Assembly (NCBI GenBank): GCA_000242935.3
Contig: CP007053.1
Coordinates: forward strand, 4,387,001-4,451,000
DNA from: Opitutaceae bacterium TAV5
Lineage (GTDB): Bacteria > Verrucomicrobiota > Verrucomicrobiia > Opitutales > Opitutaceae
Direction of reading: 5' to 3'
DNA length: 64,000 bases
Within the stretch, counting starts at the first letter, position 1. Each line of letters opens with the position of its first letter. The notes beneath the pieces are model-generated. The model ran no database searches and had not been told where the DNA came from. It was given only the letters and a program-made list of their open reading frames with translations. A program made the position numbers and the translations under genes. This document shows positions 1 through 64,000 of the stretch, one piece after another.

Positions 1-123
1 GTGTATATAAAAGCTGCCGGGATATATCAAAATGACTCGACGGGAAATCCCGTCACGGGCAGTGCTTGCTGGTCGCCGCTGCCGTCTCCCGGCAGCGGCT
101 TGTCTCTCAGGTACCACACCTCC

Positions 124-1317
124 ATGGCCAAAATCTATACGACACAGAATGTGTTCGAGGCCGCCCGTGAACGGCTGCGTTACATCTACAGGCATTTTGC
201 CAATGTCTATGTATCGTTCAGCGGAGGCAAGGACAGCGGCGTGCTGCTCAACATGGCCATCGACGCCGCCCGCGAGCTGGGCCGCCTGCCCGTGCAGACG
301 CTTATCATCGATCTCGAAGGCCAGTACCGGCACACGGTCGACTACCTCATGCGCATGGCTGGCCGCCCCGAAGTGAAAGCGTGGTGGGTCTGCCTGCCGA
401 TCCACCTGCGCAACGCCGTCAGCCAGTTCCAGCCGCACTGGCTTTGCTGGGACCCCGACCGGCGCGACGAGTGGGTGCGCGACTACCCCGACCACCCCGG
501 CGTGATCACCGACCCGGCGTTTTTCCCGTTTTTCCGCAAGGGGATGGAGTTCGAGGAATTTGTTCCGGAGTTCGGCCAGTGGCTCGGCGGCGGCGGGGAC
601 GTCGTCTGCCTCGTCGGCATCCGTTCCGACGAAAGTCTCAACCGCTTCCGCACCATCAGACACACCACCAAGACGACCTTTCACGGCAAGCCGTGGAGCA
701 CGGCGATCACCGGCCACCTTTACAACTTTTACCCCCTCTACGACTGGCGCACGCGGGATGTCTGGATCGCCAACGGCAAGCAGCGCTACGACTACAACCG
801 CATCTACGACCTGATGCACCTGGCCGGCGTCTCCCTCCACCAGCAGCGCCTCTGTCAACCCTACGGCGACGACCAGCGCAAGGGCCTTTACCTCTTCAAG
901 ATCCTCGAACCCGAAACCTGGGCGAAGATCGTGCGCCGGGTGGAAGGCGCCAATTTCGGCAACCGCTACACGCAGTACAACCGTACCGCCCTCGGCAATT
1001 TCCGGGTCAACCTCCCCGCCGGGTACACCTACGAGATCTACGCCCGGTTTCTCCTCGGCACGATGCCGCCCCACCTGAGCGCCCACTACGGGAAAAAGAT
1101 CGGCAGGTTCCTCGCCTGGTGGGCCAAACAGGGCGTCTCGCCCATCCCCCAGACCGCCAGTCCCGTGGACGAGGCCCGCAAAAAAGCCCCCTCCTGGCGG
1201 CGCATCTGCAAGGTTCTCCTCAAAAATGACTACTGGTGCACCGGCCTCTCCTTCAGCCAGACGAAGCGGGAGATGGAGCAGCAGCAGGCCCTCATCCTCA
1301 AGTATTCAAACCGATGA
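124..1317 (+). CDS. PAPS-reductase-family protein, IbrA-like (DUF3440)
   Basis: This 397-residue protein belongs to the phosphoadenosine-phosphosulfate reductase family. The PP-loop SGGKDS is at residues 33-38 and would bind ATP or a nucleotide sulfate. The length and the tail rich in basic and aromatic residues fit the DUF3440/IbrA group rather than assimilatory CysH. I chose the ATG at 124 because the family similarity starts there; the frame is open to base 1, but the upstream codons look non-coding. Its stop overlaps the next start as ATGA, so the two genes are translationally coupled. IbrA and IbrB of E. coli were described as co-activators of prophage-borne genes; their chemistry is not settled. 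A role in nucleic-acid modification or gene control is inference. Family is secure, function is not. Confidence 0.85.
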   Translation: MAKIYTTQNVFEAARERLRYIYRHFANVYVSFSGGKDSGVLLNMAIDAARELGRLPVQTLIIDLEGQYRHTVDYLMRMAGRPEVKAWWVCLPIHLRNAVSQFQPHWLCWDPDRRDEWVRDYPDHPGVITDPAFFPFFRKGMEFEEFVPEFGQWLGGGGDVVCLVGIRSDESLNRFRTIRHTTKTTFHGKPWSTAITGHLYNFYPLYDWRTRDVWIANGKQRYDYNRIYDLMHLAGVSLHQQRLCQPYGDDQRKGLYLFKILEPETWAKIVRRVEGANFGNRYTQYNRTALGNFRVNLPAGYTYEIYARFLLGTMPPHLSAHYGKKIGRFLAWWAKQGVSPIPQTASPVDEARKKAPSWRRICKVLLKNDYWCTGLSFSQTKREMEQQQALILKYSNR

Positions 1318-1913
1318 TACGCGAATTGCTGAAACAACATGAAAACGCGCCCTTCGATGAAAAGGTGCGCATCTACAACGAGGTTTCCCGCCAGCTCTAC
1401 GAGTTTGTCGGGTTGCCCCATCCCGTGCTCAACGTCTCCCTCGTGCCGGCCGGCCAGGTGAAGGGCAACGACTACAACCCCAACAAGGTGGCTCCGCCCG
1501 AAATGCAGCTGCTCACGCTCTCGATCCGCAAGGACGGCCTGACCATGCCCGTGGTCGTGGCCGGCGAGAAGGAGGACGACCGCTGGGTCGTCGTGGACGG
1601 CTTTCACCGCACCGTGGCCTGCGCCGTCAACGCCGACATCCGGGAAAGCCTGAAAGGCTATCTCCCCGTCACGCGGCTGGACAAGAGCCTGGAGGACCGC
1701 GTCACCTCGACCGTGCGGCACAACCTGGCGCGCGGCACCCACCAGGTGGAGCTTTCCGCGCGCCTCGTGGCGCTCCTCAAAAAGCACAACTGGACCAACG
1801 AACACATCGGCACGGAGCTCGACATGGACCCCGACGAGGTACTGCGCCTGCGGCAGATTTCCGGCCTCGCCGAAGCCTTTGCCGACGAGGAATTCTCCCG
1901 CGCCTGGGAGTGA
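1314..1913 (+). CDS. ParB/Srx-fold protein, IbrB-like partner of the upstream gene
   Basis: This 199-residue protein has a ParB-like nuclease/CTPase fold. The motif DGFHR near residues 100-104 stands where ParB proteins carry the GxxRxxA-type nucleotide-binding box, and RHNLARGTH follows about 40 residues later. The C-terminal third (about 140-199) looks like a helix-turn-helix segment (WTNEHIGTELDMDPDEVLRLRQ). Its ATG lies inside the stop of the preceding gene (ATGA overlap). The fixed pairing with a DUF3440 protein identifies it as IbrB-like. It is not a chromosome-partitioning ParB: there is no ParA neighbour and the domain order differs. What the pair acts on is unknown. Confidence 0.82.
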   Translation: MIRELLKQHENAPFDEKVRIYNEVSRQLYEFVGLPHPVLNVSLVPAGQVKGNDYNPNKVAPPEMQLLTLSIRKDGLTMPVVVAGEKEDDRWVVVDGFHRTVACAVNADIRESLKGYLPVTRLDKSLEDRVTSTVRHNLARGTHQVELSARLVALLKKHNWTNEHIGTELDMDPDEVLRLRQISGLAEAFADEEFSRAWE

Positions 1914-1969
1914 CGGCGGGGGCAACGGGTGATGCCGGAGAGCGTTTGAAATTAAAGAGAGGTTCTGAA

Positions 1970-2102
1970 AATTACGCAGAGGGCATCGAGGGGAGGCACA
2001 GAGTCCGGGGCCTTGCGCTTCGCTCCAGGCCGCACCCCTGCGGATGCGCCATCTCCGCGCTGCCGCGCTCCGTGTGCCTCCTCGGTACCCTCGGTGTGAT
2101 TT
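1970..2102. repeat. Imperfect palindrome, cacagagg family
   Basis: The left arm reads TTACGCAGAGGGCATCGAGG then GGAGGCACAGAG. The right arm reads CTCCGTGTGCCTCCTCGG then TACCCTCGGTGTGA. They form a long imperfect hairpin around a GC-rich centre. It lies just after the IbrB-like gene and could serve as its transcription terminator. It belongs to the same style of word-like palindromes seen in many gaps of this window. Confidence 0.6.
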
Positions 2103-2583
2103 CCGGTTTCCGGCTACTCCCGCGAGTGTCTGACCGGGTCCCGTGATGATTGTCCGGAAACGTGTGAAATATCCGGTTAATTCGTTTGACATCAGGCACT
2201 CAGCCCATCTCGCGAAAAACGGGCCGCGCCGGACTGGCAGACGCAAGTCACTGGCGATGAAACTCGAGTTTCGCTCATGCTGACGCCGGAAACCGGTCGC
2301 GACAGGGCAACGACTTGTGAAAAAATACATATACATATTTTCGGGGTTTGGCGGTTTCGCGTTGTTATTGTGGTTGACGTGAGCAGGAGTGGTTATCTCG
2401 CGCCTTCGCAGCCGGCAAAGCGCTTCCGGAGCCTGTCAAGGGGTCACCCGAAACGGCCGCTGCGGAGACAAGGAAAGCCGCCTCTGCGCGATGGCCGTCT
2501 CCCTCCCATGTATCCTGTCACACCGTCCCTTTTTTCCAACCGCCGCACCGACCCGGGGCTGCGCACCGTCGCGCCGGGCGCCT

Positions 2584-2855
2584 TCTCCCGGAGAGAGGGC
2601 GCGGATGCCGCGGGGAAAACGGTTTTCCGCCTGCGCAGCGGTCCCTTTCCCCGGAGAAGCGTCTTGTTTCCCGGGAGAGATGCGTTCCCTCGCGGGAGAG
2701 TGGGCGTGTTTCCCGGGGGAGATGGCGTATCTCTCGTGGGAAGTGACGCATCCCTCGCGGGAAACGGGCGATCTCTCGCGGGAAATATCACTCCGCTCGC
2801 GGGAGGCGGAGCCTCGCTTGCGGTAAACAGCCCGTTTCCCTGCGGCAACCGGCTG
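2584..2855. repeat. Degenerate tandem array with 21-nt period
   Basis: From 2646 to 2855 ten units of exactly 21 nt follow each other without a break; two or three weaker units precede them, with a 1-nt slip. Each unit starts with a TTTCCC/TCTCTC/CCTCGC-like hexamer followed by a GGGA/GGGG core (for example TCTCTCGCGGGAAATATCAC), then a variable 9-nt tail. Because 21 is a multiple of 3, several frames on both strands are open and read as heptapeptide repeats such as PREIRHL or PARDASL. I see no start context or flanking domain that favours translation, so I treat it as DNA repeat. It is not a CRISPR: there is no conserved repeat alternating with unique spacers. Confidence 0.75.
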
Positions 2856-2904
2856 CTCCGCGCCCCCTCAATTATTAATTATTAATTCTTAATTTCCTGT
2901 CACC

Positions 2905-3597
2905 ATGGCCAATCACCATCCATCCTATATGCCCGTTCGGGAGAACGATTTTATCAAATGGTACCAGGAGTTCCTGGCGACCCTGCAGCTTGTCTACATG
3001 CAGGTAGGCCTGGCGGAAGAGGAGGTGACGGAGCTGGAGACGCAGTACACGGCGCTGATCGAGAGCGAGAAGGCTGTCACGCGGCTGGAAAGCCTGCTGC
3101 ACAGCTATGTGGCGGCGAAGAACACGCTGCTGAGCGGGGAGGAGGGAGCGAGCGTGGTGTTCGAGACGCTGCCGATGATGGCGGGCAGCACGATCACGGG
3201 CGGAATCAAGGACCGGATCGTGCGGGTGGTGGCGCTGATCACGGCGAGCCCCGGCTATACGGAGGCGATCGGGCGGGATCTGGGGATCGTGGTGGGGCCG
3301 AAGCCACCGCCCGACTGGAGCGGCAAGTTCCCCCTCCTCAAGGCAGCGGTGATCGGGAGCACGCGGGTGCAGGTGACCTGGCACAAGCAAGGGGCGGACG
3401 GCGTGTATCTGGAAGTCAACCGGGGGAGCGGGTGGCAGATCATCGGGAACATAACGGGAGCCTCGCATGAAGACCTTGCGCCTTTCCCGCAGGCGCTGAC
3501 GGAATGGAAATACCGTGCGACGTATATAGTGAAGAACAGGACGGTGGGAGAGGTCGGGCCCGAAGCCGCCATCTTTGTGCAGGCGAAACCGGAATGA
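2905..3597 (+). CDS. Conserved-looking hypothetical protein with C-terminal fibronectin III-like domain
   Basis: This 230-residue protein has no signal peptide and no transmembrane segment. Residues 1-105 are predicted mainly helical, with the acidic amphipathic stretch AEEEVTELETQYTALIESEK that could form a coiled coil. Residues about 107-228 read as a beta-sandwich resembling a fibronectin type III domain (RVQVTWHKQGADGVYLEVNR and a tail YRATYIVKNR). I do not recognise a named family. It lies 170 nt upstream of the PEP-CTERM/SUMF1 gene on the same strand, separated by a REP-like pair, and is probably part of the same accessory cassette. The ATG at 2905 has no strong ribosome binding site. 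Confidence 0.7.
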   Translation: MANHHPSYMPVRENDFIKWYQEFLATLQLVYMQVGLAEEEVTELETQYTALIESEKAVTRLESLLHSYVAAKNTLLSGEEGASVVFETLPMMAGSTITGGIKDRIVRVVALITASPGYTEAIGRDLGIVVGPKPPPDWSGKFPLLKAAVIGSTRVQVTWHKQGADGVYLEVNRGSGWQIIGNITGASHEDLAPFPQALTEWKYRATYIVKNRTVGEVGPEAAIFVQAKPE

Positions 3598-3631
3598 TAA
3601 AGCGTCAATGATATAAGCGGGGAACGTTGCC

Positions 3632-3707
3632 GGGGCGCACTTCACGTGCGCCCGTTTGCAGGACAAAGCGACAAATACGATTCGCGGGCGCACGTGAAGT
3701 GCGCCCC
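3632..3707. repeat. REP-like pair: 23-bp perfect inverted repeat
   Basis: The arms at 3632-3654 and 3685-3707 are exact reverse complements over 23 bp with a 30-nt spacer. Each arm is itself a hairpin (GGGCGCAC-TTCAC-GTGCGCCC). A double hairpin of this kind is typical of REP elements arranged in BIME-like pairs. It lies between the hypothetical gene and the SUMF1-like gene. Confidence 0.85.
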
Positions 3708-3767
3708 TGCGTGGCCTTTGGCCGTGAAAACACGGTCGTGAAAACGAACAAGAAACCAACAAGTACA

Positions 3768-4748
3768 ATGAACGCACACAAGAGGACTGGAACAGCCGCG
3801 CTGCTGGCGGCGCTGACGGCGCTGGGAGCCGGTACGGCCACCGCCCAGACGATCCCGATCGAGACGGTGAAGATAAGCGGGGGCAACTCCGCGGACAGCA
3901 CCGGCTACGGAGCCGTCTCCTATGATTACTACATCGGGACGAAGGAGGTGACGAACGCGCAGTACGCGGCGTTTCTGAACGCGGTGGCGTCGCAGAGCGA
4001 CACGTATGCGCTGTATAATACGAACATGGCGAGCTACGGGATTACGCGCTCGGGATCGGAGGGAAACTACACGTACACGGCGACGTCCGGGTGGGAGAAC
4101 AAGCCGGTGGTGTATGTGAGTTTCTGGGATGCGGCGAGGTTCTGCAACTGGCTGACGTCGGGGGAGACGGAGGTGGGGGTGTACAACTTTGGGGGGGCCG
4201 CGAATCCGGCCAATACCAGCGTGAGCCGGGATGCGGAGGCGTGGGCGGCGGGAGGCTGGGCGTTGCCGACGGAGGACGAGTGGTACAAGGCCGCGTATTA
4301 CAATCCGGCTGCGGACAGCTATTCGTTGTATCCGACGGGAAAAGACACGATCAGCGGCAGCGACGCGAACTACTGGAATTCGGGAGCGGGGAACAAGGCG
4401 ACGGATGCAGGTAGTTACGCAGCGAACCCGAACGGGACTTTTGACCAGGGGGGAAACGTTTGGGAGTGGAACGACGCCATTATAAATACTAATTTACGTG
4501 GTGTGCGTGGCGGCTCGTTCAACTACGGCGACCTCAGCCTCACCTCCTCGGCGCGCAACAACTTCACCGCTACGTTCGAGAACTCCTACCTGGGTTTTCG
4601 TGTTGTTGCCTCCAGCCTGACGGCCGTGCCTGAGCCGGGCACGGTGGCCGGTGCGATGGGGCTGGTGATGCTTGTAACCAGTGTGTGGGTACGAAACAGC
4701 CGGAGGGCTCGGGGCATTCGTCATCCGTCATGCGTGATCTGCCGGTGA
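3768..4748 (+). CDS. Formylglycine-generating-enzyme-like (SUMF1) PEP-CTERM surface protein
   Basis: This 326-residue protein starts with a signal peptide (LLAALTALGAGTATAQT). It continues with an FGE-sulfatase/SUMF1 domain: YYIGTKEVTNAQYAAFLNA, the LPTEDEWYKAAYY box, GGNVWEWND, and the closing RGGSF...GFRVV. It ends with VPEP-G, a hydrophobic helix and a basic tail, the PEP-CTERM signal recognised by exosortase, so it should be exported and processed at the cell surface. The copper-binding cysteines of true formylglycine-generating enzymes are not visible, so catalysis is doubtful and a binding role is as likely. I chose the ATG at 3768 because it directly precedes the signal peptide. Its last 19 nt overlap the next gene. 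Confidence 0.88.
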   Translation: MNAHKRTGTAALLAALTALGAGTATAQTIPIETVKISGGNSADSTGYGAVSYDYYIGTKEVTNAQYAAFLNAVASQSDTYALYNTNMASYGITRSGSEGNYTYTATSGWENKPVVYVSFWDAARFCNWLTSGETEVGVYNFGGAANPANTSVSRDAEAWAAGGWALPTEDEWYKAAYYNPAADSYSLYPTGKDTISGSDANYWNSGAGNKATDAGSYAANPNGTFDQGGNVWEWNDAIINTNLRGVRGGSFNYGDLSLTSSARNNFTATFENSYLGFRVVASSLTAVPEPGTVAGAMGLVMLVTSVWVRNSRRARGIRHPSCVICR

Positions 4749-5089
4749 TCGGGATGAAAACAACCGGACGCCGTGAGGCCCGGGTGATCGACAGCCGGAG
4801 GCTGCTGGCGTTCTGGACGCTGGCGCAGGTCGGCAGCTTTACGGAGACGGGTCGCTTGCTGGGGCTGACGCAATCGGCGGTGAGTCGGGATATTCTCTGG
4901 CTGGAAGACGACCTGGGGGCCCGGTTGTTCAGGCGGCTCTGGCGCAGCAGCACGCTGACGAAAGCAGGCGTCGCGCTGCTGCTTCATGCGGAGGTGATTC
5001 TGGGGGAAATGCACCGTATCCGGGAGAGCATGGAAACCGCGGGCGGGAAAGCGGGACGGGAAAACGGGCCGGCCGCTGATCCTTCCTGA
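4730..5089 (+). CDS. Free-standing LysR-type winged HTH protein (no effector domain)
   Basis: This product of about 119 residues is only the N-terminal winged helix-turn-helix of a LysR regulator: RRLLAFWTLAQVGSFTETGR, then LGLTQSAVSRDILWLEDDLG and ARLFRR. The usual 200-residue effector domain is absent, and I find no trace of it in any downstream frame, so this is not a simple frameshift. ATG at 4754 is an alternative start, giving 111 residues. The start lies inside the end of the PEP-CTERM gene, and the stop overlaps the next start as TGATG, so it is sandwiched between two coupled genes. It could bind DNA next to the cassette or guide the integrase-like protein; both are inference. Confidence 0.75.
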   Translation: MRDLPVIGMKTTGRREARVIDSRRLLAFWTLAQVGSFTETGRLLGLTQSAVSRDILWLEDDLGARLFRRLWRSSTLTKAGVALLLHAEVILGEMHRIRESMETAGGKAGRENGPAADPS

Positions 5090-6105
5090 TGCCCTCCGCA
5101 CCTTCCCTTGCCGCCATGAAAACACCCGTCAAAGAGCCGTTCCTGCCGCCATCCGCCCCGTCGTCGTCCCCGGCTGTTGCGGACTGGCGGGCAGCCATGG
5201 CGGCGCGGGAGAAGTCCCGGGTGTGGCAGGGGATGGTGCCGACGGACCCTGCGGTGGTGGCGACCGTGGTGTCGATCGCGAGCGAGGACCCGGGGCTCGG
5301 TTACGGGAAAATCCGCCAGCGGGCGCAGGCGGCGCACGGGGTGAGGCTGGCGCAGGCGACGGTGGCGAACATCTTGCGGCGGCACGGGGTGCAATGCGGA
5401 CGGGGAGCGGGGCGGTTGCCGGAGATGGAGGCGGCGTTGCTGGAGGGCAGGCCGGTGTCGGAGTGGTTTTACAGGAAGCTGCTGCTGGCCAACCCGGCGC
5501 TGCGGGAGCGGGGACGCGAGACGGCGGGACCGGGCGAGCGGGTGTGCCAGACGCATTTCCCGGTGATGACGCCGGGGCCGGAGAGCCGGGTGTGGGTGCA
5601 TGCGTATGTGGCGGTGGATACGTACGGGGGGATGGCGATGGCGGAGCTTTACGGCGAGGGCACGACGGAGGCGGCGGTGGATTTCCTGCACGGGCGGGTG
5701 TTGCCGTTTTACGGGCGGGAGGGAGTGAAGGTGGCGTGTGTGGAGACGAGCCGCAACCGGGTGTATCATGGGGGAGGGGATGCGCATGTCTTCGGGGCGT
5801 ACCTGAGGATGCAGGGGATACGGCACGAGGTGCGGGCGATCGCGATGCCGCCGATGAACGGGTTCATGGAGCGGTTCAGGCAGGCGTTCACGAGCGGTTT
5901 TGTGCAGCCGCTGCTGCCGGGTTTGCAGCGGGGGGACCAGTGCGGCGCAGACCTGACGCCGGAGGCGCTGGCCGGGTTGCGGGAAAAACTGGCGGAGTGG
6001 CTGCGCCACTACAACGGGGAGGAGCCGCAGGAGGGATACCGGAATGCGGGGAAGACGCCGCGGGCGTTCTGGCAGGGGGCGGGGACGCTGAAGGCCGGAG
6101 GCTGA
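5089..6105 (+). CDS. Integrase-core (rve/DDE-type) transposase-like protein
   Basis: This 338-residue protein has a helical N-terminal part of the HTH_29/IS481 type (DPAVVATVVSIASEDPGLGYGKI, ATVANILRRHGVQ), then an RNase-H-like integrase core: first acidic residue in VAVDTYGG, third in NGFMERFRQAF, and a closing YNGEEPQEGYRNAGKTPRAFW. Where integrases have the second Asp (usually in DNGxEF) it reads VETSRNRVYHG, so the position holds Glu or is lost. The start overlaps the LysR-HTH stop (TGATG). I see no terminal inverted repeats for a conventional insertion sequence around it. It may be a domesticated transposase or part of an unusual mobile cassette with the SUMF1-like gene. Confidence 0.72.
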   Translation: MPSAPSLAAMKTPVKEPFLPPSAPSSSPAVADWRAAMAAREKSRVWQGMVPTDPAVVATVVSIASEDPGLGYGKIRQRAQAAHGVRLAQATVANILRRHGVQCGRGAGRLPEMEAALLEGRPVSEWFYRKLLLANPALRERGRETAGPGERVCQTHFPVMTPGPESRVWVHAYVAVDTYGGMAMAELYGEGTTEAAVDFLHGRVLPFYGREGVKVACVETSRNRVYHGGGDAHVFGAYLRMQGIRHEVRAIAMPPMNGFMERFRQAFTSGFVQPLLPGLQRGDQCGADLTPEALAGLREKLAEWLRHYNGEEPQEGYRNAGKTPRAFWQGAGTLKAGG

Positions 6106-6110
6106 ATAGG

Positions 6111-6198
6111 GAACATTCAACATTTAACGCTCAACATTTAACATTTAACGGGAAACCGGATACGGGATCGTTTGTTGAGGGTTAAGTGTTAAATGTTC
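6111..6198. repeat. Palindrome of the aacatttaac type
   Basis: The left arm GAACATTCAACATTTAACGC (then TCAAC) pairs imperfectly with the right arm GTTGAGGGTTAAGTGTTAAA (then TGTTC). It begins 6 nt after the integrase-like gene and may act as its terminator, although no T-run follows. Confidence 0.6.
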
Positions 6199-6216
6199 TG
6201 CCGGTGCGGAGGGGAA

Positions 6217-6590
6217 GTGGCGCGGGCGTCTCGCCCGCTGGCGGCGAAGCCGCCGGGTCGGCGTGGCACGGCCATCCTGGCCGTGGACGGCGCGCAGCGC
6301 CGCCCGTTTGTTTCCGGACGTTGCGGAGAGGCAACGCTCACGGGCTGGAAGCCCGTGCCACGCCGGAATCGTTCTCGTACTCTTTCTCGTTTTCTTTCTC
6401 CGGTCCGGGTTCGTTCTCCTTCTCTTTCTCCGGATCGATCGTTCTCCTGCTCCGGCACTCGCACGACGCACGCACGCACGACGCGCCGCAGCACAAGAAA
6501 GAGTAAGAGAAAGAGAAGGAGTACGAGAAAGAGTACGATCCGGAGAACGAGTAAGAGAACGAGTGGGAGCGGGCGAGACGCCCGCGCCAC
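6217..6590. repeat. REP cluster bracketing a polypyrimidine/polypurine hairpin
   Basis: Two 23-bp REP units (6217-6239 and 6568-6590) are exact reverse complements of each other, each a GCGGGCG/CGCCCGC-type hairpin. Between them lie a REP at 6263-6285 (CACGGCC-ATCCT-GGCCGTG) and one at 6339-6361 (CACGGGC-TGGAA-GCCCGTG). The latter is preceded by GCGGAGAGGCAACGCT, a linker also found beside the RAYT near 54 kb. At about 6365-6440 the strand is almost all pyrimidine (CTCGTACTCTTTCTCG...). At about 6495-6566 it is almost all purine (AAGAAAGAGTAAGAGAAAGA...), so the two sides can pair as a long imperfect hairpin. Confidence 0.8.
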
Positions 6591-6647
6591 GACGCTCCGC
6601 GTAACATCTGGTTATCGGGGGCCATAAGGGGCCAACGTGGAATGAGG

Positions 6648-6944
6648 CTAATCCACCCGATGCAACCAATAGTCCGGCTCCCGGTGCAAGGGCATGACGG
6701 CAACGATGCGAATATGATCAGGCTTTTCCTCATAAAGGATGCCGTAAGGAAACAGCGTTGAAAAATGACGACGGACGGGACGTCGAATGTATCGATAAGT
6801 TTGGGGCCAACGGCATACCTCCGCGATGAGCCGTTCCATTTCGTCGTAAAACCGTTCGCCCAGATCCGGACTGATTTTTGCGTAATACCCGGCAGCCTTG
6901 ACGTATTCTTCTTCAGCCTCGCGATGAAATCCGTGGGGCTTCAT
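6648..6944 (-). CDS. ParE/RelE-superfamily toxin
   Basis: This 98-residue protein matches the ParE/RelE plasmid-stabilisation fold: an N-terminal helical pair (FHREAEEEYVKAAGYYAKIS), ERFYDEMERLIAEV, then strands with RRHFSTLFPYGILYE and the C-terminal IRIVAVMPLHREPDYW. This family includes mRNA endonucleases and gyrase inhibitors; which activity applies cannot be told here. Its ATG overlaps the antitoxin stop (ATGA), the usual coupling for such modules. The antitoxin is upstream and the pair follows clpP on the same strand. Confidence 0.85.
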   Translation of the reverse strand: MKPHGFHREAEEEYVKAAGYYAKISPDLGERFYDEMERLIAEVCRWPQTYRYIRRPVRRHFSTLFPYGILYEEKPDHIRIVAVMPLHREPDYWLHRVD

Positions 6945-7174
6945 CGACCAACGATCTGGCGGATGCGTGCACTGACTTCGTGGCCCGGGACGAGCACCGC
7001 CTCGCCACGATCCAGCTCGGTGGCGCGGCGCAAGGCGGTTTCCGCCCAGGCCGCTTCATGCTCTGCCGACAGGCCGCCGTGTCGGGCCAAGGTGATGCGA
7101 TCCAGCAATTCGGCCACGGTATCAACCGGCCATCGGTTGGTTTCCTCAACAATCTGTTCAACTGTCATCGGCAT
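6941..7174 (-). CDS. Addiction-module antitoxin of the ParE/RelE-type pair
   Basis: This protein of about 77 residues has the look of small addiction-module proteins: TVEQIVEETNRWPVDTVAELLDRI at the start, and a polar C-terminus that would wrap the toxin. ATG at 7168 is equally possible, and a TTG at 7225 would add 17 residues. Its stop overlaps the toxin start by four bases. The end of clpP is only about 75 nt upstream, with no terminator visible between, so the pair may be co-transcribed with tig-clpP. Confidence 0.75.
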   Translation of the reverse strand: MPMTVEQIVEETNRWPVDTVAELLDRITLARHGGLSAEHEAAWAETALRRATELDRGEAVLVPGHEVSARIRQIVGR

Positions 7175-7250
7175 GGCGCGCAACGTTGCCGGATTCGCGC
7201 CTGGCGGCAAGTACGCAGGATTCAAAACCGGAGAAATCCCGGTAATGTTT

Positions 7251-7877
7251 TCAGGCGGCGGTGGCCTCGGTGGTGGCGAGTTTCTGGGCGTCGCGCGTGC
7301 TGGCGACCACGTGGTCGACGAGGCCGTAGGCCTGGGCCTCGAGGGCGCTCATGTAGTAGTCGCGGTCGGAATCCTTGTCCACCTGCTCGGCGGTCTTGCC
7401 GGTGTGGCGGGCGATGGTCTCGCTGAGCGTGCGACGCCAGCGGAGGATCTCCTTGGCGGCGATGGCGATATCGGCCGTCTGGCCGCCGGCGCCGCCGCTG
7501 GGCTGGTGAATCATCACGCGGCTGTTGGGCAGCGCGAACCGCTTGCCCTTCGTGCCGGCGGAAAGCAGCACGGTGGCCATGCTGGCAGCCTGGCCGACAC
7601 AGTAGGTGACCACGTCGCACTGGAGGAAGTTGATCGTGTCGTAGATCGCCATGCCGCCGGTGACGACGCCGCCGGGAGAGTTGATGTACAGATGGATGTC
7701 CTTTTTCGGGTCCTCCATCTGGAGGAACAGCAACTGGGCGATGACCACGTTGGCCACGCCATCGTCGATCGGGGTGCCGATGAAGATGATGCGATCCTTG
7801 AGGAGGCGGGAATAGATATCCATCGACCGCTCTCCGCGGCCGGTGTTTTCGAGGACGATGGGAACGTAGTAGCTCAC
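7251..7877 (-). CDS. clpP: ATP-dependent Clp protease proteolytic subunit
   Basis: This 208-residue serine peptidase forms the proteolytic chamber of ClpXP/ClpAP in the cytoplasm. The catalytic triad is visible as Ser99 (GQAASM), His124 (MIHQPSGG) and Asp173 (DRDYYMSA). The start is GTG at 7877 ([16 protein letters not shown], the typical ClpP N-terminus); no in-frame ATG precedes it. It follows tig by about 100 nt, the usual tig-clpP order. No clpX follows in the window; a toxin-antitoxin pair occupies the downstream position. Confidence 0.97.
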
Positions 7878-7981
7878 GATGTTGTGCCTGGGTGGACGGT
7901 GTGGTTTTGACCGCCGGAGGCCGGATGCGGGTGCCGCCGCTGGCGCCGGTGTGAAACGGCGGTGGCGGCGGCAGAGGCGGG

Positions 7982-9310
7982 TCAGGCTTTGGCGGGACTG
8001 GTTGTTGTCACGGTAGCCCGGGAAACGAGCAATTCAAGGGCCTTGTCGAAAATGATCCCTTGCTGGATGGAGCGGAGCTGCTCGCGGTCCTTGGTGAGCT
8101 CCTTGACGAGCTTCTCGGGCCGCTGGCCGTTGCGCACGGATTGCTGGTAGAGCCAGGCATTGATGTCGGCTTCGGTGACCTTGAGGTCTTCCTTGCCGGC
8201 GATCTTCGCGAGGATGAGCTGGGTCTTGACGCGGGTGGCGGCGGCTTTTTTCGCGCCTTCGTAGAGCTCTTTCTTGTCCTTCTCGAACTGCTCGGCGGGG
8301 ACGCCGCGGCGGAGGTTTTCCTCCATGAAGTTGCGGAGGACGTTTTGCGTCTCGGCCTCGACGAGGCTTTCGGGGACCTCGAATGCGACTTTGGCGTTGA
8401 GGGCCTCGGCGACCTGGCGGCGCTGGTCGTTGCGGTTGGCGTTCTCCTTGCGGAGCTTGAGCTGGTTGCGGACGTTTTCCTTCAGGGCGTCGACGGTATC
8501 AGCCTGGTGGGCCTTCAAAAATTCCTCGTCGAGCTCGGGGAGGACGCGCTCGCGGATTTCCTGGATGGTGACGGCGTAGTTCACGGTCTTGCCGGCGAGG
8601 GCGGGAGCGGCGGTGAATTCGGCGGGGAAGGTGATGGCGATGTCCTTTTTGTCGTCCTTGGCAACGCCGGCGAGGTGTTTGCCGAGGCCGGGGATGAGGC
8701 CTTCGTGTTCGCCTTCGACTTCTTCCCACGTCTGCGGGACGGAGGCGTAGATCTGCTTGTCGGGGACGAGTTCGAGGGCGGGTTTGCCATCGACGGTGCC
8801 TTCGTAGGAGAGTTTGACGTAGTCGCCTTTCTGCGCGGGGCGTTCGGCGACCTTGAAGTCGGCGCGTTCGGTGCGGAGGTTCTGGATCACGTCGTCGATT
8901 TCGGCGTCGGTCGGGTCGACGGGGTTGATCGTCGTGGGCAGGCCGGTGTAGTCGGGGAGCTCGAATTCGGGCTGGATGTCGACCGTGAGGGTGAGCGTGG
9001 CGGGCGCGCCGGTGGCAACGGTGTCGCCGCCGGCGAGATCGACGAGCTGGACAACCTCGAGTTTGTGCTGTTCGAGGGCGTTGCGATAGGCTTTGGAGAG
9101 CACTTTCTGCCTGAACTCGCTGTCGATTTCCTTCGCGTAACGTTTTTCGATCATGGCCACGGGGGCCTTGCCGGGGCGGAAGCCGGGAAGCCGCACGGAG
9201 CGGGCGATTTCGCTGACGACGGCCTGACGTTCGGCGTCGATTTCGGAGGCGTCGAGCGAGACGACGAGCTTCTTGCGGGTGGAGGAAACGTCCTGGACTT
9301 CGATGTTCAC
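7982..9310 (-). CDS. tig: Trigger factor, ribosome-associated chaperone and prolyl isomerase
   Basis: This 442-residue protein binds the ribosomal exit tunnel and folds nascent chains. The N-terminal domain carries the ribosome-docking signature ([18 protein letters not shown], about residues 40-57). A PPIase-like middle domain (about 150-245, [17 protein letters not shown]) and a helical C-terminal domain follow. The start is GTG at 9310 ([14 protein letters not shown]). It heads the tig-clpP unit and is divergent from the NamZ-like gene, so promoters for both probably lie in 9311-9461. Confidence 0.95.
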
Positions 9311-9461
9311 GGGTGTTGGAAAAGAGGAAACGGGTTGCGAGTGTAGAAACCGGTCACGCTACGCGGCGGAATTCGGGACGGTCAATGCCGGATTCGGGAG
9401 GAAAAAGGGGAGGTTCCTGCTCGACGGATCGGCTGACGGATTCACAGTGGGCGGCTTTCGC

Positions 9462-10886
9462 ATGTCCGGTTTGTCCCGCCCATCCATTATCCGCTTTCTT
9501 GCTGTCGTCGTATTTCCGGTGCTCGCGCTCATGGCCTGCAGTGCCCGCAAGAAGCCGGAGGCGAAACCGGCGGCGGCTGCGGCGGTGGCCCAATCCGGGC
9601 AGGCGGCGGGCGCTCCGGCGGCTTCGTCGTCACCGCCTCCGGCCGCTCCGGTGCCCCCGGCTCCGGCGCCGGGCCTGTCTGCGCCGGCTCCGGCGACCTG
9701 GCCGGTGATGCCGGGGATCGATGTGCTGGCGGAAACCGGCTTCCGGGCCGTGGCGGGCAAGAAGATCGGGCTGCTCACGCATCCGGCGGGCGTCAACCGG
9801 CGGGGCGAAAGCACGATCGATGTGCTGCGGCGCGCGCCGCAGACCCAACTGGTGGCGCTGTTCGCTCCCGAGCACAGCCTTTCGGGGCAGGTGAAGGCCG
9901 GGGAGAATTTCGGGGATGTGCGGCATGTGCCGACGGGCCTGCCGGTCTGGTCGCTGCACGGAGCCAACCGCAAACCGACCGCGGCCCAGCTCAAGGGGCT
10001 GGATGCCCTCGTCATCGACTTGCAGGACATCGGGGTGCGTTCCTACACGTTCAACGTCACCATGCGCTACGCGATGGAGGCGTGTTTCGAGCACGGGGTG
10101 GAGGTGATCGTGCTCGACCGGCCCAATCCGCTCGGCGGCCTGAAGGTCGACGGGCCGACCCTCGACCGGAGCCTGATGAGCGGGGTGGGCGCGTTCGAGA
10201 TGCCCTACGTGCACGGGCTGACGATCGCCGAGCTCGCCCGGATCGCGGCCATGACGCCGGGCATGCTGGCCGTGCCGGAGGCGACGCGCGCCAAGGGCAA
10301 GCTCACCATCGTGCCGATGCGCGGCTGGCGGCGCGCCATGCGCTGGCCGGAGACGGGGCTCGCCTACGTGCCGACCTCGCCGCTGGTCCAGGATTTCGGG
10401 GCGGTCATCGGTTACGCGATGGTGGGGCTCGGGTGCGAGTACAGCGGCTTCAGGCACGGTCTCGGCAAGGCGTTTCCGTTTCGCTCGATCAGTTTCAAGG
10501 GCAAAACCCCCGAACAACTCGCGACCGATCTCGGCGCGCTCCGCATCAACGGCGTGGGCTTCCGCAAGATCACGGCCAAGGACGCGCAGGGCAAGACGGT
10601 GAGCGGGCTCTATGTGGAAATCACCAACTGGGACACCTGGGAGCCGACGCAGCTGAGTTTCGAAATGATGCGGCTGGCCTGCACGTACACGCCTCCCAAT
10701 CCCTTTGTCCGGCTCGATGCCAAGGATGCCCGCAGCTTCAATATCCATGTCGGTTCCGTGGCATGGTGGGACGCGCTCCGGCGCGATGGCGCGAAGGTCA
10801 ACCTGGAGGCGTTCCGGAGCAACTGGCGCAACCAGTGCCTGGCGTGGCAGCAGCAGACGCGCCGGTTCTGGCTCTACCAGCCGTAG
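9462..10886 (+). CDS. DUF1343/NamZ-like exo-beta-N-acetylmuramidase, predicted lipoprotein
   Basis: This 474-residue protein has a lipoprotein signal (FLAVVVFPVLALMAC, lipobox LMAC), then an Ala/Pro-rich linker (about 30-85) and a DUF1343 domain: GLLTHPAGVNRRG, LVALFAPEHSLSG, DALVIDLQDIGVRSYTFNVTM, VIVLDRPNPLGG. Characterised members (NamZ, GH171) remove terminal N-acetylmuramic acid from peptidoglycan fragments, so a role in wall recycling at the outer or inner membrane is likely. I chose the ATG at 9462 over the longer open frame because it directly precedes the signal sequence. The last two thirds match the family without gaps. Confidence 0.88.
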   Translation: MSGLSRPSIIRFLAVVVFPVLALMACSARKKPEAKPAAAAAVAQSGQAAGAPAASSSPPPAAPVPPAPAPGLSAPAPATWPVMPGIDVLAETGFRAVAGKKIGLLTHPAGVNRRGESTIDVLRRAPQTQLVALFAPEHSLSGQVKAGENFGDVRHVPTGLPVWSLHGANRKPTAAQLKGLDALVIDLQDIGVRSYTFNVTMRYAMEACFEHGVEVIVLDRPNPLGGLKVDGPTLDRSLMSGVGAFEMPYVHGLTIAELARIAAMTPGMLAVPEATRAKGKLTIVPMRGWRRAMRWPETGLAYVPTSPLVQDFGAVIGYAMVGLGCEYSGFRHGLGKAFPFRSISFKGKTPEQLATDLGALRINGVGFRKITAKDAQGKTVSGLYVEITNWDTWEPTQLSFEMMRLACTYTPPNPFVRLDAKDARSFNIHVGSVAWWDALRRDGAKVNLEAFRSNWRNQCLAWQQQTRRFWLYQP

Positions 10887-10895
10887 GCGGGCCGG

Positions 10896-12287
10896 TCACC
10901 ACGGCCACACCAGGTCGTCGGGCTGGCCCACGTTTTCGCCGTTGCCGAAACCGCCATTGTCCACGCCGTCGATGCCCACGCTCCAGATGCGCGGTTTTTG
11001 CAGATCGCTGCGGAGCGGCTCGCCATTGCCGAACGGATCAACCGGCTCGGCGGCGAGCAGCCCTTTCCGGACGAGCACATCCCAGGCCGCGGGCTGGCCG
11101 TTGCGGCGCCACGCGAGCATGCCGGCGAGCGCCGCGCGCTGGGCCTCGCGGCGGAAGATCGACACCATCAGCGGCTCCCACTGCGGGGTGTTGAGCACGA
11201 GGAAGAGCTTGCCCACCGGATTTTCGGAATGCAGCACGGCGGCGTTGGCCTCGGCCAGCACGGACGGGAGAAACGGCCCTTCGTCGGTCGCGTACGTGTA
11301 GAACCCGCCGAGTTCGCGCAACCAGGCCGAGAGCGCGACGGCCGTGTGGCCGGTGTGATAACCGCGCGGGAACCGTCCGGTCCGCTCGATCACCCGCAGA
11401 TAACCGCGAATATCCTCCGCGCCGGCGCGCAGGGTGGCCTCGCGATCCAGCGGCTCGCGGCCTTCGGGCGGGAGGGCGAGGTGCTGCTCGTCGGGAGCGA
11501 CGGGCGTCGGCGGGTGCATGGCGAGCGAGGCGAGGCTGCTCAACAACAGATCGGCGTCGCGGGTCTGCGGCATGCGTCCGATGACGGTTTTGTAAAAAAA
11601 CGTGTATTCCCCGCGAAATCCGCGGGCGATGGTCTCGCGGGCCAGCGCGGCGTCGGCTTCGAGGTCAGCCTGCAGCGAGGCGGCCTCGTCGGCGGTGAGC
11701 GGCTGCCGCGCGAGCCAGTAAACGGTGTCGAGCGACACCTGCCAGACGCCGGAGGCCTTGATCATGGCGATCACGCCTTCCTGCGCGCGCAGGAAGGCGC
11801 GGGCGAAGTCGAGGTTTTCGCGCGCGAGTTTCAGCGCGCCGGGACGGTCGCCGGCGGCCCAGGCGCGCCGGGCGAGGTTGGCGCGGATGACGGCGACCTG
11901 GTAAAGCGGCGCGTGGTCGGGGAAGGGGGTATCGGGGCCTTCGATACGGGGGAGCTGGAGCACCTCGCCGTCGCGCAGCCCGAGTTCGCCGATGATCGGG
12001 CGGACGCCGTCCAGCCAGAGGAGGGCGTCGGGGTCGGCAACGGCCGGGCGCAGCGGGGAGAGGTGGTCGATGAGCAGGCCCGAGATGCCGTCATTGCCGG
12101 GCTGGAGGGCGGGGAAATGCGCGCGCCAGCGCACGAGGGCGTTTTGCGCATCCGGCACTTCGGCCCGCGGGAGGGCCATGTCGTCCGGGACGGTTTCGGC
12201 GGCCCGCAGGGCGGGGCAAAGCACGGGGACGAGCGAGATGAGGACGGTGACGAGGAGTCCGGCAACGGGTCGGCGGGGGGACAGCAT
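10896..12287 (-). CDS. Secreted hypothetical protein
   Basis: This protein of about 463 residues has a signal peptide (RRPVAGLLVTVLISLVPVLCPALRAAE) and a largely helical body rich in Ala, Leu and Arg, without a recognisable catalytic motif. The C-terminal DPFGNGEPLRSDLQKPRIWS and VGIDGVDNGG resembles the tail of type II secretion pseudopilins and of verrucomicrobial periplasmic proteins, where this strand-turn forms a surface element. It is convergent with the NamZ-like gene, with only 9 nt between their ends. A longer start at 12317 is possible. I cannot assign a function. Confidence 0.75.
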   Translation of the reverse strand: MLSPRRPVAGLLVTVLISLVPVLCPALRAAETVPDDMALPRAEVPDAQNALVRWRAHFPALQPGNDGISGLLIDHLSPLRPAVADPDALLWLDGVRPIIGELGLRDGEVLQLPRIEGPDTPFPDHAPLYQVAVIRANLARRAWAAGDRPGALKLARENLDFARAFLRAQEGVIAMIKASGVWQVSLDTVYWLARQPLTADEAASLQADLEADAALARETIARGFRGEYTFFYKTVIGRMPQTRDADLLLSSLASLAMHPPTPVAPDEQHLALPPEGREPLDREATLRAGAEDIRGYLRVIERTGRFPRGYHTGHTAVALSAWLRELGGFYTYATDEGPFLPSVLAEANAAVLHSENPVGKLFLVLNTPQWEPLMVSIFRREAQRAALAGMLAWRRNGQPAAWDVLVRKGLLAAEPVDPFGNGEPLRSDLQKPRIWSVGIDGVDNGGFGNGENVGQPDDLVWPW

Positions 12288-12380
12288 GTGCCCAGCGTAT
12301 GCACACCGCCGGCGCATCCGGCGAGCGTCAAGTTGGGCCGGCCCGTGAAATCCGCGGGCCGGAAACGGGCGCGGCCGGGT

Positions 12381-13040
12381 CTACGGTCTGGCCAGTTCCT
12401 TTTTCAGCTTGTCGAGCTTGGGCCGGATGACGACGCGGCAATAACCCTCCTGCGAGTTCTCCTTGTAATAATTCTGATGATACGCCTCGGCGGGCCAGAA
12501 GGTGTCGAGCGGGGTGATTTCGGTGACGATCTTGCCGCCCCAGTCCTTGTTGGCGCGGTCACGGGAGGCTTCGGCGATCTTTTTCTGTTCCGGCGTCGCG
12601 TAGAAAATCACCGACCGGTACTGCGTTCCCTCGTCCGCCCCCTGCCGGTTGAGCGTGGTCGGGTCATGGATGGTCCAGAACAGATCCAGCAGCCGGTCGA
12701 GGGTGACCTGTTTCGGATCGAATTCCACGCGCGTCACTTCGGCGTGTCCGGTCGTCCCGGTGCAGACCTGCTCGTAGGTCGGGTTGGCCACGTGGCCGCC
12801 GGCGTAGCCGCTGGTCACGGCTTTCACGCCGGGGACAAGTTGCCAGGCCGCTTCGGTGCACCAGAAACAGCCGCCGCCGAGGACGAGGATTTCCGTGGTG
12901 ACGGCTGTGGCCGCCGGTCCGGCGGGGGCTGCGGCGGCAGCGGAGTCGGGAGAACCCGAAGCGGAGGGAGTGCCGCCGGTATCGGCGGCGTGGATCACAG
13001 GGGCCATAAGGAGCGTGGTAAAGAGTCGGTGGAGTTTCAT
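12381..13040 (-). CDS. msrA: Peptide methionine (S)-S-oxide reductase, exported
   Basis: MsrA reduces the S-epimer of methionine sulfoxide in damaged proteins. The active-site GCFWC lies at residues 57-61, with Cys58 as the nucleophile, followed by SGYAGGHVANPTYEQVC, GHAEVTRVEFDP and YHQNYY. A signal peptide (LHRLFTTLLMAPVIHAAD) and a low-complexity Ala/Pro/Ser linker precede the domain, so this copy is probably periplasmic. I chose the start at 13040 to fit that signal; the frame is open further upstream. No MsrB domain or neighbour is seen. Confidence 0.94.
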   Translation of the reverse strand: MKLHRLFTTLLMAPVIHAADTGGTPSASGSPDSAAAAAPAGPAATAVTTEILVLGGGCFWCTEAAWQLVPGVKAVTSGYAGGHVANPTYEQVCTGTTGHAEVTRVEFDPKQVTLDRLLDLFWTIHDPTTLNRQGADEGTQYRSVIFYATPEQKKIAEASRDRANKDWGGKIVTEITPLDTFWPAEAYHQNYYKENSQEGYCRVVIRPKLDKLKKELARP

Positions 13041-13146
13041 GTGGCGGACAGGCAGCCGGTGACCGGGGAAGACCGGGGACATCGGTGCGGCAAAAGGACT
13101 CACCTCGCCTCCGCACGCAAGTCGCGACACACCTTCCGGCCGGTCT

Positions 13147-13443
13147 TCATGCGCGGGGCAGGGGAGGGGTGGCGAGCGTCTGCTGCACCATCGCCCTGGT
13201 CACCGCCACGGCCGGCCGGGTGAACGTCCAGTGGCGGGTCCGGGCCGGCGCCGTCTCGAAAACCGCAATGGAGGTCTGGACCAGCGGACAGCCCGGATCG
13301 AGGCAAGGCAGTTCGTTCACGATCACCGCCACGTCGTCGGCCAGGCGCAGGTAGTCGCGCGTCCAGCGCCTGATCGCGGCCGCATGCCCGGGATCGGGAA
13401 GCCGGGGAGGCGGTGAGGCGGGATCGGGAATGAAACGATGCAT
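13147..13443 (-). CDS. Small hypothetical protein with a CxxxGCP motif
   Basis: This protein of about 98 residues has a central ELPCLDPGCPLVQTSIAVF and a later HWTFTRPAVAVTRAMVQQTL. The pattern CxxxGCPxxxT followed by a basic-aromatic strand is shared, as far as I recall, with small uncharacterised bacterial proteins. The two cysteines could bind a metal or form a disulfide. There is no signal peptide or membrane segment. A longer start at 13548 would add 35 residues that look non-coding. No function is assigned. Confidence 0.55.
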   Translation of the reverse strand: MHRFIPDPASPPPRLPDPGHAAAIRRWTRDYLRLADDVAVIVNELPCLDPGCPLVQTSIAVFETAPARTRHWTFTRPAVAVTRAMVQQTLATPPLPRA

Positions 13444-13642
13444 GCGCGCGGATGGCCAAAAGCGTACGGGACAAAAGAAACGGACGGGAAACATCCCGGT
13501 TTCGGCGAACACCTGTCTTGCAGGCAACTGCCGACATTGTCGATTCATCCGTCAATTATCGGTTTTACAGATGTATCTGATTTTTTCGCTGACTTGGCGC
13601 AACAAATTGGCAACGTCGGCGGTTCCAGACTCCCGAATTCCT

Positions 13643-14008
13643 ATGTCCACTGAAAACACAACTCCCGATTCCGGTCCTGTCCAGGCACCTGTTCCTCCGG
13701 CTCCCGCCGTCAGCAGCGAGGATAAAACCGTCGCTATCGTCAGCTACATCACGCTGATCGGTTTCATCGTGGCGATCGTCCTCCACAGCAAGAACAAGAC
13801 CCAGCTCGGCGCTTACCATTTGCGCCAGATGCTGATGTTCATCATCGCCTCGCTGTTTGTCGCGATTCCCTTCATCGGCCTGATCTGGATGCTTGTTCTC
13901 CTGGTCCTCTGGGTCATGGGCCTGATCGCCGCCGCGCAGGGCAAGATGACGCCGATGCCGATCATCGGAAAACTGGCGATCAAGTTCTTCCCGAACGTAT
14001 TCCAGTAA
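13643..14008 (+). CDS. DUF4870/Tic20-like small membrane protein
   Basis: This 121-residue inner-membrane protein has a Pro/Ala-rich cytoplasmic N-terminus (about 30 residues) and then three hydrophobic segments (VAIVSYITLIGFIVAIVLH; LMFIIASLFVAIPFIGLIWM; LVLLVLWVMGLIAAAQG). The motif GAYHLRQMLMF matches the (F/Y)HxRQ box of DUF4870 proteins. The role is unknown. A strong hairpin terminator follows about 60 nt after the stop. Confidence 0.8.
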   Translation: MSTENTTPDSGPVQAPVPPAPAVSSEDKTVAIVSYITLIGFIVAIVLHSKNKTQLGAYHLRQMLMFIIASLFVAIPFIGLIWMLVLLVLWVMGLIAAAQGKMTPMPIIGKLAIKFFPNVFQ

Positions 14009-14066
14009 GACCCGCCTCGCAGTCTGCGCTTTCGCGGGGCGCGGCCAGCCCGCCTCGCGCTTGTCA

Positions 14067-14098
14067 GAAGCCCGGGAACCCTCCCGGGCTTCTTCGTG
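14067..14098 (+). terminator. Rho-independent-like terminator
   Basis: The arms GAAGCCCGGGA and TCCCGGGCTTC are exact 11-bp complements with a 4-nt ACCC loop at 14067-14092, followed by TTCGTG. It ends the DUF4870-like gene and separates it from tolQ. The U-tract is short, so efficiency is uncertain. Confidence 0.7.
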
Positions 14099-14227
14099 TC
14101 CGTTCGCCGGCTCCCGCTGCTTCCGCTCCCGCCCTCCGCCACCCGACATTCGTAATCCGCCGCATTTTCCGTTGAACGTGCGCCTGCTTCCGCACAACCC
14201 TTCCTGTCCGGTACCATCCGCCTTTCA

Positions 14228-14914
14228 ATGACGCCCGCTCTCGCCACGGTTAATATTTTCAACGTCTTCAGTGTCACCGACTTCGTCGGACAGATCATCA
14301 CGCTCAGCCTCTGCCTCGCCAGCCTCGTGGCGTGGACGGTGATGTTCGGAAAGCACTTCGAACTGAAACGCATCCGCGAGATGAATCTCGTTTTCGAACA
14401 GAGGCTGCGCGACGAACGCACGCTGCTCGATCTGCCCGAGTCGTACAAAAACCGCCGCGTCATCCCGTACGGCGATGTGTACGCCGACGCCATCGACGCG
14501 TACTGGCGGGCTGACGGGATCCTGCGCGAGCGCGGCGAGACCGCCGCCCGCGCCCGGCTCGAACATGCGGAAAACGCCATCCAGCGCTCCATCGCGCGTC
14601 AGGTGCTGCGTTACGAATCGAGCATGATCTTCCTCGCCACGGTCGTTACCGGCGCGCCCTTCATGGGGTTGCTCGGCACGGTCTGGGGCGTGATGGAGGC
14701 CTTCACCGCGGTCGCCGGGCAGCAGACGGCCTCCATCCAGACGCTTGCCCCCGGCGTGTCTGCGGCCCTGCTCACCACGGTAGCCGGCCTGCTGGTGGCG
14801 ATTCCCTCGCTTTTCGGCTATAATTTCCTCCTCGGAAAAACCAAACAACTCACCACCGAGATCGAAAACTTCGCCAGTTCCCTGGCCGACCGCATCGAAC
14901 TCGAATCAAGCTGA
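14228..14914 (+). CDS. tolQ: TolQ/ExbB-family proton channel subunit
   Basis: This 228-residue inner-membrane protein couples the proton gradient to outer-membrane work with TolR. There are three membrane segments: residues about 15-40, about 130-155 (FLATVVTGAPFMGLLGTVWGVM) and about 170-195 (GVSAALLTTVAGLLVAIPSLF). The second and third carry the MotA/TolQ/ExbB signature. It is the first of three genes in the order tolQ-tolR-tolA. TolB and Pal are not encoded next to it. Family membership is certain; the TolQ rather than ExbB call rests on the TolA-like third gene. Confidence 0.9.
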   Translation: MTPALATVNIFNVFSVTDFVGQIITLSLCLASLVAWTVMFGKHFELKRIREMNLVFEQRLRDERTLLDLPESYKNRRVIPYGDVYADAIDAYWRADGILRERGETAARARLEHAENAIQRSIARQVLRYESSMIFLATVVTGAPFMGLLGTVWGVMEAFTAVAGQQTASIQTLAPGVSAALLTTVAGLLVAIPSLFGYNFLLGKTKQLTTEIENFASSLADRIELESS

Positions 14915-14937
14915 TGCCCGGCTGCGCCGGGAGCAGT

Positions 14938-15068
14938 CGGGAATTTGAAATTTGAAGTTGGCAGTTTGAAGTTGGAAATTTGTCCCCGCGAATGTAATCA
15001 ATAAAAAACTACAAACTGCGAATTACCAACTTCAAACTTCAAACTACCAATTACCAACTACCAACTCC
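14938..15068. repeat. Palindrome of the gaagtttgaagttgg type between tolQ and tolR
   Basis: The left side reads GAAATTTGAAGTTGGCAGTT then TGAAGTTGG. The right side reads CCAACTTCAAACTTCAAACT, then ACCAATTACCAACTACCAAC. They can pair imperfectly around an AT-rich centre. The element occupies most of the 176-nt gap between two genes that should be co-transcribed, so it would lie within the mRNA. Confidence 0.7.
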
Positions 15069-15090
15069 GACCCTTCAGCCCTTCCCGCCC

Positions 15091-15525
15091 ATGGCACGTA
15101 CCTTTCGCACCCGACGCTCGATGCATGCGGTCGCCGAGCTCAACGTCACCAATCTCATCGACGTGGCGTTCACGCTGCTGATCATTTTCATGATCGCCAC
15201 GCCGCTCATCAACAGCGAGGAGCGCACGATCCCGCTCGACCTGCCCACCGTTTCACCGAGCGACCAGCGGCCCGCCGATCCGCAGACCGAATTCGTTTTC
15301 CTTTCCGTCGATGCGCGGGGCCAGTATTTCATCGGCGAAGAAGCAGTCACCTTCACCCAGCTCCAGACCCGCCTCCGCACTTACGCCGCGCGGAGCAAGC
15401 AACCGGTCATGCGCGTGCGCGGTGACTCGAAGGCTTCCTATCAATACGTCATCCGCCTGCTCGACGAATTGCAGAAACAGAACCTCAACCGGATCAGCTT
15501 CGACACCCAGGTCGGAGGGTCCTGA
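15091..15525 (+). CDS. tolR: TolR/ExbD-family protein
   Basis: This 144-residue protein has a short basic cytoplasmic N-terminus, one membrane segment (LNVTNLIDVAFTLLIIFMIA) with the key Asp of the family in NLIDVAF, and a periplasmic domain (about 45-140) with VRGDSKASYQYVIRLLDELQ near the end. It forms the proton-driven stator with the TolQ-like subunit. The TolA-like gene starts 15 nt after its stop. Confidence 0.92.
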   Translation: MARTFRTRRSMHAVAELNVTNLIDVAFTLLIIFMIATPLINSEERTIPLDLPTVSPSDQRPADPQTEFVFLSVDARGQYFIGEEAVTFTQLQTRLRTYAARSKQPVMRVRGDSKASYQYVIRLLDELQKQNLNRISFDTQVGGS

Positions 15526-15539
15526 ATCCGGATCGTGCC

Positions 15540-16469
15540 GTGAACTCCCGCTCGCCCATCGCTTTCACCCTCTCCGCGCTGCTGCATGTGGCGGTGGTGC
15601 TGGTGGCGGTGTTTATCGGCTGGAATGCGGCGAGCCAGAAGCCCGAGGAAGCTCCGAAGATCTTCGAGGTCGTGGCCGGACCCGGCGACGACTATAACGC
15701 CACCGAAGCGCCCCGGCTCGGCGACCCCGGAGGCATCGAGTTCGACAAACCGCCGCCGCTCCCGCCCACGCCCGAGCCGCCTGCCCCCGAGCCCGTCGCC
15801 CCGCCGCCGCAGGCCCCCGCGCCCCCCGCCGTCGTGCCCCTGACCCCGGCGCCGCCCGAACCGATACCGGCTCCCGTCCCGATCAAGCCGGCGGACAAGC
15901 CGACGATCGTGACGCCTGCGGCAAAACAACCGAAGCCCGCCGATAAACCTGCCCCCAAACCGGCAGCAGCGGCGACACCCGAGCCCAGGAAGACCGTCAG
16001 CTACACGGAATTCCAGCAGGCCAACCCCGGAGCCACGCGCACGCCGGCCAACCGCGCTTCCCAGGCGCCGGCTGCCGGCCGGCCGGCCGTGACGCCGCGC
16101 AAAATCGATGCGAAAGGCTTTCGCGATGGCCTCGCCGACGGCACCGGCACGACCAGCCGCGGCGCCGGCGGCAACGTCCTGTCGCGCGCGGAGCAGGATG
16201 CGATGGACAGCTATTTTGCCTGGGTGACGCAGCAGATCCGGGGGGCCCACGAAAAACCGGTCGGGCTGAGTGATTCGCTGTCGGCCGATGTGTCGTTCAT
16301 GCTTTCGGCCGGCGGTACGGTCTCGCAGATTCGCGTCACGCGTTCGTCGGGCAACGCGGAGTTTGACCGGTCGGTGGAGAGTGCCCTGCGCCGCGTCCGC
16401 CTGCGCCCGCGTCCCGACGGCAAGAGCGACACCGTTTCGCTGACGCTGCGCATGATCGAGGAGCGATGA
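15540..16469 (+). CDS. tolA: TolA/TonB-like energy transducer
   Basis: This 309-residue protein has an N-terminal membrane anchor (IAFTLSALLHVAVVLVAVFIGW), then a long Pro/Ala/Lys-rich periplasmic spacer (about 35-205) and a C-terminal TonB/TolA domain (about 215-309: YFAWVTQQIRGAHEKP, ADVSFMLSAGGTVSQIRVTR, FDRSVESALRRVRLRP). It would span the periplasm and contact outer-membrane partners. The start is GTG at 15540; no ATG is available near the anchor. A GGAGGG sequence lies in the end of tolR about 18 nt upstream, somewhat far. TolA and TonB cannot be told apart with certainty from sequence alone. Confidence 0.87.
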   Translation: MNSRSPIAFTLSALLHVAVVLVAVFIGWNAASQKPEEAPKIFEVVAGPGDDYNATEAPRLGDPGGIEFDKPPPLPPTPEPPAPEPVAPPPQAPAPPAVVPLTPAPPEPIPAPVPIKPADKPTIVTPAAKQPKPADKPAPKPAAAATPEPRKTVSYTEFQQANPGATRTPANRASQAPAAGRPAVTPRKIDAKGFRDGLADGTGTTSRGAGGNVLSRAEQDAMDSYFAWVTQQIRGAHEKPVGLSDSLSADVSFMLSAGGTVSQIRVTRSSGNAEFDRSVESALRRVRLRPRPDGKSDTVSLTLRMIEER

Positions 16470-16792
16470 GCCGGCTTGTAGTTGACAGCGGATTACATGA
16501 ATTTTTTCCGGATCGAAGGAACCGCTAAAGGACGCTGAAATCCGCTAAAGCCAAGCCCTTTCCCATGCAGAGGAAGGGGACTCGTCCACGCCGGGCCCGG
16601 TTTTAGCGTCCGTCAGCGTCATTTAGCGGTTAAGAATTTTTCACAAAAACGGGAAATTGAAGTCTTGTTACCCGGATATTTCACACAAAGGCCGCAAAGA
16701 TCGCCAAGGCGGGTCATGACAAAGGGGAGGAGAAGCCATGTGCTCCTTCGCGCCCTTTGCGATCTTTGTGTAAAATTCAGGCCGGTCTGCCG
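16470..16792. repeat. Intergenic region with two palindromic repeats
   Basis: This 323-nt gap between convergent genes has no gene. At 16521-16632 ACCGCTAAAGGACGCTGA pairs with TCAGCGTCATTTAGCGGT (one mismatch), and a second copy of the ccgctaaag word lies in the left arm. At about 16682-16772 the words ACACAAAG and GCAAAGATCGC face GCGATCTTTGTGT. Both may act as bidirectional terminators for tolA and the GH2 gene. Confidence 0.75.
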
Positions 16793-18511
16793 TCAGGCTG
16801 ATTTGCCGAACACGTCGCGCACCACGCGCGCCGCGGCCTTGGGGCGGCGGTATTCGTCGAACGTGCCCTTGTTGTTGAAGGCCCGCGGACGCTTCAGCGA
16901 CCAGCCGCCACCGTAGGTGCGCACGTCGCTGAAATGCCAGAGCGCGATGCCGCTGCTGCGCGGGTTGCCCAGCGCCTCCTCGCAGGCGCGCCGGATGTAG
17001 TCGGCCTGATACTCTTCCGTGAAAAAGTCGTCGTGCGCGTCGCGCCACCCGTAAAGGCCTTCGGCGCCGATCTCGGAAATCATCACCGGCTTGTCGGCAA
17101 ACCCGCGGGCGTCGATCGACGCGAAAAACTCGCGCATGGCCGGCGCGATCAGGTCGAGCGGTTTTTCAACGCCCTCGCAGCCGTACCAGCCGGGATAGAT
17201 GTTGAGCGAAATCAGGTCGGCCAGATCGAAATGTTTGTCCGCCTTGCCGAACATCGACGCGTAGCTTACCAGCCGCGACGGATCGAGCGCGCGCAACGTC
17301 GCCGCCGTTTCCTCGAAGACCGGTCGCACATAATCGGCATCCGTCCCCGCCTCGTTGAGAAACCCCCAGATGATGACGCTCGGGTGATTGCAGCTTGCGC
17401 GCACCATCGCGCGCAAGGCGCGGGCGTGATCGGCACGCCACTTTGCGCTCGCGAAGGTTTTTTCGCGCTGGCCCCACCCGAGATTTTCCTCCCAGACGAG
17501 CAGGCCGAATTCGTCGCACAGATCGAGGAACCGCTGGTCCTGCGGATAGTGCGAACCGCGCACGAAGTTGCAGCCGAGCCCCTTCATGAGCTGGATGTCC
17601 GCGATCATCTGGAGCGCCGGCGTGCAGGGACCGAAATTCGGATGCCATTCATGCCGGTTGTAGCCCCGGAGTTTGATCGGCTGGCCATTGAGCCAGAGTT
17701 TGCCGGCCCGCGCCTCGATATGGCGCAGGCCGAAACGGATTTCGGTCGTATCACAGGATGCACTACCCGCATTGTCATTGACGAGCGTTACGCGCACGGT
17801 GTGCAACTGCGGCGACTCCGGCGACCAGACCCGGGGCGCCTTCACCACGAGGTCGAGCGTGGCCACGGCATCCTTTACCGGCACCGCCTTGTGAGTGTTG
17901 GCCGGCTCGCCGTCGATCTGTGTGACGAGCGCAACGCTGCCGGTTTTCCCGCCTGCGAGATGGACGTTCAGCCGGAACCGTCCTTCCGCATAACCTGCGC
18001 CGACGATGGTCTGGAGGTGGTCGATAAACGCTCCGTCGCCCTCCGGCAGCACATGCAGCGCCACTTCGCGCAAGATGCCGCCGTACTGGTAAAAATCGAA
18101 ATACTCCTCGTGCATCGGCACGCGTTCGAAGTCGTAGCGGTTGTCCGCGAGGACGACCAGTTCACGTTCTGTCGCATCCCGCCGCGCCGGCACCTCGACG
18201 GTGAACGGCGCATAGCCGCAGGCATGCTCCGCGGCGAGCGTGCCGTCGATCCAGACGCGGCACCACATCGAAACGGCGCCAAACTCCAGTCGCGCACGCC
18301 GTCCGGCCGGCACGGAAAAACGCATGCGGTAAACCGCCGCGCCGCGCTTGCCGGCATGAGCGGGCAACGCGTCGAAGGCCGAGGGAACGGGCGCCTTTTC
18401 AAAGGCGATCGCCGGGGCGGACGATGGGGAAAACGAACCAGGGTCGATCGCGCCGAGGAACGCGAACTCCCGGAGGCCGTTGAGCGAGGAGACAGGACGA
18501 AGGGTGTGCAT
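16793..18511 (-). CDS. Glycoside hydrolase family 2 enzyme (beta-glucuronidase/galactosidase type)
   Basis: This 572-residue enzyme has the GH2 layout: sugar-binding jelly roll (about 45-160), immunoglobulin-like domain (about 165-265), then a TIM barrel opening with GKLWLNGQPIKLRGYNRHEWH. The acid/base Glu is in WGFLNEAGT and the nucleophile Glu in VMISEIGAEG. The length is close to bacterial beta-glucuronidases (about 600). No signal peptide is seen, so it is probably cytoplasmic. I chose the ATG at 18511; the longer open frame covers REP sequence. It lies downstream of the beta-propeller gene on the same strand. The substrate (glucuronide or galactoside) is not resolved. Confidence 0.88.
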   Translation of the reverse strand: MHTLRPVSSLNGLREFAFLGAIDPGSFSPSSAPAIAFEKAPVPSAFDALPAHAGKRGAAVYRMRFSVPAGRRARLEFGAVSMWCRVWIDGTLAAEHACGYAPFTVEVPARRDATERELVVLADNRYDFERVPMHEEYFDFYQYGGILREVALHVLPEGDGAFIDHLQTIVGAGYAEGRFRLNVHLAGGKTGSVALVTQIDGEPANTHKAVPVKDAVATLDLVVKAPRVWSPESPQLHTVRVTLVNDNAGSASCDTTEIRFGLRHIEARAGKLWLNGQPIKLRGYNRHEWHPNFGPCTPALQMIADIQLMKGLGCNFVRGSHYPQDQRFLDLCDEFGLLVWEENLGWGQREKTFASAKWRADHARALRAMVRASCNHPSVIIWGFLNEAGTDADYVRPVFEETAATLRALDPSRLVSYASMFGKADKHFDLADLISLNIYPGWYGCEGVEKPLDLIAPAMREFFASIDARGFADKPVMISEIGAEGLYGWRDAHDDFFTEEYQADYIRRACEEALGNPRSSGIALWHFSDVRTYGGGWSLKRPRAFNNKGTFDEYRRPKAAARVVRDVFGKSA

Positions 18512-18523
18512 GATAAGGAAAAT

Positions 18524-18608
18524 AAAAATGTGGCGCGGGCTTTTTCTGCCAAACGCCCGCTTCCGTTGCAGCAAGGAATCAGACGGGCGAGCCGCCTGCG
18601 CCACATCA
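18524..18608. repeat. REP-like inverted repeat
   Basis: AAAATGTGGCGCGGGC on the left faces GCCTGCGCCACATCATTTT on the right, with GCCCGC/GACGGGCG-like inner segments. It fills the gap between the GH2 gene and the beta-propeller gene and resembles the REP units at 6.2-6.6 kb. Confidence 0.65.
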
Positions 18609-18612
18609 TTTT

Positions 18613-19848
18613 CTATCTGCCAACGATCTCACTGACATCGATCCGGTACATTTGCCGGGTGCCTTCGTGGATAGAGTCGATGCACACGCTGCGCCCGTCC
18701 CGCGCCCAGCGCGGATGCAGGTCGCAGCGGATCTGCCACTCCATCGGCGGCGAGAGAAAACGCCCGATGTCGATCCGCGTTCCCGATTCCATGTGCCAGA
18801 GAAACAGCGTGCGGTGATGGTCGCGCTTGTCCGGATACGTGTCGGACAGCACCCACTGGCGGTCGGGCGAGAACGAGCAGTGGCCATCGCAGGTGAGCAC
18901 GCCGTCGCCGATCATTTCGATGCGCCGCTCCGGGGCCTCGTCGTTATCGTGAAACAGGTAATAATGCGGACCGCTGCCGTTGCGGTTGGCCCACGCGAGG
19001 ATGGCGTCGTCGCCGCGCCAGTCGTAATGGGAAACCAGCTCGTGGTCGGTGAGGCAGCGCAGGTCACCGCCATCGACATCGAGCGTCAGCAGCCGGGTGG
19101 AACCGACCTCCTGCTTCGGTGTCTTGCGCCGGTGCAGCACGGCAAACCGGCGGTCGTCCGCCCCGAATTGCGCATGGTTGAACCGGTGCACGCGTCCGTC
19201 AAAATCCGGTCCCCTTTGAAACTGCGCCACTGCGGCCACGCTCAGGATCAGCCGGCTCTTTCCGGTGGCCAGATCGACGGCATACAGCCCGTCGTCCTCC
19301 GGTTCGTTCACCGCGACCCACGCATCCGGAACACCTGCGTAGCCGTAGCCGGGACGCTGGTGATGGAGGCGGGCGAAGTTGAGGGATATGCCGGTCGTCC
19401 CGCTGCGGTTGACCGCATACACCGGGCGGTCGATCACGCGGTCCTTGCCTGTATCGATATTAAAAATACGGGAAACGGGACGACCGTCGATCCGGTCGTT
19501 GAAAATCACATGGCCTGACGAGCCATCGCCGAGCCACTGGAGCATGCAGCCCTGTTGCCAGTTCCATGCGCGGGTGGTGGCGAAGGGTGTGAACCTGCCG
19601 CTGCCGCTTCCGTCCGCGGGCGAATCGACGAGTCCGAGTGTGAGCACATCGTCCGCGGTCGGCGGCCGGTCCATGAAGGCCGATTCCATCGCCAGCAACC
19701 GCCGTCCGGAGGCATCCCACGGGCATTTTTCGTAATACCCGAAAAAATGGTGTCGCGGTCCGCGGGTGAGCGCGATGGCGGGCGGAAACAGGGCGAGGCC
19801 GGAGGCCGGCGCAGGAGCGACAGGAGAAGAAAGAATGGCGGGAGGCAT
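18613..19848 (-). CDS. Beta-propeller protein, oligogalacturonate-lyase-like
   Basis: This protein of about 411 residues is built of repeated four-strand units typical of TolB/oligogalacturonate-lyase propellers: HHFFGYYEKCPWDASGRRLL, FNHAQFGADDRRFAVLHRRK, DGHCSFSPDRQWVLSDTYPD, and DLHPRWARDGRSVCIDSIHE. The His-rich faces could bind a metal and an acidic oligosaccharide. No signal peptide is seen. I chose the start at 19848; the frame extends to 19884. Its partner downstream is a GH2 enzyme, so a role in uronic-acid-containing glycan breakdown is plausible. Lyase activity is inferred, not shown. Confidence 0.7.
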   Translation of the reverse strand: MPPAILSSPVAPAPASGLALFPPAIALTRGPRHHFFGYYEKCPWDASGRRLLAMESAFMDRPPTADDVLTLGLVDSPADGSGSGRFTPFATTRAWNWQQGCMLQWLGDGSSGHVIFNDRIDGRPVSRIFNIDTGKDRVIDRPVYAVNRSGTTGISLNFARLHHQRPGYGYAGVPDAWVAVNEPEDDGLYAVDLATGKSRLILSVAAVAQFQRGPDFDGRVHRFNHAQFGADDRRFAVLHRRKTPKQEVGSTRLLTLDVDGGDLRCLTDHELVSHYDWRGDDAILAWANRNGSGPHYYLFHDNDEAPERRIEMIGDGVLTCDGHCSFSPDRQWVLSDTYPDKRDHHRTLFLWHMESGTRIDIGRFLSPPMEWQIRCDLHPRWARDGRSVCIDSIHEGTRQMYRIDVSEIVGR

Positions 19849-20205
19849 GATGCCGGCCAGCCTGTCCTGATCCCGCCGGGCCAACGAGAACGGCGTTATT
19901 GATACAGATAAGCGGGGGGCTCCAGAAATACATTTTTAACCGCGAATGAACGCGTACCGGGCGAAGCGACAGTCTGCCATAGACGCGAATGCAGAAAACT
20001 GATTAAATATATAACTATTTGAATATAGGTTTCTTGTGATTTATTCCCTTTGGGTATAATACCCCGGAGCTTGCTCCGGGGATCTTTACTCGCGTTCATT
20101 CGCGGTTGGTTTGTTTTCAATTTCCGGAAGTTCCCAAGTGGCGGAGCGAAGGAAGGTTTTTCCGGTCTTGCTTCGGCGATCCGGATCGCGTAGCTTTTTG
20201 CTACG
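19849..20205. repeat. Intergenic region with nested palindrome (ccgcgaatgaacgcg type)
   Basis: The words AACCGCGAATGAACGCG (19938-19954) and CGCGTTCATTCGCGGTT (20091-20107) are exact 17-bp reverse complements about 136 nt apart. Inside them, CCCCGGAGC-TT-GCTCCGGGG (20062-20081) forms a strong hairpin followed by ATCTTT. The centre is AT-rich. It lies between divergent genes and must share space with both promoters; I cannot point to clear -35/-10 boxes. Confidence 0.75.
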
Positions 20206-20580
20206 ATGGCAGCCACCATTCCACTTCGTATCGATTCGGAACTGATTCACCAGGCCAGAAACACGGGGGCCCTGGCCGACCGCCCGCCCACCGCCCAGAT
20301 CGAGCATTGGGCGAGGTTGGGGCGGGTGCTCGACACCGTTCTCTCGGGAGCCAGCGCACTCAAGGTCAAGCAACTCGGTCGAGTCGACGATCTCGACCGG
20401 GTGGTGACCATTTCGCAAACGGAAGCGGGGCGAAAAAAGGCCCGGAGCGTGATCGCGCGTCATGGCGGACCGGTTTACGAAGCGGATCCGGATGATCCGG
20501 CGCTTGTCGTGGAACGCCAGCCGGACGGAACGGTGCGCCGGGGACGTTTTGCTCATCGTCAGTTCATTCCGGTCGGCTGA
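20206..20580 (+). CDS. ParD-like antitoxin of the zeta-type module
   Basis: This 124-residue protein opens with IPLRIDSELIHQARNTGALA, a ribbon-helix-helix-like start, followed by RPPTAQIEHWARLGRVLDTVL, which matches the ParD-like antitoxin family found next to zeta toxins. The C-terminal half (about 60-124) is polar and probably binds the toxin. The zeta-like gene starts 20 nt after its stop. It would autoregulate the pair. Confidence 0.78.
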   Translation: MAATIPLRIDSELIHQARNTGALADRPPTAQIEHWARLGRVLDTVLSGASALKVKQLGRVDDLDRVVTISQTEAGRKKARSVIARHGGPVYEADPDDPALVVERQPDGTVRRGRFAHRQFIPVG

Positions 20581-20600
20581 CCGGCGAATTGTCTTTCCGC

Positions 20601-21173
20601 ATGTCAACAGGCGCCCCCCGTCTGGTTTTCCTGGCCGGCCCCAACGGCGCGGGGAAATCGACGTTTTATGAAATTTTTCTCAAATCCGGATCCGGCGGAC
20701 TTCCGTTTGTGAATGCGGACCGGATTACGGCGGCGCTGGGAATTTCCAATCGCGAGGCTGCGGAAGTGGCCGACGCTGTGCGTGCGGAATGGGTGAAGGA
20801 GCGCCGGTCGTTTGTCACCGAAACGGTTTTTTCCGATCCGGCAGGGGCGAAGCTCCGGTTTCTGCGCGAGGCGATCGGAGCGGGTTACCGGGTTACGCTT
20901 TATTTTGTCGGGATCGCGAGTCCGCAGCTTTCCGAAGCCCGCGTTTTTCAGCGTGTCCGGGAAGGCGGGCACGACGTGCCGACGGATCGTCTCGAACGCC
21001 GGTTTCGGCAATCGCTCGAAAACCTTGCGGCGGCGATCCTGTTTGTGCCGGAGGTTCACGTTTTCGACAACAGTTCGGCGCGGATGCCGTATCGCCTGGT
21101 TCTGACCATGCGGAACGGACAACGGCAGTTCGAGGCCAGCCCGCTGCCGGCGTGGCTGGCGGCGGTGTTGTGA
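20601..21173 (+). CDS. Zeta-toxin-like P-loop kinase
   Basis: This 190-residue protein has a Walker A motif GPNGAGKST at about residues 13-21, NADRI, a catalytic-region segment RSFVTETVFS (the zeta family uses such a TE pair), then YFVGI, RVREGGHDVP and RRFRQSLENL. Zeta/PezT toxins phosphorylate UDP-N-acetylglucosamine and block wall synthesis; that activity is inferred from the family. The ATG at 20601 is preferred over an upstream TTG. It is paired with the ParD-like gene. Confidence 0.87.
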   Translation: MSTGAPRLVFLAGPNGAGKSTFYEIFLKSGSGGLPFVNADRITAALGISNREAAEVADAVRAEWVKERRSFVTETVFSDPAGAKLRFLREAIGAGYRVTLYFVGIASPQLSEARVFQRVREGGHDVPTDRLERRFRQSLENLAAAILFVPEVHVFDNSSARMPYRLVLTMRNGQRQFEASPLPAWLAAVL

Positions 21174-21299
21174 GCGGTTCCGGGTTTATCCGTTCCACGG
21201 GGCGAAGCCGCTCCCGCACGAACTGTCCGCCAACCATGTTTATTTGTATGAATGGCGGTGTCCTTGCCTGCCGGGGAGCGGCCGGAAAGCATCCGGCTG

Positions 21300-22007
21300 A
21301 TGAAACCCCCTCTGTTTCCCGAAAATTCTCACGCTGCTTTCACCCTGATCGAATTGCTCACCGTGATCGCCATTATCGGCATCCTGGCAGCGATCATCAT
21401 TCCCACCGTGGGCAAGGTTCGCGAATCGGCGCGCGCCGTCCAGTGCGCCAGCAACCTTCGCCAGATCCAGATGGCCAATATCGCTTACGCCAACGACAAC
21501 AAAGGCGGTTATGCGCCGCTCCTGCTCGTCGACAAGGATGACGCTTCCAGGACGATATACTGGTATCAGAATTCCGATTTTCTCGCCTACCTCGTCAAGG
21601 AGCGGACCGGCGCCACCAGCGAACGGCTTGCAAACAGCCTCAACTGTCCCACGGCCCGTTCGCTCGGCAACCCCAAGGCTTTCACCTACGGGGGCAATGC
21701 CCACGGCCGCGGCGGCGAGTGGGTGAAAGGATACGTGCGCCAGATCAGGATGGAGGAAATCCAGCGTCCTTCGAAAACCATGGCCTTCGCCGACGGTCTG
21801 GACTGGCAACTCTATGCGGACGGAGCCACCGGCTATACGAAAGAGCTCGAGACCCTGACATCCTCCTCCACGCACATCGTGGCCTACCGCCACGGCGACA
21901 AGGCCAACCTCGTCTATTTCGATGGCCACACCGCCCGGCTTTCCGTGGACGCTTTCAGGAACGACGGCGACGACAAACCTGCGCTCCTCTGGCTGAACAA
22001 GGAGTAG
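21300..22007 (+). CDS. Type II pseudopilin-like protein with H-X9-DG motif
   Basis: This 235-residue protein has a prepilin cleavage/methylation segment ([20 protein letters not shown] then IIIPTV) preceded by a short leader. It then has the [20 protein letters not shown] helix and a C-terminal H-X9-DG box (RHGDKANLVYFDGHTA). Verrucomicrobia and Planctomycetes carry many such lone pseudopilins outside secretion operons. The ATG at 21300 fits the leader better than the upstream start at 21252. A LacI regulator follows 39 nt downstream. It may form a surface fibre or assist secretion; the exact role is unknown. Confidence 0.88.
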   Translation: MKPPLFPENSHAAFTLIELLTVIAIIGILAAIIIPTVGKVRESARAVQCASNLRQIQMANIAYANDNKGGYAPLLLVDKDDASRTIYWYQNSDFLAYLVKERTGATSERLANSLNCPTARSLGNPKAFTYGGNAHGRGGEWVKGYVRQIRMEEIQRPSKTMAFADGLDWQLYADGATGYTKELETLTSSSTHIVAYRHGDKANLVYFDGHTARLSVDAFRNDGDDKPALLWLNKE

Positions 22008-22046
22008 CCGTCCCCCGGCAGGCTTGCTGTCAGCCTGGCGACCTCT

Positions 22047-23132
22047 ATGCCTCGCAGCGTGGAACCCTCCTCCAGCCGCCCTACCCAGAAAGACATCGCC
22101 CGCGCCGCCGGCGTCACCCAGGCCACCGTCTCGCTCGCGCTGCGCAACCACCCCGCCATCAAACCGGAAACCGTCGCGCTCGTCCACGAAGCCGCTCGCA
22201 AACTCGGCTACTCTCCCGACCCGTACCTCTCCGGCCTCTCCTCCTACCGCAAGCGCATTCGTCCGCCGGAGCTGCGCGCCACGCTCGCCTGGCTTTCCAA
22301 TGACGCCGACGGTTCCGTCTGCTGGAAAAACAGGCCCGCATTCGAAGCCTATCACGTCGGCGCCGCCGCCCGCGCCGCCGAACTCGGCTATCGCCTCGAA
22401 GACCATTATCTGCGCGCTTCCGGCATGACTCCCGCGCGTATTGCCGGCATCCTGCAGGCCCGCGGCATCCAGGGGCTCCTCCTGGCGCCCCAACCTCAGC
22501 CGAGCTCCCGCCTCGACGATTTCCCCTTCGATCATTTTTCCGCCGTCACCTTCGGCTACACGCTGGCCGAACCCCGGCTTCACCTTGTTACCTGGCATCA
22601 GTTCCGGGCCATGGAGATGGCCTTTCGCAGGCTTCTCGCGCTCGGGTACCGGCGTCCCGGTCTCGCCCTGGCTGTCGAAACCGACGAACGTTCCGACCGC
22701 AACTGGTCCTCCGCTTTCCGGAGCGAACAAGGCCACCACCTTCCTGCCGCCCGCCGCGTTCCGTCCCTCGTCGAGGCCGACCTCACCCGCGAACGCGTCC
22801 TGGGCTGGTTTCGCCGTCACCGCCCCGATGTTGTCCTTGCCATGTGGCCGTGCGTTCGCGACTGGCTGGCGGAGGCAGGCGTATCCGTTCCCCAGGACAC
22901 CGGTTTCGCTCTTCTTTCCGTCCCGGAAGACAATCGCCACTTTTCCGGACTCTGTGAAAATCCGCGCGCCATCGGCGCCAAGGCGGTGGAGTTTGTCGTG
23001 GACATGATCCACCGCTTCGAAACAGGCATCCCGGCCATGCAGGTTTGCATGCTGGTCGAGGGGTCGTGGTGCGACGGGACCACGCTGCTTCCCCGCAATC
23101 GCGAAGCGGGCAGGGCGTCACGGCCAGGGTAA
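22047..23132 (+). CDS. LacI-family transcriptional regulator
   Basis: This 361-residue protein has an N-terminal LacI helix-turn-helix (TQKDIARAAGVTQATVSLAL then RNHPAI, residues about 13-38), the hinge region (LGYSPDPYLSGLSSYRKR), and a periplasmic-binding-protein-like sensor domain (about 60-340) with the family ending MLVEGSWCDGTTLLPR. It is close in sequence to the two LacI proteins at 42.7-44.8 kb. It lies between a pseudopilin gene and a PEP-CTERM gene on the same strand and probably controls this secreted-glycan locus. The inducer is unknown. Confidence 0.93.
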   Translation: MPRSVEPSSSRPTQKDIARAAGVTQATVSLALRNHPAIKPETVALVHEAARKLGYSPDPYLSGLSSYRKRIRPPELRATLAWLSNDADGSVCWKNRPAFEAYHVGAAARAAELGYRLEDHYLRASGMTPARIAGILQARGIQGLLLAPQPQPSSRLDDFPFDHFSAVTFGYTLAEPRLHLVTWHQFRAMEMAFRRLLALGYRRPGLALAVETDERSDRNWSSAFRSEQGHHLPAARRVPSLVEADLTRERVLGWFRRHRPDVVLAMWPCVRDWLAEAGVSVPQDTGFALLSVPEDNRHFSGLCENPRAIGAKAVEFVVDMIHRFETGIPAMQVCMLVEGSWCDGTTLLPRNREAGRASRPG

Positions 23133-23343
23133 TACGCCGGAGAAAATTTCAGGGAATGCCGTAGCCGTAGCGGGCCTTGCAGGAATTCCCGGTTCCGGTG
23201 CGGCTGCGTGGTCGCACCTGGTCCGGCGAGAGGGAGGTTTAATCTGTATAAATGCCGGCACCGTTGTCCGGGAGTCCGTCTTGCGGAAGCTCAGGCCCCG
23301 GCTTCGGCCATTTACCCGCCAATCCACCAACACAACCCGTATC

Positions 23344-24183
23344 ATGAAAACACTCCTCACCCTCAGTCGCGCATTATTCGCATTTCTCGCCATCCTCACC
23401 GCCGCTCATGCGCAGGTCACGCTCACCGGCGACGGCAGCTATTCGCAGTCGTTCACGACCGGACAAAATGGCGTGAGCGCGAATACGATGATCAATGACG
23501 CCGGCACTTATGCGTGGACCGACAACAGCAGCATTGCCGGATGGTACGCTGTCGTTAACGGCAGTACTCCTGCCCAGTATCGGGCAACCAACATGGCCGT
23601 AACCCCAACTGACGTCATTTATATCCCCCGCGCCTCCGGCACCAGCGGCGCTCTCGGCACTAATCGCACGACCGGGAACACCGGTCTCACCACCTTCGGC
23701 GTGCAGATCGTCAACAACACCGGCAAGACCATCACCGAACTGGCGGTGAGCTATTTCGGCCAGCAATGGCAGCACAATACCGGCGGAGCGGATGCCCTGA
23801 CCTTCCAGTATTCTCTCGATGCCACCTCACTCACCACCGGTATATGGACGACGGTGGACGCGCTGACGTTCAACAGCCTGTACGACAGTGGCACGGGAGC
23901 CAATTATGCTTCCCTGGCCTCGACCGGCGGCAGTGTCGCACCGGGTACGACCCTTTCGTCTTCCATCACCGGTCTGGCCCTTGCCTCGGGAGCCACCATC
24001 TGGTTTCGCTGGGTCGATGAAAACAACGAGGGTGTGGACCAGGCGCTCAGTATCGATGATGTTTCCATCACCTCCACCTTTGCGCCCAACATTCCCGAAC
24101 CGTCCGCCCAGGCGCTTGTCGCTGCCCTGACCGGTCTTGCCATCGCGGGGATCCGCCGATGGCATCGCGCCGGGCGAAGCTGA
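23344..24183 (+). CDS. PEP-CTERM secreted protein of unknown function
   Basis: This 279-residue protein has a signal peptide (LLTLSRALFAFLAILTAAHAQ), a beta-rich, Thr/Ser/Gly-rich body with few charges (repeated strands such as FGVQIVNNTGKTITELAVSY), and a C-terminal NIPEPSAQALVAALTGLAIA then GIRRWHR sorting tail. The body resembles beta-sandwich surface domains. It should be processed by exosortase. It is followed by the GH5-like enzyme 58 nt later. The 211-nt upstream gap after lacI holds AATCTGTATAAATGCC near 23238, which might be a promoter, but I am not sure. Confidence 0.85.
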   Translation: MKTLLTLSRALFAFLAILTAAHAQVTLTGDGSYSQSFTTGQNGVSANTMINDAGTYAWTDNSSIAGWYAVVNGSTPAQYRATNMAVTPTDVIYIPRASGTSGALGTNRTTGNTGLTTFGVQIVNNTGKTITELAVSYFGQQWQHNTGGADALTFQYSLDATSLTTGIWTTVDALTFNSLYDSGTGANYASLASTGGSVAPGTTLSSSITGLALASGATIWFRWVDENNEGVDQALSIDDVSITSTFAPNIPEPSAQALVAALTGLAIAGIRRWHRAGRS

Positions 24184-24241
24184 CCGGCCCCTCGTCCATC
24201 CTTCCTGTCCCTGTCACCCTCATCTTCCCGCCGCCCCCACA

Positions 24242-26473
24242 ATGCATCAAGCGTCCGCTCGCCTCGCCTTCTGTTGTTTGACCCTGGTTGCTCTTGCCGA
24301 CGATACGAAGGCAGCCGCAACGGTGCAGGATTCCGTTACGGAACCCTTCATCGTCACGGCGAGCGACGCCTGGGCTCCGCTTGCCGAACCCGCCAACGCC
24401 ATCGTCCCCGGCAGTGTATTCGATTTTTCATTTCTGAACGACGCCCCCGCCGGCAAACATGGGCCCGTCGTCGTCACTCCCGACGGTCATTTCGAGTTCG
24501 CCAACCGCCCCGGCGTGCGCGTCCGCTTTTGGGGCGTCAACCTCGTTTCCTCCGCCTGCTATCTCGACCGTGAAACCGCCGACCGCGTGGCGGAGCGGAT
24601 CGCCCGCTCCGGTTACAATTCCGTGCGGCTGCACCACATTGACCGCGCCCTTGCCGCCCGCGATCCTGCCACGGGAGACTATGCGTCATCGGGCCAGCTC
24701 GACCCCGAACGTCTGGACCAACTCGAGTACCTCTTCGCCGCCCTCAAGAAACGCGGGCTCTACATCAACATCGACCTTTACTCCCTGCGCCTTTTCTCCG
24801 CACAGGAGATGATCTCGTTTGGCCTCAAGCCCGACGCCGCGGCCGGTCTCAGCGGCGGCGAGGCTGCCCGGCTCTTCAAGACGGCTCTCCGGTTTTCCCC
24901 CGCCGCATTCGATGCCTGGGCCGCCTACGCGCGCGCGTTGCTGCTCCATCGCAATCCCCATACCGGCCTGACCTGGGCGGAGGATCCCGCCCTTATCGGA
25001 ATTTGTCCTGTCAACGAAGATACTGACAGCTCCGTCATCGAAAAAAATCCCCTTCTGGAGCACATCTATGAACGGGAGTTTGGCGCGTGGCTGGAGCGCG
25101 ACGATCACCGGGCACTTCTCACCGACTCCAATCGCAGCGCCGTCTTCGGGCGCTTTCTCATCGAGGCGCATCAGAAAACCGACGCCCGTCTCTTCGCATT
25201 TTTGCGTGATCTTGGCGTTCGTGTGCCGCTCACGGGCGCCAACCACAGGACGTTCCAAAGTCTGGCCTGGCCGCGCTCTGCCTACGATTATGTGGATAAT
25301 CACCAGTATTGGGATCATCCCGGGTTTCTCCCGGGGCAACGATTCAGGCTTCCCTTCCGGTACCACCAGAAAAGCGCCACGCGGGACCTGGCCCGCGCTC
25401 CGCGCACGCTCATGCCCACCCGCATCGAGGGGAAACCTTTCGCTGTCACCGAATTCAATTTTGTGCGCCCCAATCGTTATCGTGCCGAGGGCGGTGTGTT
25501 GATGCCCGCCTATGCCAGCCTCCAGGACTGGGATGCGCTTTATAATTTTGAATACGCCAGCACCGCGCAGACACTGTCTCCGGCCGGCGACGTAACCGGC
25601 GGATTTTCCCTGGCCAGCGATCCCGTCGGCCTGCTGGCCGATCGCGTATCCGCCCTTCTGTTTCTCCGGGGAGACATCAAGCCCTCTGCCGGGAAGATCG
25701 TCTTTGCCGTCGAGCCCGATACCGCCTTCAGCCAGCGCCAGAGAAACTTTGACGATGCTTTTTCCCGGCTTGGCCTGGTCACCCGGATCGGCTCGCTGGT
25801 TGGCAGTCCGTCGGCCATCCGGGAAAAAGTGCCGGATCTCGCCGCCGTGGTCGTGGACCCCAAGTCGGCGTCGGCTTCGCCCCGGACGGGCATTTATCCT
25901 GCCGATGACACGCTTGCGGAGCGTCTCCTTGCCGATGGCCATCTGCCGTCCGGCAGCATCGAAGGTGATCACACCTTCCGCAGCGACACCGGCCAGATCA
26001 CGCTTGATGCCAGGGCCGGCACCGCCCGGTTCGTCACGCCCCGCAGCGAAGGTTTCGTGCTTCCTGCCGCCGCCCGCCTGCAAGGCGAATTCGCCACCGT
26101 GCGCAACACGGCAGATACGCCCTGCACCGTCACGGTTGTCGCGCTCGACAGCCATGACCTCGCCGGGAGCCGGCGCATCCTCGTGCTCCAGCTTTCCGAT
26201 TCCCTGCCTTCCGGCGCACGGTTTTCGTCGGCCGATCGCACCCTTCTCGAAGAGCGGGGGCATCCGCCCCTCCTCGTCGAACGCGCCGCGGCCGAAATCG
26301 ACCTGCGCCTGCCGGCCGACGCCACGCTTCAGGCGTGGGCGGTGGACATGGACGGCACCCGCCTCGCTGCGGTGCCTCTGGAATGGAACAACCTTGTCTC
26401 CGGCTGGCGCCTGAAGGCTGCAACCCTCGCAGGAAACAAACCCCGCTTCGCCTACGAAATCGTGCGCGAGTGA
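24242..26473 (+). CDS. Secreted clan-A glycoside hydrolase, GH5-like
   Basis: This 743-residue protein has a weak signal peptide (ARLAFCCLTLVALADDTKAA), then an N-terminal segment VRFWGVNLVSSACYLDRETA and a TIM barrel (about 95-430). Candidate catalytic residues are Glu in GICPVNEDTD (acid/base) and Glu in FAVTEFNFV (nucleophile). A C-terminal half of beta-rich domains (about 450-740) follows. The layout fits long GH5-like or DUF4434-like enzymes rather than small cellulases. It forms a tight pair with the lyase-like gene (13 nt apart). The substrate is unknown; a plant or algal polysaccharide is plausible. Confidence 0.75.
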   Translation: MHQASARLAFCCLTLVALADDTKAAATVQDSVTEPFIVTASDAWAPLAEPANAIVPGSVFDFSFLNDAPAGKHGPVVVTPDGHFEFANRPGVRVRFWGVNLVSSACYLDRETADRVAERIARSGYNSVRLHHIDRALAARDPATGDYASSGQLDPERLDQLEYLFAALKKRGLYINIDLYSLRLFSAQEMISFGLKPDAAAGLSGGEAARLFKTALRFSPAAFDAWAAYARALLLHRNPHTGLTWAEDPALIGICPVNEDTDSSVIEKNPLLEHIYEREFGAWLERDDHRALLTDSNRSAVFGRFLIEAHQKTDARLFAFLRDLGVRVPLTGANHRTFQSLAWPRSAYDYVDNHQYWDHPGFLPGQRFRLPFRYHQKSATRDLARAPRTLMPTRIEGKPFAVTEFNFVRPNRYRAEGGVLMPAYASLQDWDALYNFEYASTAQTLSPAGDVTGGFSLASDPVGLLADRVSALLFLRGDIKPSAGKIVFAVEPDTAFSQRQRNFDDAFSRLGLVTRIGSLVGSPSAIREKVPDLAAVVVDPKSASASPRTGIYPADDTLAERLLADGHLPSGSIEGDHTFRSDTGQITLDARAGTARFVTPRSEGFVLPAAARLQGEFATVRNTADTPCTVTVVALDSHDLAGSRRILVLQLSDSLPSGARFSSADRTLLEERGHPPLLVERAAAEIDLRLPADATLQAWAVDMDGTRLAAVPLEWNNLVSGWRLKAATLAGNKPRFAYEIVRE

Positions 26474-26486
26474 TCGTCGTTGCCCT

Positions 26487-28568
26487 ATGCACTTCGGAGT
26501 GATCATCCGCCTCGCCGCTGTCTTTTTGTCACCGGGTCTCGCCGTCCTGGCCCGGGCTTCGTCCGGCGGCGCCGGTCTGCCCACCGCCGCCATGCAGTGG
26601 GTGGGCGATGTCCGTCTGCTCCCGGAGTTTCCGAAGCCCGATCCCTCGGGCGCGTTCGCCGATCTCAAAATCAGACAACCCGATGGCGCCTTCATCCGGT
26701 TGCCTCGTGAAGACTGGGCCGCCGCCCGTGTCCGCGTTGCCGATGATCCCGCCTGGCGTGAGTGGCTGAGCAAACGGCAGGCTGTCACCGATGCATGGAT
26801 ACGGAAAAACCGTGACCGCGTCGAATGGCGCGCCGGCTGGTCGCACGATTTCGTCAGTCCCAAAGATGGTTCGTTCCTGGTCTGGACCGAAGACATCCCC
26901 GGCGAGCAGACCCACACGCTGCGCAGCCGCAGCGGTCACGAGGTCGAGTTGACTCCGAAAATTTTCGGAGGCTGGGTCATGAAATTCCGGGAGCAGCATC
27001 TTTACCAGATCACCGAGGCTGCCCGTCTGTACCGGATTACCGGTGACACCCGTTATCGTGACTGGGCCGCGGGGCAGCTTGATTTCTACGCGGAGAACCT
27101 CCAGCGCTGGCCGGTCGTAAACCCCAAGGGCAATTATGCCCGTCTCGGCTGCCAGAGCCTGGAGGATGCCGTGTGGCTGGCACGTTTCGTCGACGCCGTC
27201 CGTCTGCTGCGCGACGAGGTGGAGCCCGAACGTCTCAAGGCGTGGTGCGACAACCTGCTCAAGCCGCAAGCCGGGCTGCTCGACCGCTCGTTTCAGGTCA
27301 TTCACAACATCGCTGTCTGGCACCGCGCCTCGCAGGCTTCGGTGGCGCTTCTCACCGGTGACGAGGCGATGTGGTCCCGCGTGGTGGACGGACCATTCGG
27401 CCTTCGCGCCCAGCTTCGGCGCGGCGTCACCAGCGATTATCTCTGGTATGAGCAATCGATGGGTTACAACGATTACATCGTGGCGGCCACGTATCCGCTT
27501 TTTCTTGTCGCCGGGTTGCTCGGACACGGCGACCGCTTGAAACACGAGGCTGCCGTCGTGCAGAACCTGATGCTGGCCCCGCTCATGATCCGTTTTCCCC
27601 ATGGCACGTTGCCGAATCCGGCGGATACCACCCGCATTCCCGTGGCTCCCTCCGGCTGGCTGGCCCGCGGTTATCGCGTATTTCCCACTTCCGTCGGCCT
27701 GGTCCGGGCGTCCGGCAATCGCTCGTGGGACACCCTTGTCGATCCGCCCGCCGAAGTCGCTTCGGGTGCCGGCACCGCTCCGGACGCGATGACAGAAGCG
27801 CTCCCGGAGGTGCGTTCCGTATCCATGGAAAGCTCCCGCTTTGCCCTCCTCCGGAGCGGCCCCTGGCAGGTTTTTTTGCATTACGGCCAGATCAACCGTT
27901 CGCATTCACAGGCCGAGGCGCTCAACTGGTCGGCGTCCTTCGATGGCACCGACGTGACGCACGACCCCGGCACGGTGGGTTACGGCTCACCCATGAGCAA
28001 CGGCTACTACCGGCGCGGCCTCAATCACAACGTCCCGCTCGTCGACGGCGAGGGGCAGGTCCCTTGGCGTCGGGGAGAACTGCTCCTGTTCGATGCCGGT
28101 CGCGCCATCGTTTCAGCCGCGCAGCCCGACTACCGGCCCGACGCCTCCGCCCGCCGCACACTGAGGATCGAGGGGAACAAGCTCATCGACGAAGTCTCCA
28201 TTGCAACCCGGGCTGCTGAGGGGCAAACGCCTCCGGCTATGCTGCTCGGACTCGCGCTGCATCTGCAAGGCACGCCTCTCCTCGATTCCCGGTTCCAGCC
28301 CGACCCCGCATTCGCACAGGGACGTCCGGAGCCGTTCGGTTACTGGCGCGATGTCCGGAGGGCCCTGTTTGAGGACGAAGCCGTGATCGACGTAAGATTT
28401 TCTCCTGTGCTCACGCTGCGGGTCCGTATTGCCACGCCGGGCCGCTTCGCGATCTGGCAGGGGAAATCTCCCGATTATCCTCCCGGCCAGCGCAGCGGAT
28501 TCTACGTCGAGAAGGGGGAGACCGGTGTCGAAGCTACGTTCACAACGGAAATTTTTCCCCTTCGGTAG
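26487..28568 (+). CDS. Polysaccharide-lyase-like protein (alginate lyase/heparinase II-III type)
   Basis: This 693-residue protein has a signal peptide, an (alpha/alpha) toroid domain (about 90-400: EAARLYRITGDTRYRDWAAG, QVIHNIAVWHRASQASVALL, WYEQSMGYNDYIVAA) and a heparinase II/III-like beta-sandwich (about 430-690) with FLHYGQINRSHSQAEALNWS and NHNVPLVDGEG. The Asn-His and Tyr residues in the toroid (QVIHN, SMGYN) match the catalytic positions of such lyases. It starts 13 nt after the GH5-like gene and is probably co-transcribed. The polymer cleaved is not identified. Confidence 0.8.
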   Translation: MHFGVIIRLAAVFLSPGLAVLARASSGGAGLPTAAMQWVGDVRLLPEFPKPDPSGAFADLKIRQPDGAFIRLPREDWAAARVRVADDPAWREWLSKRQAVTDAWIRKNRDRVEWRAGWSHDFVSPKDGSFLVWTEDIPGEQTHTLRSRSGHEVELTPKIFGGWVMKFREQHLYQITEAARLYRITGDTRYRDWAAGQLDFYAENLQRWPVVNPKGNYARLGCQSLEDAVWLARFVDAVRLLRDEVEPERLKAWCDNLLKPQAGLLDRSFQVIHNIAVWHRASQASVALLTGDEAMWSRVVDGPFGLRAQLRRGVTSDYLWYEQSMGYNDYIVAATYPLFLVAGLLGHGDRLKHEAAVVQNLMLAPLMIRFPHGTLPNPADTTRIPVAPSGWLARGYRVFPTSVGLVRASGNRSWDTLVDPPAEVASGAGTAPDAMTEALPEVRSVSMESSRFALLRSGPWQVFLHYGQINRSHSQAEALNWSASFDGTDVTHDPGTVGYGSPMSNGYYRRGLNHNVPLVDGEGQVPWRRGELLLFDAGRAIVSAAQPDYRPDASARRTLRIEGNKLIDEVSIATRAAEGQTPPAMLLGLALHLQGTPLLDSRFQPDPAFAQGRPEPFGYWRDVRRALFEDEAVIDVRFSPVLTLRVRIATPGRFAIWQGKSPDYPPGQRSGFYVEKGETGVEATFTTEIFPLR

Positions 28569-28669
28569 TGCTCTGCGGCTCTCTTGTGTGGAGAAGAGCG
28601 TACGTTGACGATCCCACCAAAGATTCGGAATCTTCCCGGATTGTCACAACCTGCCACAAGAATAATTCT

Positions 28670-28689
28670 GCCTGCTCATGGCGGCAGGC
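28670..28689. terminator. Possible terminator hairpin between convergent genes
   Basis: GCCTGC and GCAGGC form a 6-bp stem around an 8-nt loop, in the 172-nt gap between the lyase-like gene and the GH36 gene that face each other. There is no clear U-tract, so this is a weak call. Confidence 0.35.
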
Positions 28690-28740
28690 TCCCGGTCCTT
28701 TATTCCGATCCGGATTCAATCGAAAAGGCCTTGTCCTGAA

Positions 28741-30849
28741 TCATCCGCCAAGTCGGAACAGACGCGCGGTGAAACGGCGCGGCAACGTGACGGAAAAAAT
28801 CTGTCCGCCCTTCCGGAAGGCGAAGCGCGTTTTTTTCGCCAGCGGGTAAATGCATTCCGTCGTCGTCGAATCTGCTTCGGACAGGGACAGCGGAATCGTG
28901 CAGGTTTTCTCATGACCATCCAGCCGCCAGACGGCGAGATAACGGCGTCGTCCGCAATCGAGGCCGAAGGCGAGCCAGCCGGCGCCGGGCTTCGGCAGGC
29001 CAAGCGGCCAGAAGGGAAGTCCGCGGCGGATGTCGGCGCGGATTTTTTTGTAGAGCGCCAGCCCTTCGGTGATCCGGGCGAAACGGCGCGTCGACAAATC
29101 GCGGATACAGCCGCTCTGGTGAACACGCAGGAGCAGCACGTTGACGAGATTGAAGATGGTCTCCTCCTCGTCGCCATCCGGTTTGGGATAACTCCAGACG
29201 GCGGCCTGTTCGGGCGCCACGGCGGATGCCGCTGCAGCGGCAATCAGGGCGTTCAACCGGTAGTCGGACTGGTCACTCACCGACTGCAGGGGATGCAGCC
29301 GGAGCATGGCGTAGTCCATGCGCAGGCCGCCGCTGCCGCAGTTTTCGATCACGAGGCGCGGGTGGCGCCCGAACACGGCCTCGATCCACTCCAGGTAGGC
29401 GCGATTGTGCGCGAGGAGTCCGGCGCCCGGTGAATCGGCGGCGCGGTCGGTTCCGGGGCCGGCGTTGATGTTGTAGTCCATCTTGAGGTAACCGATGCGA
29501 AAATCGGCCACCAGGCGATCGATGATGCCGTCGGCGTGCGCACGGACCGCCGGGTTGCGGAAGTCGAGCTGGTAGCGGCCGTGGTCGATCACGCGCTTCC
29601 CGTCACGCTGGAAAAACCAGTCGTCGGGCAACGTCTTTGCCAGGGGGCAATGGATGCCCATCACCTCGATCTCCAGCCACAGTCCGGGGACCATGTCATG
29701 TGCGCGGATCGTGTCGATCACCGCGCCCAGTCCGCGGGGAAAGCGGCTGGTGACGGGTTGCCATTCGCCCACGGTATCCCACCACGAGCGTCCGGCCTCG
29801 GCATACCAGCCGGCGTCGATCACGAAATACTCGCAGCCGGCCTCCGCCGCTTTCGCGATCAGGGGCAGCAGCTTCTCCTCGCTGGGGTTGGCCCAGAGGC
29901 AGTTCATGTAGTCGTTGAATATGACAGGAAGCTTTTCCGTATCCGGATGACGGCGACGGATCGCCCGCCGCACACCGGTGAGGGAGCGCAGCGCCTCTTG
30001 CAGGCCGCCCGCCACGATGCCGTAGCTCACCGGCACGGAGGTGAACGTTTTGCCCGGCGCGAGGCGCTCCGACCACAGGCTCTCCCGCCAGGTCGGACCG
30101 GAGGCGCGCAGGCAGAGTTCGCCGGCGATGTCGGAGAGTTCCCAGTGCCATGAGCCGTTATGCTCGATCTGCCAGAAATGCGTCCGCCCGCTCCCGGTGT
30201 TTTCGATCACGCCGAGTGGCAGCGCGCCGGCGGTGGACCAGGTGCCCTGGTTGGAGACCGCGATGCGCGAAATCCCGAAGCCGGGACGCCCGGCGGCGTA
30301 GAATTGATGCAGTCCGAAGTCCCCCGGCCGGCCCGAGCGCCACTGGCATTCGCCGCACCAGTTGTTGTCGGGCAGGTGCAGCCGCATCTTGTCGGCCCAG
30401 CGTCCGCCACTCTCGCGTGAAAGGCCGGTGATGGCCAGGCTGCTTGCGTATTCCAGCAGCAACGACGCATCCCCGGTGTTATGGACCTCCGTCCAGGTGC
30501 GGAAGACGGACTGACGGGGAATGAAGTGAAAATGCGAGACGACGCGCAGGCCGCCTCCGGCCTGCACGACTTCGAGCCGCGCGCCGCCCTCCGGCCCCTT
30601 GGCCTTGCGATGGGAAACGTGGCGTAACAGGTCGGCGGGCGAGGTGCCGGTGTATTTGTTGCCGTGATGGTCGTCGGGGTTGTATCCGGCGGCCTGAAGC
30701 TCGACGAGGCGCGCCCACTTGAGCCAGGGGGAACCGGGAGAGGAGGCGCGAGTGCCGGCTGCGTCCACCGTGAATTTCACGGGTTCGCCGGCGGTGATGT
30801 AAAACCGGAGCACGAGGCCGTTGATACGGAAAGTAAGGGGACGGTTCAT
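28741..30849 (-). CDS. Alpha-galactosidase-like glycoside hydrolase, family GH36
   Basis: This 702-residue enzyme has the GH36 layout: an N-terminal beta-supersandwich (1-300), a TIM barrel (about 310-600) and a C-terminal beta domain. The nucleophile Asp is in YLKMDYN, the acid/base Asp in SVSDQSDYR, and the ENCGSGGLRMDYAM block between them is typical. VIDAGWYAEAGRSWWDTVGE also matches. No signal peptide is present, so it acts in the cytoplasm, probably on imported alpha-galactosides or related sugars. It is the last gene of a minus-strand set after the isomerase, kinase and aldolase, which could process the sugar released. Confidence 0.9.
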   Translation of the reverse strand: MNRPLTFRINGLVLRFYITAGEPVKFTVDAAGTRASSPGSPWLKWARLVELQAAGYNPDDHHGNKYTGTSPADLLRHVSHRKAKGPEGGARLEVVQAGGGLRVVSHFHFIPRQSVFRTWTEVHNTGDASLLLEYASSLAITGLSRESGGRWADKMRLHLPDNNWCGECQWRSGRPGDFGLHQFYAAGRPGFGISRIAVSNQGTWSTAGALPLGVIENTGSGRTHFWQIEHNGSWHWELSDIAGELCLRASGPTWRESLWSERLAPGKTFTSVPVSYGIVAGGLQEALRSLTGVRRAIRRRHPDTEKLPVIFNDYMNCLWANPSEEKLLPLIAKAAEAGCEYFVIDAGWYAEAGRSWWDTVGEWQPVTSRFPRGLGAVIDTIRAHDMVPGLWLEIEVMGIHCPLAKTLPDDWFFQRDGKRVIDHGRYQLDFRNPAVRAHADGIIDRLVADFRIGYLKMDYNINAGPGTDRAADSPGAGLLAHNRAYLEWIEAVFGRHPRLVIENCGSGGLRMDYAMLRLHPLQSVSDQSDYRLNALIAAAAASAVAPEQAAVWSYPKPDGDEEETIFNLVNVLLLRVHQSGCIRDLSTRRFARITEGLALYKKIRADIRRGLPFWPLGLPKPGAGWLAFGLDCGRRRYLAVWRLDGHEKTCTIPLSLSEADSTTTECIYPLAKKTRFAFRKGGQIFSVTLPRRFTARLFRLGG

Positions 30850-30878
30850 GGGGCGAAGCAGGGGAGGTTCCGTGAATT

Positions 30879-31038
30879 CATTTTTGAACAGAAGGAAACA
30901 AAGGAAACGAAGGTAAAAACAAAGAAGACTCTGAACAAAAAGTTATTTGTTTTAAGAAGGTTAAACAGGAATGAACGGTAAACGTCCTTGGTTGTTCTTC
31001 GTTCTCTTCGTTGCCTTCTGTTCAATTTTTGGAAGTTC
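30879..31038. repeat. Palindromic repeat, copy 1 (gaacagaaggaaacgaagg type)
   Basis: The left arm TTTTTGAACAGAAGGAAACA then AAGGAAACGAAGG faces the right arm CTTCGTTCTCTTCGTTGCCT then TCTGTTCAATTTTT. The centre is AT-rich. It occupies the gap between the aldolase and GH36 genes. A second, very similar copy lies at 32110-32262, one gene upstream. Confidence 0.8.
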
Positions 31039-31063
31039 CCGCAGGTTTGACGACAGCCGGGAA

Positions 31064-32026
31064 TCAGGCGCGGAGCGTGGCGAGAACGCCGGCGATGTTG
31101 TCGGCGATGGCTTCGCGGCGGGTGCGGTGCGAGAAGCTGCCGCAGGTGCGGGAGACGGGGAGCGGATCGGGAGCGGTGTCGAGGGCGGTTCGCACGGCGG
31201 TGGCGGCGGCGCGAGCCATGCCGGTGTAATAGTTGATCTTGCAGATGCCATCCGCGCCGACCGTGCCGAGGCGGCCGCCGAGGCTGCTGGTGCCGTGCAG
31301 GGCCTGAATCGGACCGACCCGGCGGGTGATCTCGCGGGCGAGGTCGCGACGGTATTCCAGGGGGGCGGCGCCGGTGGCGCGGTGTTCGGTGCCGAGATTG
31401 GGAACGATGAGATCGATGCCGGTGCGAGACACGAAGTTTTCCACCGATTCAGGTCGCGAGAGCAGATCGGCCTCCCGGAGCTGTTTACGCTCGAGTTCGG
31501 CGTGTTCGTAAACCTTGTCCGGACACGCTTCGACAACGACCCGGGCGCCGGCACGGGCGACAAAGGCGGCGGTGAGGCGAATGTTTTCGTCAAGGTCATG
31601 CGCGCTGGCGTCGAACATGAGAATGCCCACGGCGTCCTGAAACCAGGGGGCGTCCATGAGTTCGCGGTCGGGAGCGTGCGGCGCCCAGCCGTGATCGAAG
31701 AAGGGGATGACCTCGACTTCGTCGAAGAGTCCGGGACGTCCGGCGTAACCGTCGAGCCAATACAGCCAGTGGCCGGCGGTGGCGGCGAGGTCGCGACCGG
31801 GAAGCGCGAGGCCGCCGAGTTGCGGGTGGTCGGGATAGCCGCCCGTGAAGCCGATGCCGATGGCGACCTGTCTGGCGCCGGTGGCCCGGGCATGGCGTTG
31901 CGCGCCGAGGAGGATGCCTTCCATCTCGTCGGGGGTTTCGGCGTTGGGACAGAGGAGGGGGGCGTGTTGTTCGCCGGCGTGGTGGAGCCGGGCAATGACG
32001 TCGGAGCGTCGGGTAAGGAGGCGCAT
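31064..32026 (-). CDS. Class II ketose-bisphosphate-aldolase-like protein
   Basis: This 320-residue protein has the class II fructose/tagatose-bisphosphate aldolase pattern: IPFFDHGW (first zinc-binding His region), LIVPNLGTEHRATG, ALHGTSSLGG (second His and glycine loop) and KINYYTGMA (phosphate binding). The length is near that of family members. With a PfkB kinase and a fucose-isomerase-like gene upstream it would complete an isomerase-kinase-aldolase route to triose phosphates. The sugar is not known; divergence from FbaA suggests it is not glycolytic. Confidence 0.78.
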   Translation of the reverse strand: MRLLTRRSDVIARLHHAGEQHAPLLCPNAETPDEMEGILLGAQRHARATGARQVAIGIGFTGGYPDHPQLGGLALPGRDLAATAGHWLYWLDGYAGRPGLFDEVEVIPFFDHGWAPHAPDRELMDAPWFQDAVGILMFDASAHDLDENIRLTAAFVARAGARVVVEACPDKVYEHAELERKQLREADLLSRPESVENFVSRTGIDLIVPNLGTEHRATGAAPLEYRRDLAREITRRVGPIQALHGTSSLGGRLGTVGADGICKINYYTGMARAAATAVRTALDTAPDPLPVSRTCGSFSHRTRREAIADNIAGVLATLRA

Positions 32027-32109
32027 GGAGGAGAAAGGCTGAAGGGCTGAAAGCCTGAAGGCTAAAGGTTGGAGGATGAAAAAAAGAGGGGAGGAGGGGC
32101 ATCCTGAAA

Positions 32110-32262
32110 ATTCATTTTTGAACAGAAGAAAACGAAGGTAAAAACAAAGAAGACTATGAACAAAAACTATTTATATTAAGAAAGTTAAACAGGAATGAAT
32201 GATAGGCGTCCTTGGTTGCTCTTCGTTCTCTTCGTTGCCTTCTGTTCAATTTTTAGCCCGGA
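32110..32262. repeat. Palindromic repeat, copy 2 (gaacagaaggaaacgaagg type)
   Basis: It is nearly the same sequence as 30879-31038, including the centre AAGTTAAACAGGAATGAA. It lies between the kinase and aldolase genes. The two copies bracket the aldolase gene as direct repeats, which could allow its loss by recombination. Confidence 0.8.
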
Positions 32263-32283
32263 TAGTTCATTGCAGAATGCGGG

Positions 32284-33297
32284 TTATCGGGAAAGGAACG
32301 CGGACAGGCGTTCGCGCAGGGCGGGAGAGAGCATCGACGGGTCGCGGGCGGCGAGCGCGGCTCGCGTGGGCAGATGCGTGCGTCCGCCAAGCGCCTCGGC
32401 GACGTAGGCGGCCGTCCAGCTTGCGAACTCCATGCGCAGCGGCAGCGTCCAGCCGGAGAGCATGGCGGAGAGCCAGGCCGCGTGGTAGCAATCGCCGCAT
32501 CCGGTCGTGTCCACCACGGCGACGGAGAAGGCCGGCTGATGCAGGACTGCGCCGGTGGCGGGATTGAGCGCCCAACTGCCCCGGGCGCCATCGGTCACGA
32601 GGAGTTGGGCGGTGGTCCATTGCGCGAGTCCGCGCAACGCATCGTCGGGCGACTCCGCGCCGGTGAGAGCGCGGGCGGCGGAGATCGGCAAAATCGCATC
32701 GGTGCCGAGGGCGAGCAGTTCCTTGAGCACGGCGGGGTCTCCGGTCTCCAGGTCGAGCACGGAGCGGACGCCGGCTTTTTTTGCGATGCGGAGAGCAGCG
32801 AGCGAGGCCTCGGTCTCGTAGCCGTCCACGAGGACGGCGCGCGCCGCGCGGATCGCCTCCGCAGGCACATCGGCGGCGGTGAGCTTGCGACAGCCGGCCG
32901 TGGAGTAGAAAACGGTGCGTTGCTGCCTGGCCCTGTCCACCTCGACGATGGCCACGGCGGGCTGGGCGGCGGGGTCATCGCGCAGGAAGAGGTCGGCATG
33001 CACGCCGCAGCGGGCGAACTCGGCCTCCGAGATGGCGCTGATGGTGTTGACCCCGTGGCGTCCGACAAACGCCGTGCGCCAGCCGAGGGCGGCGATCTGG
33101 CACGCGGCGGTCGAGGCCGGGCCGCCGCCTTGCACGAGAATTTGTTCGACCTCGTGTTTGGCATCGGGAGTGATGGAGCGGGGCACTTCGGTGAGCACGT
33201 CCACGACGTTCATGCCGAGAACGACGACATCGTAAGGGGCATCCGGAGGCGAAACGGGAGACATGGCGTTTTTGATGTGTAGTTGTATTTTAACCAC
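32284..33297 (-). CDS. PfkB-family sugar kinase
   Basis: This 337-residue protein is a ribokinase-type carbohydrate kinase. Residues 20-110 carry the substrate lid and the GGGPASTAACQIAALGWRTA region; the C-terminal signature is VVDTTGCGDCYHAAWLSAML, in which the Asp of the GCGD motif is the catalytic base. A preceding LLVTDGARGSWAL is the ATP-site strand. It lies between the aldolase and isomerase genes in one orientation, so it likely phosphorylates the isomerised ketose. Specificity cannot be read. Confidence 0.9.
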   Translation of the reverse strand: MVKIQLHIKNAMSPVSPPDAPYDVVVLGMNVVDVLTEVPRSITPDAKHEVEQILVQGGGPASTAACQIAALGWRTAFVGRHGVNTISAISEAEFARCGVHADLFLRDDPAAQPAVAIVEVDRARQQRTVFYSTAGCRKLTAADVPAEAIRAARAVLVDGYETEASLAALRIAKKAGVRSVLDLETGDPAVLKELLALGTDAILPISAARALTGAESPDDALRGLAQWTTAQLLVTDGARGSWALNPATGAVLHQPAFSVAVVDTTGCGDCYHAAWLSAMLSGWTLPLRMEFASWTAAYVAEALGGRTHLPTRAALAARDPSMLSPALRERLSAFLSR

Positions 33298-33362
33298 TAA
33301 TGGACACTAATAATCGGACAGAATTTTCCATTAGTGCCCATGAGTGTGTATTAGTGGTTAAG
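33291..33362. repeat. Palindrome of the accactaatggacactaat type
   Basis: TTAACCACTAAT (33291-33302) and ATTAGTGGTTAA (33351-33362) are exact 12-bp complements, with further pairing between GGACACTAAT and CATTAGTGCCC. It fills the 68-nt gap between isomerase and kinase and overlaps the first codons of the kinase by a few bases. Confidence 0.8.
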
Positions 33363-33365
33363 GAA

Positions 33366-34892
33366 TCATTGGCTAAAACCCTGGAGTTGCGGACTGCGCA
33401 CGAGCGGCAGTTCGCGGACGCCGAGCCAGTGGTTGAGCATGGAGAGTTCGCGAGCCCAGTGGCCGTAGCCGAAACTCCAGTGATGATCCATGCCGTGGGC
33501 GAGGATGGAGCCCATGACATCGGCCGCGGTATGGCCGGCGACCGGTTCCACCTCGCCGTAGTTGCCGCGGAAGGCGAGTTCGCAATCGCGCAGGTCGCCC
33601 TCGAACGTGAAGCAGCGGGCGGCATCGGGCGACTGGTAACGGGTGACCGTGACGGGACCGAGCTCCAGCAAAAATTCGAGCATGAGACCGACGGCGGTGG
33701 AAGGGTCGCCGTTTTCGAGGCAGACGTGCTTGCGCGCCTCGTAGGTACGGCCTTTGCGCAGCATGCGGGTGGGCGAGGCTCCGCAGTGCCAGAGCCCGAT
33801 GCGGTTTTTCGCAACGTTGGCGGCGGAGAGGTCCATCATGCTGGTGATGGCCTTGCCGTTGCTGATTTCCCAGAGGGCGAGAGAGGAGATGAGGCCATTC
33901 ATCTCGCCTTCCTCGGCGGTGCAGAGGCCGTAGTCGTTGAGCATGGAGACGGCGCCATCAATGGAGCACTGGTAGGCGAACCAGAGGTCGGGCCAGCTTT
34001 TCACGGTGCAACCGATGTAGCCGCGTTCCTGCGCGTAATCGAGGATGGCGAGGCCGAAGCGCAGGGTCTGGTCGGTCTGCGAGTCGGGGAGAGCGACCTT
34101 GGTGCAGAGCGTGTTTTGGAGGATCGCCTCGCGGAGGGGGCGGATGTGGGCATCGGAGAACTTGCGGGAGCGGTCGAGCGCGGTTTGCAGGTCGATGCGG
34201 TCGAAGCGCAGGCCGAAGCGGCGCATGACGGAGAGTTCGTCGGTCTCCCCGTCGTAGAACGCCTCGACGCGCGTGCCGCCGACGTGGAGCAGTTTGCCGT
34301 GCCTGAAGCGCGACCTGGCGCGGGCGCTGCGCAGGAAGCGTTCGATGAAGGGATGGGCCGAGGCGTCCACCGGCTCGTGCATCCACACGTAGCGCACACC
34401 CAGGCGGGCCATCATGCCGAGGAGGAAATTCTGGCAACACAGGCTGTTGGCCACGATGGCGTCGCCCGTGACGGGATCGGGCCACGACCAGCTGAGGAGC
34501 GGCGCGGGGTGGTCGAGCAGCCAGCGGCCGAGGTGGGAGCCGATCTCGCCGCAGGTGTAGGCGGCATGGAAGAGAATGACGCCGTCGATGTTGGTGGCGA
34601 GGAGTTCGTCGAGCGTGCGGACGAGCGCGACAGGATCCTCGAACGGGGCGTCGCAGGTGACGATTTCGACAGGCAGCCCGGCGGACCGGACCACCTGCCT
34701 GATTTGCGCGGAGGCCTCGGCGTAGATTTTGCAGGCATGGTCCCACGGGAAGTGGACGGCGGTGCCGCAGCCGAGGACGACGATGCGCGCAGGCTTCACG
34801 GCGGGCGGCGGGAACAGGCCCTTGAGGAGGCGCGAGGCGACGCCTTCAGACGGGAGATCGGGTAGCGCGGGTGGCGGGATGCGGGTATTCAT
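33366..34892 (-). CDS. L-fucose-isomerase-family protein
   Basis: This 508-residue protein resembles the L-fucose/L-arabinose isomerase family: an N-terminal Rossmann part (ARIVVLGCGTAVHFPWDHAC), DGVILFHAAYTCGE, VWMHEPVDASAHPF, then the middle EEGEMNGLISSLALWEIS and C-terminal GPVTVTRYQSPDAARCFTFE. The conserved Glu/Asp/His metal ligands are plausible in EEGEMNG and the C-terminal His-rich GMDHHWSFGYGH. The start at 34892 was chosen because family similarity begins there. It leads the minus-strand sugar operon and is divergent from an AraC regulator. The substrate is unknown. Confidence 0.72.
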   Translation of the reverse strand: MNTRIPPPALPDLPSEGVASRLLKGLFPPPAVKPARIVVLGCGTAVHFPWDHACKIYAEASAQIRQVVRSAGLPVEIVTCDAPFEDPVALVRTLDELLATNIDGVILFHAAYTCGEIGSHLGRWLLDHPAPLLSWSWPDPVTGDAIVANSLCCQNFLLGMMARLGVRYVWMHEPVDASAHPFIERFLRSARARSRFRHGKLLHVGGTRVEAFYDGETDELSVMRRFGLRFDRIDLQTALDRSRKFSDAHIRPLREAILQNTLCTKVALPDSQTDQTLRFGLAILDYAQERGYIGCTVKSWPDLWFAYQCSIDGAVSMLNDYGLCTAEEGEMNGLISSLALWEISNGKAITSMMDLSAANVAKNRIGLWHCGASPTRMLRKGRTYEARKHVCLENGDPSTAVGLMLEFLLELGPVTVTRYQSPDAARCFTFEGDLRDCELAFRGNYGEVEPVAGHTAADVMGSILAHGMDHHWSFGYGHWARELSMLNHWLGVRELPLVRSPQLQGFSQ

Positions 34893-35430
34893 GGGAATGA
34901 CGGGATTGCGGAAACGTCCGGATTGCGGCGTCCATTCAAGCAGACCGGCCCCCCTTTGCGCTTGGCCTGGATCGGCAAAACATGATACTTTTTTGACCGA
35001 TAGAATGCCCATATAAATTATATCACAGAGACCACAGCGCGACTCCGCCGCAACCGAAGAGGGAAGAGAGCTTCTGAAAATGACACCGATTGGCCGAGCC
35101 AAAACCAAAGAAACCAAACCTGTTACACCACAGAGATGGGGAGTGGGCGCAGAGGTCAGAATCAGAAAAAAACGCCCCCTCCTCTCCGCCAATCCTTACC
35201 GGCGACAGATACAATCCCTGTTCAGGGTTTTGCAGGATTGCTCTCTGCGCCCACTCCCCATCTCTGTGGTGCAAATTGTATCCCCCCCCCCTAATCAAAC
35301 TCATGTCATTAAATTACAAATACTTTCATTTGTGGCAAACCTTGAAAACAGCCGGACGGCTCTCCGTGTCCTCTGTGTCTGCGCTCTGTGTTCTCTGTGG
35401 TAATTCTGATTTCAGGCCCGGGTGTTCCCG
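34893..35430. repeat. Divergent intergenic region with cacagag-type palindromes
   Basis: No gene is seen in these 538 nt. The words at 35126-35154 and 35243-35271 (ACCACAGAGATGGGGAGTGG ... and complement) are exact 29-bp reverse complements. A second, outer pair is ATCACAGAGACCACAGCG (from about 35027) against TGTGTTCTCTGTGGTAATTC (to about 35408). The promoter of the isomerase operon is probably close to 34893-34990 (TTTTTTGACC and TATAAATTATAT occur there) and that of the AraC gene near 35330-35420. Confidence 0.75.
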
Positions 35431-36333
35431 ATGAAACTCCGGTTCGAAAAGATTCCTTATGCCGAGGGCATGTCCTTCGCCTGTCTCTCCTACACGGGGC
35501 GCGAATGCAGCAACCCGCTGCACTTGCATCCGGAATACGAACTCACGCATTTCGTGCGCGGTCGCGGGCACTGGATCGTGGGCGACGCGACGGGCGAGTT
35601 GCAGGATGGCCACCTCGTGCTGCTGGGGCCCGAACTGCCGCATCTTTTCCGGATGGACGCCTCGTCGCGGCGACGGGCGTTGGCCCGGGTGCTCCAGTTT
35701 CGCGAAGACTGCCTGGGTCCGGCTTTTTTCACGTTGCCCGAAGCCAGGCATATCCGGGAATTGCTGACCCGTGCGCGGCGCGGCCTTGTTTTCGGAAAGG
35801 CAACCCGCAGCCGCATCCAGGATCACCTCGCCCGCCTGCTGGAGACGCCTGCCGAGCGCCGGTTGCTGCCGCTGCTCGGCCTGCTCGAGACCGCGGCCGG
35901 GGACGGGAATGCCCGCTTTCTGGCCTCGTCCGGCTATCGTTCATCCCTGCAACCGGGCGAAGCCGCCCGCATCAACAAAGTATTGGACCATGTCACCGCA
36001 CGGCTGGACCAGGAGATTTATCTGGCGGACGTGGCCCGGGTTGCCGGGCTGAGCGAGGCGGCTTTCAGCCGTTTCTTTCGCCGCACGGTGAAGAAGACAT
36101 TCAGCCATTTCCTCAACGAGCTGCGCATCAGCCTGGCTTGCCGGCAACTTCTGGAGACGGACCATACGATCACCGGGATCGCCTTCGCCTGCGGCTTCAA
36201 CAACCTTTCCAATTTCAACCGGCGGTTCCTGGACCTGCGAGGCGAGACGCCTTCCGGGTTTCGCCAACGGCGGCAGCGGATCATGACGGACGGGAAGGGG
36301 GAAGGGGCGGCGGCGCGCTTTGCTCCGGCATGA
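35431..36333 (+). CDS. AraC-family transcriptional regulator
   Basis: This 300-residue protein has an N-terminal cupin sensor domain (NPLHLHPEYELTHFVRGRGH, about residues 25-130) and a C-terminal pair of helix-turn-helix motifs (about 180-285: LADVARVAGLSEAAFSRFFR, TGIAFACGFNNLSNFNRRFL). I preferred the ATG at 35431 over the GTG at 35422. It is divergent from the isomerase-kinase-aldolase-GH36 set and is the obvious candidate for its sugar-responsive activator. Confidence 0.92.
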   Translation: MKLRFEKIPYAEGMSFACLSYTGRECSNPLHLHPEYELTHFVRGRGHWIVGDATGELQDGHLVLLGPELPHLFRMDASSRRRALARVLQFREDCLGPAFFTLPEARHIRELLTRARRGLVFGKATRSRIQDHLARLLETPAERRLLPLLGLLETAAGDGNARFLASSGYRSSLQPGEAARINKVLDHVTARLDQEIYLADVARVAGLSEAAFSRFFRRTVKKTFSHFLNELRISLACRQLLETDHTITGIAFACGFNNLSNFNRRFLDLRGETPSGFRQRRQRIMTDGKGEGAAARFAPA

Positions 36334-36395
36334 GCAATCCGGAGAGTGTCAGTAAAAACCTGGCAGAACACTTCGGGGGCTTACCGTGATCGTTC

Positions 36396-36602
36396 ATGTC
36401 GATAGCTGAACTCAAGAGAATCGCTGACAACCTGAGCGCCAGGGATCGCCAATGGCTCCGCGCTTATCTTTTTGCAAAAGACCGCAGTGAATCTTCCGCA
36501 TGGAAGGAAGAGATGGGAAAACGCCGCCGGAAGATGCAGGCAGGCAAAGGTGTTTCGGCGGCAGAGATGACGTCGGTCTGTGGAGCTTCGGAAACCGGAT
36601 AG
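36396..36602 (+). CDS. Small hypothetical protein, antitoxin-like
   Basis: This 68-residue protein (SIAELKRIADNLSARDRQWL ... WKEEMGKRRRKMQAGKGVSA) resembles small addiction-module or helper proteins that have a LSxRDRxWLxAYL start. No toxin gene is seen downstream on the same strand, so if it is an antitoxin it is an orphan. It starts 63 nt after the AraC gene. Confidence 0.5.
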   Translation: MSIAELKRIADNLSARDRQWLRAYLFAKDRSESSAWKEEMGKRRRKMQAGKGVSAAEMTSVCGASETG

Positions 36603-36629
36603 AAAAACAAAGAGACGTGCCGCAAGGAT

Positions 36630-37379
36630 TCAGGGAGTCCAGACGAACTCGGGGTAGTCGGCTTTGGAATTGGTGCCTTGCGGTTTGAAGGGGAGGACGT
36701 GGCCGTCGACCATCAGGATGTTGGCGGTGTTGCCGTGAGGGAAAATAAACTTCGCCCCATCGTAGGGGTTTTGGCCTTCCGAATACTGCAGTGCTTCCCA
36801 GAGCATGGGGGTTCGAGTGGGGGCCGAGATGTTTTCGAGGCGTTTGCAGTAGGCCACGCCTCCCTGCGCATAACCGAGTTGTTTGTTCCAGCTGTAACCG
36901 GTGTAGTTGTGCCAGTATTGGTAATCGGATGAAAGGTCGGGGCGCTCGACAGGACAACTCGGCACGATTTTCACTTTCGCTGTCCCCGACCGCTTCATGT
37001 TGGTGTAGGGTGCGATATAGGAATACCAGCCCCAATAACCTCCATCGCTCCCACGGATGCCGAAGACATCTTTGCCATAATCGGTTCCCACCGGAAACCG
37101 GGAACGGTTTTCCTGGGTGAAAAGCAGAATGGCCGTGCCGCATTGCCGGAGGTTGGAAATGCATTGGGCCTTGCGCGCGGATTCACGCACACGGCTGACC
37201 ACCGGAATCAGGATGGCAGCAAGAATGCCGATGATGACGATAACCGTGAGCAGTTCGATGAGCGTGAAGGCCGGAGAGTGACGGACTTCGCGGCGGAGTC
37301 TCCGACGGGCGAAGCGAAGCGGGGTCTGTCGGGACAAGCGTGCAGTCGTGGCAAGGATCGGGGCGTTGTCGGCATTCAT
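36630..37379 (-). CDS. Type II pseudopilin-like protein with H-X9-DG motif
   Basis: This 249-residue protein has a long basic leader (about 38 residues) before the prepilin segment [20 protein letters not shown]. It then has the QCISNLRQCGTAILLFTQEN helix, and a C-terminal H-X9-DG box (FPHGNTANILMVDGHVLPF). It lies downstream of the GH42 gene on the same strand, 35 nt apart, and is likely in the LacI-controlled set. It belongs to the same family as the protein at 21.3 kb but is a diverged copy. Confidence 0.87.
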   Translation of the reverse strand: MNADNAPILATTARLSRQTPLRFARRRLRREVRHSPAFTLIELLTVIVIIGILAAILIPVVSRVRESARKAQCISNLRQCGTAILLFTQENRSRFPVGTDYGKDVFGIRGSDGGYWGWYSYIAPYTNMKRSGTAKVKIVPSCPVERPDLSSDYQYWHNYTGYSWNKQLGYAQGGVAYCKRLENISAPTRTPMLWEALQYSEGQNPYDGAKFIFPHGNTANILMVDGHVLPFKPQGTNSKADYPEFVWTP

Positions 37380-37414
37380 GGCGTATGTTGTGTTTTGGGT
37401 GAGAAGAAAGGGGA

Positions 37415-40400
37415 CTAGTTGCCCCAGATTTCGACTTCATCGAGTGTTCCGCCGGCGAGGGGCCACTCGACGGCGAGGCGAACGTGACGGGCGGAAACGG
37501 CAGCAGGGAGCGTCAGCGTGTATTCGCGGACGGCCGCATTGCCGACGGACAGGGGTTGAGTGAATTGCGGCGTGAAGGATTCGCCATCGGTGCTGGTGGA
37601 GAGGAGGAGTCGCACGGGGAGCAGGTCGCCGGGGCCGGCGTTGATAACGACACGGCGGACGGAGCGGATGCCTTTCAGGTCAAAGTCCACGGCGATGTCT
37701 TTTGTCGCATAGGAGGCGTTGTAAGGGCCGGGGCCGCCGGCGCTGCGCTGGCCCGTCCTGTTGTTGAAGCCGTTGGTGAGAGCGGCGCCGGAAGGGAGCT
37801 TTTTGTCGCTGCGGGCAGGGTCGGAAACGGCGGCGGAGGCAGGCGAGTCAGCAGCAGGTGTCGTGTAGCGGTAGGTGGCTCCGGTGTGGGTGCGGTAGGG
37901 ATACGTGTCGGGGTAGTGGGCGTTGTCGGTCAGGATGTGGAGCGCTTTTTCCGCGGGGATGTCCATGACGACGTTGGTGGTGAGGATGGCGGCGGGGCGG
38001 GGATTGGACACGGGCAAGATGCCCGTGCCACTTTCACGGGCTGGAAGCCCGTGCCACGTTGCGACGAGCGGATAGAGCCAGTCGGGTTTGACCAGCGCGA
38101 CATCGGCCGGAGGCGTGACGGTGAAAGTCGCCTGGTGGCTCTTGCCGGGAGCGAGCTCGGGAGTGTCCGCCGTGGCGGCGGGAGAGATTTGCCAGCCGGC
38201 GAGCGCCTGGGCGCGGAGGACGCCGGCCGGGAGAGGAGCGGCCGTTGTGTTGATGAGTTCCACCGTTAGCGGGAAGGGCGCGCCGGGGGTGAGCCGGGCA
38301 GTATGGCCGTCAACGGCGCGGGTTGCGGATGCGACAGGGGAAATGGAGAGGACCGGGGAGTACTGGCGAAACAGATACAGAACGCCGGCGCTCGGTATGA
38401 CTGGCAGGGTGACTTCATAACGGTCGCCGGTGACGGGCCGGACAGGGAGGGCGGTCAAGCTGTCATCCTCGGCGGGAGCCCACCAGGCGGTGGTCCAGGG
38501 GCCGCCGGGCAGCGGGAGCGTGACGGTGCCGGCGGGGAGCGGGCGTGGTTCGGTATCGGCGCGGGTGGCGATGACGATGGCGACGTTGCCGGACTTGTCG
38601 GTGAAGGGTTGTTCGACGCGGAGATTGCCGGTGTCGGCGAGCGCCTTGTCGGCGGCGATGGCGGGGGAAAGGCCGGCCTCGCGGAGGCGGTCGCCGAGCC
38701 AGCGGCCGATGGCGAGTTCGCCCTGCTGGCGGGCGTATTCCTCGCGGTCGGCGGTGGGGCCGTCGAGGAGGAAGGCGCTCATGGCCTCGGCCGGTTTTTC
38801 CAGGATGGTGGAGCCGAGTTCGAAGGGGAAATACAAGACCCTGCCGGGTTTTGCGTTCAGGGTTTGGGGCTTGGCGTCTGGAGTTTGGGGCAGCGTGTTG
38901 AGGAAGGCGACAGGACGACGGTCTTTTCCCGCCGATCCGGTGGCGAGCGGACGGGCGGTGGTGGCGCTGGCGGTGACAGAGGTGTCGGCGATGAGGGTTT
39001 GCCGGGCGTGACCGGAGTTGATGATGAGCCGGGTAAGCGGAGGGGCAACGGGAGCGGGCGGGACGCCCGCTCCACTTTTTCCGCCAAACGTGACGCCGAG
39101 GAGGGGGGCGAGTTGGTCGCGGATGCGGTGGTGCGGGTCGTAATAGCCGGGGCGCGTATCGGCAATCAGGGTACCGCCGTCTTCGCGGACGTAGCGGGTG
39201 ATGGCGGCGGCTTCATCCGGGGCGAGATGCTCGGCGCCGATGAGGGCGAGGGCGTCGTAGGCGCGAAGGTAGCCGGCATCGAGTTTGGTGGAGGGGATGA
39301 CGTCCACCCAGTAGCCCTGTTCGCGGAGCCAGCGGTAAACGAGCCAGCGGTGGTTGCGGGGATAACCCCAGCGGGAAGTGGAGCGGGGCGACTTGTCGGA
39401 GAGAAGCACGTCGCGGCGCGGCAGGAGCATGGCGATGCGAGGCAGGCCGTCGGCGGGCACGGCATTCTTCCAGAAGGTTTCTGTTCGATGGACCATGTGA
39501 GCCCAGCGGGCGGCGTAGTGGAGTTTGTCACGGGGAGCGCCGGTGGCGGAGTTGTGGAAGCCGAACTTGTCCCAGTCGTCTTTGGCGCCGGCGAAGCCGA
39601 GGGTGAAAAAATCGGCGGCCTTGAGACCGTTGGCGAGCATGCGCCAGGTGGTCGAGGCAAAGGCATGGCCGGGGCCGTTGTGATTGTTGGTTTCAGGCAA
39701 AAACACGCCGTAGCCGGGGGAGCGGTCGAGGGGGCGGATGGCGTTGTAAAGATAGTTCAGCTCGTAGGCCTGGCGGTCGCCGCTGCCGTACATGTCGGCG
39801 CCGAGGAGGCCGCCGCTGATCGGGCGCATGAGTTCGGCGAAATGTTCCTGATCGAAGGTGCGCGCGCGGTTGGTGACCGGCATCTCGATCGTCTGTTGCG
39901 TGGACTTGTGGACGACGCCGCGTTTTTCCGGGTCCGCATCGTGCATGGCGCGGGCGAGTTCGGCGAGGGTGGCGGTGAAGTGTTCGCTCTGGAAAGTGAT
40001 CCAGTCGAGCCAGGCACCGGGGCGGGTGGCGTAGTCGGCGGGGGAGGGAATGTCGGGACTGTTGGCAGCGGCTTCAAAGGTGGGGTGACGGGAGAGAGCG
40101 GAACCGGAGGGGAGGTCGGTGGACCAGGCTTCGTTGAGGGCGGCGATGTTGTTGTTGTAGGCGGCGCGGAGCCAGGCGGCGAACGCGGCGCGGGCTTGGG
40201 GGGAGTAGTCGTGGTTGCCTTCCCATTCGTTATCGAGGCCCCAGTAGTCGATGAGGGGACCGGTGGCGCGGTCGGGTGTAGGGGCGGACCAGGCGTTGAC
40301 ATGGGCGCGAACGTAGTCGTTGAGGAGTTCGCGGGTGGCGGGGTCGAAGAGGTTGATGCGGGCGCGGCGGATGAGGGGTTTGCCAGCGGAGGGATGGGGT

Positions 40401-40837
40401 TGCGCTTCAGGGAGGGCGGCGAGGCGGGCTTCGGCTTCGGTGAGTTTCTGATTTTTGACGGCGCGTTTTTTGGCAGTGTCGAGGGCCATGACGAAGCTTT
40501 CGGCGGACCAGGCGAGACTGTGATAGCGGAGGCCGTGGGCATCGCGCCAAACGCCGGGTGTGGGGAGGGGATCACCGCGGAAGGGGGCGGTGCCGCGCGA
40601 GGTGCTTTGGCGACTGTTGAAGCCCATGTGTACGAACTGGTGCGGGATGCCGTGGACGAAGCCCATGTAAAACCAGTCGTCGGTGGCGCGGGTATCGCCA
40701 TTGGCCTCCTCAGTGATTTGTAGTGAATAACTGGTGACGCGGTCGAGGGGATCCGGGGGGTGGGGGGGAGGGGTGGTTTGCGCGCGGGCGGCGGCGAAGA
40801 CAACCAGGGGAAGGGCGAGGAGGAGGGTACGATGCAT
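37415..40837 (-). CDS. GH42-like secreted beta-galactosidase with discoidin domain and embedded REPs
   Basis: This 1140-residue protein has a signal peptide (TLLLALPLVVFAAARAQTTP) and a GH42-type TIM barrel (about 30-420). Candidate catalytic residues are Glu in YWGLDNEWEGNH (acid/base) and Glu in FLPETNNHN (nucleophile). A GH42 trimerisation-like domain (about 430-590: RIAMLLPRRDVLLSDKS, DALALIGAEHLAPDEAAAIT), beta domains and a C-terminal F5/8-type discoidin module (about 1040-1140, ending LDEVEIWGN) follow. The frame is interrupted without shift by REP or palindrome sequence giving peptides such as WHGLPARESGTGILPV (about residues 923-945) and GKSGAGVPPAP (about 586-596). The GH42 assignment is by layout, and the substrate is unknown. 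Confidence 0.8.
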   Translation of the reverse strand: MHRTLLLALPLVVFAAARAQTTPPPHPPDPLDRVTSYSLQITEEANGDTRATDDWFYMGFVHGIPHQFVHMGFNSRQSTSRGTAPFRGDPLPTPGVWRDAHGLRYHSLAWSAESFVMALDTAKKRAVKNQKLTEAEARLAALPEAQPHPSAGKPLIRRARINLFDPATRELLNDYVRAHVNAWSAPTPDRATGPLIDYWGLDNEWEGNHDYSPQARAAFAAWLRAAYNNNIAALNEAWSTDLPSGSALSRHPTFEAAANSPDIPSPADYATRPGAWLDWITFQSEHFTATLAELARAMHDADPEKRGVVHKSTQQTIEMPVTNRARTFDQEHFAELMRPISGGLLGADMYGSGDRQAYELNYLYNAIRPLDRSPGYGVFLPETNNHNGPGHAFASTTWRMLANGLKAADFFTLGFAGAKDDWDKFGFHNSATGAPRDKLHYAARWAHMVHRTETFWKNAVPADGLPRIAMLLPRRDVLLSDKSPRSTSRWGYPRNHRWLVYRWLREQGYWVDVIPSTKLDAGYLRAYDALALIGAEHLAPDEAAAITRYVREDGGTLIADTRPGYYDPHHRIRDQLAPLLGVTFGGKSGAGVPPAPVAPPLTRLIINSGHARQTLIADTSVTASATTARPLATGSAGKDRRPVAFLNTLPQTPDAKPQTLNAKPGRVLYFPFELGSTILEKPAEAMSAFLLDGPTADREEYARQQGELAIGRWLGDRLREAGLSPAIAADKALADTGNLRVEQPFTDKSGNVAIVIATRADTEPRPLPAGTVTLPLPGGPWTTAWWAPAEDDSLTALPVRPVTGDRYEVTLPVIPSAGVLYLFRQYSPVLSISPVASATRAVDGHTARLTPGAPFPLTVELINTTAAPLPAGVLRAQALAGWQISPAATADTPELAPGKSHQATFTVTPPADVALVKPDWLYPLVATWHGLPARESGTGILPVSNPRPAAILTTNVVMDIPAEKALHILTDNAHYPDTYPYRTHTGATYRYTTPAADSPASAAVSDPARSDKKLPSGAALTNGFNNRTGQRSAGGPGPYNASYATKDIAVDFDLKGIRSVRRVVINAGPGDLLPVRLLLSTSTDGESFTPQFTQPLSVGNAAVREYTLTLPAAVSARHVRLAVEWPLAGGTLDEVEIWGN
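38009..38057. repeat. Two REP units inside the GH42-like gene
   Basis: Two 23-nt hairpins of the type CACGGGC-N5-GCCCGTG followed by CCAC lie at 38009-38031 (loop AAGAT) and 38035-38057 (loop TGGAA). They are the same elements as those next to the RAYT at 53.8-54.7 kb. In the coding strand they are read in frame. Confidence 0.9.
38840..38892. repeat. Half of a ggttcagggtttgggg-type palindrome in the GH42-like gene
   Basis: The bases GCGTTCAGGGTTTGGGGCTT, then GGCGTCTGGAGTTTGGGG, resemble one arm of the palindrome found in feoB (46.4 kb). They are translated in frame as QTPDAKPQTLNAKPG. No matching second arm is obvious nearby. Confidence 0.6.
39051..39075. repeat. REP unit inside the GH42-like gene
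   Basis: GGAGCGGGC and GCCCGCTCC form a 9-bp hairpin with loop GGGAC, followed by AC, similar to the REP at 6568-6590. It is read in frame as part of GKSGAGVPPAP. Confidence 0.8.
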
Positions 40838-40970
40838 GGTGAGAGCGGGTATGGGGAAGGAGGAAAGGAGGTAAGATACAAGAGGCAAACTACAGAAAAT
40901 CAGACGCCGGGAACTGAGCGCTAAACGTTGAATAATAATTGGAAAAATGGATGGCTCTCGCACCCAAGAG

Positions 40971-41777
40971 TCAGGGCGCGGGTCTGCGGCAGCGGTGGAT
41001 GAGGATGCAGAGGAAGATTGCGGAACCGGCGAGCGCCAGGGCGGCAGCGGCAGGTTCGGGGATGGGGGTGGCGGCGATTTGGAAGTTGTCGAAGCGGGTA
41101 ATCACCGTGGAACTTGCTGTGTAGACCCACCATCCTGCGCCGGTGATTTTGGCTCCCGAGAGGTCGGCGTCGAGGGCGGTCAGTACGACGCCCGCTTCAT
41201 TCACGTCGGTCGTCTCGGCGTCGTCTGTGTTCATTGTGAACAGGGACCAGTTTTCCTTGGCGGTGGTGAAGGTGATGCCGAGGTTGGGGGAGATGCCTTC
41301 CGGTATCGTCCAGCTGGAGTTGTTGATCGGACGAAGCAGGGTGGTGGAGGCGTACCAGTTGCCGTTGTCGAGCTGGATGAGAAACCGCATGCGGCTTAGC
41401 TGTGTACTGGAAGTCTGGACAGTGTCCACGGAGAGGGTGATGTCTTGATAGTCGGCGAGGGCGATATCGAGGGCCGCATATCGATAGGTAAATCCTTTGG
41501 TGGAGGCACTGGTGTAAATGGTAGAACCCGTCTGCACGACTGGCGTGCCGCCAGCGGCGAGCAGGCCGGTGGAGTTGTCATAGCAGGCCCAACCGGTCTG
41601 GTTGGTGAGGGTGACCCATTCGTTGAATTTTTTCTCCTGATTATTGCCGCTCGAGGGATTGACGTAGGCCTCGAAGGTCTGGCTGTAGAGCACGGTCGCG
41701 GCTGTCGCCGTGGCGGTAAGGCTGGCGAGGGTGGCAGCGAGGAACAGGGTTTTGTGGAGTGTGTGGTTCATATTCAT
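40971..41777 (-). CDS. PEP-CTERM secreted protein of unknown function
   Basis: This 268-residue protein has a signal peptide (TLHKTLFLAATLASLTATAT), a beta-rich jelly-roll-like body beginning TVLYSQTFEAYVNPSSGNNQ, and a C-terminal PIPEPAAAALALAGSAIFLC with basic tail, the exosortase signal. The ATG at 41771 is an alternative start. A 16-bp palindrome that looks like a LacI operator lies 101 nt upstream. It sits between the GH42 gene and another secreted protein of similar body plan. Confidence 0.85.
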   Translation of the reverse strand: MNMNHTLHKTLFLAATLASLTATATAATVLYSQTFEAYVNPSSGNNQEKKFNEWVTLTNQTGWACYDNSTGLLAAGGTPVVQTGSTIYTSASTKGFTYRYAALDIALADYQDITLSVDTVQTSSTQLSRMRFLIQLDNGNWYASTTLLRPINNSSWTIPEGISPNLGITFTTAKENWSLFTMNTDDAETTDVNEAGVVLTALDADLSGAKITGAGWWVYTASSTVITRFDNFQIAATPIPEPAAAALALAGSAIFLCILIHRCRRPAP

Positions 41778-41877
41778 ATGAAAGGCGTGGAGGCTGGCGG
41801 TCGGTGATTCAGGGTTGGTATCGGGTGGGCTGGTGCGGGTTTGTATGGGGTTCGGAAGAGGAACCAATGGTTTGAAT

Positions 41878-41893
41878 GGTTATTCTGATAACC
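41878..41893. promoter_or_regulatory. Candidate LacI operator, GGTTAT-TCTG-ATAACC
   Basis: This 16-nt sequence has 6-bp arms that are exact complements around a 4-nt centre. The same arms occur at 42736-42751, near the start of the next secreted-protein gene, and the neighbouring genes encode two LacI proteins. The distance to the start of the PEP-CTERM gene is about 100 nt, suitable for an operator near a promoter. Binding is inferred. Confidence 0.6.
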
Positions 41894-41952
41894 GGTTGCG
41901 AGCCGGGGGGGGAACGGAGAGGGGACGTATTTTCGGCGGGAGTCGCGTGTGT

Positions 41953-42699
41953 TCAGGGTTTTCCATCGGTGCGGCCGCTGATGGCCAGGGTGTCGAGGCG
42001 GACAACGACACCGCCTTTGTCGGCCCGGGTGTTGTGGACGAGGAAGCCGATGCCGGTCACGAGGGCGGCAGCGGGAAGGTCGGCGGAGGCCGGAACAAGG
42101 GCAAGGGGGCTGTCTTCGGCCAGGGTCAGGCTTTGCCAGCCGGCGGCGGCGGGCGTGAAGTCGAGCGTCTGGCGGACGGCCGCAGGGTCGGGGGCATCGG
42201 AGAAACTTTTGCGGTTGCCGACCGCAACGGGGCGGTGTTCGACACCGGAAAGATACCAGTCCTTGCCGCCGAGCTGCACGAGGATGTGCGTATTGACAAT
42301 GCCACTATTGGAAACGACGGCATCGAACGTGATCGTGCCGATGGAGCTGACGGTCAGGAGGGGGAGGCCGGATATCGGCCGGGTGAAGATGCGTATCTGG
42401 CCGGAGCCGACCGAGGTCCAGATGTAGCCGGGTTGTCCGTCACCGGTCCCGGGGGCGGCGCTGAGGACGCCGAAGGCGTTGCCCTTGCCTTTGGCGGGGA
42501 TGGCGAGGGGGGCCGAAATCGAGGATGTGTTGGCGATGGACCAGCCGATGGAGGCGAGGGAGCGCTCGGCTTTGGCGGTGTTGTTGAAAGGGTCCTCGAA
42601 CAGCGGGGCGGCGGTGGCGGTCGCCGCGCCGGCCACGGCAAGGGCGCCGCACAGGCAACACAGGCGAATGAAAGAGGATGCGGGGGGCATGGGACCCAC
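41953..42699 (-). CDS. Secreted hypothetical protein, jelly-roll-like
   Basis: This 248-residue protein has a signal peptide (FIRLCCLCGALAVAGAATAT) and a beta-rich body starting APLFEDPFNNTAKAERSLAS, with a plan similar to the PEP-CTERM protein downstream (FEDPFNN/SQTFEAYVN; HILVQLGGKDWYLS/RFLIQLDNGNWYAS). It ends VVVRLDTLAISGRTDGKP without a PEP-CTERM helix, so it may be released or held otherwise. A candidate operator lies 37 nt upstream. No function is recognised. Confidence 0.75.
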   Translation of the reverse strand: MGPMPPASSFIRLCCLCGALAVAGAATATAAPLFEDPFNNTAKAERSLASIGWSIANTSSISAPLAIPAKGKGNAFGVLSAAPGTGDGQPGYIWTSVGSGQIRIFTRPISGLPLLTVSSIGTITFDAVVSNSGIVNTHILVQLGGKDWYLSGVEHRPVAVGNRKSFSDAPDPAAVRQTLDFTPAAAGWQSLTLAEDSPLALVPASADLPAAALVTGIGFLVHNTRADKGGVVVRLDTLAISGRTDGKP

Positions 42700-42735
42700 C
42701 GTAGCGCGGCCGGCGGGTCTGCCAAATGTGGCGAC

Positions 42736-42751
42736 GGTTATACTGATAACC
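42736..42751. promoter_or_regulatory. Candidate LacI operator, GGTTAT-ACTG-ATAACC
   Basis: It has the same 6-bp arms as the site at 41878-41893, with centre ACTG instead of TCTG. It overlaps the last codons and stop of the upstream lacI gene and lies 37 nt before the start of the secreted-protein gene. That placement suits repression of this gene by a neighbouring LacI protein. Confidence 0.6.
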
Positions 42752-43793
42752 TGGCCGTGGATTGAGGTGCCGCGCGCAGGGTGCGGCCTTCATGCCAGGA
42801 ACCCTCGACGAGGAGGCAGGACGGGGATTCGGGAATGCCGCGTTCGCCGCGGTGGACGAGATCGACAAGGTGTTCCACGGCGCGGGCGCCGACAAGAAAA
42901 GGGTTTCCCCACATGCCGGAAAAGGGGTCACCGGTCTCGCGTACCGAAAGCAGGGCGAGTCCGACCTCTTCGGGAACACGAATGCCGGCGTCGGCAAGCC
43001 AAGGGTAAACGAGATCCCAGAGCGTGACAATGACGTCGGGCTTGTGGCGCCGGTACCAGCGGAGAAAGGTGCCCCGGTCGAGATTGCGTTTTTCGAGGAG
43101 AGGCAGGCGACGGGATGCCGGGAGACCGTGCTGCGTGCGGAGGAAGGCGGAGGAGAAGAGGCGTTTGATGCGCAGTTCGTCTTCGGCCTCCATGACGAAA
43201 CCGGGCCGGCGATAACCGCGGGCGCGGATTTCTGTCATGAGCATGTCGGCGGAGCGCCAGGCATGGTTGGTCACCATATGGAGGCGCGGGGCGGCGAGCG
43301 TGTAACCGATGGTCACGCACGAAAAACGGGAAAAGGGAAAATCGAGGCACGCGCCGGGGTGAGGCTGCGGAGCGACAAGGATACCGGGGATGTTGCGGGC
43401 TCTGAGGATGCGTTCCATCCGGGCGGAGGTCATGCCGGGGCGCGCCAGATTGTGTTCTTCGATCCGGTAGCCGAGTTCGGCGGCGCGCTGGCTGGCGCCT
43501 TCGAAATAATGGAGAAAGGTGGAGATGGCGCGCCAGCCGCGGTCGCCGTCGGGAAAGCCGGTGAGCCAGGCGAGGGTCGCCTGGAAGCCGGGATGGCGAC
43601 GTTGCCGGCGATAGGCGGAGAGGCCGGCGAGGTAAGGATCGGGCCGGTAGCCGAGTTGCCGGGCGATGGCCTGGACGCGGTCGCGGATCGCGGCGGAAAG
43701 GCGCGGGTGGTTGTTGAGGGCGAGGGAAACGGTGGCCTGGGTGACGCCGGCGGCGCGGGCGATGTCGCGCTGGGAGGGGCGGGGGGCGTTCAT
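42738..43793 (-). CDS. LacI-family regulator, second of a coupled tandem pair
   Basis: This 351-residue protein has a LacI helix-turn-helix (SQRDIARAAGVTQATVSLAL then NNHPRL, residues about 7-32) and a sensor domain ending CLLVEGSWHEGRTL. It is closely related to the upstream LacI gene along its whole length, so the pair arose by duplication. Its ATG overlaps the upstream stop (ATGA at 43790-43793), so the two should be made in fixed ratio and may form heteromers. Its 3' end contains a candidate operator. Confidence 0.93.
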   Translation of the reverse strand: MNAPRPSQRDIARAAGVTQATVSLALNNHPRLSAAIRDRVQAIARQLGYRPDPYLAGLSAYRRQRRHPGFQATLAWLTGFPDGDRGWRAISTFLHYFEGASQRAAELGYRIEEHNLARPGMTSARMERILRARNIPGILVAPQPHPGACLDFPFSRFSCVTIGYTLAAPRLHMVTNHAWRSADMLMTEIRARGYRRPGFVMEAEDELRIKRLFSSAFLRTQHGLPASRRLPLLEKRNLDRGTFLRWYRRHKPDVIVTLWDLVYPWLADAGIRVPEEVGLALLSVRETGDPFSGMWGNPFLVGARAVEHLVDLVHRGERGIPESPSCLLVEGSWHEGRTLRAAPQSTARLSV

Positions 43794-44818
43794 CGGGAGC
43801 GGATGGTTTTTCCCTCCAGCCAGGTGCCTTCGAGCATGAGGTAGGAAGGGAGGACGGGGATGCCGCGTTCGCTGCGGTGGACGAGGTCGATCAGCAGTTC
43901 GACGGCGCGGGCGCCGACGATTTCGGGGTTTTCCCACATGCCCGCGAAAAAACCGTCGCGGTGACGCACGGAGAGGAGCGCGATGCCGGTGTCGTCGGGA
44001 ATGCGGACGCCGGCGTCGGCGAGCCACGGATACGCGAAATCCCAGAGCGTGACGACGACGTCGGGTTTGTAACGGGAAAACCAGGACAGGAAGCGCTCGC
44101 GGGTAAGGTTGGGGACGTTGAGCAGCGGGACTCGCTGCGAGGCAGGCCAGTCGAGCTGCTCGCTGAGAAAGGCGGAACTGGGGATGCGTTCGGTGCGAAG
44201 TTCGTTTTCCGCCTCGAGAGCGAGGCCGATGCGTTGATATCCGCGGGCGCGCAGCGTGCGGAGAAGCGTTTCGGTGGAGCGGAAGTGGTGGTGCGTGACC
44301 GTGTGCAGGCGCGGGGAAACGAGCGAGTAGCCGAAGGTCACGCTGGCGAAACGGTCGAGAGACAGGTCGAGCCGCATGAGCGGTTCGGGCTGCGGAGCGA
44401 GGAGAATCCCGGGGATGTTGCGGGCGCGGAGGATCTGCTCCATGCGGGCGGGCGTCATGCCGGGAGCCGCGAGGTCATGGGCCTCGAGCTGGTAGCCGAG
44501 CTCGGCGGCGCGGGCGGTGGCGCCTTCGAAGTAGTGTTTGAAGGTGGTGATGTCGCGCCAGTCGCGTCCGCCGGGCGGGTAGTTGCTGACCCAGGCGAGG
44601 GTGGCCTGAAAGCCGCGGGGACGGAGTTGTTTTTTGTAGGCGGAGAGGCCGGCGAGGTAGGGGTCGGGGCGATAGCCGAGTTGTTGCGCGATGGCCTGCA
44701 CGCGCTCGCGGATATCGGCGGAGAGGCGGGGGTGGTTGTTGAGGGCGAGGGAAACGGTGGCCTGGGTGACGCCGGCGGCGCGGGCGATGTCGCGTTGGGT
44801 TGGGCGGGCGGAAGGCAT
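43790..44818 (-). CDS. LacI-family regulator, first of a coupled tandem pair
   Basis: This 342-residue protein has a helix-turn-helix (TQRDIARAAGVTQATVSLAL then NNHPRL) almost the same as its neighbour's and close to the LacI at 22 kb. The sensor domain ends YLMLEGTWLEGKTIRSR. The recognition helices of the two tandem proteins are the same, so they should share operators, while the sensor domains differ in many positions and may bind different sugars. It heads a minus-strand set of secreted proteins, a GH42-like enzyme and a pseudopilin. Confidence 0.93.
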   Translation of the reverse strand: MPSARPTQRDIARAAGVTQATVSLALNNHPRLSADIRERVQAIAQQLGYRPDPYLAGLSAYKKQLRPRGFQATLAWVSNYPPGGRDWRDITTFKHYFEGATARAAELGYQLEAHDLAAPGMTPARMEQILRARNIPGILLAPQPEPLMRLDLSLDRFASVTFGYSLVSPRLHTVTHHHFRSTETLLRTLRARGYQRIGLALEAENELRTERIPSSAFLSEQLDWPASQRVPLLNVPNLTRERFLSWFSRYKPDVVVTLWDFAYPWLADAGVRIPDDTGIALLSVRHRDGFFAGMWENPEIVGARAVELLIDLVHRSERGIPVLPSYLMLEGTWLEGKTIRSR

Positions 44819-44819
44819 G

Positions 44820-44967
44820 GGGGACAGAAGACAGAAGCCAGAGGCCAGAGGCCAGAAAAACAGAGGCCAGAAGACAGAGGCCAGAAAAACAGCAGTCGTC
44901 ATCGTTGAAATCTGTCCTCCGGGCTCTAGCCTCTGGCCTCTGTCTTCTGTCCTCTGGCCTCCGGTCA
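44820..44967. repeat. Palindrome of the gaagacagaggccag type
   Basis: The left side reads GACAGAAGACAGAAGCCAGA, GGCCAGAGGCCAG and a partly duplicated GAGGCCAGAAGACAGAGGCC. The right side reads CTCTGGCCTCTGTCTTCTGT then CCTCTGGCCTCC. They can pair over some 25-30 nt. It occupies the whole gap between feoB and the lacI pair and must lie next to or within the lacI promoter region. Confidence 0.75.
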
Positions 44968-47286
44968 TTGCAGCAGGCGCCAGGCGAGGGCGACGGCGGC
45001 GCAGAGGACGAAGCCGATGACGACGGGCATGAAGGTGGCGAGCGCGGTCCATTTCACCGAACGCGTCTCCTTGTAGATCGTGTAGATCGTCGTGCTGCAC
45101 GGGTTGTGGCAGAGGCTGAAGAGCATCAGGTTCACGCCGGTGAGGACTGTCCAGCCGGCGTGGGTGAGCAGGGTCTTCACGCTGTCGTTGTCCGTCTCGA
45201 AGAGCACGCCCGCCTCGCCGCCGGGAGCCGCATGGCCGGTGACGAGAACCGTCAGCATGAGCACGGTGGGGATGACGATTTCGTTGGCCGGAATGGCGAT
45301 GACGTAGGCGAGCAGGATGACGCCATTGAGGCCGAGGAACCAGCCGAACGGATCGAGCCCTTCGACGAGCCAGGCGGCGAGGCTCTGGTTGCCGATGGCG
45401 ACATTGGACACGAGCCAGATGACGGCGCCGGCGGGCGCGGCAAACACGATGGCGCGCCAGAGCACGAAGAGCGTGCGGTCGATCAGCGAGGTGTACAGGG
45501 TACGCAGGATATTGGGCGGGCGGTAGGGCGGGAGTTCCAGGCTGAAGGTCGAAGCCACGCCGCGCAGCACGGTGCGGCTGAGGAGCCACGACGAGAGCAG
45601 GGCGAGGACGAAGCCGAGGACGGCCACACCGAAGACCGCGGCGGTGGCGGTGAACCCGGCGAGCCCGGCCGGCGCGAGCGCGCCGAGGAAGATCGTGGCG
45701 ATGAGGATCTGTGTGGGCCAGCGGCCGTTGCAGAGGGCAAAATTGTTGGTGATGATCGCAATCAGCCGTTCGCGGGGTGAGTCGATGACACGGGCCGCGA
45801 TGACGCCGGCGGCGTTGCAACCGTAACCCATCGCCATGGTGAGCGACTGCTTGCCGTGCGCGCCGACACGCTGGAAGAGGCGGTCGAGATTGAAGGCGAC
45901 GCGGGGCAGGTAGCCGAAATCTTCCAGCATGGTGAAGATCGGAAAAAAGATCGCCATCGGCGGGAGCATCACGCTGACGACCCAGGCGGTGGCGAGGTAC
46001 ACGCCGTCCACGAGCAGCCCGGCCAGCCAGGACCAGAGGTGCGCGTGAGCCACGTTGTGGAGGAACGGATACACCTTTCCGAGGAACAGGTCGCCGAGGA
46101 GAGCGCTGGGGACATTGGTGCCGCTGATCGTGAGCCAGAGCACGATGGCAAAGGCGATGCCCATGACCGGAAAACCGGTCCACGGACCGGTGAGCAGGGC
46201 GTCGAGGCGATTTTGCAGGTCGAGGCGACGGGAGGCGCCCTTGCGCGCGACGGCGCGGCCGACGATGCGCGCGGTCTCGGCATAGATGGCCTCGGTGAGG
46301 CGGTCCTGATAATTGGAGGGGAGTTTCCAGCGGATGGCCTCGGCAGCGGCCACGATGGCGGCGGCTTCGCCGCCCGGTTCAGGGTTCAGGGTTTGGGGTT
46401 TGGAGTTTGTTGTCGATTGTGGAGTCGGGAGGCCGGGGGGAGTGGCGAGTTCGTCGAAACCCTGAACGCGGGATTCGGAACTCTGGACACTGAACTCCGA
46501 ACCCTGAACGATCACCGCCGCGTTAGCGGCGGCGGCGGTGACAAGGTCGGCGATGGAGCGGTCGCCTTCGAGCAGGCGCAGGCCGATCCATTCGGGATGG
46601 GCGAGAGCGGGGAAGTTTTTTTTCAGACGCGCGGTGATGTCGTCGAGCGCCTCGCGCAGGCCGGGAACCTCGAGCCGGAGACGGTAGGGTTTGCAGGTGA
46701 CGGCGCCGGTGGCGACCGCGTGGATTTCGGCGAGGAGCGCATCGATGCCCTCGCCGCCGCGCGCGGCGCAGGGGACGACCGGGATGCCGAGGTCGGCGGC
46801 GAGGCGGCGGGCGTCGATGACGAGGTTGTGCGCGCGGGCCTCGTCCATGAGGTTGAGGCAGAGCACCGCGCGTTCGGTGATCTGGAGCACCTGGAGGACG
46901 AGGTTGAGGTTGCGCTCCAGGGAGGAGGCGTCGACGACGATGACGGTGACGTCGGGCTGGCCAAAGAGGATAAACTCGCGGGCGACGGTTTCGTCGGGGC
47001 TGGCGGAACGGAGCGAGTAGGTGCCGGGGAGATCGACAATCTTGTAACGACGGTCCGAATACGCAAAACCGCCTTCGGCGCGGGCGATGGTCTTGCCGGG
47101 CCAGTTGCCGGTGTGCTGGCGCAGGCCGGTGAGGCGGTTGAACACGGTGCTCTTGCCGGTGTTGGGGTTGCCGGCCAGGGCGATGACGCTGTCCCACTTG
47201 TCGAGGTTGACGCCGAGCCGTTCAAGGCCCGCGCGCGGGGCGGAAGCACAGGTGGAGCAGGCGGATGGCGGACAGGCGGAGGACAT
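44965..47286 (-). CDS. feoB: Ferrous iron transporter B with in-frame repeat insertion
   Basis: FeoB imports Fe(II) across the inner membrane. This 773-residue protein has a Cys-rich start (CPPSACSTCAS), a G-domain with GNPNTGKST (39-47), DLPGTYSL (switch) and NLMD (G4), a helical linker, then about eight to ten membrane segments with the Gate motifs FGYLPRVAF and GYGCNAAGV. Between the G-domain and the membrane part a stretch of about 45 residues (259-303, SEFSVQSSESRVQGFDE ... SKPQTLNPEPG) is encoded by a palindromic repeat and looks foreign. It ends MPVVIGFVLCAAVALAWRLL. The DtxR-FeoA fusion gene lies upstream on the same strand. Confidence 0.93.
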   Translation of the reverse strand: MSSACPPSACSTCASAPRAGLERLGVNLDKWDSVIALAGNPNTGKSTVFNRLTGLRQHTGNWPGKTIARAEGGFAYSDRRYKIVDLPGTYSLRSASPDETVAREFILFGQPDVTVIVVDASSLERNLNLVLQVLQITERAVLCLNLMDEARAHNLVIDARRLAADLGIPVVPCAARGGEGIDALLAEIHAVATGAVTCKPYRLRLEVPGLREALDDITARLKKNFPALAHPEWIGLRLLEGDRSIADLVTAAAANAAVIVQGSEFSVQSSESRVQGFDELATPPGLPTPQSTTNSKPQTLNPEPGGEAAAIVAAAEAIRWKLPSNYQDRLTEAIYAETARIVGRAVARKGASRRLDLQNRLDALLTGPWTGFPVMGIAFAIVLWLTISGTNVPSALLGDLFLGKVYPFLHNVAHAHLWSWLAGLLVDGVYLATAWVVSVMLPPMAIFFPIFTMLEDFGYLPRVAFNLDRLFQRVGAHGKQSLTMAMGYGCNAAGVIAARVIDSPRERLIAIITNNFALCNGRWPTQILIATIFLGALAPAGLAGFTATAAVFGVAVLGFVLALLSSWLLSRTVLRGVASTFSLELPPYRPPNILRTLYTSLIDRTLFVLWRAIVFAAPAGAVIWLVSNVAIGNQSLAAWLVEGLDPFGWFLGLNGVILLAYVIAIPANEIVIPTVLMLTVLVTGHAAPGGEAGVLFETDNDSVKTLLTHAGWTVLTGVNLMLFSLCHNPCSTTIYTIYKETRSVKWTALATFMPVVIGFVLCAAVALAWRLLQ
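46378..46512. repeat. Palindromic repeat inserted in frame in feoB
   Basis: The arm CGGTTCAGGGTTCAGGGTTT then GGGGTTTGGAGTTTG faces CCCTGAACGCGGGATTCGGA ... ACTCCGAACCCTGAACGATC. They can fold into a long imperfect hairpin. The element has no stop codon in the feoB frame and preserves it. A related single arm lies in the GH42-like gene at 38840-38892. Confidence 0.8.
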
Positions 47287-47289
47287 TCG

Positions 47290-47415
47290 GAAAATGCTGA
47301 AAACTGAAATGCTGAAACGCTGAAATGAAGTGAGCGATGTGGTGTGTGAGGATTGGTTGGGTCGAACGATGTTCCGGTTGCCTGGAGGTCCGGATTTCAG
47401 CCTTTCAGCGCGTCA
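47290..47415. repeat. Palindrome of the gctgaaacgctgaaatg type
   Basis: GCTGAAACGCTGAAATG near 47308-47326 faces ATTTCAGCCTTTCAGCGCGT then CAGCGTTTC near 47394-47422, just where the upstream gene ends. It occupies the 110-nt gap between the DtxR-FeoA gene and feoB and slightly overlaps the former's 3' end. Confidence 0.65.
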
Positions 47416-48455
47416 GCGTTTCCGGGCGCCGGTTTCGGCTCTGCCGCCACCAGCACCTGGTCGGCCTGTTCGCGGCGGAGGGCGACGAGGGTGCCGCGGA
47501 CGCGGAAGGCGGCCGGACCTTGGAAGGGGCTTTGCAGGGCGTACTCGATGCGGCTGCCGGGCACAAAACCGAGATCGAGCAGGCGCGAGCGTTCCGCCCC
47601 GATGCAGCCGGGAAGGAGGAGGAGCACGTCGGCACTGCCGCCGGGGCCGATGTCGGAAAGGCGGCAGGCTCCGGCGGGGACGGGTTTTTCGGAATCGAGC
47701 GGCGGGCGGACGCGGACCATGGCGGCGAGTTCCAGCGGCAGGTCAAACTTGCGGGCCTCGATGGTGAGGCGGCAGCCGGCGGGGTGGATGTCGTGGAGGG
47801 TGAAACGCATGCCGGCATAGACGCCGGCGCGCGCGAGCCGGGCGAAGAGGGCGGGGGGCTCGTCCTCGACGTGGTCGATCACACCGCGGGTCTCCGGCGT
47901 CCAGGAGAGCAGGGGGCGGCCGCCGGCGCCGGGCCAGTGGCCCTCGCGGGTGGGAATGGGGTCGCCGTGCGGGTCGAAGCGCGGGTTGTCGAGCCGGTCG
48001 GCGAGGCGGTTGACTTCGTCGCGCGAGAGACGGTGTTCGGCGGTATGGGCAAGCTCGTGCCAGCGTTCGGGTTGCAGCCCGGATTCGCGGGCGAGCCGGG
48101 TTTCCACGAGCCGGTGCGCGCGCATGATGAGGAGCGCGATCTCGCGACCGGCCGGGAGGAGCCCCCGGCCGCCGCTGCCGGCGGGCGTGGGGCGGGTGGC
48201 GGCGGCGTTGTCGCCGGTGGCGACGAGTCCGGCCTCGCGGGCGCGGGCAAGGGCGTGGAGCACGGCCTCGCGCGAGGCGCCGGTGAGGCCGGCAAGGCGT
48301 TCGTCGGAAGCGGTCTGCTGGTGGTATTCGCATTCCAGCATGGCGCGCAGCACATCCTCGACGGTTTCACGGTCGGTGTGCTTCCAGGCCTGCATGGAGG
48401 CGGGAAGTCCGGACGTCTCGGAACTGTCGTTGCTGCGGGATGGAGGCATCGCCAT
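47397..48455 (-). CDS. DtxR-type regulator fused to a FeoA domain
   Basis: This protein of about 352 residues has an N-terminal winged-helix/DtxR-like half (about 20-210: [78 protein letters not shown]) and a C-terminal SH3-like FeoA region (about 270-345: [44 protein letters not shown]). DtxR-family proteins are iron or manganese repressors and FeoA helps FeoB, so this fusion probably senses iron and tunes feoB downstream. The ATG at 48449 is an alternative start. Confidence 0.82.
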
Positions 48456-48613
48456 GGCGGGTCGGCTCTCGGAAGTGGTCAATCGTTGGAGGAAAGAAAG
48501 CTGCGCAGCGTATTTGTGCAACGGTGATCCGCAGGAGTCGCATCCGGCGTGGCATGGCACCGGCGGCGACGTCCGCATTGACCTCGCGAATGCATCCGGC
48601 CACGTTGCCGGTC

Positions 48614-49564
48614 ATGGCATCCTCCCTCTTCCCGGACATTGTTTCCACCGTCGGTAACACCCCGCTCATCAAGCTCGGCCGCATGGCGGCAAAGCTGCCG
48701 GGGACGATTTATGTGAAAAACGAATTCATGAATCCGTGTTCCAGCGTGAAGGACCGGATCGGCCGCGCGATGATCGAAGCGGCGGAAAAGGAGGGCAAGG
48801 TGGGGCCGGAGAGCGTCATCGTGGAGCCGACGTCGGGCAACACCGGGATCGCCCTGGCCTTCGTCTGTGCCCAGCGCGGTTACAAGCTCATCCTGACGAT
48901 GCCGGAGACGATGTCGCTGGAGCGCCGCGTGCTGCTCCGGATGCTCGGGGCCGAACTCGTTCTCACGCCGGCCTCGGAGGGCATGCCGGGCGCCATCGCC
49001 AAGGCCAACGCCATCCTCGCGCAACACGGCGAGCGCGGCTACATGCCGCAGCAGTTTGAAAACCCGGCCAACCCCGAGATCCATCGCCGCACCACGGCCG
49101 AGGAAATCTGGGAAGCCACCGGCGGCAACGTGGATGCCTTCGTGGCCGGCGTGGGCACGGGCGGCACGATCACGGGTGTGGCGGAAGTCATCAAGTCGCG
49201 TCGCAAGATGCGCGCCATCGCGGTGGAGCCGGCGGCGAGCCCGGTGCTCGCGGGCGGCAAGGCCGGCCGTCACGTGATCCAGGGCATCGGCGCCGGATTC
49301 GTGCCGAAGAACTGCAACACCTCGATCATCGACGAGATCATCGCCGTGACCGACGACGATGCGCTCAACACCGCCCGCCAGCTTGCCGTGCAGGAGGGCA
49401 TCCTCGGGGGCATCTCGACGGGTGCGAATGTCTGGGCGGCGTTGCAGGTGGCGGCGCGCCCCGACTTCGAGGGCAAGGCGATCGTGACCGTCGCCTGCAG
49501 TTGCGGCGAACGCTACATCTCGACCGCGCTGGCCGAGCGGGCGTGGCAGGAAGTGCGGGTGTGA
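48614..49564 (+). CDS. cysK: Cysteine synthase A (O-acetylserine thiol-lyase)
   Basis: This 316-residue PLP enzyme makes cysteine from O-acetylserine and sulfide in the cytoplasm. The PLP lysine is Lys46 in [21 protein letters not shown] binds substrate, [14 protein letters not shown] binds phosphate, and [11 protein letters not shown] is near the end. I chose the ATG at 48614 because the family starts there. It is divergent from the DtxR-FeoA gene, with their promoters sharing the gap of about 160 nt. The closely similar cystathionine beta-synthase is less likely given the length. Confidence 0.95.
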
Positions 49565-49761
49565 ATTTTCACGGAGCGGGCCCACGAAACACACGAAAGG
49601 ACACGAAAAAAATACCGGTCATACGGGGAGGAATGTTGACCGGAGGCACGTCCTGTCAGTCAGCCGCAGCCAGACCGTTTTCCGGGTTTCCGGTTTTTTG
49701 ATCTTTTTGATTTTTCGTGTCCTTTCGTGTGTTTCGTGGGCTATATTCCGGACCGATCATC
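49565..49761. repeat. 31-bp perfect inverted repeat (cacgaaacacacgaaagg type)
   Basis: The arms at 49580-49610 and 49711-49741 are exact reverse complements over 31 bp (GCCCACGAAACACACGAAAG and so on) with a 100-nt centre. It lies between cysK and the dehydrogenase gene. The right arm ends 20 nt before the next start. Confidence 0.9.
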
Positions 49762-50592
49762 ATGAGCAAAAAAATCGGTGTTCTCGGACTCGGCATCATC
49801 GGCGGCATCTGGGCTCGCCACTATCACGCGGCCGGCATTCTTGCCGGCGCATGGAACCGCACCCCGCAGCCGGATTTCCCGCAATGGCGCGACACGCCCG
49901 AAGCGGTGGCGGCGGCCGCCGACATCGTGCAGATCGTCGTGGCCGATCCTCCGGCCGTGCAGGGCGTGATCGACCGCATCCTGCCCGCGCTCGGGCCGGG
50001 CAAGGTCGTCGTCCAGTCGAGCACGATCGACCCCGACAGCAGCACGCGTTTCCGCGACCGGGTCGCGGCCACCGGGGCGCGCTACCTCGAAGCGCCGTTC
50101 ACCGGCAGCAAGCCGGCGGCGGAGGAGCGCAAGACGGTCTTTTATCTCGGCGGCGACGCAGCGCTGATCGCCGAACTGGAGCCGGTGCTCTCCCTCGTAT
50201 CGGCCACGCGACTACACATCGGCGACAACCGGCAGGCCACGATCCTGAAACTCGCGATGAACCTCAATCTTGCGATCCAGATGGAGGGCATTTCGGAGGC
50301 GCTCACGCTCGCCCGCCGGGGCGGCATCGGCGACGACACGTTTTTCGGCGCGCTCGCGCGCAATGTCGGCCATTCCGGCCTCGTGACGCTCAAGGAGCCA
50401 AAATTGCGCGCGGGGGATTTCGCCCCGCAGTTTTCCGTGAAACACATGCACAAGGACATGCGGCTGGCCGCCGGCACGGCGGAGGCGGCGGGCTTTCCGC
50501 TGCTGGCCGCGGTGCGCGCCCGGCTGGCCGAGGCGGAGGCGCGCGGCTGGGCGGACGACGATTTTGCGTCGCTGATCCGGCTGCTCGGGTAA
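49762..50592 (+). CDS. NAD(P)-dependent 3-hydroxyisobutyrate-dehydrogenase-family oxidoreductase
   Basis: This 276-residue protein has an N-terminal Rossmann fold with GLGIIGGIWARHYHAAG (about residues 8-24) and VQSSTIDPDSSTRF (about 90-103). The middle helix TGSKPAAEERKTVFYLGGDA holds substrate, and the conserved lysine region is GDNRQATILKLAMNLNL (Lys171 or so). The family acts on beta-hydroxyacids, and some members reduce glyoxylate or succinic semialdehyde. The true substrate is not clear. It lies between cysK and a 2OG-Fe oxygenase on the same strand, 83 nt before it. Confidence 0.87.
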   Translation: MSKKIGVLGLGIIGGIWARHYHAAGILAGAWNRTPQPDFPQWRDTPEAVAAAADIVQIVVADPPAVQGVIDRILPALGPGKVVVQSSTIDPDSSTRFRDRVAATGARYLEAPFTGSKPAAEERKTVFYLGGDAALIAELEPVLSLVSATRLHIGDNRQATILKLAMNLNLAIQMEGISEALTLARRGGIGDDTFFGALARNVGHSGLVTLKEPKLRAGDFAPQFSVKHMHKDMRLAAGTAEAAGFPLLAAVRARLAEAEARGWADDDFASLIRLLG

Positions 50593-50675
50593 TTGCGGAC
50601 CGGCGCACCTCCGGCAGGTGCGGCATTGCAGGGCGGGCGTTTTTCGCGCAACACCAACCGCCAACAGCTACACTC

Positions 50676-51317
50676 ATGTCCGCGATCCCACCTGCCACCC
50701 ACGCCGTCACCGCCTGGTTTCCGACGCTCATCTATCACACGCCGTTGCAGAAAAACGGCCTCGCCCGGCTCAACGACGAACTCGCCGACGAATGCGGGCG
50801 CCTGCGGGAATTCGACGACGCGGGCCGGAAATGGTCCGAAAAAAACTACCCCGGCGGCTACACCAGCTACGCCTCGATGAACGAGCTTCACCATTTTTCC
50901 AGCACGTTCACCGACCTCGAAAAAAAGATCGGCCGCCATGTGCGCGCCTACGCGAAGGCGCTCCATTTCGACCTGCGCGGGCGGGAGGTTTTCATGACCG
51001 ATTGCTGGGTGAATATCATGCCGCCGACCGCAGCGCATTCGCTTCACCTGCATCCGCTTTCGTTTATCAGCGGCACCTATTACGTGCGCACGCCGGCCGG
51101 CTGCCCGGGGCTCAAGTTCGAAGACCCGCGGCTCGACCGTTTCATGGCCGCGCCCCCCCGGCTCGCCAGCGCGCCGCCCGCGCAACGGCCCCACCCTACG
51201 TTCGCCGCGCAAGCCGGCGACGTGATCCTGTTCGAGAGCTGGCTCCGCCACGAGGTCGCCGCCAACCGCAGTGACGACGAACGCATCAGCATCAGTTTCA
51301 ACTACGCCTGGCGCTGA
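50676..51317 (+). CDS. 2OG-Fe(II) oxygenase-like protein
   Basis: This 213-residue protein has a jelly-roll core of the TIGR02466 type: AWFPTLIYHTPL at the start, DCWVNIMPPTAAHSLHLHPL (His-x-His iron ligands), SFISGTYYVRTPAGCPGLKF, then QAGDVILFESWLRHEVAANR (second His and basic cofactor residue) and ISISFNYAWR. Iron ligands are thus visible. Substrate and pathway are unknown. The start at 50676 is the ATG before the first conserved block. The next gene, metG, is 71 nt downstream. Confidence 0.85.
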   Translation: MSAIPPATHAVTAWFPTLIYHTPLQKNGLARLNDELADECGRLREFDDAGRKWSEKNYPGGYTSYASMNELHHFSSTFTDLEKKIGRHVRAYAKALHFDLRGREVFMTDCWVNIMPPTAAHSLHLHPLSFISGTYYVRTPAGCPGLKFEDPRLDRFMAAPPRLASAPPAQRPHPTFAAQAGDVILFESWLRHEVAANRSDDERISISFNYAWR

Positions 51318-51388
51318 GCGCCTTGCGGGTCTTCCGCAAAATCTTCGACATTTGTCCGCCGCCCGTTTTCCTCGGACGGTTTCCACGC

Positions 51389-52978
51389 ATGAAGAAGACA
51401 TTCTACATCACGACCGCGATCGACTATGTGAACGGTTCGCCGCACCTCGGCCATGCCTACGAGAAGGTGCTGACGGACGTTATTGCACGGTTCCGGCGCG
51501 CGATGGGAGACCGGGTGTATTTCCTCACCGGCGTGGACGAGCACGGCCAGAAGGTCCAGCAAAGCGCCCGGAAACGCGGCATTTCGCCGCAGCAACTGTG
51601 CGACGAGGTCTCCGAAGAATTCCGCACCCTGTGTGCCAAACTCGAAATCTCCAACGACGATTTCATCCGCACCACCGAGCCGCGTCACAAGAAAGTCGTC
51701 CGTGAGCTCCTGCAAAAACTCCATGACAAGGGCGAAATCTATAAAGCGGAGTACAAGGGTTTTTATTCCACGCGCCAGGAGCAGTTTTTACAGGAAAAGG
51801 ACCGCAACCCCGACGGCACCTGGCCGGAGATTTTCGGCGACGTCACGGAAATCACCGAGAGCAACTATTTCTTCAAGCTGCGCGCTTACCAGGACTGGCT
51901 GGTCGATTTCCTCAGGACCAACGAGGATTTTGTGTTCCCGCGCTACCGGCAGAAGCAGGTGCTGGAGTTTCTGGCCGAGCCGCTCAACGACCTCTGCATC
52001 TCGCGTCCGAAGGACCGTCTCGAATGGGGCATCCCGTTGCCGTTCGACGAGGATTTTGTGACCTACGTGTGGTTCGACGCGCTGGTCAACTACTACTCCG
52101 CCGTGATCGACAAGCCGGGCGTGTGGCCGGCCGATTTCCACGTCATCGGCAAGGACATCCTCGTGCCGCCGCACGCCGTTTACTGGCCGATCATGCTGAA
52201 GGCGCTCGGCGTGGAGCCGCCGCGCTCGCTGCTGGCCCACGGCTGGTGGTCGATCAACGGCAGCAAGATGTCCAAGAGCACCGGCAACTTCGTCGAGCCG
52301 GTGAGTTTCGCCGACCAGTACGGCGTCGATGCGCTGCGCTATTTTCTCATCCGCGAGATGAGCGTGGGGCAGGACAGCGATTTCTCGCTCCAGCAGTTCC
52401 TCGCCCGTTACAACGCCGAACTGGCCAACAACCTCGGCAACCTCGTCAACCGCACGCTCAACATGACCAACCGCTTCGCCGGCGGCGTGATTCCGGCGGC
52501 GGCCCCTGACGGAGCGGACGGACTCGACGCTGCCGCGCTCGCGCCCGAGACCGAGTTGAAAACGCTTTGGGAGAAAACGCGTGCCGAAGTGATCGAGTTG
52601 AGCGAAGGCTTCCAGTTCCACATCGCGCTGGAGCGTACCTTCGGCTTCATCACCGCGACCAACCGCTACGTCGAGCAGCGTGCGCCGTGGAAACTCGGCA
52701 AGTCCGCCGAAGCGGCCGATCAGGCCCTGCTGCGCACCTCGCTCGCCACCATGGCCGAGGCGCTGCGCCTGGGCGTGACGCTGCTCGTCACCGTGATGCC
52801 CGCGACGGTCGAAAAGGTGTACGGTGTCCTCGGATACAAACCGGCGGCCGGACCTGAAGGCGCCGCCGGCGCCGGCTGGCGTGACGAACTCGTGTGGGGC
52901 GATCGCCTCACCGGCTCGAAGGTGGCCGAGACGGCGATCCTGTTCCCGCGGCCGCAGACGGATGCGAAATCGAAGTGA
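51389..52978 (+). CDS. metG: Methionyl-tRNA synthetase
   Basis: This 529-residue class I synthetase charges initiator and elongator tRNA-Met. The HIGH-like motif is HLGH at 19-22 and KMSKS is at 293-297. The connective region has no zinc-binding cysteines, and there is no C-terminal EMAP domain, so it is the short form. The anticodon-binding helical domain is at about 360-510. I chose the ATG at 51389; the frame is open further upstream without conserved sequence. Confidence 0.97.
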   Translation: MKKTFYITTAIDYVNGSPHLGHAYEKVLTDVIARFRRAMGDRVYFLTGVDEHGQKVQQSARKRGISPQQLCDEVSEEFRTLCAKLEISNDDFIRTTEPRHKKVVRELLQKLHDKGEIYKAEYKGFYSTRQEQFLQEKDRNPDGTWPEIFGDVTEITESNYFFKLRAYQDWLVDFLRTNEDFVFPRYRQKQVLEFLAEPLNDLCISRPKDRLEWGIPLPFDEDFVTYVWFDALVNYYSAVIDKPGVWPADFHVIGKDILVPPHAVYWPIMLKALGVEPPRSLLAHGWWSINGSKMSKSTGNFVEPVSFADQYGVDALRYFLIREMSVGQDSDFSLQQFLARYNAELANNLGNLVNRTLNMTNRFAGGVIPAAAPDGADGLDAAALAPETELKTLWEKTRAEVIELSEGFQFHIALERTFGFITATNRYVEQRAPWKLGKSAEAADQALLRTSLATMAEALRLGVTLLVTVMPATVEKVYGVLGYKPAAGPEGAAGAGWRDELVWGDRLTGSKVAETAILFPRPQTDAKSK

Positions 52979-52989
52979 CCGGGTTAACC

Positions 52990-53218
52990 CGGAAATTAAC
53001 CACAGAGGCACGAAGACACGGAGGTACTCACCAAGGGGAAACGTCTAAAGGGAGGTTTTAAAAATTAACCGCGAAGGACGCGAAGGATGCGAAGACCAGA
53101 AAAATTGAGACATTGGCACTTGGCGCTCTTCGCGTCCTTCGCGGTAAAAAAGGAATTTCAGGAGTTCCCTTGGCGTCCGGGCTTCGTGCCTCTGTGTCTC
53201 TGTGGTTAATTCCGTTTC
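52990..53218. repeat. Nested palindromes between metG and the isochorismate synthase gene
   Basis: Outer arms: AATTAACCACAGAGGCACGA then AG, against CTTCGTGCCTCTGTGTCTCT then GTGGTTAATT. Inner arms: ACCGCGAAGGACGCGAAG against CTTCGCGTCCTTCGCGGT, exact over 18 bp. Between the two pairs, CCAAGGGGAA faces TTCCCTTGG. So one palindrome family is inserted inside another. The right outer arm ends 14 nt before the next ATG. Confidence 0.85.
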
Positions 53219-53231
53219 GGAGATTCGCAAA

Positions 53232-55550
53232 ATGACCATCCTCCCGATCCATCCCGCCGAGAATGCCACGCCGGAGGCGCTGGGAGCGTTTCTCGCGCAA
53301 TGCCGGGAGATGGCGGCGCGCGATGGCCGGGCGAAGCTGGTGAGCATTTCGCTGGCGGTGGATGCGCTCGATCCGCTGGCGGTGCTGGAGTCGATTTTCG
53401 AGCCGGACGAACCGCATTTTTATACGGAGCGTCCGGGGATGGAGAGCGCGATCGCCGGAGCGGAGATCGCGGTCGCGTACACGGCGCACGGGCCGGAACG
53501 CTTCGCGCAGGTGCAGCGCTTTATCGACGACACACTGGCGCACACAATCGCGGTGGGCGATGTGGAAGCGCCCTTCGGCGGACCGCATTTTTTCACGACG
53601 TTCACGTTTCACGACGAGGTGGAGGCGGGCGAGCCGTTTGCCGCCGCGCATGTCTTCGTGCCACGCTGGCAGGTGGCGCGGGCCGGCGGGGTGACGACCG
53701 CCGTGGCCAACCTGCTGGTCGCGCCCGATGCCGATCTCGCCGCGCTCACGGAACGCGTCTGGCGGGCACACGGGAAGTTTGCGAATTTCGAATACCGGGT
53801 GGAGAGGCAAGGCGCGTGGCACGGGCTTCCAGCCCGTGTTCAGGAAAGTGGCACGGGCATCCTGCCCGTGAGCGTTGCCTCTCCGCGTGGCACGGGCTTC
53901 CAGCCCGTGTCTTCCGAGGTCGATACCCGTCAGGGAGCCTATCTGCCACACTGGACGAGAGACGGCGGATTCTACGCCGTAACCTTCCGTCTTGGCGACG
54001 CACTTCCGGTCCATGTCGTGGCGGCATGGCAAGAGGAACGGAACGACATCGTGGCCCGTGCCCGACAGCAAGGACGGGAGCTTTCCGACTCCGAACAGGA
54101 ACGACTGGCCCATCTTTATTCGGAACGAATCGAAGCATTTCTCGATTCGGGCGCGGGCGAATGCCATTTACGAAATCCCCGGATTGCAGACTTGGTCCGG
54201 GAGACACTGCTGCATTTTGCGGGCAAGCGTTATGAACTTCATGCGTGGAGCATCATGCCCAATCATGTGCATGTGGTGTTACGAGTGCATGAGGGTTATC
54301 ATCTGAACGACATCCTGCATTCATGGAAATCCTTTACATCAAACAGGGCGAATCGGCTTCTCGGACGAAAGGGTGAGTTTTGGCAACCCGAGTATTACGA
54401 TCACCTGATTCGTGACGAAGCAGACTATCAGCATGCAGTACGGTACGCGCTGGAGAATCCGGAGAAGGGGGGACTTCGTGAATGGCCTTGGGTTGGTGGC
54501 ATGACGTGGCACGGGCATCCTGCCCGTGGACGGGAAAGTGGCACGGGCATCCTGCCCGTGAGCGTTGCCTCTCCGCATCCCGCTCCTGGACGGCGCTCTG
54601 CGCCGCCGGAACTTCATGGGCAAGATGCCCATGCCACGCCGGAATCACGGGCTGGAAGCCCGTGCCACTTTCCGGACACGGGCTGGAAGCCCGTGCCACC
54701 TTCCGGACACGGGCTGGAAGCCCGTGCCACGCTCCGCATTTCCGATGTCGGCGATTACCGCGCGGCGGTGGCGCGCGGGCTGGAGCGGATCGCCGCTGGC
54801 GAGTTCCAGAAGATCGTGCTCGCCCGCGCGCGCGATGTCGTGGCAGCGGAGCCTCTCCATCCGCTGCGCGTGCTCAATGCGCTGCGGCAGCGGTTTCCGG
54901 ACTGTTATGCGTTTTCGGCGGCCAACGGGCGCGGACAGAGTTTTATCGGCGCCTCGCCCGAACGGCTGGTGCGCGTGAGCCAGGGCGTGCTCGAAACCGA
55001 GGCGCTCGCCGGCTCGGCGCCGCGCGGCGCCGGCGCAAGCGAGGATGCCGCCGCCGGAGGCGCCTTGCTGCGCAGCGAGAAAGACCGGCGCGAGCAACGG
55101 CTCGTGCTCGACTCCATCCTGCGCCGTCTCGCTCCGCTCGGCCTGCGTGCCGAATATCCGGATACGCCCGGCCTGCGTCGCCTGGCGAACGTCCAGCATC
55201 TGCACACGCCCGTGCGCGCCGTGTTGCCGGATGGCGTGCGGCTGCTCGACGCGCTGGCGCGGCTGCATCCGACCCCCGCGGTGGGCGGCTCGCCGCGCGA
55301 GGCGGCGGTGGCGCGTATCCGCGAGCTGGAAGGTTTCCCGCGCGGCCTCTACGCCGGCGCGCTCGGCTGGATCAACGCGCGCGGCGGCGGCGAGTTTTTT
55401 GTGGGGTTGCGTTCAGCGCTGGTGGACGGGGCGACCGCCCGCATCTACGCGGGCGCGGGCATTGTTGCAGGGTCGGAGCCGGAGCGCGAATACGCGGAGA
55501 CGGAGCTCAAGTTCCGTGCCGTGCAGGACGCCTTGACGGGATCGTCCTGA
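53232..55550 (+). CDS. menF: Isochorismate synthase with in-frame RAYT/REP insertion
   Basis: This frame encodes 773 residues. Residues 1-195 or so are the N-terminal part of isochorismate synthase. Residues about 500-773 are its chorismate-binding domain: YRAAVARGLERIAAGEFQKI, SFIGASPERLV, ALAGSAPRG, LHPTPAVGGSPREAAV, FPRGLYAGALGW and IYAGAGIVAGSEPEREYAET. The enzyme converts chorismate to isochorismate for menaquinone or siderophores. Between the halves about 920 nt (53811-54735) encode a REP-associated tyrosine transposase and nine REP hairpins, with no stop or shift. The joined enzyme alone would be about 465 residues, the normal size. Whether the large product folds is open; it could be a pseudogene with an intact frame. 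Confidence 0.88.
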   Translation: MTILPIHPAENATPEALGAFLAQCREMAARDGRAKLVSISLAVDALDPLAVLESIFEPDEPHFYTERPGMESAIAGAEIAVAYTAHGPERFAQVQRFIDDTLAHTIAVGDVEAPFGGPHFFTTFTFHDEVEAGEPFAAAHVFVPRWQVARAGGVTTAVANLLVAPDADLAALTERVWRAHGKFANFEYRVERQGAWHGLPARVQESGTGILPVSVASPRGTGFQPVSSEVDTRQGAYLPHWTRDGGFYAVTFRLGDALPVHVVAAWQEERNDIVARARQQGRELSDSEQERLAHLYSERIEAFLDSGAGECHLRNPRIADLVRETLLHFAGKRYELHAWSIMPNHVHVVLRVHEGYHLNDILHSWKSFTSNRANRLLGRKGEFWQPEYYDHLIRDEADYQHAVRYALENPEKGGLREWPWVGGMTWHGHPARGRESGTGILPVSVASPHPAPGRRSAPPELHGQDAHATPESRAGSPCHFPDTGWKPVPPSGHGLEARATLRISDVGDYRAAVARGLERIAAGEFQKIVLARARDVVAAEPLHPLRVLNALRQRFPDCYAFSAANGRGQSFIGASPERLVRVSQGVLETEALAGSAPRGAGASEDAAAGGALLRSEKDRREQRLVLDSILRRLAPLGLRAEYPDTPGLRRLANVQHLHTPVRAVLPDGVRLLDALARLHPTPAVGGSPREAAVARIRELEGFPRGLYAGALGWINARGGGEFFVGLRSALVDGATARIYAGAGIVAGSEPEREYAETELKFRAVQDALTGSS
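53811..54735 (+). mobile_element. REP-RAYT element (REPtron-like) inside menF
   Basis: The insertion consists of three REPs (53816-53838, 53848-53870, 53887-53909), the RAYT gene, two REPs in the same orientation (54506-54528, 54538-54560), then four in the opposite one (54615-54637, 54646-54668, 54677-54699, 54708-54730). Each is 23 nt, CACGGGC or CATGGGC, N5, complement, plus a GTGG/CCAC side. A near-identical direct repeat of 71 nt (two REPs plus AGCGTTGCCTCTCCGC) begins at 53816 and at 54506, flanking the transposase. Flanking target duplications are not evident. Confidence 0.88.
53907..54500 (+). CDS. REP-associated tyrosine transposase (RAYT), Y1/HUH type
   Basis: The RAYT part is about 198 residues: GAYLPHWTRDGGFYAVTFRL, LRNPRIADLVRETLLHFAGK, WSIMPNHVHVVLRVHEGYH with the HUH-type pair His-Val-His at 54264-54272, then NRLLGRKGEFWQPEYYDHLI and YALENPEKGGL. 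Conserved tyrosines follow (YY at 54393-54398 and the one in VRYALENP), one of which should be catalytic. It has no ATG; GTG at 53907, the last codon of a REP, is the best independent start. There is no stop after WPWVGG, so translation runs on into the REPs and the menF 3' half. These proteins nick and move REP DNA. Confidence 0.8.
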
Positions 55551-55823
55551 CCGGGCCGGAGACCAGAGGCCAGAGGGTCGGATTTCAGATTTTGAATCGC
55601 AGATTTCAGACCTTTGGGAGGTCTAAAAAATCATTTTCCCAATCTGACAAATCAACCGCGAATGGACGCGAATAAAAACACAATAAAATCATATCTAAAT
55701 GATTATGCATTCCATCATTTTTTCTGGATTCGCGTTCATTCGCGTCCATTCGCGGTTAAAAATGTATTTTTAGAACCTCCCCTCCGGCTTCCGGTCTCTG
55801 GCCTCTGACAAACGGCAACGGGC
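55551..55823. repeat. Nested palindromes between convergent menF and GntR-GH78 genes
   Basis: There are three layers. Outer: GAGACCAGAGGCCAGAG near 55558 against CCGGTCTCTGGCCTCTG near 55790. Middle: GGGAGGTCTAAAAAATCATT against AAAAATGTATTTTTAGAACC then TCCC. Inner: AACCGCGAATGGACGCGAAT (55654-55673) against its exact 20-bp complement at 55738-55757. The centre is AT-rich. It may stop transcription from both sides. Confidence 0.85.
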
Positions 55824-58640
55824 TCAGCGGGGCTTGCCTGTCGGTTCCCGGTGTTTTGCCGGTGCGCTCTCGCAAGTAAACAGACCGGTGCGCAGGGGAT
55901 GCCGGGAACCGTCGGGCATGAGGACCGTGCCTTCGATGCCGGACGGGGCTTTGATGTGCAGGGTGAAGGTCGCGCTGCGAACATGCCAGCGAACCTCCAG
56001 CAATCCTTGCGGAGTGAGACAGGCTCCCGATGCGTCTTCCAGATCGCCGCAGAACGGGCGTATCTCCACCTGTTTCCAGCCGGGGGATTGCGGACGGATG
56101 CCGAGGACCACTCCGGTGAAGAAGGCCATCGGCGCCGCGCCCCAGGCGTGGCAGGCGGAGGCGTGGCGCGGATACGACGATGCGTCCGTGCGTCCGTGTT
56201 CGGACAGTTCCCAGTGTTCCCAGGTGGCGGTCGCCCCCGCATCGAGCAGCGGCCGGTAGCGTTGGCGGATGAGGTCGAGGGCGTCCTGTTCGCGGCCATG
56301 CAGGCGCAGCGCCTGCAAAACGGTGTGGATGGAAAACGGACTGGCCCGAACCACCGTGGCCGGATCGCTGCCGCCGCGGGCCAAAACTCGCTTGATGATT
56401 TGTGCGGCCCGCGGGCTGCCGGGGGATTCCAGGAAGAGCAGGGCATGGGCAGCGGTGACTTCGGAGACGCCTTCAGTCAGGACGCCATCGGTCATGGCGT
56501 CGGCATAGCCATGTTCCGTCTCGTTCCAGAACTGTTCGCGCAGGGAGGAGGCGAGGCGTTCAGCGCGGCTTGCAAACCATGCGTGGCTGGCTTGGTCGCC
56601 GAGCCGGTTCGCGTAGCCGGCGATGGCACGGAGGGCGGAGAGGTATTGGAGGTTGAGCGTGGCCAGCACTTCGCCGGAGCCCATGCCGCGTCCGGCGGCG
56701 TCGCGCCCCATGTCGATGTAGATCCAGTGCGGCACGCGGGCGAGCAGGCCGTCGTCGGGCCGCTCGAAAGCGGAAAACCAGCGGATGGCGAGCAGGAGAT
56801 TGGGCCACCAGTGGGCGAGCAGGCTGTCGTCGCCGGTGAACTGATAAAACTCCTCGAAGGCTCCGATCCAGTCGAGGCAGTAGGAGGGGATGGGGCTGAC
56901 GTTGCGGTTGCCCGAGGGATAGCGCGGTACCATCGAACCCATCCAGTCCATGCCCTGGCCGATCTGCTCGATGAGGTTGCGGTGCAGGGCGGCGTCGCCC
57001 CAGCGGTGGTGATTGAAAATCGCGGTGCGGCGGGCGTCGCCGATCCACTGTTGTTGTTCGCGGGAGGGGCTGTCCACGATGCCGTCCTGGTAGCAGAGGC
57101 GGACGGTGTGCGCGCAGATGGCGTCGAGACGGGTAAGGCTGTCGTCACTACACCGGAAGCCTTCGACTTGGCCGACGGGAAGCGGGTAGTAGAGCGTGCG
57201 CAGCCACGCCCGGTGAACGGTGACGGGTCCGGGGGACCAGACCCAGAGTTGCACGTGGCGGAAGGCCAGCCAGTTGAAGGCGACTTCCAGCGTCTGCCGG
57301 TCGCCGCGAAGAATCCAGCGCCCGGTGAGGATGCGGGCCTGCTCGGGTTTGGGAATGACGTCGCCCGGAGCGATGGAGTCGGCGAACAGGGCGTCCACCA
57401 CCGCGCCGGCGGGTCCGTCGATCTCCAGCCGGAGGAGGCCGTTTTCGATGCGGGCAAGGTCGAGGGTGACGACGTGCGCGGTATCGGGTGCGGTGGCGGG
57501 CAGCCGGACCGGAAACACCGCGCCGTCGCCGGGAACCGGAACCGGGACAGGGCGCGGCTGGCCGAGTGCGTCGGGCGCGGGTGCGGGGCCGTGGGCCGAG
57601 GCGAGGCGGGCGCGCGGGAGGGTTTCGACGTCCGACTCGCTCCGGAGGGGGAGCGGACTCGGGACAAAGTGATACCACGGGGTGACGGTGAGGCCGGATT
57701 TGACGTAGTCCGTCGCGGCCCAGCCGGAATCGTCGTAGCCCGGGCGCAGCCAGCCGTCGGGAATGAGTTGGGTATCCTGGACCTCGATACAGCCGAGCGG
57801 GCCATGCAGCCGCGGGGTGGGGCGGAGGAATTCCTCCGCAGGCGCGGCCTTCCAGGAGCGGTCGCTGACGATGGCGAGGTGTTCGCCGTCGGCGCCGCGG
57901 ATCACCAGGTGGAAAAGCAGGCCCTGCATGATGCTGATGCGGGAACCGGTGCCGAAACCCTGGAAGAGGACAAGCAGGGCGATGTCGTTGTCACCCCGGT
58001 GAAGGCGGGGCGCGACATCGAGGTGATCGTAATAAGTCCAGGTCGGATCGCTGCGTCCGGGGCCCCGTGCGCAGGGGGCTCCGTTGAGGAAAAGCTGGTA
58101 ATGTGTGTCGGCGAAAACGCGCAGTTCCGCCGAGACGGGGTCGAAGGGCAGGTGAAAGGTTTTGCGGAACCGCAGGGTGCGGTTGCGGGGGTTTTCGAAA
58201 AACAGGGTCTCGCCCTGCATCCAGATCAGCCCGGCGCCGGGCTCCCACCGGATGTCGAGGCAGGAGGGACGGCTGCGCTGGTAGAGTGGGTTCATGGTTC
58301 CGGTTTGTCGCACAGGAGGAGGGCGCGGCGCCAGCGCATTATCGGAGAAGACGTTTCGGGCGGGAACGTTACGCACGAGAAGAGTGCCGATACCACGCTG
58401 GCGGCGGATGAGTCCTTCGCGGACCAGCCGTTCGAGCGCGGTGCGCACGGTGGCCTGAGAGATTCCCAGCGTCCGCATGAGGATGGTTTCCGAGGGCACC
58501 TTTTCGACCGAGGACGGGGCGGAGCGGATCGCCTGCCGGAGCGCATCACGAAGCTGAAGGTGGAGCGGAATGCCGTTTTCGCGATCGAGGGTGATGGCAT
58601 GCAGCCCGGATTCCCATTCGGTGGCGGAGGTCGGTGTCAT
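55824..58640 (-). CDS. GntR DNA-binding domain fused to an alpha-L-rhamnosidase (GH78)
   Basis: This 938-residue protein starts with a GntR winged helix-turn-helix (about residues 18-95: ENGIPLHLQLRDALRQAIRS, PSETILMRTLGISQATVRTA, LVREGLIRRQRGIGTLLVR). After a short linker it becomes a GH78 enzyme: N-terminal beta domains (about 120-480), an (alpha/alpha)6 barrel (about 490-830) with the general-acid/base candidates in DGIVDSPSREQQQWIGDARR and the YSG/YPSGNR region, and a C-terminal beta domain. There is no stop between the parts; an internal ATG at 58295 (NPLYQRSRPS) could also start the enzyme alone. No signal peptide is visible, so the fusion would be cytoplasmic, able to bind both DNA and a rhamnoside. 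Confidence 0.85.
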   Translation of the reverse strand: MTPTSATEWESGLHAITLDRENGIPLHLQLRDALRQAIRSAPSSVEKVPSETILMRTLGISQATVRTALERLVREGLIRRQRGIGTLLVRNVPARNVFSDNALAPRPPPVRQTGTMNPLYQRSRPSCLDIRWEPGAGLIWMQGETLFFENPRNRTLRFRKTFHLPFDPVSAELRVFADTHYQLFLNGAPCARGPGRSDPTWTYYDHLDVAPRLHRGDNDIALLVLFQGFGTGSRISIMQGLLFHLVIRGADGEHLAIVSDRSWKAAPAEEFLRPTPRLHGPLGCIEVQDTQLIPDGWLRPGYDDSGWAATDYVKSGLTVTPWYHFVPSPLPLRSESDVETLPRARLASAHGPAPAPDALGQPRPVPVPVPGDGAVFPVRLPATAPDTAHVVTLDLARIENGLLRLEIDGPAGAVVDALFADSIAPGDVIPKPEQARILTGRWILRGDRQTLEVAFNWLAFRHVQLWVWSPGPVTVHRAWLRTLYYPLPVGQVEGFRCSDDSLTRLDAICAHTVRLCYQDGIVDSPSREQQQWIGDARRTAIFNHHRWGDAALHRNLIEQIGQGMDWMGSMVPRYPSGNRNVSPIPSYCLDWIGAFEEFYQFTGDDSLLAHWWPNLLLAIRWFSAFERPDDGLLARVPHWIYIDMGRDAAGRGMGSGEVLATLNLQYLSALRAIAGYANRLGDQASHAWFASRAERLASSLREQFWNETEHGYADAMTDGVLTEGVSEVTAAHALLFLESPGSPRAAQIIKRVLARGGSDPATVVRASPFSIHTVLQALRLHGREQDALDLIRQRYRPLLDAGATATWEHWELSEHGRTDASSYPRHASACHAWGAAPMAFFTGVVLGIRPQSPGWKQVEIRPFCGDLEDASGACLTPQGLLEVRWHVRSATFTLHIKAPSGIEGTVLMPDGSRHPLRTGLFTCESAPAKHREPTGKPR

Positions 58641-58680
58641 CACCGGGAGCGACGGATAGGCACGGCGGGATTGGGTCTGC

Positions 58681-59394
58681 CTAGTGTTTGTCCAGTCCTT
58701 CCCAGTCCCATTGCACGGTTCCAACCAGAGAATCTTTTTTGATCCAGCGGACGCTGCCACCCCAGGTGGCGGCGTTGAAGCCGGTGTTGTCGTGCGGCGC
58801 GGCCAAGCTGGTGATGCCGGGGCTCTGATTGGCGACCCACCAGTAATTAATGTCCGACGCAATGACGCGGCGCGGAGGGGTGTCGGCGTCCGTGTAGTCG
58901 TCCGCCGAATTGGTGTCGGGACGCTTGGCATATTGATTCAGGAAATAGCCGGCCATCAGATCTCCCGACGCCGAGGTCCGGTTCCATTGGCCGATTTCGT
59001 TTCCGCGAAACTCCGGACACATGAATATCGGAGGCGGGCGCAACATGTTGGCCGGAGTATCGTACATGGCCTGAAGACCGACGTAGGGAAGGAGTTCGTA
59101 GAAAGCGTCGGGAGTGGCTCCTTTCATGATAAAGCGCGGGTCCCGGGTTGGAGAAAAAGGCGCTTTGCCCTTGTGATCGTTGCGGTACATGATGTGCGCG
59201 GCCGCAATCTGCCGGAGGTTGGAAGCACAGACGGCCCGTTTGGCGGTCTTGCGGACCTTGCTGACGGTGGGGATAATGATGGCGGCAAGAATGCCAATGA
59301 TGGCGATGACGGTGAGCAGCTCGATGAGAGTGAATGCCTGTGACGACATTCTGCGGGTCTGATATGTGTATCTGGAGTATGAATACTTTTTCAT
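58681..59394 (-). CDS. Type II pseudopilin-like protein
   Basis: This 237-residue protein has a basic leader ([18 protein letters not shown]), the prepilin segment [20 protein letters not shown], then [20 protein letters not shown]. The C-terminal H-X9 box is degenerate ([19 protein letters not shown]). It lies between the GntR-GH78 gene (40 nt downstream) and the secreted hydrolase genes on the same strand, probably one operon. Confidence 0.87.
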
Positions 59395-59454
59395 GGCGAT
59401 ACGGGTTTTTGTTTTGCAATGCAGGGGATGTTTGCCGGATGTCGAAAGAGGGTG

Positions 59455-62154
59455 TCAGGGCAGCAGGGTGAGCGTGCCGAGCGTCTGCGGATTGTTCCAG
59501 TAGTCGGCCGACCGGAGACAGGTCATCCAGGTGTTGGTGCGGAAGCCGTGATCGGCGTCGTCGGCCAGCACGTTGGCCCCCAGCCGGAGGCCGGCGGCGG
59601 GTTTGACGTCGATGGCGGAGAAGGGAATGGCGGCCTCGATCAGGTAACCGCCCTGCCATACGCGACTGGCAATCTTCACCTGGGACTCGAAGTCTTGCCT
59701 GACGTGGCCGCCGATCGGTGCGGCGAGGAGCGCGGGCGGTTCGTCGTGAAACTGTCGCGTGGGCGTCATCAGCAGGAGGAGGTCGCGCGCGGTGATGGTG
59801 CGCGAGCGTTTGGCGGGATCGGGTTCGGCGCTGAGGAAGAGGCGGACGTTGTCGGCGTCGCGCCAGTCACGGCTGGTCAGGTCCACGACGCTGAGGTCGT
59901 CGTCGAGCGCGATGAAGGCGAAATACAGGTGGGTGGCATCCCAGCGGAGGGCGACGCGGCCAAACCAGTTTTCACGAACCGGCGGCTGGGGATCGCGGAG
60001 GATCCACAGGCCCCCCTGATCGAGGGTGACAAACTCGTCGGCGGTCCATTTGGACAGGTTGCCGTCGATGGAATCGGGCGTCATGGAGGCGGGGGCACGG
60101 CGGGCGAGAAGTTCGCGGCATCCGAAGTTTTCCGTCTTGTCGTCGTCGAAGGGGAGGCGGACCGGATAATGCGGTTGTTGTGGCGATTCCGCGAGCAACG
60201 CCCGATAGGGGAAGGGGCCGTCGATCCACAGGCGGGTTTCGAAGGGCAAGCTGCGTCGGGGGCCTTCGGTTTCGGTGGCAAACGAGAAACGATATTCGAC
60301 GCCTCGCACGGCGTTCCGGGGAGCGGTGAGGCGAATTTCGCGCGTGACGGTTTCGCCGGCGGCGACCGCGACGGGTTCGGGCAGCTCGATGGTCCAGCCG
60401 GGCATCCGGCTGACGACGACGGGCCGGGCGGTGACCGGGGCGGCGCCGGAGTTGAAGATCACCCAGGGGATGCTGACCGTGTCGCCGGGGTTGAGCGTCC
60501 AGCGGTTCAGCGCGGTGCTCCAGTTGCGGGCGTCGAGCGTGTTGGCCAGCACGGCGAGGTGGTCGTAGCCGGTGAGAAGGCGGGAGGCGTCTTCGGGGAA
60601 TCCGGTGATGAGCAGGGGCGTCTCCCCGAGGGTGAGTTCGGGGCTCGGGTTTTGGAGTGCGTCGGTGTTGGCGGAGTCGGGGCGGCCGTTGGCGTCGATC
60701 GCGGTGTAGTGGCCGCCGGGAAGGAGGGAGAGGGGGGCGCGGACGCCGTCGCGGAGCGCCCAGACGGCGAGGAAGAGGGTGCCGTCGGCCCGGCGGAAGA
60801 GGTGTTTTTGAACAGGTTCGGTGCTGACGGTGCCTCCGAGCGGGATGGAATCGTTGAGCCAGGACGAAAGGTGGACGAGCGTGTGCCAGGCGGGGCGGGG
60901 GAGGAAGTTTTCGTCGAGCAGCCAGAAGGTTTCCCGGTCGTTTTTGCCGTAGAGGTTATACCAGTAGATGCGTTCGATACGCTTGGAGCGGGCGAGCAGG
61001 TAGAGGCGGGCGAGTTGGCCGGCCTGTTGTTCGAGGGTGAAGCCGTTGACTTGGGTGAGTTGCCGGGTGACGGGATTGACGGGGCCGCCTTCGTGGAAGT
61101 GGAAACCGATCTCGGTGGCCCAGAGTTGCTGAGGGGGTTGTCCGGTGGCGGCGGCATGGGCAGCGATGACGCGCTGGTTGGCCTCCAGCTTGGCGATGCC
61201 GGCCTCGGCGGTGCCGCTGTAGGGATGCACGGTCACGGCCTGAATATAGGGGGAGAGGCCGTTGCGGAGCAGTTCGGCGAGATAGTGAGGTTGCGCCTCG
61301 GCGATGCCGAAGGTGGCGGGGCGGGCGGAGGGATCGGCGGCAAGGGTGCCGAGGGCCATGGCCTGGTTGTGCGCGGACATGGTCGCTGCCGCGCCGTGTC
61401 CGGCCCAGCCGGAATTGGTTTCGTTGCCGTATTGGTAATCGAATACGCGTCCCTTGAAATGCTCCCCGAGGTGGCGCGCCCAGGCCCAGGCCATGCGGTT
61501 CTTGTCCGGGGACAGGTAGTATTCCCGGGGAAAGAAGGTCAGGCTCATCAGGGTGTTCATACCAAAGGCCTCGATCGCGAGCTGGGATTGTTCGATGCGC
61601 GGGTCGATGGCAAAGCGGCCGGATTCATCCGGGGTGCGAAAGCCGGGTTCCAGCCGCACGGTGCGAACCCCGGCGTCGCGCATGTGTTGCAGCATCCGCC
61701 ACTGTTCCTCCGGCGAGTAGCGATGGAGATGGGCGTTCATGCCGATGAAAAAATCGCCGTCGCGGGCGACCGGCTGCGGCCGGCCGACGATGGTGGAGAA
61801 CGACTCCGCGGTCTTATCCCCCGTGGTCACGGTGGCGCGAAAGAGCACGGTGGGCGCGGGGAGGGCGAAGCCGGCCGGACCGGCGGCCAGATCGATGGTC
61901 GCGCCGGGCGCGAGCGTCCGCCTGACCGGGGGGAGGGTGGTGAGCTCGCCGCCGGGGGTTTCCAGCGTGACGGAGGCGACGACGTCCACGACGGCGGCGG
62001 TGTCGTTGCGAACCTGGAACGAGGGCAGTTGCGAGAAATCGTCGGTGCGGACCATGCGGATCGCCGGGCTTTCTTCCGCTCCCGAGAGGGCGTGGGCGCA
62101 GGGCAGCAGGCCGAGCATGGCGGCGATAAAGGGGGGGATGGAAAACAGGCGCAT
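59455..62154 (-). CDS. Secreted clan-A-like hydrolase with C-terminal CBM9-like domain
   Basis: This 899-residue protein has a signal peptide (LFSIPPFIAAMLGLLPCAHA), an N-terminal immunoglobulin-like domain (about 25-120), and a TIM barrel (about 125-430) with YQYGNETNSGWAGHG (acid/base Glu candidate) and LWATEIGFHFHEGG (nucleophile Glu candidate), the pattern of clan-A enzymes such as GH39 or GH5. After beta domains (about 440-680) comes a CBM9/DOMON-like module (about 690-899: SIDGNLSKWTADEFVTLDQG, LRWDATHLYFAFIALDDD). The ATG at 62154 precedes the signal; the frame extends 13 codons further. The substrate is unknown. Confidence 0.78.
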   Translation of the reverse strand: MRLFSIPPFIAAMLGLLPCAHALSGAEESPAIRMVRTDDFSQLPSFQVRNDTAAVVDVVASVTLETPGGELTTLPPVRRTLAPGATIDLAAGPAGFALPAPTVLFRATVTTGDKTAESFSTIVGRPQPVARDGDFFIGMNAHLHRYSPEEQWRMLQHMRDAGVRTVRLEPGFRTPDESGRFAIDPRIEQSQLAIEAFGMNTLMSLTFFPREYYLSPDKNRMAWAWARHLGEHFKGRVFDYQYGNETNSGWAGHGAAATMSAHNQAMALGTLAADPSARPATFGIAEAQPHYLAELLRNGLSPYIQAVTVHPYSGTAEAGIAKLEANQRVIAAHAAATGQPPQQLWATEIGFHFHEGGPVNPVTRQLTQVNGFTLEQQAGQLARLYLLARSKRIERIYWYNLYGKNDRETFWLLDENFLPRPAWHTLVHLSSWLNDSIPLGGTVSTEPVQKHLFRRADGTLFLAVWALRDGVRAPLSLLPGGHYTAIDANGRPDSANTDALQNPSPELTLGETPLLITGFPEDASRLLTGYDHLAVLANTLDARNWSTALNRWTLNPGDTVSIPWVIFNSGAAPVTARPVVVSRMPGWTIELPEPVAVAAGETVTREIRLTAPRNAVRGVEYRFSFATETEGPRRSLPFETRLWIDGPFPYRALLAESPQQPHYPVRLPFDDDKTENFGCRELLARRAPASMTPDSIDGNLSKWTADEFVTLDQGGLWILRDPQPPVRENWFGRVALRWDATHLYFAFIALDDDLSVVDLTSRDWRDADNVRLFLSAEPDPAKRSRTITARDLLLLMTPTRQFHDEPPALLAAPIGGHVRQDFESQVKIASRVWQGGYLIEAAIPFSAIDVKPAAGLRLGANVLADDADHGFRTNTWMTCLRSADYWNNPQTLGTLTLLP

Positions 62155-62206
62155 GAAAAAAGTGAGATGCGGCAAGGTGGAAAAAATCCGCATGTAAGGT
62201 GGAGGG

Positions 62207-63841
62207 TCAGGGTTGGGGAGTCAGGTAAACGGGGAGCGGGCTGACTTCGATTTCGAGCTGTCCGGTGTGGCCGACGATGACAGGGGTGCCCCGTCCCTGC
62301 CAGTCGCGCCGCACGTAGGTGCCGGGAGGAAGGGCAAGGGTCACGGTTTGCGTTTCGAAGCCGACCGCCCAGGCGGCGATGACCCCGTCGGGAAGCTGGC
62401 CGTATTGGTGGACGTGAACCTGTGCGTTTTCGACAAGGCTGCGGACCCACGGGCGGTTGCCGAGGACTCCGGCGAGCGTCGCGATGCTCACCAAGGAGGG
62501 CTTGGGGGCATATTCGGTGGTGATGAGGCCGAAGTTGTGCTCCTGGTTGAGTGGATTGTTTCCGTCGTCCTGAAAATCGTAGATGAACACGGCTTTCATT
62601 GCCGGGTGCCGGCGGGAGAGGAGCAGGGTGCGGGTAAGGAAGGCGGCCTGGACGACCTCGCCGGCCGGCGGGTGCCGCGTGAGATGGGAGGGCCAGCCGA
62701 TCTCGGTGGTCCAGACTTCGAGGCGCTTTTGGTCCGAGCGGGGATTCCGTTCGCTGAATTGGCGAAGGTGGGACCAGACCGCGGGGACGTTCACACGGGG
62801 GATCGGCGCGCCCTGGGCTCCGTATCCGGTTTCCGGATCGTAGGGCGACATGTAAGGGTGGACACTGAAGGCGTCCTGGTAATCGAGGCCGCCGTGTTTG
62901 AGGACGCCGGAGATGTAGTCGCCGCCCGGTCCGCCGCCAGCGCCTCCGCCGCCGCAGGAAATCACGGTGGCGGTGGGGTCGATCGCCTTGATCGCCGGAT
63001 AGACTTCCTTGAGCAGGGGAGTGTAAATCTCGGGCGAAGCTTTCCCCCATGAGTGGGGCTCGTTCCAAACCTCCCAATGTTTCACGACACCTTGGTAACG
63101 AGTGACCATTTCCCGGACGTAGCGGACAAAAAGGGCGCGTGCCTTGTCGTTGGCCGGGAAACCGTTGTTGCCGGCGAATTCATCCGGCCAGGCGCGGGCG
63201 TTTCCGTAGGCGAGGATGACGAGGGGGGAAAGACCGAGTTCACGGGCGGTGTGAATCCACGCATCGGCGTAGGGAGGGAATTCGAATTTCCCGGGGGTCT
63301 GTTCAACATGCTGCCAATAGACTTCGTCCCGGATACGTGAAAACCCGGCCAGTTGCACGAGTTCCAGTGAGCGGGGAAGGGTGCCTTTGCCGTGCGCAAA
63401 ATGGGTGCAGACGCCCCAGTCGTCCGGGTTGGGGCCGTTGCGTTCGGGGATGGAGGCCAGGGTGGTGAGGTATCCACCGATTTGACGGCCGGTGTGATCG
63501 TGATGGCGGATGTCGAGTTGATAAAGCCCGGGCGTGGGCAGGGAAACGGTCAGGACGCCTGCGGTTTGAGTGCCGTTGGCCGCGGATGCCGGCGCAACAG
63601 GAGCGGTAAAGGTGGCGACGATGTCGGGCGAAAGTGTTCCGTTGTCCTCATAGGGCCGAAGCAGGCCGCGCAATTCTCCTCCCTGCGCAGGGCCGTCTGT
63701 ATTGAGTATGTTGATACTGATCTGCCGTTCCGTTCCCGATGGCCCGATCAGATGATCTTCGGGTGAAATCAGCGTGAGGGTCGAGGAAACGGCTGCGAGG
63801 GGAATCAGAAAGAGGGGGAGATGGAAAAACGGGTGCTTCAT
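62207..63841 (-). CDS. Secreted clan-A glycoside hydrolase, GH39-like
   Basis: This 544-residue protein has a signal peptide (PFFHLPLFLIPLAAVSSTLT), an N-terminal beta domain (about 20-125) and a TIM barrel (about 130-460). The acid/base Glu is in KHWEVWNEPHSWG and the nucleophile Glu in VWTTEIGWPSHL. HPYMSPYDPETGYG and FIYDFQDDG lie between and after. A short C-terminal beta domain closes it (ETQTVTLALPPGTYVRRDWQ). The barrel resembles that of the downstream 899-residue protein, suggesting old duplication. The ATG at 63841 precedes the signal. Confidence 0.82.
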   Translation of the reverse strand: MKHPFFHLPLFLIPLAAVSSTLTLISPEDHLIGPSGTERQISINILNTDGPAQGGELRGLLRPYEDNGTLSPDIVATFTAPVAPASAANGTQTAGVLTVSLPTPGLYQLDIRHHDHTGRQIGGYLTTLASIPERNGPNPDDWGVCTHFAHGKGTLPRSLELVQLAGFSRIRDEVYWQHVEQTPGKFEFPPYADAWIHTARELGLSPLVILAYGNARAWPDEFAGNNGFPANDKARALFVRYVREMVTRYQGVVKHWEVWNEPHSWGKASPEIYTPLLKEVYPAIKAIDPTATVISCGGGGAGGGPGGDYISGVLKHGGLDYQDAFSVHPYMSPYDPETGYGAQGAPIPRVNVPAVWSHLRQFSERNPRSDQKRLEVWTTEIGWPSHLTRHPPAGEVVQAAFLTRTLLLSRRHPAMKAVFIYDFQDDGNNPLNQEHNFGLITTEYAPKPSLVSIATLAGVLGNRPWVRSLVENAQVHVHQYGQLPDGVIAAWAVGFETQTVTLALPPGTYVRRDWQGRGTPVIVGHTGQLEIEVSPLPVYLTPQP

Positions 63842-63960
63842 GGTGGAAAATGTGGGGAACTCCAAGGGATCCGCCAGGCGGGGAGGATGAGTCCTGACGG
63901 ATTCTGTCTTCGTGCCTGGCGGGGGAGCGAGCTGTTATGGGCGGGGTTGGGGCATGCCGG

Positions 63961-64000
63961 TTATTCGGCCGAGGGTTCTCCGGTGAGGTTGACGCCGTAG
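63961..64000 (-). CDS. 3' end of a further minus-strand gene (partial)
   Basis: On the minus strand the frame entering at the window edge reads YGVNLTGEPSAE and stops with TAA at 63961-63963. The 119-nt gap to the next gene and the same direction make it a likely upstream member of this locus. Too little is visible to name it; the sequence style would suit a pseudopilin tail. Confidence 0.35.
   Translation of the reverse strand, partial: YGVNLTGEPSAE

Follow-up and report, generated by a model that had tools for sequence, protein, structure and literature searches.

A REP-associated transposase within the reading frame of menF in Opitutaceae bacterium TAV5, a probable parasite of the coding sequence

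The termite-gut bacterium Opitutaceae bacterium TAV5 carries a REP-associated transposase (RAYT) inside the open reading frame of its isochorismate synthase gene, menF. In the 64,000-nucleotide stretch of its genome that we analyzed (the window), a plus-strand ORF continues without a stop up to 55550 and, counted from the ATG at 53232, spans 772 residues plus the stop codon, one fewer than the 773 first counted. Along this frame, the N-terminal half of MenF is followed by three REPs, the RAYT, six further REPs, and the C-terminal half of MenF. We believe that the locus is probably a REPtron (a RAYT plus its flanking REPs) that lives as an in-frame parasite of the menF coding sequence and is translated together with MenF.

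The N-terminal half (53232..53798, + strand, 189 codons from the ATG start) has a partial match to positions 8-167 of the isochorismate synthase model PRK07054 (E 1.2e-13, 51 bits), and a GGAG at 53219-53222 could be the ribosome-binding site of the gene. The C-terminal chorismate-binding half (54747..55550, +, including the stop codon) scores 314.2 bits against the isochorismate synthase model TIGR00543, over the cut-off of 224.75, and matches the solved MenF structures 2EUA and 3GSE (E 4.5e-41 and 6.7e-39). Between the two lie a left linker with three GTGG-tagged REPs in plus orientation (53799..53927, +), the 189-aa core of a Y1/HUH transposase (53928..54494, +), and a right linker with two plus REPs, one variant, and three minus REPs (54495..54746, +), all in-frame. 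The MenF chain is therefore interrupted in TAV5, as the original prediction had read it, with the match to the RAYT model NF047646 placed between two isochorismate synthase matches; its claim that REPs, transposase, and both MenF halves share one stop-free frame also holds. An AlphaFold2 model of the fused chain was poor and uninformative for the MenF C-half, with a mean pLDDT of 52, blocks of 61-92 in the RAYT, and values mostly below 50 in the C-half, for which only four rows were usable. Foldseek with this model ranked the TnpAREP structure 4ER8 first, and isochorismate and anthranilate synthases next.

The transposase itself scores slightly below the NF047646 cut-off of 80 (E 4.7e-22, 78.4 bits; 77.6 bits in the genome search) and over the PF01797 cut-off of 23 (34.6 bits), and TnpAREP is its only sequence match in the PDB. 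In the alignment to TnpAREP (4ER8), the HUH motif is His-Val-His at 54264..54272 (+), and the tyrosine at 54444..54446 (+) aligns with Y115, which we take to be the catalytic residue. H113, H115, and Y173 are invariant in all six RAYTs found within MenF, which confirms the HUH motif noticed at the outset. The TAV5 insert is thus a RAYT with kept catalytic residues, and it may be active as a transposase.

The surrounding REPs also fit a RAYT. REPs in inverted orientation are described as flanking RAYTs (PMC2817692), and here plus REPs lie on the left and minus REPs on the right, with dispersed cognate REPs elsewhere in the genome. Eight of the nine REPs at the locus have the form CACGGGC-N5-GCCCGTG, every one GTGG-tagged: REP 1 (GTGG + CACGGGCTTCCAGCCCGTG, 53816..53838), REP 2 (53848..53870), REP 3 (53887..53909), REP 4 (54506..54528), and REP 5 (54538..54560) on the plus strand, and REP 7 (54646..54668), REP 8 (54677..54699), and REP 9 (54708..54730) on the minus strand. 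The remaining one, REP 6 (54615..54637, -), is a CATGGGC...GCCCATG variant read by eye and completes the nine hairpins originally counted. A 72-nt direct repeat flanks the RAYT (left copy 53815..53886, right copy 54505..54576, both +); its copies are 93% identical and spaced 690 nt apart, a multiple of three. The 21-nt REP pattern has 159 copies in the TAV5 genome and none in a reversed-pattern control, so the presence of these REPs is not due to chance. Among the 159, the tag is GTGG in 155 and GTAG in one, and with GTGG in place of GTAG the tag brings no TAG stop. We considered this tag as a requirement for such insertions and rejected it, as the RAYT inside a restriction-modification (R-M) gene of another genome (G264) is followed by a REP of the GTAG type, read in a frame that avoids the TAG. 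No REPs of the cognate type were found in the 3.2-3.4 kb examined at each of six other TAV5 RAYT-like loci.

The fused gene is the only menF-type gene found in TAV5. The genome has three PF00425 genes, of which the other two are PabB-like and TrpE by eye, so that the search for a second menF proposed with the original prediction came out negative among these genes. TAV5 has menD, and we found no match to the MqnA/D family. A sole menF beside menD is hard to reconcile with a recent knock-out whose frame is open by accident, one of the meanings first offered for the locus. The frame of this supposed decaying pseudogene has no stops, the catalytic residues of the RAYT are kept, the MenF halves are 82% identical to those of another genome (G024), and the arrangement recurs in five other genera (six in all). 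GC3 is 54.5 in the RAYT vs 81.0 and 83.5 in the menF halves, and the arrival in TAV5 may be fairly recent, as a knock-out would have it; we nevertheless regard this reading as very unlikely.

To place the insertion among related genes, we compared 150 menF loci fetched from 226 menF-positive genomes (G079, G083, G085, and G167 are among those left out), most of them assembled in many contigs. The N-half was absent from the contig at five loci (G028, G071, G074, G111, and G251). In all 145 menF genes on one contig, the linker between the halves has a length that is a multiple of three, and 143 have no stop from the N- to the C-half; the other two (G202 and G231, with linkers of 60 and 75 nt) have frame trouble within the N-half. 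The linker measures 45-72 nt in 114 of the 143 one-frame genes, TAV5 being among the 143, and 948 nt in TAV5, which gives an insertion of about 0.9 kb, in line with the roughly 920 nt first estimated. Five genomes beyond TAV5, each of another genus, also have a RAYT in this linker, which argues against a chance insertion. Four of them have it in one frame (G024, G126, G128, and G234), and in G111 the gene is split across two contigs at REPs, so the RAYT-bearing genes amount to 5/143 plus the split one. Among the 138 RAYT-free linkers, eight contain a REP (shuffled mean 0.26, maximum 2 over 200 shuffles). In a MenF tree that left out G202 and G231, all five RAYT tips have RAYT-free nearest relatives, and the close relatives G242, G070, and G125 have no RAYT in MenF. 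The RAYT-free site that was to be sought in related genomes therefore exists, and the insertion does fall at a linker before the chorismate-binding domain, the same variable-length linker in all six genera.

This recurrence also bears on whether the element was introduced by assembly or sequencing. REPs seem to break assemblies: the two G111 pieces both stop within the linker, and four more menF loci lie close to a contig end and lack the N-half. The TAV5 genome is described as complete (PMC4358385), and the same architecture, with different sequences, appears in the assemblies of other organisms; we consider an artefact extremely improbable.

As for translation, the original prediction proposed a GTG start at 53907 supplied by a REP. 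This codon, the final GTG of REP 3, lies seven codons upstream of the RAYT core, and a stand-alone RAYT that is 65% identical and among the nearest of all (L225) has an ATG at the same position, -7. Under this proposal, the RAYT would be made separately, alone or in addition to the fusion, and the continuous frame would serve MenF alone. RAYTs in other hosts have ATG, GTG, or TTG codons at varied short distances, which leaves room for such starts, and those of stand-alone RAYTs vary outside the family. Against this, start codons do not fall at a common position in the six MenF RAYTs, and none has one from codon -11 to -13, whereas the seven closest stand-alone members of the family begin at -11 or -12. 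They also have no stop of their own, as the frame continues from the conserved end into the REPs. A separately made RAYT is unlikely on this evidence. The related suggestion that the RAYT uses host transcription and translation fares better in its second part, as translation by the host is likely.

A further question is whether the insert is removed before the enzyme forms, by protein splicing, RNA removal, or ribosome bypassing, in the manner of inteins or introns. Hairpins flank the insert, and it is carried by essential hosts with no second full copy, as one would expect if it were removed. Yet a Pfam search of the TAV5 frame detected no intein/Hint family (E <= 1), and none is listed for 50 other ORFs (E <= 0.001). 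The frame is kept open, although RNA removal or bypassing would need no open frame. We hold removal to be highly improbable, less so only than an artefact. Of the suggested tolerated intein-like insertion, the tolerance is supported by linkers in multiples of three, the single menF found, the six genera, and the empty sites; the likeness to inteins is confined to lifestyle, given the missing intein/Hint family and the variable linker.

We therefore return to a parasite read through as part of MenF, for which we propose the following. A single 772-residue protein would be made, in which a flexible REP-encoded linker, the RAYT domain, and a second REP-encoded linker separate the two MenF halves. 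These would fold around the insert, tolerated rather than spliced at a linker of variable length in the family, and the fused MenF would presumably be active. REPs may be the first to reach such linkers, with the RAYT arriving afterwards by single-strand transposition or REP-REP recombination; the REP-only linkers could alternatively be scars of lost RAYTs, so this order is a proposal. Recombination between the flanking direct REP repeats could let the RAYT exit in-frame. Such a RAYT could do without its own start, stop, and promoter. Any nonsense or frameshift change within it would also disable the host enzyme, so that selection on the host would keep its frame open.

The descent of the MenF RAYTs could be by inheritance with menF or by repeated arrival. 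In trees of 38 and 34 rows (5 rows of the 38-row set being left out of the latter), the six form one clade (96/91 and 87/85). In a wider tree of 49 rows, for which two rows were added to the first 47 of the 80 scan loci, they split 3+1+1+1, with one clade not rejected (AU p 0.262); nor are the groupings predicted by RAYT descent with menF (p 0.195 and 0.293). NG86 dS is undefined for 12/15 RAYT pairs. Where residues are identical, the RAYT shows more synonymous differences than menF in 15/15 pairs (Fisher p <0.05 in 10, the pairs being non-independent), for example 0.65 vs 0.42 for G000-G024 (p 3e-5). This may speak against simple co-descent, and is only suggestive because the lower GC3 of the RAYT raises its ceiling.

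Related RAYTs appear to live likewise in other proteins, some of them essential. In a genome scan whose query was the six fused RAYTs, and which may thus favor fused relatives, 39 of the 80 nearest RAYTs (seven named phyla) share an ORF with a recognizable host protein, such as ValRS, LeuRS, Sua5, CarB, MetH, a PglX-type methylase, or a FabZ-like protein. Host Pfam matches flank the RAYT on both sides in 19 of these 39. The Pfam scan covered 40 of 52 flagged long ORFs, and L292, outside it, was put in the PglX type by sequence. Among the 41 loci without an assigned host, L279, L298, and L300 have long open frames and may be further cases. ValRS and Sua5 each have one insertion site. In 5/6 genomes, no ValRS other than the one with the RAYT exceeds the cut-off (G272 has a second C-terminal piece, below the cut-off, on another contig), and the same holds for LeuRS in both genomes searched. 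A tree of the scan loci omitted three of the 80 cores (L272, L284, and L299), which contain stops. In the 49-row tree, RAYTs cluster by host gene, with 13 label changes over 32 rows, whereas 200 shuffles gave 23.35 on average and never fewer than 20; the grouping is confounded with taxonomy because every ValRS case is from Planctomycetota and every Sua5 case from Verrucomicrobiota. It is conceivable, if short of probable, that RAYT lineages in at least seven phyla are homing-like, non-splicing protein parasites. Each would keep to one often essential host gene (ValRS, Sua5, PglX-type methylase, FabZ-like, CarB, or MenF), be translated as a domain of the enzyme with its frame kept by host selection, and be passed on not through descent alone but through recurrent insertions at one and the same REP-seeded linker.

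The fusion might instead be selected for itself, with a domesticated RAYT domain that benefits the host, for instance through the positioning or regulation of MenF. The intact catalytic residues and the use of one MenF linker across six genera would suit this, and PMC8049555 describes RAYTs as single-copy, vertically inherited, domesticated transposases. In contrast, only 5/143 one-frame menF genes and the split gene of G111 carry the domain, it is missing in G242, G070, and G125, the same kind of RAYT occurs in unrelated hosts, and REP peptides and linker lengths are not constant between genomes. Domestication seems rather unlikely to us, a little more so than a separately made RAYT.

If the parasitic reading is correct, there is a class of RAYTs without an ORF of its own that persists as a domain of essential enzymes, a different mode of persistence for a genetic parasite. 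Because the host needs the enzyme, the frame of the parasite would be protected, a testable answer to how such transposases escape decay. The insertions also indicate sites that tolerate large inserts in ValRS, LeuRS, CarB, Sua5, and MenF. In searches of an open-access library, we found no description of RAYTs within host ORFs, consistent with the original statement that none was known. Such fusions may have escaped notice through the exclusion of long family members: in one survey (PMC6006769), a few proteins of unexpected length were discarded as presumed gene fusions or annotation errors.

Compared with known systems, the locus shares with the REPtrons of TnpAREP (4ER8) the HUH plus Tyr domain, the inverted flanking REPs, and high-copy cognate REPs, but PMC2817692 and PMC3733652 treat RAYTs as separate ORFs, whereas that of TAV5 sits inside a host ORF with no stop of its own. 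Intragenic in-frame palindromes are reported in PMC3733652 and PMC10969869, namely Rickettsia palindromic elements (RPEs) and REPs in Opitutus terrae and R. conorii. TAV5 shares with these palindromic repeats in-frame within a gene; those texts deal with REPs or short palindromes in ORFs, while here the transposase gene itself lies inside, exceeding that definition. REPs in ORFs are thus already known, and RAYTs in ORFs appear to be the new part. Compared with the MenF structures 2EUA and 3GSE, both halves are matched in order, and TAV5 differs by the added sequence before the chorismate-binding domain. Inteins and homing endonucleases are open-frame genetic parasites within host genes and are patchily distributed. 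The RAYTs resemble them in being open-frame parasites in host genes, with one site each in ValRS and Sua5 and a patchy distribution. Inteins have a splicing domain, in place of which the TAV5 insert encodes an HUH enzyme, and while inteins are stated to reside in conserved parts of proteins (PMC2814812), the RAYT site in MenF is a variable linker.

In TAV5, the N-terminal half of the isochorismate synthase MenF, a REP-associated tyrosine transposase (RAYT) and the chorismate-binding half of MenF are read as a single open frame of 772 residues (window 53232-55550, + strand; sequence and profile matches), in agreement with the original prediction. Nine REP hairpins surround the RAYT, three on the + strand to its left and, to its right, two on the + strand followed by four on the - strand, one of which is a CATGGGC variant. 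The RAYT retains its HUH motif as well as a tyrosine aligned to Y115 of TnpAREP. A REP-containing direct repeat of 72 nt is found on both sides of it, and as the copies are 690 nt apart, recombination between them would be predicted to delete the RAYT in frame. Other palindromic repeats, of the CCGCGAAGGACGCGAAG and CACAGAGGCACGAAG types, flank menF (53001-53196 and 55649-55760), and more GTGG-tagged REPs occur in the window, a single copy at 6335-6361 and a pair at 38005-38057.

The TAV5 genome has been described as a chromosome of 7,317,842 bp and a plasmid of 99,831 bp (PMC4358385), 7,417,673 bases in total. REPs of the menF type are dispersed over it in 159 copies, 155 of them with the stop-free GTGG tag. 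As none was detected in the 3.2-3.4 kb around each of the six other RAYT-like loci of TAV5, we are left with the menF fusion as the sole candidate transposase for these REPs. One of the RAYT-like genes, a 189-aa gene of another type with no menF-type REP near, is located directly behind trpE (L222:1738-2307; genome C1:4838637-4839206).

Only three PF00425 proteins are encoded in the TAV5 genome, and the two besides the interrupted MenF were read by eye as PabB-like (L221) and TrpE (L222), with 33-35% identity to the MenF C-half; a check for a second menF among the three therefore found none. The genome also has menD over its profile cut-off, while PF02621, which we take to be the MqnA/D family, gave no match in a search that was positive in 4 of 14 control genomes. 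Because of this, the interrupted gene is, judging by these profiles, the only candidate we found to supply isochorismate synthase for menaquinone synthesis. In the PabB-like gene (L221:1-1476; genome C1:2400-3875), REP sequence is read in frame soon after the segment FTTPF.

Some chorismate-binding match was present in 53 of 57 near genomes (TrpE and PabB counted too), and a MenF-type match at E <= 1e-60 in 226 of 252 family genomes. We compared menF loci from 150 of these 226, with both halves on one contig in 145, and the whole N-to-C stretch was stop-free and in a single frame in 143. In the other two (G202 and G231) the linker is still a multiple of three and the frame trouble lies inside the N-half; their genome completeness is 64 and 77%, and either error or decay may be the cause. 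Linkers were 45-72 nt long in 114 of the 143 genes, 81-270 nt in 24, and >300 nt in five. Intact REP-type palindromes were identified in 8 of 138 RAYT-free linkers, compared to 0.26 expected from shuffles, and G001, from the genus of TAV5, has related palindromes in its linker that fall outside this count. Five genomes (TAV5, G024, G126, G128, and G234) have a RAYT in frame in the linker. G111 is the sixth case: its N-half and RAYT run to the contig end within REPs, and the C-half is found on a different contig. These six genomes represent six genera. In the MenF tree, which excludes G111, the nearest relatives of each of the five RAYT tips have a RAYT-free menF, so that the empty site exists, and no RAYT was found in menF of the other compared genomes of G111's genus. 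A recent knock-out had been offered as one reading, and we discard it because RAYTs recur in menF of six genera, stop-free wherever the gene is on one contig, beside relatives with the empty site.

In all six MenF RAYTs, the conserved Trp-rich end passes straight into REPs in frame and the stop that closes stand-alone relatives is missing, so the reliance on host termination is evident in the sequence. None has a start codon 11 to 13 codons before the RAYT core (-11 to -13), while all seven nearest stand-alone RAYTs of the family start at -11 or -12. Outside the family the starts of stand-alone RAYTs vary, and the near relative L225 starts at -7, the position of the TAV5 GTG. Reliance on host initiation is likely. 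Thus, of the proposed use of host translation, the termination part held, and the initiation part is probable.

MenF is not the only host. Within the family, other proteins also share a frame with a RAYT: creatininase-like parts do so in G125 and G003, and an Eco57I-type protein in G264 (in G007 the frame stops behind the RAYT). Single cases are an adenosine-deaminase-like protein in G036, a DUF1638 protein in G075 and, where the contig ends, an HsdR-like protein in G127. At L108 and L109, from two Opitutaceae genomes of a single genus, the protein that holds the in-frame RAYT has two stretches resembling creatininase. A wider scan with the six MenF RAYTs as queries, using one genome per species, gave 280 relatives, and 39 of the best 80 share an ORF with a recognizable host protein: PglX-type methylases (seven; Pfam Eco57I/MmeI methylase, L292 by sequence only), ValRS (six), MenF (four; L226 by BLAST of the N-half), Sua5 and LeuRS (three each), FabZ-like proteins (Pfam FabA), CarB, MetH, and TatD (two each, those in TatD being C-terminal add-ons), and eight single hosts. 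We presume that the Eco57I/MmeI methylases are PglX-type, BREX-like proteins; these genes (L249, L251, L259, L274, L288, L292, L302) come from several phyla, some with long REP-peptide runs. Beyond the 39, a RAYT ends a long open frame in L279, L298, and L300. Host Pfam matches flank the RAYT on both sides in 19 of the 39, and by eye the insertion point is the same in 6/6 ValRS, 3/3 Sua5, and 2/3 LeuRS. Both the anatomy and the recurrence of host-borne RAYTs are evident in these frames. In five of six genomes no ValRS other than the RAYT-carrying one exceeds the family cut-off, the sixth gene being cut by its contig, and the same is true of LeuRS in both genomes searched; G272 has a further C-terminal ValRS piece, under the cut-off, on another contig. 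Where an essential enzyme has no second full copy, it must function either with the insert or after its removal. A Pfam search found no splicing domain in the TAV5 menF-RAYT frame. In the genome of L254 (G281:C57), LeuRS residues 1-75 are in a different frame from the remainder of the RAYT-carrying gene.

Host-gene labels cluster in the RAYT tree beyond what shuffling gives (13 changes over 32 rows, compared to a mean of 23.35 and a minimum of 20 in 200 shuffles), with taxonomy confounding the groups other than the PglX-type. Clades correspond to ValRS (support 97/90) and Sua5 (100/100). Lentisphaerota, Planctomycetota, and Pseudomonadota are all represented in the group with PglX-type hosts, which has stand-alone RAYTs inside it as well; this spread might stem from the transfer of entire defence genes. 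As synonymous differences are greater in the RAYT than in menF in 15/15 pairs of MenF-RAYT genomes and RAYT GC3 is lower in 6/6, repeated arrival in menF may be somewhat more likely than a single origin.

We propose that REPs spread by RAYTs occasionally insert at flexible linkers, where they would be tolerated when the tag is stop-free (GTGG) and the length divisible by three. A REP-flanked RAYT could then enter the linker and become a translated domain of the host protein. From the sequences, we infer that the RAYT is made within the host chain, may be active, and would be held hostage there: because selection on the host protein would purge its stops and frameshifts, it could persist without being useful itself, with missense decay and in-frame deletion as the only routes to its loss.

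The original prediction knew of no RAYT carried within a host frame, and the open-access text available to us likewise yielded no account of a host protein that contains a RAYT. A 2018 survey mentions dropping a few members of the family that were longer than expected, which it took for fusions or errors of annotation (PMC6006769). REPs inside ORFs have been reported, the GTAG ones being most numerous in Opitutus terrae, with Rickettsia palindromic elements as an earlier case of in-ORF repeats (Di Nocera et al. 2013, PMC3733652). In the available portion of that account RAYTs are not placed inside host ORFs, whereas in TAV5 the RAYT itself lies inside menF.
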